Below are positions 1 through 40,221 of a stretch of 40,221 bases of DNA, one piece after another. How positions within the stretch are numbered: the stretch's first letter is position 1; each line of letters starts with the position of its first letter. The translations under genes were made by a program, and so were the position numbers. The stretch comes from Candidatus Kaiserbacteria bacterium (GTDB lineage: Bacteria > Patescibacteriota > Minisyncoccia > Phycocordibacterales > Phycocordibacteraceae): the NCBI GenBank assembly GCA_023264445.1, contig JAHFMN010000001.1:29707-69927 (forward strand), written 5' to 3'. Below the pieces are notes generated by a model, which made no database searches, had not been told where the DNA came from, and saw only the letters and a program-made list of their open reading frames with translations.

Positions 1-373
1 AAAACGCACTTGAAGGTGCACCGACGAACGCCGGCACCTACTCAGTCATCGCCTCCTACGAAGGTGATGAAAATCACAACGGCGGCTCAAGCGATCCCGC
101 TACGATTATCATCAACAAGGCCGAGGTCTCAGTCTCCGTTTCAGGTGATGAAGTCACCTACGATGGCGAGCCGCACGGCGCCACCAGCGACGTGGTGACC
201 GGCGTCAACTTGGAGACCTCCGCCTCCTACCTCACGTACTACGACGCCGATGAAAACGCACTTGAAGGTGCACCGACGAACGCCGGCACCTACTCAGTCA
301 TCGCCTCCTACGAAGGTGATGAAAATCACAACGGCGGCTCAAGCGATCCCGCTACGATTATCATCAACAAGGC
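1..373 (+). repeat. Tandem coding repeat, 252-bp (84-codon) period; 1-121 is identical to 253-373
   Basis: Direct comparison: aaaacgcacttgaaggtgcaccg...atcatcaacaaggc occurs at 1 and at 253. Confidence 0.95.
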
Positions 374-1847
374 TGAACCAAGCATTACAGTCACTCCCTA
401 TTCTGTGACATACGACACAGAAGCCCATACAGCGACGGCAACCGTGACTGGAGTTCAAGATGAGGAATTGAGCGGGCTCGACCTCTCGGATACCACGCAC
501 ACAAATGCCGGCGACTATACTGGCGAATTTGCTGACTCATGGACCTTCACGGATGAGACAGGAAATTACACCGATGCGGACGGCACGGTCGGCAATACAA
601 TCGCGAAAGCTGATGCCACCATCACCATTGCCGGGTACACCGATGTCTATGATGGGGAAGCGCATGGTGCCTCGATTACGACTGCCACCGGTGTCGGCAC
701 TGATACCGACTTGAGTAGCTCCGTTACTCTTGGCGACAGCTTCACAAACGTTCCTGGTGGTACCGCCCATTGGACCTTCAGCAACGCCAACTACAACGAG
801 CAGAGTGGCGACGCCTCTATCACCATCAACATTGATCCCGATGCTACTTCGGCAGTCCTCACGACGACCACTAATGGCGACGGAACGAAGAGTGGAACCG
901 TTGCCAACGCATCATCTCTTCCTGTCGACACCTCGATCGGAACCGTGACAGTTGATTTGCCAAGCAATCTCAATGTCACCGGTCCTGCAGGCTGGGATGG
1001 GACGCTCAACATGCCGAGCGTGACCTCCTCGTATACGTCTCCAACACTCGCTTCTGATATCTCCTCAAGCGTGACTCTTGCGATTGAAGTGGGTTCTTCT
1101 ACCGCAGCCCTGACCTTCGATAAAGGGGTGCGCCTTGTCTTCCCTGGGAAAAAGAACAGCCGTATCGGATGGTCACGCGGCGGTACATTTAGCGAGATAA
1201 CAATCGTATGTACTGCGGACTCACAGACGGTGGGAGATGCACTTCCAGCGGGAGGCGACTGCGAAATAAACTCAGGCTCTGATCTCGTGGTCTGGACGAA
1301 GCACTTCACTACCTTCCTTACCTTCACTGCAAGTACAAATGGAACGAGTGGTGGTGGCGGAGGTGGCGGTGGTGCGATAGCATTCCAGTCCAGTTCTCCC
1401 ATCAGTGTAAGTTCTGTTACCCCGACACCTGCAGCTCCTGTACAGGGTCAGGTGCTCGGCGCGGCGATATACAACTTCACCAAGACGCTCACTATCGGCT
1501 CGCGTGGCGCAGACGTAACGGCCCTTCAGCAGTTCCTCGTTGATTCCGGCTATGCGATACCGGCCGGTGTGACAGGATACTTCGGTTCGCAGACGAGGGT
1601 AGCGGTCATTGCCTTCCAGAAGGCACGCGGCCTCGCACCAGTTGGCATTGTCGGCCCGCTGACGCGCATCGAGCTCAATAAGGGCGTCATTGCGACGGCT
1701 CCTGAAACTACTCCAAGCACGAGTCAGACGGCGTCGGCAGTCTCTGCACTAACGGCTTCACAGGTAGATTCGATCATATCGCTTCTCGAGGCCTTCGGTG
1801 CCGACAAGGAGGTTATTGCCCAGGTGCGCGCTGAACTCGCGAAGTAA
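1..1847 (+). CDS. Secreted surface protein with MBG/YDG-type beta repeats, Gly-rich linker and C-terminal peptidoglycan-binding domain (5' truncated by window edge)
   Basis: Frame is open from base 3 through the 192-1847 ORF. Repeats read 'NAGTYSVIASYEGDENHNGGSSDPATIIINKAE'; G8 linker; C-terminal 'LTIGSRGADVTALQQFLVDSGYAIPAGVTGYFGSQTRVAVIAFQKARGL' is PG_binding_1-like. Confidence 0.85.
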   Translation, partial: NALEGAPTNAGTYSVIASYEGDENHNGGSSDPATIIINKAEVSVSVSGDEVTYDGEPHGATSDVVTGVNLETSASYLTYYDADENALEGAPTNAGTYSVIASYEGDENHNGGSSDPATIIINKAEPSITVTPYSVTYDTEAHTATATVTGVQDEELSGLDLSDTTHTNAGDYTGEFADSWTFTDETGNYTDADGTVGNTIAKADATITIAGYTDVYDGEAHGASITTATGVGTDTDLSSSVTLGDSFTNVPGGTAHWTFSNANYNEQSGDASITINIDPDATSAVLTTTTNGDGTKSGTVANASSLPVDTSIGTVTVDLPSNLNVTGPAGWDGTLNMPSVTSSYTSPTLASDISSSVTLAIEVGSSTAALTFDKGVRLVFPGKKNSRIGWSRGGTFSEITIVCTADSQTVGDALPAGGDCEINSGSDLVVWTKHFTTFLTFTASTNGTSGGGGGGGGAIAFQSSSPISVSSVTPTPAAPVQGQVLGAAIYNFTKTLTIGSRGADVTALQQFLVDSGYAIPAGVTGYFGSQTRVAVIAFQKARGLAPVGIVGPLTRIELNKGVIATAPETTPSTSQTASAVSALTASQVDSIISLLEAFGADKEVIAQVRAELAK

Positions 1848-1856
1848 ATAGTAGAT

Positions 1857-1894
1857 ACGCAATCCCGTCCGCCAGTCGGCGGACGGGATTGCGT
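1857..1894. terminator. Strong hairpin, 17-bp perfect stem with AGTC loop
   Basis: acgcaatcccgtccgcc-agtc-ggcggacgggattgcgt directly after the stop codon. Confidence 0.8.
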
Positions 1895-1926
1895 GCTTCA
1901 CTGATTCATTGTATCGTTATCGATAC

Positions 1927-2904
1927 ATGCAGACTCCTCGTAAGCCCCTCCATCATCACTTCGTCGACTATTTCTTTCCGCACGAGCGCAACAACTACCG
2001 CCCACATCTCTTCAGTGCAACGTCTGTTGCGGTTCTTATCATTGCTGTCGTTTTTTTCGAAGGCGCGTATCTGGTGCAGACGAAATTCGTCTTTTTCAAG
2101 ACTGATTTCCTCGCTTCCGTTTTGCCGGGAGCGCTTGTCTCGCTTACCAATCAGGACCGGGCGACCGAAGGTCTCGCGAGCGTCGCCGAAGACTCGCTTC
2201 TAAGCCAGGCAGCGCAGGCAGCCGCTGAGGATATGGCGGCAAAGGGGTATTTCTCGCATATCTCTCCAGATGGAAAGACTCCATGGTACTGGCTTGATGA
2301 AGTCGGTTACAGCTACAGCTACGCTGGAGAAAATTTGGCAGTGAACTTCACTGACTCGGAAAACGTCCAGACGGCATGGATGGCCTCGCCGACGCACCGC
2401 GCAAACATCGTGAAGCCGCAATACACACATATCGGCTTCGGCACGGCAAACGGTATGTATGAGGGACGAGAGACGACGTTCGTCGTTGAGTTCTTCGCGA
2501 CACCCGCGGCCGCGAAAGTCGCGGCCGCTCCTGTGGTAACAGGTACTCCCGTAGTTGAAACCTCGGTGCCCACTTCGGCTCCGATACAGGTGCTCGGCAG
2601 CCAGACGAATCAGCCAGTCGCGGCTGTCGCTCCTGCGTCCCCGAGCTGGTTTGCACGCCTTCTCGCATCACCCCAGCATACGCTCATGGCGATCCTCACC
2701 ATTCTTTTCATCATCATTGCCACGGTATTTGCTATCGCTGTCCTCGTGCGGGTTAAAGCCCAACATCGGAGTGTCATCATCGGCGGCACGCTCCTCCTCG
2801 CGTTTATCGCGTTTTCAATGCTGCTCAGTTTGGAGCTGACGGGTTCCGTCCAGCTGCCTGCGGACTCTCAGACGGCAAGCGTCAGTGCGGCGTTTATACG
2901 CTAA
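1927..2904 (+). CDS. CAP/SCP-domain (YkwD-like) membrane-associated protein
   Basis: 'LTNQDRATEGLASVAEDSLLSQAAQAAAEDMAAKGYFSHISPDGKTPWYWLDEVGYSYSYAGENLAVNFTDSENVQTAWMASPTHRANIVKPQYTHIGFG' is a CAP signature; TM segments at both ends. Start could be 1909 or 1927. Confidence 0.85.
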   Translation: MQTPRKPLHHHFVDYFFPHERNNYRPHLFSATSVAVLIIAVVFFEGAYLVQTKFVFFKTDFLASVLPGALVSLTNQDRATEGLASVAEDSLLSQAAQAAAEDMAAKGYFSHISPDGKTPWYWLDEVGYSYSYAGENLAVNFTDSENVQTAWMASPTHRANIVKPQYTHIGFGTANGMYEGRETTFVVEFFATPAAAKVAAAPVVTGTPVVETSVPTSAPIQVLGSQTNQPVAAVAPASPSWFARLLASPQHTLMAILTILFIIIATVFAIAVLVRVKAQHRSVIIGGTLLLAFIAFSMLLSLELTGSVQLPADSQTASVSAAFIR

Positions 2905-2993
2905 AAGCCGCCGGTAACGAGGATCGGGAAGAGCGCTCCAATCATCCCGAGCGCGAGCAGGACGACTATGATAATGGCGAGTGCACGTTTCAT
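2901..2993 (-). CDS. Putative 30-aa single-pass membrane microprotein MKRALAIIIVVLLALGMIGALFPILVTGGF
   Basis: Manual translation of the minus strand; shorter than the ORF track threshold. Its stop overlaps the stop of the upstream + gene. Confidence 0.5.
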   Translation of the reverse strand: MKRALAIIIVVLLALGMIGALFPILVTGGF

Positions 2994-3031
2994 TTCCCCA
3001 CTATAGCAAGAAGTATATTATAGTGCACGAT

Positions 3032-4054
3032 ATGAGGTTTTTTAGAGAACAAAGATACCCCGCGCTTGCCTGTCTCATACTTGGTCTGGGCATCGGGTTC
3101 CTAAGCGGATATTCAAGCGGCAAGGTAGGAGTAGAAAACGCGATCAAACAATCACTCCAGCCAATAAACGAATCAGGGACTTCATACAAATTCGTGCGTC
3201 CGCTCCTTGCGTACCGAACTCCCGAAGCAACACTATTTGGTGAATACATTTCGCTTAAGGCCGATTTGCAGGCGCGGGCAGATAAGACAAAGAGCACCGG
3301 AGCATCACGCGTCTCGATTTATTTTCGTGATCTCGACGCTGCTCAATGGATTGGCATTGATCAACAGGACTCCTACTATCCCGCAAGTCTCCTGAAGGTT
3401 CCGACCATGATTGCCTATTACAAGGAGGCGGAGGTGAATCCTTCGATTCTCCGCGAAACTCTTTCCTACGATCCGCGCATTATGCCATCCGAATCTTTCT
3501 CTGCACCATCGGTGCTTGTTCCGTCCAATCTGTATTCCGTGAAAGACCTCATCCGAAGCATGATTATCGATTCTGATAATGGCGCGACCTTTACTCTTTT
3601 GAGTCGCATAAACCCGAACTTTCTTCATGCCGTATACGTCGCGCTCGGCATACCGGATCCAGGGGACAACTCTGCTGATTATCAGATTTCTGCCCGAACC
3701 TATGGCCTCTTCTTTCGCGTTCTATATAATGCTTCATACCTTTCACCCGACTATTCCGAGCAGGCACTGAAGCTCCTTTCGCAGACGACCTTTACCGAAG
3801 GCCTTGTTGCAGGCGTCCCGGAGGGGACGCAGGTCGCCCATAAATACGGTGAACACATCCTCTCAGAAAACGGTCTGGCAAAGGGAGTAGAACTTTCCGA
3901 TTGCGGCATCATCTACTATCCGGCCCATCCGTATCTTCTTTGCGTCATGACGAGCGCCGCAAGCGAATCATCCGCACAGGGAATCATCGCCGACATCTCC
4001 CGCATCGCATACACGGCGGTCTCCGAACACTACGCCGCTACGACATCGAAGTAA
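3032..4054 (+). CDS. Class-A beta-lactamase-like serine hydrolase
   Basis: 'YYPASLLKVPTMIAYYKEAE' (SxxK), 'MIIDSDNGATFTLL' (SDN), 'VAHKYGEH' (KxG-like); N-terminal TM. Confidence 0.75.
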   Translation: MRFFREQRYPALACLILGLGIGFLSGYSSGKVGVENAIKQSLQPINESGTSYKFVRPLLAYRTPEATLFGEYISLKADLQARADKTKSTGASRVSIYFRDLDAAQWIGIDQQDSYYPASLLKVPTMIAYYKEAEVNPSILRETLSYDPRIMPSESFSAPSVLVPSNLYSVKDLIRSMIIDSDNGATFTLLSRINPNFLHAVYVALGIPDPGDNSADYQISARTYGLFFRVLYNASYLSPDYSEQALKLLSQTTFTEGLVAGVPEGTQVAHKYGEHILSENGLAKGVELSDCGIIYYPAHPYLLCVMTSAASESSAQGIIADISRIAYTAVSEHYAATTSK

Positions 4055-5702
4055 TCATATTCTTCTCGATGTCGGCGAAGGTACCGCCTACTTTCTTGCC
4101 GGGGTTGAGGATATTTAGGGGGTCAAAAATCTTTTTCGTCCTTTCAAACAGCGCGATCATCTCGGAGCCAAATAGCATGGGGAGGTAGGGCGTGCGGATG
4201 ATGCCGTCGTTGTGCTCCCCGGTCGTCGTGCCACCTTCCTTGATGACGAGCTCATAGATTTTCGGCGCAAGCTCGAGAATGATTTTTCGATTCTCCTCCT
4301 TGGAGAGGTCCATGAGCGGGATGATGTGGAAGTTCCCGTCGCCGACGTGGCCCGCGATGGTGTAGATGAAGTGTGAGGAATAGTGAGCGAGGAGGGCATA
4401 GAGTTTCGGCAGGAAGTCGGGGTAGCTTGCAGGGGGGACGACGAAATCGTCTATGAAAGGCGAAGCATAGAGTCCGTGGAGATTCTTACGCAGGAGGGAG
4501 AAGCTCTCGCGCCGGACGATCCAGTATTTCTCGGATTCCTTCTCATTCTTTTCGATTTTCGTCTGCACGTGGAGGCCGGCAAGTGCCTCTTTCGCCTGGA
4601 CTGCTTTCCGGTCGGCTTCCTCTATCGTATCCTCGGCGAATTCCGCCATGAGAATCATCTTCGGCACGCCGCCGGTGGCGACCATGGCCGCTTCAGGGAT
4701 GAAATCAATGCCGAGCCGCGCGGCTCTCACGAATCCCATCTGAGAAAGCATTTCGGGTAGAAACTTCACCGCAAGCTCAAACGTATGACTATCGTATGAC
4801 TCAAATGATTCCGGCTCAAAGGGCAGTATGCGCTTCACGATTTCCGGCAAGATGGCGAAATCGTAGAGAAAGGCGACGAGCATCGCGCGATGTTCCTTCG
4901 GCTTCACGAGTGCGAGCTTCGCCTTCGTCCAGAGCGCAAGCGTCCCCTGGGAACCGCAGATGAGCTTCGCGAGATTAAAAGACCCCGTCTTCCGATCAAC
5001 GACACTCCAGAGCGCATAGCCGGCAGAGTTTTTAGATACGCGGGGCCGGTGGCCCTCGATAAGTCCGGCGTTGTCGGCCAGAAGTGCACCCATCTCCCGA
5101 TAAATCTTGCCTTCAAGTGTGTCCAATTTCTTTTTTTCTTTTAGTTCCGCTACAGTGAGCTCCTTGAAGGTCGCTTGAGAGCCATCAGATAGGACGACAT
5201 CCACTTCCTCCACATATTTCTCCGTCTTGCCGTATTTGAGCGTGCGCTCGCCGCCAGAATTGTTTGCCACGATGCCGCCCATGGCGGCTATCTCGCGGCT
5301 GGCAGGGTAGGAGGGAAGTATCAGATTCTTCTCAAGCGTCGCTTTCTCGAAATCCCTATAAAACACTCCCGGCTCGGTGTAGGCATAGTCTGCGCCGACC
5401 TCGCCCATATGATTCATGTGCTTGGTGAAAGAGACTACGACCCCGGTGGTGAGCGGGCCGCCCGACATATCGGTCCCCGCCGCACGCGCCGCAAGCGATA
5501 CTTCCGCGCCCGCTCCGCGGGCGCGCGCCACCTCCTTCACCACTGCACTCACATCCTCTACATCTTTCGGATACACCACCAGTCCCGGCATCCGCTCAAA
5601 GAGCGACGTATCGCGCGCCGCTGCGCGCCGCGCATCCTCGGCATCCGTCACCTCACCCCTCATCGCTCCCATGAGCGCGTTTTTCAAATCCTCGGACTCC
5701 AT
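4038..5702 (-). CDS. FAD-binding oxidoreductase (GlcD / D-lactate dehydrogenase-like)
   Basis: 'LVVYPKDVEDVSAVVKEVARARGAGAEVSLAARAAGTDMSGG', 'GGIVANNSGGERTLKYG', 'HVGDGNFHIIPLMD', 'GEHNDGI'. Confidence 0.9.
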   Translation of the reverse strand: MESEDLKNALMGAMRGEVTDAEDARRAAARDTSLFERMPGLVVYPKDVEDVSAVVKEVARARGAGAEVSLAARAAGTDMSGGPLTTGVVVSFTKHMNHMGEVGADYAYTEPGVFYRDFEKATLEKNLILPSYPASREIAAMGGIVANNSGGERTLKYGKTEKYVEEVDVVLSDGSQATFKELTVAELKEKKKLDTLEGKIYREMGALLADNAGLIEGHRPRVSKNSAGYALWSVVDRKTGSFNLAKLICGSQGTLALWTKAKLALVKPKEHRAMLVAFLYDFAILPEIVKRILPFEPESFESYDSHTFELAVKFLPEMLSQMGFVRAARLGIDFIPEAAMVATGGVPKMILMAEFAEDTIEEADRKAVQAKEALAGLHVQTKIEKNEKESEKYWIVRRESFSLLRKNLHGLYASPFIDDFVVPPASYPDFLPKLYALLAHYSSHFIYTIAGHVGDGNFHIIPLMDLSKEENRKIILELAPKIYELVIKEGGTTTGEHNDGIIRTPYLPMLFGSEMIALFERTKKIFDPLNILNPGKKVGGTFADIEKNMITSMS

Positions 5703-5807
5703 TCCTCCGAGTATAGCAGTGAGTTTAATGGGAAATTACATTTATCCCAACAACTTCTTCAATATGAATCCCTAGAGAGTAAATAGACTCACCAACGTCT
5801 TTGCCTC

Positions 5808-5849
5808 GTTGTCGCAATTTTAAACCTATAGGTTTAAAATTGCGACAAC
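5808..5849. repeat. 42-bp perfect palindrome A (core AACCTATAGGTT)
   Basis: gttgtcgcaattttaaaccta|taggtttaaaattgcgacaac; abuts the stop codon of the minus-strand gene 5850-6431. Confidence 0.95.
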
Positions 5850-6431
5850 CTATGCAAGTCTGAAATGCTCGCGCAGTCTCCGGTCAGACTCCAGTGCCTT
5901 GGCGACAAAACACAGCATCTCCCCAACTCCCGTTTTCAGATGGGCACGAATAAGCTCAATGAATTCCTCACAAGGATATGGATAGACCCATACACTGTCT
6001 TGAAGACGAAGAAAACCAGCATTTTGCAGGAGGATTCGGAGCCGTATACGAGTATTACGGCGCTTTTCACGGACGTCAAACATGACAATGCGCCACTTTC
6101 CATCCCAAAAGGCTGGTTCCGGAATACGGTATTCTTCTGCGTATATCGTCTCTAGAACCATATACCCCTTATCGGTCAACTCAACTCGACGTTGTCCACG
6201 CTCACCAGAGGTTTTTACCAATCCTGTATATTCAAGTTTTGTTATTGCCTGCGTGATTTTCCGATAGAGATCTGTACGATTGACGCTTCCGCGGTCAAGT
6301 TGTTTTAAGAGATTTAATGTCTTGGGTGCCACAAGTGCAACAGTTAGTACGCCGCTCGTCGCAAGAGTACGGATAATAAGATTCCGTATAGGGAGGTATG
6401 GACGTCTCCTTTCCGTTCTCATTTTTCTCAT
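5850..6431 (-). CDS. PaaX-like regulator with winged-helix N-domain and Cas2-like/PaaX C-domain
   Basis: 'DLYRKITQAITKLEYTGLVKTSGERGQRRVELTDKGYMVLE' is wHTH-like; 'WDGKWRIVMFDVREKRRNTRIRLRILLQNAGFLRLQDSVWVYPYPCEEFIELIR' has the PaaX/Cas2-like ferredoxin-fold pattern. Confidence 0.7.
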   Translation of the reverse strand: MRKMRTERRRPYLPIRNLIIRTLATSGVLTVALVAPKTLNLLKQLDRGSVNRTDLYRKITQAITKLEYTGLVKTSGERGQRRVELTDKGYMVLETIYAEEYRIPEPAFWDGKWRIVMFDVREKRRNTRIRLRILLQNAGFLRLQDSVWVYPYPCEEFIELIRAHLKTGVGEMLCFVAKALESDRRLREHFRLA

Positions 6432-6470
6432 GTCGCAAATTATAACCTATAGGTTTAAAATTGCGACATA
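6431..6470. repeat. Imperfect palindrome B of the same family, overlapping the start codon of the PaaX/Cas2-like gene
   Basis: tgtcgcaaattataaccta|taggtttaaaattgcgacata; right half matches palindrome A nearly base for base. Confidence 0.9.
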
Positions 6471-6536
6471 GAAAATAATGCACAGTGAATACTATTTTAT
6501 AAGGATTCGTTACAGTGAGAGTGGTATTGTGGAACA

Positions 6537-9398
6537 ATGCGCTGGAATACTGCGTTGTTTCTTTTTGTTTATGTCTTTTTCTTTGGCGTTCAGGCGCATG
6601 CGGCAGTACTTGATTCCCAGATGGATGATAGCGCACAGGCCATACGACCTACGACAAACATCTATCTTGCGGCTGGGTATATACCGACAAATGATTCTCG
6701 CATTTCGGGTGTTCGTTTCCGCGTAAATACAAGCGGCGGGGGAACATATCTATGTCCCTCAGGTGCAATACTCCAATACAATGGTACCTCCACGCCTGTT
6801 GTTTGGGGTAATGGATTGACGGTTGGTTCGATTATTTCAATTGCAACGACTACACCCGATACAAATGGTAATTGCGACTACAGAGTAACGGATGTTTATG
6901 GGCTAGCCAATTCGATCCCAGTATTCAAGCGCAATTTCTACGTTTTCTTCATGATTATCGGCGGATCACGCGATAATTGGGTTTCAATGAGCGGAAAACC
7001 ATATACGTCACAAAAGTTTTTTGGCTATCGGCATGCATTTTCAGAGACCTATACGTGGGGGACCAGCGGACTCGATGCGCCTTACTTTGAAATATTTGAT
7101 ACTGCTCCCCCAGCTTCTGTCCCACCCGATCCTTGCGCCGTACCGAATGCGTGTGCCTCCAACGTACTTTTTCTGCCCGGTATCGAAGCAAGTCGGCTCT
7201 ATCGTCCGGATGGCGATGGAGAGAAAAGAGTATGGGAACCAAATCTCAACGACACCCTGCAGGACCTTTTTCTCACTCCAGAAGGGAAGAGTCTACGCGG
7301 CGATGTCTACACAAAGACGGGGGATGTCATAGATGAGACGCCTGTCACCGGTGCCAATATCTATAAGTCGTTTATTGCGAAAATGGACGATCTTGTTGGC
7401 GCAGGGACCATCAATGATTGGGAAGCAGATCCCTATGATTGGCGTCTCTCACTTGATGATATTCTCATCAGCGGCAAGCAAACGAACACTCGCATCTCAT
7501 ATCTTGATGCAACTAGTACGCCCTATATCATCCAGGAACTGAAACATCTTGCCGCTACTTCAAAAACGCACAAAGTCACGATTGTAGCGCACTCAAATGG
7601 TGGGCTCGTAGCAAAGCGATTGTCAGAATTACTCGGACCGGACGCCTCGACGCTCATCGACAAGATGATTTTTGTTGCGGTACCACAAGCTGGCACGCCT
7701 GTGGCCGTTGCTGCCGATATGCACGGGTATGGACAAGCATTCGGCGGCGGCCTGTATGTTTCTCAGTCGACTGCGCGAACGTTCGCAAGTACTTCTCCAA
7801 TGGCATACAATCTCTTGCCGTCAGCAAAGTACTTCACTCAAGTGGATAATCCCATTATCTCCTTTGACCCATCACTTCCAGACTGGATCTCCCGTTATGG
7901 TGCGACGATTCATTCGGAGAGCGGTCTCCATTCCTTCCTTACCGACTCATATGGAAGAGTGAATGCACAAACAGGCGATATCAATCAACCAATACAATCG
8001 AACAGTACACTTCTCTCCGACGCTGAAACTTTGCACGATAAGCTTGATAATTGGACTCCGCCCACAGGTGTTCAGCTCATACAAATCGCCGGGTGGGGAG
8101 TGCCGACGACGGTATCTGGCATTACCTATAAGAAAAAAGATGCAGGCGTGCAGCCCGAACCTGATTTTACTATCGACGGCGATGGTACGGTTGTCGTGCC
8201 AAGCGCACTGTGGACGAGTATCTCAGTAGGCGCAGTGAATTATTTGGTGGACTTGCAAAGATATAACAAGGATAATAGTTTTTCTAGCGGTTTCGGTCTT
8301 TTCCCTTTCAATCACTCCAGAATTCTTGAGGCCACGCAACTTCTTGATTTCCTATCTGACCAAATCACAAATATCTCTAAACCTCTCTCCAACTACGTCT
8401 ACCTCTCCACAGAATCACCACCATCAAATGACACTCACCTCCGTTATGCTCTTCACTCACCGCTGACTCTCAATCTTTATGACGATCAGGGCCGCCATAC
8501 CGGCGTCTCCACTACGACGGGACAAATAGAGGAACAAATTCCCGGGACCTACTACACAGAATTTGGTGATGTGAAATATCTTTTCTCGGACGCTTCCATG
8601 AGCGGACACATCGTGATGGATGGTTACGCGCCCGGGACGTTTACCTTCAATGTTGACCAATACAATGGAGATATTCTCACTGCAAGTACGACGTTCAAAG
8701 ATATCCCAACGACCGCAAGTACTATGGTCACTCTAGATGTACAATCCGATATTTCTACTCTTTCTCCGATGGAGATAGATAAGAATGGTGATGGTACTAC
8801 CGATGTTATGTTGGCCCCAAGACTGGGCGACATCGTAATGCTCGATACCACCCCACCTGAAATGAAAATCACATTCAGCACCACGACAAAATCTGTTGCG
8901 TTCATAGGAACCGATGACGGTGGTATGGTTGAGCTTTCTGCAACGACGACCTTCCCAACGCTTAAGAAAAACCAGAAGGAATATCATGGCATTGCCACCA
9001 CGACCATCATTGCCTACGATGAAGCGGGCAACACTACGGCACTGGTCTATACTGAAAAAATTCCATCTTCGGCGGGAGGCAATACGATTACTCTGCGGGA
9101 GCTTGTATATAACGGGGCTACGACGACGCTCTCTTCAGCTGCACTCTCGTATAAATGGAAAAACAATAAAACCGGCCTCTACCAGGTATTTGCATCATAC
9201 GTACACACCTCTTCTACGATGCTTGAATTGCATTATCGCTTGAAGAAGGATAAGTCGATCATCATGACTAAGCCGCAGGAGCTGGATGACTCCGAGGACG
9301 ACGATGACTTGGATGTGCGATCAACGAAGCAAGTACTACCTGGGATGGTGGTACCATATATAGCAACAAAGAATGGAAGTTTGATTATTGGTTATTAA
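6537..9398 (+). CDS. Large secreted alpha/beta hydrolase, LCAT/lipase-like
   Basis: Signal peptide 'MRWNTALFLFVYVFFFGVQAHA'; 'VLFLPGIEASRLY'; 'HKVTIVAHSNGGLVAKRLSELLG' nucleophile elbow; C-terminal beta-rich region. Confidence 0.75.
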   Translation: MRWNTALFLFVYVFFFGVQAHAAVLDSQMDDSAQAIRPTTNIYLAAGYIPTNDSRISGVRFRVNTSGGGTYLCPSGAILQYNGTSTPVVWGNGLTVGSIISIATTTPDTNGNCDYRVTDVYGLANSIPVFKRNFYVFFMIIGGSRDNWVSMSGKPYTSQKFFGYRHAFSETYTWGTSGLDAPYFEIFDTAPPASVPPDPCAVPNACASNVLFLPGIEASRLYRPDGDGEKRVWEPNLNDTLQDLFLTPEGKSLRGDVYTKTGDVIDETPVTGANIYKSFIAKMDDLVGAGTINDWEADPYDWRLSLDDILISGKQTNTRISYLDATSTPYIIQELKHLAATSKTHKVTIVAHSNGGLVAKRLSELLGPDASTLIDKMIFVAVPQAGTPVAVAADMHGYGQAFGGGLYVSQSTARTFASTSPMAYNLLPSAKYFTQVDNPIISFDPSLPDWISRYGATIHSESGLHSFLTDSYGRVNAQTGDINQPIQSNSTLLSDAETLHDKLDNWTPPTGVQLIQIAGWGVPTTVSGITYKKKDAGVQPEPDFTIDGDGTVVVPSALWTSISVGAVNYLVDLQRYNKDNSFSSGFGLFPFNHSRILEATQLLDFLSDQITNISKPLSNYVYLSTESPPSNDTHLRYALHSPLTLNLYDDQGRHTGVSTTTGQIEEQIPGTYYTEFGDVKYLFSDASMSGHIVMDGYAPGTFTFNVDQYNGDILTASTTFKDIPTTASTMVTLDVQSDISTLSPMEIDKNGDGTTDVMLAPRLGDIVMLDTTPPEMKITFSTTTKSVAFIGTDDGGMVELSATTTFPTLKKNQKEYHGIATTTIIAYDEAGNTTALVYTEKIPSSAGGNTITLRELVYNGATTTLSSAALSYKWKNNKTGLYQVFASYVHTSSTMLELHYRLKKDKSIIMTKPQELDDSEDDDDLDVRSTKQVLPGMVVPYIATKNGSLIIGY

Positions 9399-9406
9399 AT
9401 TTTTGT

Positions 9407-9802
9407 ATGTCAAAGAAAATTATTTTGTGGATTTCAGGTATCGCTACACTTGGTTTGTTTACAATAGGTACGTTTGGTACATACCAGATTTGTAGCAGCA
9501 ATGAAAATTGTATTAATACTCTGCATTCTTTTTTTATCCATTTTTTGCCGATCATCCCGGTTTTTGTTTTTTCGCTCATTACATACAAGATGCGGGAGGA
9601 GACTTATCACGCATGGGCCCGCTTCGCCTACGCATGGATACCGCTCTCCATGCTCCTCATCCTCCTTGCGCCGGAATATAGCTCTGACTGGATGTTCCCG
9701 GTGGTGAAGGGGACCGTCGCCTTCTTCTCCTCGCTTCTTTTCGTCATCATTTCCTCTCTCATCATCCTTTGGAAGCATTTGGCGCCACGGCCGGTGGAGT
9801 AA
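9407..9802 (+). CDS. Small multi-pass membrane protein, unknown function
   Basis: 131-aa ORF with several hydrophobic segments. Confidence 0.6.
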   Translation: MSKKIILWISGIATLGLFTIGTFGTYQICSSNENCINTLHSFFIHFLPIIPVFVFSLITYKMREETYHAWARFAYAWIPLSMLLILLAPEYSSDWMFPVVKGTVAFFSSLLFVIISSLIILWKHLAPRPVE

Positions 9803-9808
9803 AGAGAA

Positions 9809-9835
9809 GCGCCTCGCTGCGGAGCAGCGAGGCGC
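9809..9835. terminator. Hairpin between convergent genes
   Basis: gcgcctcgctgc-gga-gcagcgaggcgc, 12-bp perfect stem. Confidence 0.7.
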
Positions 9836-9847
9836 GGGTGAAGAAGC

Positions 9848-10528
9848 TTAGGAGGGGAGGAGCATCGTCTTGTTCCAGATCCACGACGGGAGCTCCCGGA
9901 TGGAGGGGATGACGTGGCTTTCCGGCACCGAGAACCCTCGGTGATGCTCGCTGCGGTACGGGCCCGTCTCCACGACAAGCGTCGTGATGCCGGCACTACG
10001 GCCTGCCTCGACGTCGTAGTACGTGTCGCCGACAAAGAGGCATTCCTCTCGGCGCACGCCCTGCCGAGCAAGCGTTTGCAGGATGCCGGTGAAGGCGCGC
10101 CCATCGGGCTTGGTGTAGCCGGAATCTTCGTACGCGGTGATGCGGGCGAAGTAATTCTGCAGGCGTTCGCGCGCAAGTATCGGCATGAGCCTCGTGCGGT
10201 AGCGCGAGGTGAGCATGCACACCGCGTATCCTCGATCGTGGAGCCACTTGAGCGTTTCGTGGGCGCCCTCGATGAGAGGAATGGGATCCACAATATCTAC
10301 CTCTTCCCAGTCCAGATACAGACGCCTCGCACGTTCCTGCTCGATACCGAAAGCGTTTTGCAGGAACTCAACGCCCGACTGGCCCCAGGTGGCGAGCATC
10401 TTCTGCTGAACCGCCGGAGAAAAATCGAGGTTGTTACGCTCAGCAAGCCGGCCCAAGTGCTTGAAGGCATGCCGGAATGAATCGAAAAGCGTCCCGTCGA
10501 AATCAGCAATCATCGCCTTGTAGTGCAT
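9848..10528 (-). CDS. HAD-superfamily hydrolase (phosphoglycolate phosphatase-like)
   Basis: 'AMIADFDGTLFDSF' motif I, 'MLTSRYR' motif II, 'CLFVGDTYYDVEAGRSAGITTLVV' motif IV. Start at internal Met behind SD AGGAGGTG. Confidence 0.9.
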   Translation of the reverse strand: MHYKAMIADFDGTLFDSFRHAFKHLGRLAERNNLDFSPAVQQKMLATWGQSGVEFLQNAFGIEQERARRLYLDWEEVDIVDPIPLIEGAHETLKWLHDRGYAVCMLTSRYRTRLMPILARERLQNYFARITAYEDSGYTKPDGRAFTGILQTLARQGVRREECLFVGDTYYDVEAGRSAGITTLVVETGPYRSEHHRGFSVPESHVIPSIRELPSWIWNKTMLLPS

Positions 10529-10565
10529 GGCACCCACCTCCTCTAGAAAGAATATGTCCGAGGCA

Positions 10566-10594
10566 ATAATAGGGAACAACTAGCCACGCGTCAA
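10566..10594 (-). promoter_or_regulatory. Sigma70-like promoter TTGACG-N17-TATTAT for the HAD gene
   Basis: Read on minus strand; followed by a ~35-nt leader with SD. Confidence 0.7.
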
Positions 10595-10607
10595 TAAAGA
10601 TAAAAAA

Positions 10608-10627
10608 ACGCCCCTATGTCGGGGCGT
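10608..10627 (-). terminator. Intrinsic terminator of gene 10643-11278
   Basis: acgcccc-tatgtc-ggggcgt, followed on the minus strand by a run of seven T. Confidence 0.85.
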
Positions 10628-10642
10628 GTGTCCATTTCTCCT

Positions 10643-11278
10643 TCAGGTCGCTAGCTCGGGTTCTTCTACGCCCGTAACCATCCTCTTCATTACATCCTCG
10701 TGCTTTACGTAATGAGTCTTGCGATTCATCGCGCCGCGCGAATCAGAAGAAAGAATGATTCGATAGCTGACCGTGGCCTTGTCGGTCTCTGCGTGTTCCT
10801 CCACCACCTTCGCAACCTGGATCAAGTCCGGCATCATGGCGACGAGAATATGCTCGAACGCGCGGGGAATATTCGTGAGGTTCCTTTCCCCGACACGGTG
10901 CTCATATTCAAACTTCCCCCCGACATAGACCAAGATCGATACATGCGTGTAGCGCGACGTACCCGACAGTCCCTCCTTGATCCTCGAGTAAATGAAGGTT
11001 TCCAGGAGCTTACGAGCTCTTGATTCCATGCTGGAGCTGACTCTCCGCACCCGACCGGGGAGGGCAAAGCCCTTCTCCCAAATCGAGATGAGATGCTCCT
11101 CACGGACAAGAGCAATTTTGCATTCCTTATCGGGTGGCGAATAGAACAGAAAAAACAGCGTATTCCCGTCCGACCCTAGGTACACTGTGGCGCCTGCGGC
11201 GAGGATGGAAAGCACATCATCACTGTACATCTTGGTGCGGCCGTTGATGCGTTCGGCCGCGTGAACGGTGAACTTCAT
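10643..11278 (-). CDS. Conserved-looking hypothetical protein with DUF4258-like N-terminus (weak)
   Basis: 'FTVHAAERINGRTKMYSDDVLSILAAGATVYLG'; start chosen at Met after GGAGG. Confidence 0.55.
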   Translation of the reverse strand: MKFTVHAAERINGRTKMYSDDVLSILAAGATVYLGSDGNTLFFLFYSPPDKECKIALVREEHLISIWEKGFALPGRVRRVSSSMESRARKLLETFIYSRIKEGLSGTSRYTHVSILVYVGGKFEYEHRVGERNLTNIPRAFEHILVAMMPDLIQVAKVVEEHAETDKATVSYRIILSSDSRGAMNRKTHYVKHEDVMKRMVTGVEEPELAT

Positions 11279-11309
11279 ACGGCCTCCAAAGGTTGTTGAA
11301 TCCACGAGC

Positions 11310-11338
11310 AATGTACATCGATTCTGGATAAAAGTCAA
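11310..11338 (-). promoter_or_regulatory. Sigma70-like promoter TTGACT-N17-TACATT
   Basis: Minus strand, upstream of gene 10643-11278. Confidence 0.65.
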
Positions 11339-11382
11339 CAGACCCTATCGGGCTTCTGACCGCTTTCACTCTGCTCAATTTG

Positions 11383-11463
11383 TGCCGGGGGAGAGACTTG
11401 AACTCTCATGTCTTGCGACGAGGGGTTTTGAATCCCTTGCGTATACCATTTCGCCACCCCGGC
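11383..11463 (-). tRNA. tRNA-Leu (anticodon CAA)
   Basis: RC gccggggtggcgaaatggtatacgcaagggattcaaaacccct...gagttcaagtctctcccccggca: acceptor, T-arm GTTCAAGTC, long variable arm, loop TTCAAAA. Confidence 0.9.
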
Positions 11464-11531
11464 ATGTCCTCCATAGCTTTACGCGACGGAGGGCGATGAA
11501 TTGCACGATACCATATGCTAAAATCTGTTGC

Positions 11532-12503
11532 ATGAATGATGATGCGCGCTACATCCCGACCAAATATGATTCGGTCTTCTGGATTGATGTAGACCGCATC
11601 ATCCCGAATCCATACCAGCCGCGAAAAGAGTTCAGCGAGGAGGGATTGAAGTCGCTTGCAGAGAGCATTCGCCAGTACGGCGTGCTTCAGCCGCTTGTCG
11701 TGAGCCGCACCGACGTCGAGAAGCCAGACGGCCTCGAGAGCGTGTACGAGCTCATTGCGGGTGAGCGGCGCTTGCGCGCAAGCAAGCTCGCGGGGCTGAA
11801 GCAGGTGCCCGTCGTCATCCGCCAAGGAGACAGTAATCTCACCAAGCTCGAACTCGCCATCATAGAGAATCTCCAGAGGGAAGACCTCAATGCGATAGAC
11901 CGGGCAAAAGCACTTCAGAAACTCATTGATGAGTTCGGCATCTCGCACGCCGAGACTGCGGCAAAAATCGGCAAGAGCCGCGAATATGTCTCCAACTCGC
12001 TCCGACTCCTTTCTCTCCCCGAGCATATGCAGACCGCTATCGTGAACAAGGAAATTAATGAAGGGCACGCGCGCCCGCTGCTCGCGCTCAACAGCCGCCC
12101 CGAGGAGCGAGAGACGCTCTTCAAGGAAATCATTTTGAAAAAATTGCCGGTCCGGGCGGCCGAGCGCATCGCGCGCTCCATCGCCCAGGAGCGCGTGCAT
12201 AAACACCATCGTAAGTCGCTTGAGATGGTCGAGATCGAAAAGGCGCTCACCGAAACGCTCGGCACCCGCGTCATCATAGAGACTAATGCCGAAGGCGGCC
12301 GGCTCCTTATTGATTTCTTTTCTCCCGACGATCTGCAACAGCTCGTGGCTGCACTGGCTGCCGAGCAAAAAGGAAAGGAGGCAGAAACGCCTGCATCACC
12401 AGTCTTTCCAAACACGACCCAGCTTCCGGACGACTTGATAGCGCCCGCCGCACCGGAAGAATCAGACGACGAGCTCTACTCGGTCAGCAATTTCAGCGTT
12501 TAA
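11532..12503 (+). CDS. parB: ParB/Spo0J-family chromosome partition protein
   Basis: 'IDVDRIIPNPYQPRKEFSEEGLKSLAESIRQYGVLQPLVV', 'ELIAGERRLRASKLAGL', 'IENLQREDLNAIDRAKAL'. Confidence 0.95.
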   Translation: MNDDARYIPTKYDSVFWIDVDRIIPNPYQPRKEFSEEGLKSLAESIRQYGVLQPLVVSRTDVEKPDGLESVYELIAGERRLRASKLAGLKQVPVVIRQGDSNLTKLELAIIENLQREDLNAIDRAKALQKLIDEFGISHAETAAKIGKSREYVSNSLRLLSLPEHMQTAIVNKEINEGHARPLLALNSRPEERETLFKEIILKKLPVRAAERIARSIAQERVHKHHRKSLEMVEIEKALTETLGTRVIIETNAEGGRLLIDFFSPDDLQQLVAALAAEQKGKEAETPASPVFPNTTQLPDDLIAPAAPEESDDELYSVSNFSV

Positions 12504-14098
12504 TTTATTTTCCTATGTTGATGTCGGCGTCGCCGGCGACCGGGCTTTGACGGCTCGGTCATCCCGAGTGCGTTCTTAATGTGTCGTCGGGCAAGGGACG
12601 TGCGCACAAAGTCAAGCCATTTCGGAGAGGGATGCGCCGAATCACGCCGTATGATTTCCACCACCTCGCCGTTGCCGAGCACGGTATCAAACGGGACGAG
12701 TTTGCCATTCACTTTTGCACCCTGGATGTGGTCTCCCAAATCGCTATGTATTGCATAGGCGAAGTCAATCGGCGTCGACTTCGCAGGTAGATCGATGACG
12801 TCCCCATCGGGAGTAAAGACGAATACGCGATGCGAGAAGAAATCTTCCTTCAGCCCCTCGACGAACGCTTCAGAACCCGCTATATCAGTATGCGCTTCAG
12901 CAAGCTCGGCAAGCCATGGCGGGATTTTTCCAACCCCCTTCGTCTCGTTGTTTTTCTTTGTGATTTTCATGAGCGAGGGTATGAGCGAGCGGATCCACGT
13001 AAATGAGAGCGATGAAAATCTACTTTTCTGCACGCTCTTATCGAGCCTCTCGATTTCTTTGCCGAGCTGTTTGTATGACATGTGCGACGCGATACCGAAC
13101 ATCGCATGCCGGTGCATCTCTTCGGTGCGAATCTGAATCTCAACGATGCCCGCCTGCGGCGTCACGATCGTGGTATGGAGCGACTGGTACCCATTTGGCT
13201 TCGGGAAGGCGATGTAATCTTTGAATTCTCCCGGCAGTGGCCGATAGAGTGCGTGCACGAGCCCGAGCGTGGTATAGCAGTCCTCGATGGTTGGTACGAT
13301 GAGGCGAAGCGCGGCAATATCGTGAATGAGGTTGATGTCCTCATTTTTCCGCTTCAGCTTCTGGTGCAGACTCCAGAGGCCTTTCATGCGAATGTCGGAA
13401 TCAACATTCTTCAATCCTTTTTTCGTGAGCTCGCGAAGTAGCTCCTTCTGCACGGCGGCGAGACCGTCTTCGGTTTCTTGGGTCTTCAGTTTGCGCAGTT
13501 CCGCGGTGTGTCGTGCAGCATCTGGATCGACAAAGGGAAAGGCGAGATCTTCCAGTTCGCGCTTTACCTTGCCCATACCGAGCCGATCGGCGATCGGCGC
13601 GTAGATCTCAAGTGTCTCAAGCGCGATACGGCTGCGCTTATGCCCGGGCACGTGTTCAAGGGTTTCCATATTATGAAAGCGGTCCGCGAGCTTCACGATA
13701 AGTACGCGAATGTCGCTTGCGGTAGCGACGAGGAGGCGGCGCAGCGATTCTGCGTGGCGTTCAGCACCGCGATATTTGTGCGTGCCGAGCTTCGTCACGC
13801 CATCAACGATGAAGAACAATTCCTTTCCAAATTCCTTTTCAATCTCTTCGCGCGAGATACAGCCGTCTTCTACAGCATCATGGAGGAGTCCTGCGGCGAT
13901 AGTCGTCGCGTCCATGCCGTATTCGGCAAGAATCTTTGCCACGGCTGCCGGGTGGACGAAGTATGGCTCGCCCGAGTAGCGGGTATGGCCCGCGTGTGCC
14001 TTCTTAGAGAGATCATATGCTTTTTCGATAAAGGCGCTCTCCTCTGGAGAAGCTGCCGACATTGCGCCGATAATCTCCTTGACGGTCGTCATAGACAA
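12500..14098 (-). CDS. RelA/SpoT-family (p)ppGpp synthetase/hydrolase with HD, synthetase and TGS domains
   Basis: 'HTRYSGEPYFVHPAAVAKIL...GLLHDAVEDG', 'DYIAFPKPNGYQSLHTTI', 'VFVFTPDGDVIDLPAKSTPIDFAYAIHSDLGDHIQGAKVNG'. Confidence 0.95.
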   Translation of the reverse strand: MSMTTVKEIIGAMSAASPEESAFIEKAYDLSKKAHAGHTRYSGEPYFVHPAAVAKILAEYGMDATTIAAGLLHDAVEDGCISREEIEKEFGKELFFIVDGVTKLGTHKYRGAERHAESLRRLLVATASDIRVLIVKLADRFHNMETLEHVPGHKRSRIALETLEIYAPIADRLGMGKVKRELEDLAFPFVDPDAARHTAELRKLKTQETEDGLAAVQKELLRELTKKGLKNVDSDIRMKGLWSLHQKLKRKNEDINLIHDIAALRLIVPTIEDCYTTLGLVHALYRPLPGEFKDYIAFPKPNGYQSLHTTIVTPQAGIVEIQIRTEEMHRHAMFGIASHMSYKQLGKEIERLDKSVQKSRFSSLSFTWIRSLIPSLMKITKKNNETKGVGKIPPWLAELAEAHTDIAGSEAFVEGLKEDFFSHRVFVFTPDGDVIDLPAKSTPIDFAYAIHSDLGDHIQGAKVNGKLVPFDTVLGNGEVVEIIRRDSAHPSPKWLDFVRTSLARRHIKNALGMTEPSKPGRRRRRHQHRKIN

Positions 14099-14127
14099 CC
14101 ACTATACACCAAGCCCGCTTTGTGTGC

Positions 14128-16521
14128 CTATTTCAGGTATTCAGCCGCCTCTTCTGGCGTAAGCGCGTCGGATTTCACTGTCTCGGGCAGGTAGATGCGG
14201 CGGAGGCCTTTCTTCAGAAAGAGTCCCTGCTTTGATTTGTAGAGCACAAGCATTTTCCCGGTGCGCGGATGTTTGCCGATTTCTTTTACGATGTCCACGC
14301 CCTTAGGCGGTTTCTTCGGTTCGGCGAGGAGCGTGAGCGCTGCATCGAGCGTGATGGTATACGGATCGCCAACCTTTGCTTTAAGTGAGCGGAATTCGCC
14401 GTCGCTTCCGACATACGGCCCAAACTGTCCGGTTGATGCGAAGACTGGCTTGCCGGTTGAGGGGTGCATCCCCAGCTCGCGCGGGAGCGAGAGGTACTTC
14501 ACCGCGTCTGCAAGCGTAATAGTCGCGAGGTCAGTGCCTTTCGGGATACTCGCGCGCTTCGCGGCGGTCTTCGGCCGGCCCTTTCCACGTTTCGTCACTT
14601 TCTTTTTTCCTCTAGCAGTCAGTTCTGGATCTGGAGAGGGCGCTTCCTCGGGGAGGGCCATCTCTACATACGGCCCAAAGCGTCCGGTCTTGATATAAAT
14701 GGGTGCGCCTGTATCGGGATGATTGCCGATTGGTTCATCGGGTTTGAGCTCGGTCCCATCCTCCATGCGTGCGCCAAGGCAGTCAGGATAGCGCTTGCAG
14801 CTCATGAACACGCCACCGCGCCCGAGCTTGAGTTCCATCGGACTGCCACATAAGGGGCAGGGGAATTCACTCGAAACATCGCCGAGTGATGTCGCCTTCG
14901 GCAGCTTGTCTTTCGCACGCACTGCTTTCTCAAACGGGCCATAAAAAGCAGAGAGCGTTTCCGTGTAGCCGCGTTCGCCGCGCGCGATCTCGTCGAGCTC
15001 GTCTTCCATTTCTGCAGTAAAGGTGTCATTCACGTATTCCGGGAAATGTTCTTCAAGCCATCCGGAGACGACCATGCCGGTTGCTGTCGGCTTTAGAGAG
15101 CGTCCGAGCTTCTCAACGTAGCCGCGATCCACGATGGTCTTCATGATGGAAGCATAGGTCGAGGGGCGACCAATGCCGCGTTTCTCAAGCTCCTTGATGA
15201 GGCCCGCCTCGGTGTAGCGGTTTGGCGGTTCGGTCTGCTTTTCCTCGGCCATAAGCGAAAGGAGTGAGAGTATCTCGCCGATGGCGAGCTTCGGCAACTC
15301 AACGTCTTCGCCGCGCGCGCGCGTATCGAGCGCGAGCCATCCGGGGAAGAGTACACGCGAGCCATTTGCGGTAAATAAGGGGATCCCCACATTGGCCTTC
15401 ACTGAAACAGAGGTGCGCATGATGCGCGCGGCCGCCATCTGTGAAGCGAGGGCACGCGTCCGGATGAGCTCATAGAGCTCCGTTTCGTCCGGTGTGGTAC
15501 CCGCACGCGTTTTCCCCGGATCGGTCGGGCGCACGGCCTCATGCGCCTCCTGCGCATTCTTGCTCGTCGTTTTGTATACGCGCGTTCGTACATATTCTTT
15601 TCCAAATTGTTGTTCGACGACGCTCGCCATCTTTGCGACTGCCTCCTTTCCAAGATTTACCGAGTCGGTGCGCATGTAGGTAATATGACCCGCTTCATAG
15701 AGCTTTTGTGCCGCGCGCATCGTACGTGATGGAGCAAAACCGAGTCGAGTGGAAGCGGTCTGCTGCAAGGTTGAGGTAGTGAAGGGGGGACGCGGATTAC
15801 GCTCTTCTGCTTTTTCGGCGACATCAGCGACAGTCCATTCCGCACCTCTGCCCGCCTGCACGATGCGATCAGCTTCTTCTTGGGTCGCTGGTTGCTCGAT
15901 GCACGTGGTGGCGATATCGCCCGCCTTGCTCTTGAAGAGCGCATTCAATATGAAATAGGTAACGGGTATGAACGCTTTTATCTCGCGCTCGCGCTCGGCG
16001 AGGATACGGAGCGCCGGCGACTGCACGCGTCCGGCCGAGAGCCCGTAGCGCACCTTCTTCCAGATAAGGCCGGAGAGGTCATAGCCGACGATGCGGTCGA
16101 GGACGCGCCGCGCCTCTTGCGCCTCGCGCAGATGTTCGTCGATAGCACGCGGATGGGCAAGCGCTTCTTCGATGGCGGCTTTGGTGATTTCGTGAAAGAC
16201 CACTCGCTTCGGCTTCTTCAAGCCGGCGACTTCCTTGATATGCCAGGCAATAGCTTCACCTTCGCGATCAGGGTCGGTTGCCAGATATATTTCGTCCGCT
16301 TTTTCTGCCGCATGTTCTATCTTTGCAATCACCTCCCGTTTCTCCGCAGGCACGACGTAGCGCGGCACGAAGCCGCCCTCGATGTCGACGGCGTCTTTGT
16401 TGCTTTTCGGCAAATCGCGCACATGGCCCACTGAAGCAAGGACTGTGTAGTCTTTGCCCAGATAGTGCCCGATGGTGCGCGCCTTTGTCGGTGATTCGAC
16501 GATAAGTAATTTTTTCCCCAC
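14128..16521 (-). CDS. topA: DNA topoisomerase I (GTG start)
   Basis: 'KLLIVESPTKARTIGHYLGKDYTVLASVGHVRDLP', 'ITYMRTDSVNL', 'CPLCGSPMELKLGRGGVFMSCKRYPDC'. Confidence 0.97.
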   Translation of the reverse strand: MGKKLLIVESPTKARTIGHYLGKDYTVLASVGHVRDLPKSNKDAVDIEGGFVPRYVVPAEKREVIAKIEHAAEKADEIYLATDPDREGEAIAWHIKEVAGLKKPKRVVFHEITKAAIEEALAHPRAIDEHLREAQEARRVLDRIVGYDLSGLIWKKVRYGLSAGRVQSPALRILAEREREIKAFIPVTYFILNALFKSKAGDIATTCIEQPATQEEADRIVQAGRGAEWTVADVAEKAEERNPRPPFTTSTLQQTASTRLGFAPSRTMRAAQKLYEAGHITYMRTDSVNLGKEAVAKMASVVEQQFGKEYVRTRVYKTTSKNAQEAHEAVRPTDPGKTRAGTTPDETELYELIRTRALASQMAAARIMRTSVSVKANVGIPLFTANGSRVLFPGWLALDTRARGEDVELPKLAIGEILSLLSLMAEEKQTEPPNRYTEAGLIKELEKRGIGRPSTYASIMKTIVDRGYVEKLGRSLKPTATGMVVSGWLEEHFPEYVNDTFTAEMEDELDEIARGERGYTETLSAFYGPFEKAVRAKDKLPKATSLGDVSSEFPCPLCGSPMELKLGRGGVFMSCKRYPDCLGARMEDGTELKPDEPIGNHPDTGAPIYIKTGRFGPYVEMALPEEAPSPDPELTARGKKKVTKRGKGRPKTAAKRASIPKGTDLATITLADAVKYLSLPRELGMHPSTGKPVFASTGQFGPYVGSDGEFRSLKAKVGDPYTITLDAALTLLAEPKKPPKGVDIVKEIGKHPRTGKMLVLYKSKQGLFLKKGLRRIYLPETVKSDALTPEEAAEYLK

Positions 16522-16553
16522 GCTTCACTCATAGCGCGTATACCTATATATGG

Positions 16554-17333
16554 TCAAGTGATGCTCACGTGTATTGGATGATGATCAGAGCCGAATCGGT
16601 CCGATATGACGACCGCATGTGTGATGGAAAATGAGTGAGAAACGAGTATGTGATCGAGCTGGGATTGTGAGAGAGGATGCGTGATGCCGCCGATAAGCGG
16701 ATTAACGAGCTGATGCTCGACAAAGCGCCGCTGGATGCGGGTGCGCTCGCGGCTGTAGAGCGCTGCATCGCTGATGCCGCCGCCAAGGAGCCAATTCAGT
16801 ATGGAGATGTGCGGCGCTTCAATCGTATTGAAATCACCACAGACGATGGACGGCCGAGCTGCGTCGCGCTCTGCCATCGCCGCTTCAAATTCTTTCAGGC
16901 GCCATGAGGGGTGGGCAAGGATGAGATGGAGATTGAATACGCGTATGCTGCTTGGCATCCCTGCGACACGGATATCGGCGAAGATCGCGCCGCGGTTGCG
17001 CAGCTTCGAAAAACTAAAAAGCCGCATGAGCCGCACGAATAGGTGAGTGCGTAGTGGCAAGAGATCCCAGTAATCGGGGAAGGGAATCTCGCCCTGCGCA
17101 GTGATGGGGTGCTTAGAAAGGATGACGACGTAGTTGCGCACGACGCCTTCCCGGAAGACTCGTTCGCCATCGATGCGATAGGCGATGGAGCAGGGGAGCG
17201 CCTGCAAGCGCTTAAGAAAATCCTCAGGTACCTCCTGAAGGCAGAACACATCGAAATCGCTCTCCGCGATGAAGGCGTATGCGCGGTCGAGTTCCTGATT
17301 GCGGAACAGCATGTTCCAGGAGTAGATTTTCAT
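16554..17333 (-). CDS. Endonuclease/exonuclease/phosphatase-family protein
   Basis: 'KIYSWNMLFRNQELDRAYAFIAESDFDVFCLQEV', 'SIVCGDFNTIEAP', 'QLDHILVS', 'FGSDHHPI'. Confidence 0.9.
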   Translation of the reverse strand: MKIYSWNMLFRNQELDRAYAFIAESDFDVFCLQEVPEDFLKRLQALPCSIAYRIDGERVFREGVVRNYVVILSKHPITAQGEIPFPDYWDLLPLRTHLFVRLMRLFSFSKLRNRGAIFADIRVAGMPSSIRVFNLHLILAHPSWRLKEFEAAMAERDAARPSIVCGDFNTIEAPHISILNWLLGGGISDAALYSRERTRIQRRFVEHQLVNPLIGGITHPLSQSQLDHILVSHSFSITHAVVISDRFGSDHHPIHVSIT

Positions 17334-18187
17334 GTTCGGTGCCAGGAACCGAACTCCTCTTTTGCGAGACCGCGTAACTCAAGCGCGACGAGTGCAGTGA
17401 GGAGTTCGCCTGCGGCGCCTGCGGCGCCGCGGAGAATTTCATCCCGTGTTTTTGGCTCTTCTAGCATATTCCAGATAACAAGCTCGACCTCCTCAAGGTC
17501 GCTCGGTGTCGCGCCGCGCTCGCTGACCTCGCGCGGCGGTATCCCAAGTACCTCAAGGATATGAAGCGGTTCGCTCACTAATGCCGCGCCGAGACGTATA
17601 AAAAGGTGGGGGCCAAACGCATGCGGATCGCCTATGCGGTGGGGAATGCAGAGCAGGTCGCGGTTGTATTCGCTCGCAAGCCGCGCAGTGATGAGCGTGC
17701 CGGACTTATTTCCTGCTTCTATGACCAGCACGGCATCTGCCATTCCGACCATGATGCGATTACGGGAAGGGAATTCTTTCAGCCACGGCTTATGCATCGG
17801 TTCCTGTTCCGATATGAGCGCGCCACCTGAGGCAAGAATATCTTTGGCAAGATTGAAATTCGTACGCGGACTGATGACCGCATCATCGAGTCCGGAACCG
17901 GGAATGGCGACGGTATGCAAGCCGGAGGCAAGCGCCGCCCTATGTGCGCAAGCATCGGCACCAAGCGCAAGTCCGCTCACGATGGAGATGGGATAGCCCG
18001 CAAGACCCATGATGAGTTTCTCGCATGCTTCCTGCCCATACCGCGTCATCGCACGACTGCCCACGACGGTGAGATAGCTCGTCCCATCCGGCGGCAGGGC
18101 ACCTCGTATCCAAAGCTTTTTCGGCAGTTGCGGTATCTCGAGAAGCTGCTTCGGCCACTCAGCGTGTTCCAATTCTCGAATCTCCAT
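17330..18187 (-). CDS. dprA: DNA-processing protein DprA
   Basis: 'LTVVGSRAMTRYGQEACEKLI', 'IVSGLALGADACAHRAAL', 'VIEAGNKSGTLITARLASEYNRDLLCIP'. Confidence 0.93.
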   Translation of the reverse strand: MEIRELEHAEWPKQLLEIPQLPKKLWIRGALPPDGTSYLTVVGSRAMTRYGQEACEKLIMGLAGYPISIVSGLALGADACAHRAALASGLHTVAIPGSGLDDAVISPRTNFNLAKDILASGGALISEQEPMHKPWLKEFPSRNRIMVGMADAVLVIEAGNKSGTLITARLASEYNRDLLCIPHRIGDPHAFGPHLFIRLGAALVSEPLHILEVLGIPPREVSERGATPSDLEEVELVIWNMLEEPKTRDEILRGAAGAAGELLTALVALELRGLAKEEFGSWHRT

Positions 18188-18209
18188 TCGTGCAGTATAC
18201 TAGGAGCAC

Positions 18210-19478
18210 ATGCTCGACATACATTTTATCCGAGAGAACGCCGATATCATGAAGGCGGGTGCGGCGAAAAAGCATATCGAGGTAGACCTCGATCGTCTGT
18301 TCGCCGTTGACGATGAACGCAAGCGCCTGCGGCTAGAACTCGACACGAAACGCGCGGAACAGAATCGCCGGAGCAATGAAATTCAGCTTCTGAAGGGCGA
18401 TGAGCGCAAGAACGTCATCGAGCAGATGCAGCATCTGAAAGCCGGCATGAGCGAGACTGAAGAACGATTGAAGGAAGTAATGGTGGAGTGGCAGCGGCTG
18501 ATGCTGACGGTGCCGAACATTCCGGATATGTCGGTGCCCGATGGCGCGAGCGACGCCGAGAACCTGGAGGTGAAGAAATGGGGCACGCCGACGGAGTTTT
18601 CATTTACGCCGAAGGACCACGTTACTCTTATGACGGCACTCGACATCGCCGACTTCGAGCGCGGGGCAAAGGTCGCCGGCTTCCGCGGCTATTTCCTCAA
18701 AGGTGATGGCGTCCTGCTCGCAAATGCCGTCTGGCAGCTTGCGCTCAAACATTTCTCCGCGAAGGGCATGACGCTTATGAGCGTGCCGAGCTTGGTGCGC
18801 CGCGAAGCATTTCTCGGCACCGGGTATCTGCCGCAAGGAGAAGAGGATTTGTATAAGACGCAGGATGGAGACTATCTCGCCGGCACGGGCGAGGTGGCGA
18901 CGATGGCCTATCACATGGATGAGACGCTCGACGGCAATGCATTTCCGCTGAAGTTTCTCGCATTCTCTCCCTGCTTCCGCCGGGAAGCAGGCGCGCACGG
19001 TAAGGACGTGCGCGGCCTCATCCGCGTACATGAATTCTTCAAGTGGGAGCAGGTCATCCTCTGTAAAGCCGAGCATGATGAGTCAGTCCGCATGCATGAG
19101 CGGCTGAACCGCAATACTGAAGAGTTTATAGAACTGCTCAATATCCCGTACCACACGGTTGCGGTCTGCGGCGGCGATCTCGGGCTCGGACAAGTCAAGA
19201 AATACGATATCGAGCTCTGGGTGCCCGGTGAAAACACATATCGGGAAATCAGCTCGGCGTCGTATTTCCACGATTTCCAGACGCGCCGACTCAATATCCG
19301 CTATCGTGATGCCGAAGAGAATCTGCGTTTTCCGCACTCGCTGAACTCAACCGCGATTCCGACGCCGCGCATCCTCGTGTCTATCATCGAGAATTACCAA
19401 CAGGCCGACGGCACGATCAAGGTGCCGGAGGTCCTGGTGCCGTATGTTGGAAAGAGCATCATCGGCGCCGCAAGGTAG
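18210..19478 (+). CDS. serS: Seryl-tRNA synthetase
   Basis: 'MLDIHFIRENADIMKAGAAKK', 'LIRVHEFFKWEQV', 'YDIELWVPGENTYREISSASYFHDFQTRRLNIRYR'. Confidence 0.97.
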   Translation: MLDIHFIRENADIMKAGAAKKHIEVDLDRLFAVDDERKRLRLELDTKRAEQNRRSNEIQLLKGDERKNVIEQMQHLKAGMSETEERLKEVMVEWQRLMLTVPNIPDMSVPDGASDAENLEVKKWGTPTEFSFTPKDHVTLMTALDIADFERGAKVAGFRGYFLKGDGVLLANAVWQLALKHFSAKGMTLMSVPSLVRREAFLGTGYLPQGEEDLYKTQDGDYLAGTGEVATMAYHMDETLDGNAFPLKFLAFSPCFRREAGAHGKDVRGLIRVHEFFKWEQVILCKAEHDESVRMHERLNRNTEEFIELLNIPYHTVAVCGGDLGLGQVKKYDIELWVPGENTYREISSASYFHDFQTRRLNIRYRDAEENLRFPHSLNSTAIPTPRILVSIIENYQQADGTIKVPEVLVPYVGKSIIGAAR

Positions 19479-20262
19479 TGAGCGGCTCGCGGCGCGGCGG
19501 CGCCAGAGGCGCCGCCGCGCCCTCATCGCGTCTTTCATACTGCTCCTGCTCCTGCTTTCTGCGGCTATCTATGGTCTTCAGCAAAACGCCGTGCGCATCT
19601 CGCACGTAGAGGTTTCTGGGTCGGATGGCTCTCTTGCAACATTAGCGACCAACGCGATGCAGGGAAGCTATCTTGGGCTCATCCCGCGCGATTCCTTTTT
19701 CTTTTTTCCTGCGTCGCGCATCCGCAGCGACATCCTAGCCGCGCATCCAGAGGTCGCTGCCGTCTCCATATCTCGAAGTGGCCTCACGAGCATCTCTATC
19801 AAGACGAATGAGCGAGTCGCTGTCGCTCGCTGGTGCGGCCTTGCCCCTACTGTCGGCGTGGAGGAGTATTGCTACGTCTTTGATGCAAGCGGGTTTATCT
19901 TCGCCGCTCTTGCGACAACGACCCAGACTATCAACATATTCGCTCTGTATGCGCCGCTTGAAGGGGAGACGTTAGAGCCGCTTCACGCGCACATAGCCCA
20001 CGCCGAGAAGATCCCGGTGCTATTTGATTTTGCGCGACAGCTCGATACGCTCGGTTCTCCTACGACGCATGTCGTCCTGCGGGGGGATGAAGTGGATGAT
20101 TATCTTGCAAGCGGGACACGCATTACCTACGTGCTCGGGCATGAGCAAGACGCCTTCACCGCCCTTGTCTCTTCGCAAGAGAACATCCATCTCGCTGACG
20201 GTTCCATTGAATACGTAGATCTGCGCTTTGACGGAAAAGTGTACCTCAAGCGTAAGGAGTGA
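19444..20262 (+). CDS. FtsQ/DivIB-like POTRA membrane protein
   Basis: Arg-rich cytoplasmic N-terminus, one TM, 'ISHVEVSGSDGSLATLATNAMQGSYLGLIPRDSFFFFPASRIRSDILAAHPEVAAVSISR' is POTRA-like. Confidence 0.7.
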   Translation: MLERASSAPQGSERLAARRRQRRRRALIASFILLLLLLSAAIYGLQQNAVRISHVEVSGSDGSLATLATNAMQGSYLGLIPRDSFFFFPASRIRSDILAAHPEVAAVSISRSGLTSISIKTNERVAVARWCGLAPTVGVEEYCYVFDASGFIFAALATTTQTINIFALYAPLEGETLEPLHAHIAHAEKIPVLFDFARQLDTLGSPTTHVVLRGDEVDDYLASGTRITYVLGHEQDAFTALVSSQENIHLADGSIEYVDLRFDGKVYLKRKE

Positions 20263-20274
20263 TACCGTCTCCAT

Positions 20275-21249
20275 ATGTCGTTCTGGAATAAGCTACGAAA
20301 GCCGTTTTTTGCCATGGCACCCATGGCAGACGTCACCGACGCCGCTTTTCGCGCACTCGTCGCAAAGCGGGGCAAGCCAGACATCTTCTGGACCGAGTTC
20401 GTCTCTGCAGACGGGCTGTATTACACGCGCGAAGTGAAGAAGATGAAAGACGAGGAGAATCCGCTCATGCGCGACCTCGCGTTTGGAGCGGAAGAGCGGC
20501 CGATTGTCGCGCAGGTGTTTTCAAGCAAGCCCGAGATGATCGCGTATGCGGCGAAACTCGCCGAGAAGCTCGGCTTTGATGGCTTTGACATAAATATGGG
20601 CTGTCCCGATCGCACGATTGAGAAGCAGTGCGCAGGCGCGGCGCTCATGAAGGACCCGGAGCGTGCCGTCGAGCTTATCCGCGCGGCACAAGAAGCCAGC
20701 GCTCTGCCGGTCTCGATAAAGACGCGCGTCGGGTATAACAAAGAATCGCTCGATGAATGGCTCCCGCCGCTTCTGGAGGCGCATCCGGCCGCCATCACGC
20801 TCCACCTGCGCACGCGCAAGGAAATGTCGCTCGTACCCGCACAATGGGAGCTCATGAAAAAAGCGGTGGAGATTCGCAATCGCGTAAACCCGGATGTACT
20901 GCTCATCGGCAATGGCGATGTGCAAGACTTGGATGATGCGCGAGCGCGAGTCAGTGAGTCGGGATGCGATGGCGCGATGATCGGCCGCGGGATGTTCGGC
21001 AACCCGTGGGTCTTCGCCGGGCGAAAGTCAGAAGACACGCCGCTTGCAGAGAAGCTCGCGGCACTGCTTGAGCTCGCGCACGGCTTCGAGAAACTATCGC
21101 CGCCGAAGCATTTCGCTATTTTGAAAAAGCATATCAAGGCGTTCGTCACCGGCTTCGATGGTGCGGCCGAATTGCGCGCAAAATTCATGGACGCGAATTC
21201 CGCTCACGATATGGAAAAGATAATTGACGCCGCCACACCGCTCATATAG
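20275..21249 (+). CDS. tRNA-dihydrouridine synthase
   Basis: 'FFAMAPMADVTDAAFRAL', 'FDGFDINMGCPDRTIEKQCAGAALMKDPE', 'LPVSIKTRVGY', 'GAMIGRGMFGNPWVF'. Confidence 0.93.
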   Translation: MSFWNKLRKPFFAMAPMADVTDAAFRALVAKRGKPDIFWTEFVSADGLYYTREVKKMKDEENPLMRDLAFGAEERPIVAQVFSSKPEMIAYAAKLAEKLGFDGFDINMGCPDRTIEKQCAGAALMKDPERAVELIRAAQEASALPVSIKTRVGYNKESLDEWLPPLLEAHPAAITLHLRTRKEMSLVPAQWELMKKAVEIRNRVNPDVLLIGNGDVQDLDDARARVSESGCDGAMIGRGMFGNPWVFAGRKSEDTPLAEKLAALLELAHGFEKLSPPKHFAILKKHIKAFVTGFDGAAELRAKFMDANSAHDMEKIIDAATPLI

Positions 21250-21275
21250 CTTGGAAAGCAGAAAGGAGGTTCCTC

Positions 21276-21470
21276 ATGGACAGAATCAAGATTTCAAACT
21301 CTCTGGATGAGCTCGACAAGCTTGCAGGACGCATCGGCAGTGCTGGGTCGGGACCGTTGCTTTCAACGGCGACGGGAGAATGGGCTGCAACGATGCAGTT
21401 TCGCATCGGAGAGCTTCGCAAGGAGCTCGGGATTCAACCCGTGACTGCAGTTTCTGCCAAGGCGGCCTGA
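21276..21470 (+). CDS. Small hypothetical protein (64 aa)
   Basis: Strong SD AAAGGAGG before ATG; hairpin terminator downstream. Confidence 0.6.
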   Translation: MDRIKISNSLDELDKLAGRIGSAGSGPLLSTATGEWAATMQFRIGELRKELGIQPVTAVSAKAA

Positions 21471-21490
21471 CCCGCATGGCTTCTATCGCA

Positions 21491-21516
21491 ACGGCCGACT
21501 GTCTCCAGTCGGCCGT
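21491..21516 (+). terminator. Hairpin terminator
   Basis: acggccgact-gtctcc-agtcggccgt followed by TCATCTTT. Confidence 0.75.
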
Positions 21517-21540
21517 CATCTTTGATATACTCGAAATACT

Positions 21541-22572
21541 ATGGCGCACCAGTCTCTCTATCGGATACATCGCCCTGCAACTTTCGCGGATGTCGTGGGG
21601 CAGGAGCAAGTGACGAAGCCGCTTGAAGAAGCGGCGAAGTCGAAGAAGATAGGGCACGCGTATCTCTTTGCCGGTTCGCGCGGGCTCGGGAAGACGTCCG
21701 TCGCGCGCATTTTCGCGAATGCTATTGGTTGCGGCGAGAATGATCTCTATGAGATAGACGCGGCAAGTAATAACAGTGTAGACGACATTCGCACGCTTGC
21801 CGAAGGCGTCTACACGCTCCCGTTCGCATCTCCGTATAAGGTCTACATCCTGGACGAAGTGCACATGCTCTCCAAAGGGGCGTGGAACGCTTTCTTGAAA
21901 ACGCTTGAGGAGCCACCTGCGCACGCAGTCTTCATCCTCGCGACGACGGAGCTCGAGAAGGTGCCGGAGACCGTACAATCGCGCTGTCAGGTATTTGAAT
22001 TCAAGAAGCCGACGCGTGCCGTGCTGGCGAAAATGACGACAGCGGTCGCGAAGAAGGAAGGGTACGCGCTTGCGAGCGATGCCGCAGAGCTCATTGCGAT
22101 GCTTGCCGAGGGCTCGTATCGCGATGCGCTCTCGGTCTTGCAGAAAGTATTTTCGGGAACAGAAGGGAAGTCGCTTTCGCGAGAAATGGTGGAGGCGGCG
22201 ACGGGCGCTCCGCGCCGCGAGCAGGTGCACGTGCTTGTGGCGGCGCTCGCTATAGGAGAGCGCGGCAAAGCGCTTGCCGCCATCGAGCAGGCGGCGAAGG
22301 CCGACGTGGACATGAAGCTCTTCCTCGAGCTCGTACTTGAAGCACTCCGCGCCACGCTCCTCATCCGCTACGCGCCTGATCTGCGTGCCTCGTTCGCAGA
22401 CGAGCTCGGCGCGGATGAATTCTCCGTGCTTGAAAAACTGGCAAAGGAGAAGGGAATTACCCACGCGACAATGCTCGCCTTCCTGAATGCCGCTGAACGC
22501 ATCCGCTATGCGCCCATCCCTGCGCTCCCATTAGAATTAGCCGTCTTGGAACTCTTTCCCGTCTCGCAGTAG
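21541..22572 (+). CDS. dnaX: DNA polymerase III subunit gamma/tau (short, no Cys4 zinc module)
   Basis: 'YRIHRPATFADVVGQEQVTKPL', 'HAYLFAGSRGLGKTSVARIFANAI', 'EIDAASNNSVDDIR', 'KVYILDEVHMLSKGAWNAFLKTLEEPP'. Confidence 0.93.
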   Translation: MAHQSLYRIHRPATFADVVGQEQVTKPLEEAAKSKKIGHAYLFAGSRGLGKTSVARIFANAIGCGENDLYEIDAASNNSVDDIRTLAEGVYTLPFASPYKVYILDEVHMLSKGAWNAFLKTLEEPPAHAVFILATTELEKVPETVQSRCQVFEFKKPTRAVLAKMTTAVAKKEGYALASDAAELIAMLAEGSYRDALSVLQKVFSGTEGKSLSREMVEAATGAPRREQVHVLVAALAIGERGKALAAIEQAAKADVDMKLFLELVLEALRATLLIRYAPDLRASFADELGADEFSVLEKLAKEKGITHATMLAFLNAAERIRYAPIPALPLELAVLELFPVSQ

Positions 22573-22636
22573 CGAGCCGAGGCGAGCCCGAGCTACTGTG
22601 AGACGTCTCGGCTGACCGGAGGGAAGACGGACGAAC

Positions 22637-22879
22637 ATGTATTTTGTATACGTATTACTTTCTGAAAAAGCAAAGAAATCCTACGTCGGTTCCACCGCTG
22701 ATGTCACTCGACGCCTAACGGAACATAATGCGGGTCAAAGTCCATTTACAAAAAGATTCAAGCCTTGGGACCTTGTTTATACTGAGTCATTTCAGACTTA
22801 TGCGGAAGCTTTAAAACGTGAGAAGTACTTAAAGACGCACGCTGGAAGAAAATACCTAAAGGAGGTAGTGTTTAACTGA
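22637..22879 (+). CDS. GIY-YIG nuclease-family protein (UPF0213-like)
   Basis: 'MYFVYVLLSEKAKKSYVGSTADVTRRLTEHNAGQSPFTKRFKPWDLVYTE'. Confidence 0.93.
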   Translation: MYFVYVLLSEKAKKSYVGSTADVTRRLTEHNAGQSPFTKRFKPWDLVYTESFQTYAEALKREKYLKTHAGRKYLKEVVFN

Positions 22880-22880
22880 T

Positions 22881-22951
22881 TGCCCGATCGTCTAATGGTA
22901 GGACAGCGGCCTTTGAAGCCGTGAATTGGGGTTCGAATCCCTGTCGGGCAG
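22881..22951 (+). tRNA. tRNA-Gln (anticodon TTG)
   Basis: tgcccgatcgtctaatggtaggacagcggcctttgaagccgtgaattggggttcgaatccctgtcgggcag; anticodon loop CTTTGAA. Confidence 0.92.
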
Positions 22952-23118
22952 CAAAAGTGCGGAGCAGCTTTTGCTGCCACGAAGCAGGCGCGGGGCGCCT
23001 GCGTCAGGGATTCGAAGACCTTGCGAGCATAATTCGCGATTTCCTGAAGCGAATTATCCGCAAGGTGTACTGAAGCTGTAAGCTTCGAAAAGCGTACTCG
23101 CGGTCCCTGTCGGGCAGC
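22938..23118. repeat. 15-bp direct repeat of the tRNA-Gln 3' end (22938-22952 and 23104-23118) bounding a structured segment
   Basis: tccctgtcgggcagc at both positions; hairpins between. Confidence 0.85.
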
Positions 23119-23127
23119 CAGTTTGAG

Positions 23128-23529
23128 ATGGTTTCGGAATCTGAAGAGTGCAGAGACTTCATTTGTATTACAGATAGATGTAGAATGCATATGATGCTTA
23201 ATATAAAAACAGGAGAATACCAAGTCTTTGACTCCGGCGTCGTTCATGTGATGGAAGAGGGGAAAACAATCATCTCTTTGGGAGAGACGAATATAGAACT
23301 CATTTTTGAAACAAAAACCGGAGAAGAACAATCAGTAGACTTTAAGGCCGTCGATAAAAAGAACGCTCAAATTCGATTCACGAACGTGCAAGGCTCCCTT
23401 GGTTTCGGTACGACAAGACCATTCCAAATCGGTGAAAGTGATGGAAGGGCTCTTTTCCTTACATTTGTTACTCGTTCATTGAATGATACATACTTGCGAA
23501 CCTTTGAGTACACTTTGTATATAAAATGA
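23128..23529 (+). CDS. Hypothetical protein
   Basis: 133-aa ORF overlapping the next ORF by 4 nt; AT-richer than neighbours. Confidence 0.5.
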   Translation: MVSESEECRDFICITDRCRMHMMLNIKTGEYQVFDSGVVHVMEEGKTIISLGETNIELIFETKTGEEQSVDFKAVDKKNAQIRFTNVQGSLGFGTTRPFQIGESDGRALFLTFVTRSLNDTYLRTFEYTLYIK

Positions 23530-23786
23530 GCAACGTTGAATTACAAGGTGATTCGTCACCAAAAAGTAGTCCTTCCACTCTCCCTGAAAAACAGGAAAAT
23601 ACTCGGGGTTGGTTAGCAAAAGGAACTTTCCTATTGTTTGCCATAGTAATCGTCGGGATACTTTTAAGTGCAGTTTTTGCAAATCTCACACCCGATCGGC
23701 TTAACTTCTTGCTGTCAGTACTATCTGCAATTACTGGGACACTTGGATTCGTAATGGGCTTTTATTTTGGTCAAAACCAAAAGTAA
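23526..23786 (+). CDS. Small membrane protein with two TM segments
   Basis: 'GTFLLFAIVIVGILLSAVFANL...FLLSVLSAITGTLGFVMGFYFGQ'. Confidence 0.6.
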   Translation: MSNVELQGDSSPKSSPSTLPEKQENTRGWLAKGTFLLFAIVIVGILLSAVFANLTPDRLNFLLSVLSAITGTLGFVMGFYFGQNQK

Positions 23787-23862
23787 ACTTGTTTAGAGGA
23801 GAGTCAGTTATAAAAAAGTCGCCAGTAAACCTCTTGTAGTGTCTCGCGGTACAATGCTAGAT

Positions 23863-24756
23863 ATGCAATCGTTTCTCAAAATTCTGGTGGAAGGACTCAA
23901 GAACTTCTTAGCGGCCCTTCCTAAATCAAGGGTTCAGTCCACCCCTGTTCCCATTACTCCATCTCCGGCCCCGCAATCTATAACGCCGCTGGTAGTTGTG
24001 CCACCAGTGCCAGAACCGGCTCCTGCGCCAATCGTGCCACAGCCCACACAAATTCAAATTCAGAGAACGGGATTCTTGGTATGCCCAATTCAAGCAACAG
24101 ATGATAAGGGCAATCCGGTAACTTCACGTACGGCAAAAATAAGTGCGATAGTGGATCATTCCGGAACCGCAATTGATCCGCAAAGTACTAAGCGCTGGGG
24201 AGTGAATGCCAAGGACCAGAAAGTGAGGGCATTCAACGGAGAAATTGGACAAGGTCCCCAATGTCCTCAGGAACCATGCGGCTATCCTAGTGCGGGCACA
24301 ACTGAATTCTTTGCAAAGAAGGAAATTAATTATGTTGGCGTTGCGAGCGATGGAGGAAAGAAAATTCTCCAATATGACGGTCATGCCGGATACGACTTCG
24401 CCTACTCACTTAATACGCAGATTGTAGCTCCAGCAGATGGAACCTTGTGCAAAGCCAAAAGGGGAGACGATCTAATCTATGGCGCGAGTTGGGACAAAGA
24501 CCACTCTTTCTACATCAAACATGACAACGATTTTGTAACCTGGTTCCGCCACTCTAATAACTTGGAGGGTTCTATAGAGCAGAAGCTGACGACATCTCCA
24601 AATGCACGAGTATCAAAAGGAGAGAAAATTGCTCGTCTTGGGAATTTTGAAAACTATAAAGTAGGCGGTACCGCGGTCCACCTACACTTCGAAGTTCGAA
24701 ACCCGCAAGGGGAAATTACCGACCCGTATCAGGATCAGACATGGGAAGATTATTAG
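23863..24756 (+). CDS. M23-family metallopeptidase (LytM-like) with Pro-rich linker
   Basis: 'YDGHAGYDFAYSLNTQIVAPADGTL', 'HLHFEVRNPQG' (HxxxD and HxH). Confidence 0.88.
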   Translation: MQSFLKILVEGLKNFLAALPKSRVQSTPVPITPSPAPQSITPLVVVPPVPEPAPAPIVPQPTQIQIQRTGFLVCPIQATDDKGNPVTSRTAKISAIVDHSGTAIDPQSTKRWGVNAKDQKVRAFNGEIGQGPQCPQEPCGYPSAGTTEFFAKKEINYVGVASDGGKKILQYDGHAGYDFAYSLNTQIVAPADGTLCKAKRGDDLIYGASWDKDHSFYIKHDNDFVTWFRHSNNLEGSIEQKLTTSPNARVSKGEKIARLGNFENYKVGGTAVHLHFEVRNPQGEITDPYQDQTWEDY

Positions 24757-24913
24757 TGAAAAGTGTCTAATTTCGTCCCTGTTCGAAGAGAGTTGAAATG
24801 ATCCTGGAAAGTCGCCAGAAAACCTGATGGGGTTTGGCGGTATAATGTTCGAATCCGATGAGGCCAGCTAGCTTGGGGTAATTATGAGAAACGTATTGTT
24901 TTAAAAATATTTT

Positions 24914-25483
24914 ATGAACAAAACATTTATTGCCATAATTGGACTCATTGTACTTATCGGCTGGGCGTTTTTATATCTATATCCAATCAATAAAGAACAG
25001 CGAGACGCATCCTATATTTCAAGCAAGTACGGTCTTTCATTTCACTATCCGCGGAACTATTTTGTTGCTTTGGAGCAATCATTTAATGGTGAACGACAAC
25101 AGCACGCCATAGTACTTGCCGAAGATACGCCGGCAACGCAAGATCTGTTTTCCAACCCACAATCTGCTACCGAAGGACCGCCGACAATTACCATAACTAT
25201 TTTCCAGAACAATCTTGATCACTATACGCTTCAAAGTTTTGTGGAAGGCACTAATTTCTCAAACTTCAAGCTATCTGATGGGAACAAGACGGAGGTGATC
25301 GTAGGTGGAGAAATCGCGTGGCGCTATCATGCAACCGGTCTTTACGAAAACGAGAATATCGTCGTCGTGCGCCCAGACTACGTGTATATGCTCACTGCTT
25401 TCTTTAACTCGCCCAATGATCAAATTCTTAAAGACTTTGAAACTGTTCTGGAAACCATGACATTTACGGAACCAATCGGATGA
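24914..25483 (+). CDS. Membrane-anchored hypothetical protein
   Basis: N-terminal TM; 'SKYGLSFHYPRNYFVALEQ' resembles PsbP-like lipoproteins. Confidence 0.6.
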   Translation: MNKTFIAIIGLIVLIGWAFLYLYPINKEQRDASYISSKYGLSFHYPRNYFVALEQSFNGERQQHAIVLAEDTPATQDLFSNPQSATEGPPTITITIFQNNLDHYTLQSFVEGTNFSNFKLSDGNKTEVIVGGEIAWRYHATGLYENENIVVVRPDYVYMLTAFFNSPNDQILKDFETVLETMTFTEPIG

Positions 25484-25526
25484 TTTGAGATAGACCCAAG
25501 CTTCGTAGATGATAAAATAAGGAAGC

Positions 25527-25931
25527 ATGAATACCTATAATTGGTACTCGCAACTGATTAAGCCGGCATGGGCTCCGCCCGCATGGCTCTTCGGACCGGT
25601 ATGGACGGTGCTGTATGCGATTATCGCCGTATCGTTTGGCACCGTGTTTTATAAAGCATTCAAAAAAGAAATTCCGTGGATGGTGGCGTTGCCGTTTGCC
25701 CTCAATCTCGTTTTTAATTTTGCATTCACACCGATTCAATTTGGACTCAAAAACAATCTGCTTGCTGCGATTGACGTCCTACTCGTCCTCGGCACCCTTG
25801 TCTGGGCGCTCTATGCAATCTGGCATGCTTCGCCCAGCTTACGCTGGATCGTCTACGTAAACATCCCGTACCTTCTTTGGGGCGCATTTGCCACCTGTCT
25901 GCAACTGACCATAACCTACTTGAATGTATAG
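25527..25931 (+). CDS. TspO/MBR-family tryptophan-rich sensory protein
   Basis: 'WYSQLIKPAWAPPAWLFGPVWTVLYAIIAVSFGTVF', 'LPFALNLVFNFAFTPIQFGLKNNLLAAIDVLL'. Confidence 0.93.
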   Translation: MNTYNWYSQLIKPAWAPPAWLFGPVWTVLYAIIAVSFGTVFYKAFKKEIPWMVALPFALNLVFNFAFTPIQFGLKNNLLAAIDVLLVLGTLVWALYAIWHASPSLRWIVYVNIPYLLWGAFATCLQLTITYLNV

Positions 25932-25977
25932 CTCCATTTGGAGGGTATAGGGATGATACGCTGGAAGCATCAAGAAA

Positions 25978-26196
25978 ATGAAAACAAAAATCTTCCTCTA
26001 CCATCTCGCGGTTTTTATCGGGGGCTCTGCTGGCATCGCGTTCTACCTGTTTCAAAAGTTCTCTCGCGCTGGACTCGCAATAATTGTTTTATTCCCCGTC
26101 ATGCTGGCCTTTATCGTCGGTTTCGGCATACTATGCCTCTTCTCTTTACTCATCTTCCTCTTTGTTTCTTATATTCGAAATAAGCGGAAGAAATAG
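25978..26196 (+). CDS. Small membrane protein (72 aa)
   Basis: Two hydrophobic helices and a basic C-terminus. Confidence 0.55.
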   Translation: MKTKIFLYHLAVFIGGSAGIAFYLFQKFSRAGLAIIVLFPVMLAFIVGFGILCLFSLLIFLFVSYIRNKRKK

Positions 26197-26210
26197 GGTA
26201 GTATTCCAGT

Positions 26211-26366
26211 ATGAAAAATCTGAAGTTCGGAACCAACTTTGCGGTGTTTATACTTTTCTTCGGCCTTGCCGCTTTCGATGCGGTTCAGACGCAGAATTGG
26301 TGGCGAGTGTCAGTTTTTATGGCACTCGGTCTTCTATGCCTTTGGGCCGATGCGAAGAAGAGTTGA
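26211..26366 (+). CDS. Small membrane protein (51 aa), MKNLKFGTNFAVFILFFGLAAFDAVQTQNWWRVSVFMALGLLCLWADAKKS
   Basis: Manual translation; below ORF track cutoff. Confidence 0.55.
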   Translation: MKNLKFGTNFAVFILFFGLAAFDAVQTQNWWRVSVFMALGLLCLWADAKKS

Positions 26367-26396
26367 AAGGCAACACAATACGGTAGACTTTATATC

Positions 26397-28304
26397 ATGG
26401 ACCATTCCGCCCATGAGCAGGTGATGCATGACACGCATGCGGGCCACCGCACTGAAGATTTCCTGAAGAAGTTCTGGGTCGTCTTCCTACTCACCATTCC
26501 GATACTTCTGTACTCGGATCTTCCTGGAGCATTTTTTTCGTGGTCTGCTCCCGAGTTTCCCGGCTCACATCTCATGCAGTTCGTTGTGGGGAGTATTGTC
26601 TTTTTCTACGGCGGTCTCGTGTTCCTCAAAGGTGCGTTTGATGAACTGAAAGCGCGATTACCGGGCATGATGACACTTATCGCGCTTGCGATATCGGCCG
26701 CTTATCTCTACAGCGTCTGGTCGCTCTTTTTCGGCAATGGCATGACGCTGTTTTGGGAGCTTTCTACGCTAATTACCGTAATGCTTCTCGGGCATTGGAT
26801 AGAAATGAAGGCAGTACGAGGCGCAAAGGGCGCGCTCCACGAGCTTGCGAAGCTTCTGCCGGATACGGCGGAAATCATTCGAGATGGAAAGATACTGAGC
26901 GTATCAATCGGTGAGCTGCGCCAAGGCGACATCACGCTCATTCGCCCGGGAGGGAAGATTCCGGCTGATGGTGTCGTGATGAAAGGAAGATCTGATGTCG
27001 ATGAATCACTTATCACAGGCGAATCAAGACCCGTTTCAAAGGATATAGGTATGGAGGTCATAGCGGGGTCAATCAATGGCGATGGCAGTTTGGAAATACG
27101 CATAGAAAAAATAGGAGAAGACACGTTTCTTTCGGGGATTATGCGCCTGGTCGCAGAAGCCGAGGCATCAAAGTCGCGCTTACAACTCCTCTCCGACCGT
27201 GCCGCATTCTATCTCACCGTCCTCGCCGTTAGCGCAGGCATCAGTACCTTTGTGGCATGGATGTTCGTGGGAGAGGGTTTTAGTTTCGCGATTGAGCGAT
27301 TTGTTGCCGTGCTGGTTATCGCATGTCCTCATGCACTTGGTCTTGCGATACCGCTCGTGGCGTCCATTTCAACGACTATCGCCGCTAAAAATGGCTTCTT
27401 TGTGAAGCGTCGTCTTGCACTTGAAACGGCTCGAGAGGTGACAACCATCCTCTTTGATAAGACGGGGACGCTCACGCAAGGCGCTTTTTCCGTAACCTCA
27501 TTTTCCTCGCTCGAGAGTCTTGCACTTGCCGCCGCAGTCGATCGGCATTCGGAACATCCGATCGGTAAGGCGATCGTCGCCGAAGCGCAAAAAAGAGGCC
27601 TTACGATATCTGATGCGAAGAATTTCAAGCGGCTTCCCGGGGTGGGTGCGGAAGCTTTTGTGAATGGCACTACCGTATTTGTGGGGCATCGTGGCGGGGC
27701 AGATACGCTGGTTGAGGTTAACGGCGTACACGAGGGCGCAATTTCTCTTGCCGACACTCCTCGACCAGAAGCGAAAGAGGCGATTGATGCATTGCGGGAG
27801 ATGGGGCTTACCGTCGTGATGATCACCGGTGATGCCGAAGAGGTTGCCGCGCAGGTAGCACATGAATTAGGAATTAAGGAATATTTCGCCCGTGTCCGGC
27901 CGGAGGAGAAAGCACAAAAAGTAAAACTGCTCCAAAGCAAGGGCGCGCGCGTGGCGATGGTCGGCGACGGTGTAAACGATGCACCGGCCCTTACGCAGGC
28001 AGACCTCGGTATCGCCGTCGGCGCTGGGACGAACGTAGCGATAGAATCAGCGGGCATCATTCTGGTGAGGAATGATCCGCGCGATATTCCGAAAATCATT
28101 CAACTCTCGCGTCTGACGCATACGAAAATGATGCAGAATCTCTTTTGGGCGACCGGCTACAATGTGGTAGCACTTCCAATCGCCGCCGGTGCTCTCGCCG
28201 CTTACGGCGTCATGCTCCAACCCGCCTTCGCGGCCGTTTTCATGTCGTTATCGACAGTCATTGTTGCCATCAATGCTTCTCTTCTTAGGGGTGCCAAGTT
28301 GTAA
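26397..28304 (+). CDS. Heavy-metal (copper-type) P1B ATPase with CPH motif and His-rich N-terminus
   Basis: 'MDHSAHEQVMHDTHAGHRTED', 'VIACPHALGLAIPL', 'ILFDKTGTLTQG', 'VAMVGDGVNDAPALTQADLGIAVG'. Confidence 0.95.
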   Translation: MDHSAHEQVMHDTHAGHRTEDFLKKFWVVFLLTIPILLYSDLPGAFFSWSAPEFPGSHLMQFVVGSIVFFYGGLVFLKGAFDELKARLPGMMTLIALAISAAYLYSVWSLFFGNGMTLFWELSTLITVMLLGHWIEMKAVRGAKGALHELAKLLPDTAEIIRDGKILSVSIGELRQGDITLIRPGGKIPADGVVMKGRSDVDESLITGESRPVSKDIGMEVIAGSINGDGSLEIRIEKIGEDTFLSGIMRLVAEAEASKSRLQLLSDRAAFYLTVLAVSAGISTFVAWMFVGEGFSFAIERFVAVLVIACPHALGLAIPLVASISTTIAAKNGFFVKRRLALETAREVTTILFDKTGTLTQGAFSVTSFSSLESLALAAAVDRHSEHPIGKAIVAEAQKRGLTISDAKNFKRLPGVGAEAFVNGTTVFVGHRGGADTLVEVNGVHEGAISLADTPRPEAKEAIDALREMGLTVVMITGDAEEVAAQVAHELGIKEYFARVRPEEKAQKVKLLQSKGARVAMVGDGVNDAPALTQADLGIAVGAGTNVAIESAGIILVRNDPRDIPKIIQLSRLTHTKMMQNLFWATGYNVVALPIAAGALAAYGVMLQPAFAAVFMSLSTVIVAINASLLRGAKL

Positions 28305-28377
28305 ATCATTCAGTGATAGCTGACACGATATCCACTCCTATCGGCAATGTACTCGTACAAAATGTTAGATTACCTAT

Positions 28378-28938
28378 ATGAATACTAAAACGATTGTGTG
28401 GGTAGTTGCTGCGATAGCGGTGCTGGTGAGCGCATGGTATTTCTTGTCGGCCCCTTCAGGATTGGACAACGGATCTCCTTCCGCTGCGGCACCGACGCAG
28501 ACAGTGAATGTGCCAACACAACAGACACCAAAAAAGTCCCCAGCACCTTCAGCACCGCAACCAACTAAAACCACGGCAAAGTTAGCAGGGGTGGATTCAC
28601 TCATAACCCTCATTAATTTGAAGCAGAATCTTGTCTGCTCGGTCAAGACCACGAGCGGGTCTGGGCGCATGGGAACGGCCTATGTCGCTAATGGTATGGC
28701 GCGTATTAACTTCACAAACTTCACAAGCGCGTCGATGATAGATGACGGTGTCTCTCTCTACATATGGGCGGATGGCGCTAAGACGGGTCTCCGACTCTCT
28801 GCCGCTTCGGGCGCAAGCGGTAGTGCAATGTTGACCAACGGCGGCATAGACCCGGCTACCAGCAACCTCTCCTACGCCTGCAATCCGTGGACGGTAGATA
28901 CGAGCATCTTCACTCCGCCGGCGTCGGTCTCCTTCTAG
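28378..28938 (+). CDS. Secreted/membrane-anchored hypothetical protein
   Basis: N-terminal TM plus Pro/Thr linker; globular C-terminal half. Confidence 0.6.
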   Translation: MNTKTIVWVVAAIAVLVSAWYFLSAPSGLDNGSPSAAAPTQTVNVPTQQTPKKSPAPSAPQPTKTTAKLAGVDSLITLINLKQNLVCSVKTTSGSGRMGTAYVANGMARINFTNFTSASMIDDGVSLYIWADGAKTGLRLSAASGASGSAMLTNGGIDPATSNLSYACNPWTVDTSIFTPPASVSF

Positions 28939-28961
28939 TCCTGTATCCACGTTCTATAAAA

Positions 28962-28988
28962 AAGAAGGAGCCACTGTGGCTCCTTCTT
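28962..28988. terminator. Bidirectional hairpin terminator
   Basis: aagaaggagcca-ctg-tggctccttctt. Confidence 0.85.
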
Positions 28989-28999
28989 CCCTGATGGTC

Positions 29000-29278
29000 T
29001 CATGCTCCGTCTGGCCCGAGGAATTCAAGGGCATCTTCTAGGTAACTATAGGTTGAAAGCTTACCTCCTCTGACGAATCGAACTACGAAGACCAGGTCCC
29101 CGGATCTCTTCTCTACCAGATCGACGATGCCGTACTCCCCGGCGTGGGGATGGTAGGCAAACCCAGGGAAACAGAGAATAAAAAACGGACGGTAATCCAC
29201 CCGAACTCGCATATGCAGTCTGGGATCTTCCGCTTTTGCGGGTTTCCTCACACGGTTGATGCTAATGACATTGTCCAC
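29000..29278 (-). CDS. Small hypothetical protein (92 aa)
   Basis: SD GGAAAGGAGG upstream; terminator downstream. Confidence 0.6.
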   Translation of the reverse strand: MDNVISINRVRKPAKAEDPRLHMRVRVDYRPFFILCFPGFAYHPHAGEYGIVDLVEKRSGDLVFVVRFVRGGKLSTYSYLEDALEFLGPDGA

Positions 29279-29347
29279 GAAAGACCTCCTTTCCGGTAGT
29301 CAAAATCATGGTGTTCAATCTAGGGTGAAGCTTAGCGCTTTTTGCTT

Positions 29348-30442
29348 ATGTCGGCTAGAATAGCCCCTGACATGACTACCAAGATACAAGTGGTGGGGGC
29401 GGTAATCGCCGTGGGTGCGCTTATCTATACATTTGGCTTCTCAAGTCTCGTCGCCACGGAGTATCGTTCCGCGACTGCTGATGCTGAAGGGCGATTCATT
29501 CCGCCGGAGCTCGACAAAGCCGATTACAACTCGCGCATGCTCGCTCTTGCACACGTCGCTAGCTCGACCCCTGTTTCCTTCACCGCCACGACATCCGTAA
29601 AAATCGCAACAACCACTTCACTTCGCTGGCCAGTGTCGCGGGTATACCCGAACGCCGGTGCACTCCTCCCATTCAAGCGCATTGTTGCGTACTACGGAAA
29701 CTTCTATTCCAAGGGCATGGGCGTGCTCGGAGAATACCCGACCGATCAAATGCTCATGATGCTCGCGAGTACAACCGCGCTCTGGACTGCTGCTGATCCG
29801 ACGACTCCGGCAGTGCCAGCCATCCATTACATCGCCGTCGTCGCGCAAGCGGATGCGGGCAAGGAAGGGAACTATATTCTCCGGATGCCGGACGACCAAA
29901 TAGAACATGCACTTGATCTTGCAAGTCGGATACATGGCATCGTATTTCTCGATGTGCAGGTGGGGAAGAGTACGCTCCAGCACGAGCTCCCCATGCTCGA
30001 GCACTATCTGAAGATGCCGCAGGTACACCTCGCGATTGATCCGGAGTTTTCTATGAAATTCGGCGACAGACCGGGGACAGTTATCGGGACTTTCGATGCA
30101 GCCGATATAAATTATGCAGCCGGCTATCTCGCGGGCATCGTGCGTGATAACCATTTGCCACCGAAGGTCCTCATCGTGCACCGCTTCACGCAAGCCATGG
30201 TGACACATTATGAGAATATTCAACCATTGCCGGAAGTACAGATCGTGATAGACATGGATGGCTTCGGATCAAAAGAAAAGAAATATGGAACGTACAGCAG
30301 GGTTATTTTCCCCGAGCCGGTGCAATTTACGGGCATCAAGCTTTTCTATAAAAACGATACGCGCCCGCCGGCAAACGGCCTCCTCTCTCCGGAAGAAGTA
30401 CTGAAGATTACTCCCGCACCCATCTATATCCAATACCAATAA
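29348..30442 (+). CDS. Membrane-anchored hypothetical protein, possible TIM-barrel/glycosidase-like lipoprotein
   Basis: 'RIVAYYGNFYSKGMGVLGEYPTDQMLMML', 'IHGIVFLDVQVGKSTLQHELPMLEHYLKMPQVHLAIDPEF'. Confidence 0.6.
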   Translation: MSARIAPDMTTKIQVVGAVIAVGALIYTFGFSSLVATEYRSATADAEGRFIPPELDKADYNSRMLALAHVASSTPVSFTATTSVKIATTTSLRWPVSRVYPNAGALLPFKRIVAYYGNFYSKGMGVLGEYPTDQMLMMLASTTALWTAADPTTPAVPAIHYIAVVAQADAGKEGNYILRMPDDQIEHALDLASRIHGIVFLDVQVGKSTLQHELPMLEHYLKMPQVHLAIDPEFSMKFGDRPGTVIGTFDAADINYAAGYLAGIVRDNHLPPKVLIVHRFTQAMVTHYENIQPLPEVQIVIDMDGFGSKEKKYGTYSRVIFPEPVQFTGIKLFYKNDTRPPANGLLSPEEVLKITPAPIYIQYQ

Positions 30443-30448
30443 AATAGT

Positions 30449-30474
30449 GAGACCCCACATTGCTGCAGGGTCTC
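30449..30474 (-). terminator. Hairpin gagaccc...gggtctc between convergent genes
   Basis: gagaccc-cacattgctgca-gggtctc. Confidence 0.55.
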
Positions 30475-30489
30475 GAGGTCCGGTCGCCA

Positions 30490-31077
30490 TCAGAAACTGA
30501 AGTTGATGGCGAATACGGTCGTGCTTTCTTTTGTGGTCGGGTTGCGCAGAAGCGCTCCCCATACCTGCACGTCCTTCTTGATGTTGTACTCGAACCGAGG
30601 TCCGAGCCCGAGACCGGTTTCGTGCATCAGCCCAGCGCCGACGCTCTCGGTGAGAGCGTAGGTGCCGGTAATCTTATGCCACCGGCCGCTTGCACCGCTT
30701 TCGAACGCACCGAAGAAATTGATCTTCCTCCAGTTGGCGTCGAAAAACAATCCTCGGCGCACCGAACTGAACTCACCCGGCACGACCTCGCGGCCGATGC
30801 CTGCACCGAGCTTGAGCCACTCCGTCGGCTTCCACGTCGGACCGACATAGAATTGTCGGTAGCCATCGGACTCTTTCTCGGCGAATGCAAAGAAGCCGAT
30901 TGAATCCGTAAAGTCCTTCTCGTACCAGCCCATAACCCGCGAGGGATTACGGCTGACGACCTGGGTCTCGACCCAAAGGCCGAGACCATCATCCGTCTCG
31001 GTTGCCATTACGGGCATCCAGACGGAAAGACCGAACAACATCAGAATCAAAGACCAGCGCGTCTTGTGCATTACCAT
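30490..31077 (-). CDS. Signal-peptide protein with beta-barrel-like sequence and C-terminal Phe
   Basis: 'MHKTRWSLILMLFGLSVWMPVMATETDDG...'; amphipathic beta pattern ending 'TTVFAINFSF'; SD AGGAGA. Confidence 0.55.
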   Translation of the reverse strand: MVMHKTRWSLILMLFGLSVWMPVMATETDDGLGLWVETQVVSRNPSRVMGWYEKDFTDSIGFFAFAEKESDGYRQFYVGPTWKPTEWLKLGAGIGREVVPGEFSSVRRGLFFDANWRKINFFGAFESGASGRWHKITGTYALTESVGAGLMHETGLGLGPRFEYNIKKDVQVWGALLRNPTTKESTTVFAINFSF

Positions 31078-31120
31078 CTCCTCGTGAGTAGGTGGTGCTT
31101 AGTTTCAGCAGCCTAGAGGC

Positions 31121-31149
31121 ATGATAGCATACCTGTGTCTACTTGTCAA
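31121..31149 (-). promoter_or_regulatory. Consensus promoter TTGACA-N17-TATCAT (extended TGC)
   Basis: RC: ttgaca agtagacacaggtatgc tatcat, upstream of 30490-31077. Confidence 0.8.
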
Positions 31150-31281
31150 GTTCCTATAGGTGTGGTGCTAGCATGCGGGGCAAGAAGATTTTTGGTGCGG
31201 GAGGTCGTTTGTCGGCGTGCTAGCATATGCCACGGAATCGTTGTTGGCTCCAGTAATCCACTTCAATGAAAGGAGGACACC

Positions 31282-31665
31282 ATGGGCAAATTGTTGCTAG
31301 CAATTTTAGGCTCTTGCATCCTTGTCAGTTCAAGCGAGGTGCGAGCTCAAGAGTCGAAGCTCGAAATGTTCAATCTGAACGAAAGGATGAACGACGTCTT
31401 CGTCGCCTGCATCGATAGGTCAGATGCGATAGAGGTTGCCGACACTTTCAAGTCAAAGGACCAGGAGAAAGTACAGGCTCTACTCAGCTTCAGAATGACG
31501 GAGGGAAGGTGTGCTGTCATCGGAACCGCCGTCATCTATCGGCGCCTCGTGTATGAAAGCAAGACGCCGGAGGGTAATTCCGCTACCGTGTACATCGGCG
31601 AGGTGGGCGGCGTCTCGATCTACGTTCCGATGATCGGGCTTCGTCACAGGGAAGTAGCGATATGA
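31282..31665 (+). CDS. Secreted hypothetical protein (127 aa)
   Basis: Signal peptide 'MGKLLLAILGSCILVSSSEVRAQ'; SD AAAGGAGG. Confidence 0.6.
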   Translation: MGKLLLAILGSCILVSSSEVRAQESKLEMFNLNERMNDVFVACIDRSDAIEVADTFKSKDQEKVQALLSFRMTEGRCAVIGTAVIYRRLVYESKTPEGNSATVYIGEVGGVSIYVPMIGLRHREVAI

Positions 31666-31669
31666 GCGC

Positions 31670-31692
31670 AAGAGGGGATACCATCCCCTCTT
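31670..31692 (+). terminator. Intrinsic terminator
   Basis: aagagggga-tacca-tcccctctt followed by agcttttt. Confidence 0.85.
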
Positions 31693-31756
31693 AGCTTTTT
31701 GTATACGATTGGGTACGCCATCTGGTGGTAATCACTCGTAACACCAATATTAACGC

Positions 31757-31800
31757 CACTGTATCAATTTTGAACCTATAGGTTCAAAATTGATACAGTG
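31757..31800. repeat. 44-bp perfect palindrome C, same family as 5808-5849
   Basis: cactgtatcaattttgaaccta|taggttcaaaattgatacagtg. Confidence 0.95.
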
Positions 31801-31868
31801 ATGTATACGCGGATATGAACGAGTATGATGCATGCCTGCGGTGCATACGGAGATGGTACGATATTCTC

Positions 31869-32366
31869 ATGAGCACGACCCCGCAACTCCTCCATGAAGT
31901 CGTCATTACGGCGATCATCGTGAAAGACGGGAAATATCTCATCACGCGCCGCTCTCCGGCAAAGAAGCGGTTCGGCGGGATGTGGACGGTTCCGGGCGGG
32001 AAGCTCGAGACAAGCGACTACGTGAATTTACCGAAAGATACGAAGGACTATTGGTACAACGTGCTTGAGCAAGTACTACGCAGAGAAGTGAAGGAGGAGG
32101 TCGGGCTGGCAATACAAAATATTGAATACGTGACGTCGCTTGCAACCATTCATGCCGATGGCGCGCCATCCCTCGTCATCTCCTGCATGGCGGATTGGGA
32201 GAGCGGGGAGGTGACTCTCCAAGAGAGCGAAACCGACCAATTTGCATGGGTCTCGCTTGCAGAAGCAAAAGAGTATGAACTGCTTGACGGCATTTACGAC
32301 GAGCTAGAAATGGCTGACGCGCGGCGCAGAGGGAAGAAATCGGAGTGGAAGCGTGCTACTCGGTAA
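31869..32366 (+). CDS. NUDIX hydrolase
   Basis: 'GMWTVPGGKLETSDYVN...VLRREVKEEVGL' Nudix box with an insertion. Confidence 0.88.
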   Translation: MSTTPQLLHEVVITAIIVKDGKYLITRRSPAKKRFGGMWTVPGGKLETSDYVNLPKDTKDYWYNVLEQVLRREVKEEVGLAIQNIEYVTSLATIHADGAPSLVISCMADWESGEVTLQESETDQFAWVSLAEAKEYELLDGIYDELEMADARRRGKKSEWKRATR

Positions 32367-32826
32367 AGGGGAGGAAGTCGATTCCTGAAAAACCTTTCGC
32401 GCGTTCCTGATACCAGACGTTGGCGGCGAATTTTTTCCCACTGACTACGAGCGGGAACCATACGCGGTCCGATTCAAGCATGCGCTCATACGGAATAGCA
32501 TCAAGGGCATGCCACTCGGGAACCATACTCTCCGTCTCTTTCGGCTCGCCGATAAAATCGCTCACACGATAGACGTGTACCTCGAAGTCCGGCACGCCTC
32601 CGGCATGGAAGGTGATGACCGCGCATTTCTCTGTAGCGGCTTCAGGCAGTTCGATATCCAGTTCTTCTTTAACTTCGCGGACGAGGCACTCGACGATTGA
32701 CTCGTTCGGTTCCTGCTTGCCGCCGGGGCCATTCAATGTTCCCTCGCCGATTTCCGGCTTGCCTTGCTTGCGGCCGAGCAAAATTCGATCATCTTTTGTG
32801 ATAATTGCCAGAGTTGCAACTTTCAT
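32356..32826 (-). CDS. NUDIX hydrolase (MutT/MTH1-like)
   Basis: 'GTLNGPGGKQEPNESIVECLVREVKEELDIE'. Confidence 0.9.
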   Translation of the reverse strand: MKVATLAIITKDDRILLGRKQGKPEIGEGTLNGPGGKQEPNESIVECLVREVKEELDIELPEAATEKCAVITFHAGGVPDFEVHVYRVSDFIGEPKETESMVPEWHALDAIPYERMLESDRVWFPLVVSGKKFAANVWYQERAKGFSGIDFLPFTE

Positions 32827-32853
32827 ATCGCCTCATGGTATCATCGCTTCTAT

Positions 32854-33552
32854 ATGGAAACCAACAATACAAACAGCAAATTTTTACCAGTCGCCGTTAT
32901 CGTCGCCGGCCTCTTAATCGCGGGTGCCGTCATCTGGAACGGCATGCGCCCCTCGCCACAGGCCGGAACGGCACCGACCGGTACGGCTGCAGCAGTTGAT
33001 ATTAAAAACGTGAAGACCGATGGTGACCCGTTTATCGGGAAGGCAGACGCTCCGCTCACTATTGCTTTCTGGAGCGACTTCCAGTGTCCATTCTGCAAGA
33101 GCTTTGAACTCAGTACGTTGCCGGACATCATCAAGGATTACGTAGACACGGGGAAGGTGAAGGTCGTGTTCATGGACTTCACGTTCCTCGGTGAAGATTC
33201 AACCGCAGCAGCTCTCTACAGCCGTTCCATCTGGAAACTGTATCCGAGCCAGTACTTCGCGTGGCGCACGGCGATGTATGTCGCGCAAGATGCAGAAGGG
33301 GACCAGGGCTTTGGCGATGCCGCTTCTATCGACAAGCTTGATGCGACCGTCTCTGGTATTGATGCAGCAAAGGTCGCTGCAGATGTGAAGGCAAACACGG
33401 CTGCCTACCAGGCGCTCGTGGATGCCGACCGCGCCGAGGCGCAGAAGTCCGGCGTGAGTGCGACACCATCGCTTATCATCGGTACGCAATTGATCGCAGG
33501 CGCATACCCGTATGCGAACTTCCAGGCAGCTATCGAGACGGCCCTGAAGTAA
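32854..33552 (+). CDS. DsbA-like thioredoxin-fold oxidoreductase
   Basis: N-terminal TM; 'APLTIAFWSDFQCPFCKSFELSTLPDIIKDYVDTGKVKVVFMDFTFLGEDS', 'SGVSATPSLIIG'. Confidence 0.93.
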   Translation: METNNTNSKFLPVAVIVAGLLIAGAVIWNGMRPSPQAGTAPTGTAAAVDIKNVKTDGDPFIGKADAPLTIAFWSDFQCPFCKSFELSTLPDIIKDYVDTGKVKVVFMDFTFLGEDSTAAALYSRSIWKLYPSQYFAWRTAMYVAQDAEGDQGFGDAASIDKLDATVSGIDAAKVAADVKANTAAYQALVDADRAEAQKSGVSATPSLIIGTQLIAGAYPYANFQAAIETALK

Positions 33553-33564
33553 TCTGAGTGAGAC

Positions 33565-33599
33565 GCAGTGCGCAACCGGCTTCGCCGGTTGCGCACTGC
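33565..33599 (+). terminator. Hairpin, 16-bp perfect stem, TTC loop
   Basis: gcagtgcgcaaccggc-ttc-gccggttgcgcactgc then TGTTTT. Confidence 0.9.
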
Positions 33600-33670
33600 T
33601 GTTTTATGAGCCAAGCGACAAGGAACATGTTTGCCCGATGCTGTAGTCGAGTAGGTGATATCATAGAATT

Positions 33671-34396
33671 ATGATCGTTCTATGGGTTGCTCTAGCTGCA
33701 TCGGCGGCCACCTTCATCGGTGGTTCATTTGCGCTGAAGTTCCGTGACAAGCTGCATCTCATCCTCGGCTTTTCGGCAGGAGCCGTTGCAGGCGTGGCGC
33801 TCTTTGATCTTTTGCCGGAGGCGATTGAGCTCGGTACGAAATACTATGAACCAGCGACGATTGCCCTTTTCATCGCACTGGGACTTTTCGGCTATCTCAT
33901 TCTTGATCGGCTCATTCTCCTCCATACACATGAAGAGGACGACGAGGCGAATGCGCCTCGTGGATCGTTTGGTGCGTTTACGCTCTCCGCGCATAGTTTT
34001 CTAGATGGCATCGCAATCGGCATCGGCTTCCAGGCCTCTACGGCTATCGGCATCGTCATAACGGCTGCCGTGCTCACCCATGATTTTTCGGACGGTATTA
34101 ATACGGTGAATCTCATACTCAAGAATGGCGGGAGCTGGAAGCAGGCATTCCGCTGGCTTTTGGCCGATGCAGCAGCGCCGGTGCTCGGCGCTGCTTCAAC
34201 ACTCTTCTTCACTATCCCCGAATCCGTTATCGGGCTCGTGCTTGCCGTCTTCGTCGGCTCCTTCCTGTATCTCTCGGCAAGCGATCTTATTCCCGAGAGC
34301 CACCATCGCCATCCGCGTGCACTCACGACCATCATGACGCTTCTTGGCGCGCTCGTGCTCTACGTAGTCGTCTATCTGGTACAATTTCCGGTATGA
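33671..34396 (+). CDS. ZIP-family metal transporter
   Basis: 'FSAGAVAGVALFDLLPEAIEL', 'LSAHSFLDGIAIGIGFQ', 'HDFSDGINTVNLIL'. Confidence 0.9.
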   Translation: MIVLWVALAASAATFIGGSFALKFRDKLHLILGFSAGAVAGVALFDLLPEAIELGTKYYEPATIALFIALGLFGYLILDRLILLHTHEEDDEANAPRGSFGAFTLSAHSFLDGIAIGIGFQASTAIGIVITAAVLTHDFSDGINTVNLILKNGGSWKQAFRWLLADAAAPVLGAASTLFFTIPESVIGLVLAVFVGSFLYLSASDLIPESHHRHPRALTTIMTLLGALVLYVVVYLVQFPV

Positions 34397-34731
34397 AAAC
34401 GCTTTTTCATTGGTTCATTTCGGCGCTTGCTATTCTGATGGCCGCATACATCGTTCCCGGTGTTACCGTCACTCTCATTAGCTCGCTTATTGCAGCAGTC
34501 GTTCTCGGAGCTCTCAATCTCTTCATTCGCCCCATCATTCTCATCATCGCGCTCCCGATCAACATCCTCACACTCGGTCTCTTCTCGCTTGTCGTGAATG
34601 CGCTCCTCGTGATGCTTGCGGCATATCTCGTACCAGGGTTCACGATTGCCGGATTCTGGCCCGCATTCTTCTTCGCCTTTGCGCTCACCGTCATCAACTG
34701 GGTCTTTCACTTCTGGAGCAGGCCGATATGA
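34393..34731 (+). CDS. Phage-holin-4_2-like membrane protein (YvlD-like)
   Basis: 'AYIVPGVTVTLISSLIAAVVLGALNLFIRPIILIIALPINILTLGLFSLVVNALLVMLAAYLVPGF'. Confidence 0.9.
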   Translation: MKTLFHWFISALAILMAAYIVPGVTVTLISSLIAAVVLGALNLFIRPIILIIALPINILTLGLFSLVVNALLVMLAAYLVPGFTIAGFWPAFFFAFALTVINWVFHFWSRPI

Positions 34732-34937
34732 TTGATCCCGAACTTGCGGCAAAGCTCGACGAGATAGGTGCTAAGGCCGAGCGGGCATACCGCGCAGCCG
34801 AATCCGCTCGGAAGTATCTTTTTTGGACGGGAGTTGTAACTATCGCCCTTATCGTCCTCCCGCTCATTGGCCTTGCCTTCGCTCTCCCTCAATTCATCAG
34901 CTCCTATACGACGACTTTGAACAGTCTGGGCTACTAA
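34728..34937 (+). CDS. Small single-pass membrane protein (69 aa)
   Basis: ATGA overlap with upstream gene; TM near the C-terminal half. Confidence 0.6.
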   Translation: MIDPELAAKLDEIGAKAERAYRAAESARKYLFWTGVVTIALIVLPLIGLAFALPQFISSYTTTLNSLGY

Positions 34938-34942
34938 GCATC

Positions 34943-34977
34943 CTCGGCAAGTTTCTCCACTGGAGAAACTTGCCGAG
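34943..34977 (+). terminator. Hairpin, 17-bp perfect stem
   Basis: ctcggcaagtttctcca-c-tggagaaacttgccgag. Confidence 0.85.
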
Positions 34978-35033
34978 TCCAATGTATTATGGTATACATT
35001 TTTTAGTTCTTTCACCGCATGGGAGATTTTTTG

Positions 35034-35237
35034 ATGGAAACTGAAGCGTACACGCCCTTGCCGTCTGGCAAGTATGTGGGGGGTACATTGCAATGCCCTC
35101 TCAAGAAGAGCAACAAAGAACCCTGCAGAAGCACCGGAGCGCACTACCCGAGCGGCAGTGCAAAAGATGCTGAAGGAAAACGGGTGCGGCGCTGGAAATG
35201 TGCCGACTGCGAAGGATTCTTCGCGCAGCCGTCCTGA
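35034..35237 (+). CDS. Small protein with possible zinc-ribbon Cys pattern
   Basis: 'CPLKKSNKEPCRSTGAHYPSGSAKDAEGKRVRRWKCADCEGFF'; downstream hairpin gccacct-ttcg-aggtggt-ctttt. Confidence 0.5.
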   Translation: METEAYTPLPSGKYVGGTLQCPLKKSNKEPCRSTGAHYPSGSAKDAEGKRVRRWKCADCEGFFAQPS

Positions 35238-35293
35238 ACCAGATGTGCGCGCATGCGTCAAAGGCCACCTTTCGAGGTGGTCTTTTCTTATTC

Positions 35294-35911
35294 TTATATT
35301 GCGCGCTTGCCACGCATTAAGTTGATGAGGATGGGGAGGAAGGAGAGGACGATAATGACGAGCGAAAGCGGAAGGATGTAATGCTCGCTGTTGGGAATGA
35401 CAGAGCCGAGGAAGTATCCAAGCGAAATCATGCCAGCGCCCCAAACACATCCGCCGAGTATGTTGTATGAGAGGAAGGTTCGGTAGGGCATGGACCCGAT
35501 GCCGGCGAGGATCGGCGCGATGGTGCGCACGATGGGTACGAAGCGCGCGAGTACGATGGCGCGTCCGCCATAGGTTTGGTAGAAGCGTTCAGTGCGCTTC
35601 AGGTATTCCTGCTTGAAGAAGAACGAATCCTTGCGTTTGAAGAAGTTAACGCCGACATTTGCGCCGAACCAGTAGCCGACCGAGTCTCCGACTATGGCCG
35701 CAGCGACGACGAAAAGGACGAGCGGGCCGAATGCGAGAAAATTGCCGGCAGAGAGGAGGCCAGCGGCGAAGAGAAGAGAATCACCTGGAAGGAAGATGCC
35801 GAACAGGAGCCCGCTCTCGGCGAAGACGAGGAATGCGAGTCCTAGATAGCCGCCGGCTTGCACCATTGCAATCGGGTCAAGATGTATACAGGCGGAGAGA
35901 AAGTCGAGCAT
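35294..35911 (-). CDS. DedA/SNARE-associated (VTT) family membrane protein
   Basis: 'LAFLVFAESGLLFGIFLPGDSLLFAAGLLS', 'GDSVGYWFGANVG', 'VLARFVPIVRTIAPILAGIGSMPYRTFLSYNILGGCVWG'. Confidence 0.95.
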   Translation of the reverse strand: MLDFLSACIHLDPIAMVQAGGYLGLAFLVFAESGLLFGIFLPGDSLLFAAGLLSAGNFLAFGPLVLFVVAAAIVGDSVGYWFGANVGVNFFKRKDSFFFKQEYLKRTERFYQTYGGRAIVLARFVPIVRTIAPILAGIGSMPYRTFLSYNILGGCVWGAGMISLGYFLGSVIPNSEHYILPLSLVIIVLSFLPILINLMRGKRAI

Positions 35912-35919
35912 GTCGGTGC

Positions 35920-35989
35920 AGTATACCCCGTTAGATATCCTCCCGAGAGTGAGTTGTTAACAAAATTGAAATATCTAACGGGGTATACT
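35920..35989. promoter_or_regulatory. 19-bp perfect inverted repeat carrying divergent TATACT -10 boxes
   Basis: agtataccccgttagatat (35920-35938) and atatctaacggggtatact (35971-35989); spacer includes TTGTTAACAA. Confidence 0.85.
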
Positions 35990-35996
35990 AGAACAA

Positions 35997-38753
35997 ATGG
36001 AATCAACGCCGAAGTTGTCCACGCCCGAAGAGGAGCTCGCATACTTGCGCGAACAGATCGCACGGAAAGAAGCGGAACTCGCCGAGGGAACCCCTGACCG
36101 CGCACAAATCATTTCAGAAAAAATAATCGAGCATCACGCGGCACCGGCAAAAATCCTTGCAAAAGAGTACCGCGTGAGCGAAGCGACGAAAAAGAGCGAA
36201 GCGGAGGCGATACTCGCTGAGCTCAATCTCGGCGGGGGAGCGGCTGCCATCGACGCTTTGCGCCACACGATGGAGGAAAAAGGCATCAAGAATGCGCTCG
36301 CGGTAGCGGAAAAGCTCCACGATCCGCACATATCTGACGATTTCCACCGCTACCTGGTGCGCTATATCGGCGCAGGCATGTCTGTCTCGGGACTCGATGA
36401 AAAGGCGCCCCGCTTCCAGGCCCTCCGCATGACGCTCTTTGAGATCGCCCTTCCGGGACCAAAGAGCGTAGAACCGGGCGCCCGCGAGAAGTCGCTCAAG
36501 GAGCTCATTTCCGCGATGGAGCAACTTTATGCGGGGCTTTTATCGGTTGATAGTGCCGCAAGCGGCGAGTCCCGCTACTTCGCGCTTGAGCTTGCAGTCC
36601 CTGCAGATAGTCCCGAGCTCCAGTTTTATGCCGCAGTGCCGAACAGCAAGCGCGCCCTTTTTGAAAAACAGCTACTCGCCGTATTTCCTGATGCGCACCT
36701 GGTGCCGCAGCCATTTGATTACAACGTATTCGCTCATGGAGGAACGTCGCTCGCTTCGACCGCATCCTTCGCTGAGCATCCCGCGCTCCCGCTCAAGGAT
36801 TACAGCGATTTCGATTACGATCCATTGAATGCGATTACCAATGCCTTTGCCAAGATAGAGCACACCGGCGAGGGCGCCGCGCTCCAGATAATCATCGAGC
36901 CGCGCGGTGAGCGGCACGTGAAGCACTACCGCAAGATTTTGCAGGCACTGCGCAAGGGTGAAAAGCATTCTGCGGCCTTTCGGACGCCCGAGACCATGCT
37001 TGGAGAATTCACGCGGGACATCGGCAAAGCATTCTTCGGCAGCAAGCCGAAAGATGTTGAAAAGGCGAAAGAGGCGGAGACTCGCCAGGTAGAGGCGAAC
37101 AAAGCGTATATCGAGCAGCTGGAAAAAAAGATAGCCGCGCCGATCGTCGGCGCCACTATTCGTCTCGTCGTCTCCTCCGGCAATGAGCGCACGGCTGAGC
37201 AGGTGCTCGGCGATCTTGAGGCGGCGTTCAATCAGTTTGCGAACACGCAAGGGAATCGGCTGCGCTTTACGCGCGAGACAGGGCACCGTGCCGAACAGGT
37301 ATTTGATAATTTCTCTTTCCGATTACCGGATTCATCCGCGCTCCCGCTCTCGCTTCGAGAGCTTACGACGATGTATCACTTCCCGCCGTCGGGCATCGAG
37401 AGCTCGCCGCACTTGAAGCAATCGCGCTTCACGCACGCTCCCGCGCCGCTTTCTCTACCGAAGACCGGCGTCCTGCTCGGAGCCAACACCTATCGCGGGC
37501 AGGAGACGCCTATCTATCTTGATCCCGAAGATCGCCTGCGCCATCTCTATATCATCGGCCAGACGGGCACCGGTAAGACCGGGCTCATGAAGTCAATGAT
37601 TATGCAGGACATTAAGAATGGCGAGGGGTGCTGCTTCATTGACCCCCACGGCTCCGACATCCTGGATATTCTCGCCGCCGTGCCGCCCGAGCGATACCAG
37701 GATGTCATCTACTTCGATCCGGCCGACCTCTCCCGCCCCTTCGCGCTTAATTTCCTCGAATACGACCTCTCGCGCCCGGAACAGAAGACCTTCATCGTGA
37801 ATGAGCTTCTCGCTATCTTCCATCGCCTGTATGGGGATGTGCCGGAAAGCATGGGCCCGGCCTTTGAGCAGTATTTCCGCAACGCGACCCTGCTCGTCAT
37901 GGAAGATCCGGGCACCGGTTCAACTATCCTCGACATTGCGCGCGTGCTCTCCAACAGCGAGTTCCGCCGGCAGAAGCTCGCAAAGAGCATGAATCCCGTG
38001 GTGAATCAGTTCTGGAACGAAATCGCTACGAAGGCGGGCGGTGAAGCATCGCTCGAGAATATCGTCCCGTACATCACCAACAAATTCGATGACTTCACGG
38101 CAAACGATTTCATCCGCCCCATCGTCGGGCAGCAGGAATCCTCCTTCAAGTTCCGCGAAGTGATGGACTCGAAGAAGATACTGCTCATCAATCTCTCGAA
38201 AGGCCGCCTCGGCGAACGCAATGCGAATCTTCTCGGTCTCATTATCGTGGGCAAGCTCTTCATGGCGGCACTTTCGCGTGCAGATAATTCGCGCGCATCG
38301 CATTCGCCATTCTATCTCTACATCGATGAGTTCCAGAACGTCACCACGGACTCCATCCCCGGCATCCTCTCCGAAGCGCGCAAATATAAGCTTGCGCTCA
38401 CGATGGCGCACCAGTTCCTCAATCAGATAGAGGAGAAGACGCGCAATGCGGTCTTCGGGAACGTCGGCAATATGGCGATCTTCCGCGTGGGCGAGGAAGA
38501 TGCGGAGTTCTTCGCCAAGCAGTTCGCTCCGGTGTTTGAGACGCTTGATTTCGTGAATATAGAAAACAGGAACGCGTACGTGAAGATTCTGGCGGGCGGT
38601 GTTCCGCAAAAGCCCTTCGACATGAGGACGATGGACCTGCCGCAAGGGAACCCCGTCCAGGTTGATGATCTCGTGCACCTCTCATCGCTCACCTACGGCC
38701 GCGACCGTGCTACCGTAGAGACTATGATTCACGAACGCTATCTCTCGCAATAA
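35997..38753 (+). CDS. VirD4/TraG/TraD-like type IV secretion coupling ATPase
   Basis: 'YIIGQTGTGKTGLMKSMIMQDIKNGEGCCFIDPHGSDILDIL' Walker A; 'FYLYIDEFQNVTTDSIPGILSEARKYKLALTMAHQFLNQI'. Confidence 0.88.
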   Translation: MESTPKLSTPEEELAYLREQIARKEAELAEGTPDRAQIISEKIIEHHAAPAKILAKEYRVSEATKKSEAEAILAELNLGGGAAAIDALRHTMEEKGIKNALAVAEKLHDPHISDDFHRYLVRYIGAGMSVSGLDEKAPRFQALRMTLFEIALPGPKSVEPGAREKSLKELISAMEQLYAGLLSVDSAASGESRYFALELAVPADSPELQFYAAVPNSKRALFEKQLLAVFPDAHLVPQPFDYNVFAHGGTSLASTASFAEHPALPLKDYSDFDYDPLNAITNAFAKIEHTGEGAALQIIIEPRGERHVKHYRKILQALRKGEKHSAAFRTPETMLGEFTRDIGKAFFGSKPKDVEKAKEAETRQVEANKAYIEQLEKKIAAPIVGATIRLVVSSGNERTAEQVLGDLEAAFNQFANTQGNRLRFTRETGHRAEQVFDNFSFRLPDSSALPLSLRELTTMYHFPPSGIESSPHLKQSRFTHAPAPLSLPKTGVLLGANTYRGQETPIYLDPEDRLRHLYIIGQTGTGKTGLMKSMIMQDIKNGEGCCFIDPHGSDILDILAAVPPERYQDVIYFDPADLSRPFALNFLEYDLSRPEQKTFIVNELLAIFHRLYGDVPESMGPAFEQYFRNATLLVMEDPGTGSTILDIARVLSNSEFRRQKLAKSMNPVVNQFWNEIATKAGGEASLENIVPYITNKFDDFTANDFIRPIVGQQESSFKFREVMDSKKILLINLSKGRLGERNANLLGLIIVGKLFMAALSRADNSRASHSPFYLYIDEFQNVTTDSIPGILSEARKYKLALTMAHQFLNQIEEKTRNAVFGNVGNMAIFRVGEEDAEFFAKQFAPVFETLDFVNIENRNAYVKILAGGVPQKPFDMRTMDLPQGNPVQVDDLVHLSSLTYGRDRATVETMIHERYLSQ

Positions 38754-38756
38754 AGT

Positions 38757-39248
38757 ATGTCTGAAGGCCTTCCTAAGTCTCCAGAGATTCCTTCCGAGCT
38801 CGCACGCATCTACGGTGATGCAGTTCCCGCGAGAGTTCTTGAAATGTATGCGAAGCTCAAGAGTAAAGGAAAAAGGGAAAGCTATCTGGCTACATTAACT
38901 ACCGATGAAGAGGAGAAAAAGAAGAAAAGACAAACGAGAGAGAAACCTTTCGACCCGCATTCCGTGGCCAGTGCTTTAACCATCGAAGACCAGAAACGAG
39001 CTCAGGAAATGCGAAGATATTTAGAAAAAGGAGGTATTATTTCTCCAGAATTAGTGCAATCAAAAGATGTAAATATTGAAGGTATTCGAATCAATCAATA
39101 TAGGCCGCACCCGAAGATGCAAGGCGATATGGATAGGATGGCCAGCGAAGCAGAATCATCGGTCTCGGAGGGAAAAGGCGAGCGCACGCCGCAGGAATGG
39201 CGCGAGGAGTTGCGCAAGACCATTGAAGGCGAGGGGAATAACCCATGA
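38757..39248 (+). CDS. Hypothetical protein (163 aa), likely cotranscribed with the VirD4-like gene
   Basis: 3-nt gap to the upstream stop; charged, helical. Confidence 0.6.
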   Translation: MSEGLPKSPEIPSELARIYGDAVPARVLEMYAKLKSKGKRESYLATLTTDEEEKKKKRQTREKPFDPHSVASALTIEDQKRAQEMRRYLEKGGIISPELVQSKDVNIEGIRINQYRPHPKMQGDMDRMASEAESSVSEGKGERTPQEWREELRKTIEGEGNNP

Positions 39249-39284
39249 TATACTAGCGCCCATACCGGGTATAATTAATCGCAT

Positions 39285-39818
39285 ATGAAACCAACTCAAA
39301 CTGGAATCGCCACTGCGCTTGCGCTCGTCGTCGTTATCATGTTCTTCGTTCTTCCAAGCCTCTGGCCTTTCGGGTCTTTCGGCTCGGCGGACCAGACGGC
39401 TTCTTTGAACACTGACAACGGGACGGTCGCCGGAACTTCTACTCAAACAACTTCAACAACTATGCCAACTGAAAATGTAACCGAATTGCAGGTAACCGAT
39501 GAAGTCGTCGGCACGGGCGCTACCGCAGCAGCAGGCGACAGCATCACGGTGAATTATGTCGGGTCTCTGACCAACGGCACCGTCTTCGACGCTTCCGCAA
39601 ATCACGGCACCACCGGCTTCACCTTCAGTCTCGGGACCGGACAGGTTATCAAGGGTTGGGATCAAGGTATCGTCGGTATGAAGGAAGGCGGCAAGCGTGT
39701 GCTCGTCATCCCCGCGTCGCTTGCATACGGCGAGCAGGCAGTCGGTGATGTTATTCCTGCAAACTCCACACTTGTTTTTGAAGTCGAGCTCTTGAAGGTG
39801 CAAAAAGCCGCTCATTAG
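39285..39818 (+). CDS. FKBP-type peptidyl-prolyl cis-trans isomerase, membrane anchored
   Basis: 'DSITVNYVGSLTNGTVFDASANHGTTGFTFSLGTGQVIKGWDQGIVGMKEGGKRVLVIPASLAYG'. Confidence 0.95.
   Translation: MKPTQTGIATALALVVVIMFFVLPSLWPFGSFGSADQTASLNTDNGTVAGTSTQTTSTTMPTENVTELQVTDEVVGTGATAAAGDSITVNYVGSLTNGTVFDASANHGTTGFTFSLGTGQVIKGWDQGIVGMKEGGKRVLVIPASLAYGEQAVGDVIPANSTLVFEVELLKVQKAAH

Positions 39819-40221
<403 letters not shown>

Follow-up and report, generated by a model that had tools for sequence, protein, structure and literature searches.

A palindrome upstream of a NUDIX gene in a Kaiserbacteria genome is probably a solo end of a compact element encoding a PaaX/Cas2-like protein

RAYT genes are described as invariably lying between two inverted REPs and as encoding HUH and tyrosine residues (PMC2817692). 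REP singlets are described as probable remnants of doublets (PMC3116915). In tiny-genome Patescibacteria, we found a recurring unit, apparently mobile, that is similar to REP/RAYT: one small protein gene lies between two palindromes, related solo palindromes are scattered between genes, the type of palindrome is tied to the gene, and symmetry is kept by complementary changes. In contrast to RAYTs, the Patescibacteria protein is not an HUH/Y1 enzyme. Also, these palindromes are essentially perfect and loopless (38–46 bp), they have no GT(A/G)G head (the core begins with TGTnnnAATTTT), and there are about 1–8 of them per genome, instead of over 100 (PMC2817692, PMC3116915). The IS200/IS605 elements and the palindrome-associated elements (PATEs) are likewise compact, with palindromic ends and small non-autonomous relatives, but we recognized neither an HUH motif nor a Y1 transposase fold in the unit described here.

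The protein itself resembles two other families. Like the PaaX repressors (TIGR02277, PF20803), it has a wHTH-like N-terminal region and a PaaX_M Cas2-like domain, and a putative operator (as judged by its position over the -10 box) overlaps the promoter. Unlike them, it has just 193 amino acids, it retains a Cas2-type aspartate, and its gene is dispersed, with palindromes on both sides. It shares with Cas2 (TIGR01573) an FD(I/V) strand with an invariant aspartate and a Q-x-S-V-W motif that resembles Cas2's, but it has an additional N-terminal DNA-binding region. We searched the literature for PaaX/Cas2-like genes that are associated with palindromes and found no reports.

The window that we analyzed is a stretch of 40,221 nucleotides from Candidatus Kaiserbacteria contig JAHFMN010000001.1. 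We argue that the palindrome at 31757–31800 of the window is a solo copy of the palindrome found at the ends of a compact element of about 650 bp, which consists of an end palindrome, a PaaX/Cas2-like gene, and another end palindrome (probability roughly 0.7).

A dispersed family of symmetric palindromes

The sequence at 31757–31800 is CACTGTATCAATTTTGAACCTA|TAGGTTCAAAATTGATACAGTG. As originally predicted, this is a perfect 44-bp palindrome: its two arms of 22 nucleotides are complementary, with no loop. The core that it shares with its family (31760–31797) is TGTnnnAATTTTnnnCCTA|TAGGnnnAAAATTnnnACA, whose variable triplets change in both arms. Relative to the copy at 5808, the differences that had been reported (t/c at half-site position 7 and cg/at at positions 15–16) are indeed present in both arms. 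The NUDIX start was said to be about 70 bp away; it is about 68 bp past the palindrome if ATG 31869 is used, which alignments of NUDIX homologs favor, or 15 bp if the upstream ATG at 31815 is used.

Table 1. Features of the window, and the other solo palindromes in the same genome.
Feature	Position	Strand	Description or context
3' end palindrome of resident element	5808..5849	.	perfect, 42 bp; directly downstream of PaaX/Cas2-like gene
PaaX/Cas2-like gene, 193 aa	5850..6431	-	N-terminal winged-helix-like part and PaaX_M/Cas2-like domain
5' end palindrome of resident element	6430..6469	.	imperfect; right arm on the - strand contains TATAAT
Intrinsic-terminator-like hairpin	31670..31692	+	belongs to upstream ORF 31282-31665; separate from palindrome
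Solo palindrome (site 1)	31757..31800	.	44 bp, perfect, loopless; 38-bp family core plus 3 inverted flanking bases, CAC/GTG; between ORF 31282-31665 and NUDIX gene
NUDIX hydrolase gene	31815..32366	+	3' of solo palindrome; likely start 31869
Solo site 2			between divergent M13 peptidase and alaS genes
Solo site 3			between convergent recR and DEAD helicase genes
Solo site 4			between greA and lysS
Solo site 5			3' of glutaredoxin gene
Solo site 6			3' of rnc

Loopless palindromes whose arms are perfect over at least 21 occur just four times in the window's 255-kb contig, and all four belong to this family. When we simulated the contig five times with an order-1 Markov model, no palindrome reached a score of 11. 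The family's copy number is low: searching the 632-kb genome for the family's pattern gave eight copies, and the reversed pattern, used as a control, gave none. This is more copies than were seen when the palindrome was first proposed to belong to a repeated family. Two of the eight flank the PaaX/Cas2-like gene, which supports the proposed tie between that gene and the family, and the other six are solo and intergenic (Table 1; the gene names at the five distant sites are from translations, not from family searches). Three of these solos (type A) resemble the palindromes of the resident element. The other three (type B, including 31757–31800) have identical 38-bp cores; the genome contains no element of type B, and the source element is presumed to have been lost or to be external. 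We rejected a single half-match to CCTATAGG at C2:80495, as well as CCTGTAGG at C4:12763, as members of the family.

To quantify the symmetry, we analyzed covariation across 13 distinct cores, in comparison to shuffles and to slid registers. Standard pairs account for 94.3% of pair cells, and pairing drops to 26–46% if the register is slid. Changes on both sides were seen in 24 cells (10.5 in shuffles), and the covariation was 0.249, compared to 0.094 for shuffled cores (0/500 shuffles were as high). Self-complementarity is thus maintained by compensatory changes, as had been suggested. Among the cells that are not Watson-Crick pairs, 4/18 are of the G-U type, which is near the expectation for random mismatches. 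This lack of clear wobble enrichment makes the symmetry look like a property of the DNA rather than of an RNA.

At 4 of 23 solos, the symmetry extends for at least 3 inverted bases outside the core, and these bases differ by locus (CAC/GTG, GCAA/TTGC, CAAC/GTTG, and CGGG/CCCG). The four sites are 31757–31800 in the window, C2:139887 and C2:172753 in the same genome, and C1:123354 in a related genome (G017). With core boundaries that were set by eye, the chance expectation is 1/64 per solo, and P is about 4e-4 for the four together. The inverted flanks suggest insertion into small palindromic targets or copying from arm to arm, either of which would explain them.

A PaaX/Cas2-like gene between matching ends

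The resident gene's product matches the PaaX_M Cas2-like domain with 62.9 bits (the gathering score is 24). In contrast, it is far below the cut-off of the full-length NCBIfam model for PaaX (TIGR02277, with 279 positions; 35.9 bits instead of 264.55). Its similarity to Cas2 covers about 37 residues, and it is above the cut-off for TIGR01573 (26.4 vs. 24.5 bits) and below it for PF09827 (20.2 vs. 23.8 bits). Asp119, which is the Cas2-type residue, along with Arg128 and Gln144, is invariant in all 40 of the family members. The protein has just two histidines, neither of them in an HxH (HUH/Y1) motif, and it has no recognized transposase motif. The AlphaFold model is poor (pLDDT 46.6). The gene lies beside genes for an FAD oxidase and an LCAT-domain protein, and no cas genes were recognized among the window proteins that we examined.

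Relatives of this protein are found in 19 of 59 related genomes, with up to six in each. A further search identified 11 loci in named Kaiserbacteria or Parcubacteria contigs, which partly overlap with these. We found no close relative in IMG/VR, PLSDB, or PHROGs. Copies within a genome are just 34–87% identical to each other, so no recent transposition is visible.

When we oriented the flanks of the relatives' genes, most of them, in many genomes, were bracketed by palindromes on both sides. (For a few elements, namely G007a, G008a, and G028a, the search for ends failed or gave one end only.) Among the 35 elements that we compared, the end palindromes are 77% identical within an element and 41% identical between elements, and about 89% of the elements score above the best shuffled pair of flanks. 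Furthermore, the similarity of the palindromes tracks the similarity of the proteins (Mantel r = 0.50, 0/2000 permutations).

The two ends are not equivalent. A -10-like box is found at a nearly fixed place in the right arm of 20/31 of the 5' palindromes, but in only 6/31 of the 3' palindromes and 1/11 of the solos. In the window's element, TATAAT is seven bases before the ATG, which implies that the 5' palindrome also serves as the gene's promoter, and probably as its operator, and that the transcript is probably leaderless.

In three genomes, the solos match the type of the resident element. Besides the type A solos described above, G017 has solos at C1:86032 and C1:91341 that match its element a and solos at C1:112715 and C1:123354 that match its element c, and a solo on a separate contig of G013 is identical over 36 bp to the 3' palindrome, and not the 5' palindrome, of that genome's element.

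Occupancy and alternative explanations

PaaX-type proteins are repressors. The PaaX/Cas2-like protein might then be an ordinary repressor, with the solos as its operators at target promoters, including that of the NUDIX gene; the 5' palindrome does overlap the gene's own -10 box, and the solo at 31757–31800 is upstream of a gene. But the palindrome is not conserved with the NUDIX gene. We inspected the upstream regions of ten NUDIX homologs (66–89% identity for the seven closest and 44–49% for the rest) and found the palindrome in none of them. In G004, the NUDIX-NUDIX-DsbA gene order is kept, yet the palindrome is absent there, and this genome has a solo of its own after dsbA. (The second NUDIX gene, at 32356–32826 on the opposite strand, adjoins the first.) Tabulating the flanking genes of all copies, as had been proposed, placed the solos other than the one by NUDIX mostly between convergent genes or just past stop codons, and solos in general lack the -10 box of the 5' palindromes. 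Nor would a regulon account for the palindrome that lies 3' of the PaaX/Cas2-like gene, and the solos are lineage-specific. We consider a regulon quite unlikely, and the NUDIX gene is probably a bystander rather than a gene switched by the palindrome. Thus, the suggestion that NUDIX might belong to a regulon fares poorly. The original prediction had tied the fates of the regulon and REP-like ideas to copy number and to conservation upstream of NUDIX; the eight copies favor a REP-like family, and the lack of conservation weighs against a regulon.

Presence or absence differs clearly between relatives at three loci, although the species are too diverged to resolve the exact junctions. The junction of recR and the helicase gene is kept in many members of the genus, and the palindrome is found there only in the genome of the window. 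The full element is at the ctpA-rplI junction in 4 of 30 genomes (G086, G017, G067, and G116; we located rplI with tblastn and read the ctpA neighbor directly in the last three), and this junction is otherwise usually tight. G003 and G067 have the full element upstream of infB. At the ends and loci that we inspected, we found no exact empty site, target-site duplication, or excision product; between genes, the species are too diverged.

The solos might also be scars, like solo LTRs, that remain once recombination between the end palindromes has removed an element. Flanking repeats predict such losses, and solos and elements of one genome do share a type. However, both arms of the solo in G013 match the 3' palindrome alone, so that it is not a 5'/3' hybrid; nor are the solos in G017 simple hybrids. 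Also, in the genomes that we read, the recR junction never holds a full element, and neither rplI nor infB has a solo. Excision scars therefore seem unlikely. Another alternative is that the palindromes are recombination sites for a host enzyme (similar to attC in integrons or to Xer sites) and that the PaaX/Cas2-like gene is mere cargo. This would fit with the gene always being between two sites and with a sequence that varies while its symmetry is kept. We think it very unlikely, as the palindromes diverge together with the protein and the cargo is always from the PaaX/Cas2-like family (in searches that were seeded with that gene or with palindromes, so that other cargo would be missed).

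Finally, the palindrome could be selected at the level of the transcript, as a terminator or as a hairpin that protects the 3' ends of mRNAs. The predicted RNA fold of 31757–31800 is very stable (-28.6 kcal/mol, z = -11.2), and several solos are directly 3' of genes. On the other hand, the gene upstream of 31757–31800 has its own terminator (Table 1), the imperfect pairs are not clearly enriched in wobbles, and the element's 5' palindrome spans the promoter, so it is apparently outside of the transcript. No Rfam family passes its cut-off, and we rejected the weak matches to miRNA families as chance matches to a long hairpin. A role in RNA is highly improbable. Of the roles named in the original prediction, this leaves the dimer-binding site and the REP-like element standing, but not the hairpin RNA.

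Proposed mechanism and implications

The best reading is that 31757–31800 derives from an element that is arranged like REP/RAYT but is built on a non-HUH, wHTH-Cas2-like protein, and we do not classify it as a RAYT. As a dimer, this protein would recognize palindromic DNA, with one winged helix on each arm. When bound at the 5' end, the dimer would cover the gene's own -10 box and limit its expression; when bound at both ends, it would mark the unit that moves. We infer that movement is driven by this protein rather than by another enzyme. By analogy to REPs, which are thought to be copied by RAYTs, single end palindromes may be copied to other intergenic sites. Symmetry would persist because one and the same dimer reads the two arms, or because copying proceeds via a hairpin, or both.

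More tentatively, these may be minimal mobile elements of Patescibacteria in which a winged-helix and Cas2-like protein, with no HUH, DDE, serine, or tyrosine recombinase, moves itself and solitary end palindromes and inserts at small palindromic targets; such elements might offer a window on the origin of Cas2. If our reading is correct, then some of the Patescibacteria proteins that score as Cas2 or PaaX belong to selfish, REP/RAYT-like elements whose palindromic ends match each other, and the dispersed family of palindromes would be explained. It would also be a reason for caution before taking such Cas2- or PaaX-like genes for parts of CRISPR systems, and it would provide a testable candidate for a Cas2-like role in DNA mobility outside of CRISPR.

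We also made some minor observations. The elements of G050, G008, G028, and G017 have a second class of palindrome, with ACG(G/A)|(T/C)CGT at the center instead of CCTA|TAGG, which accompanies other branches of the PaaX/Cas2-like family. Five contigs of another genome (C4, C6, C11, C19, and C22 of G001) start or stop no more than about 30 bases from CCTATAGG palindromes, and these are probably assembly breaks at a repeated palindrome. In several species, elements directly precede the promoters of genes for translation (rplI and infB), which might reflect a hotspot or a shared history of insertion.
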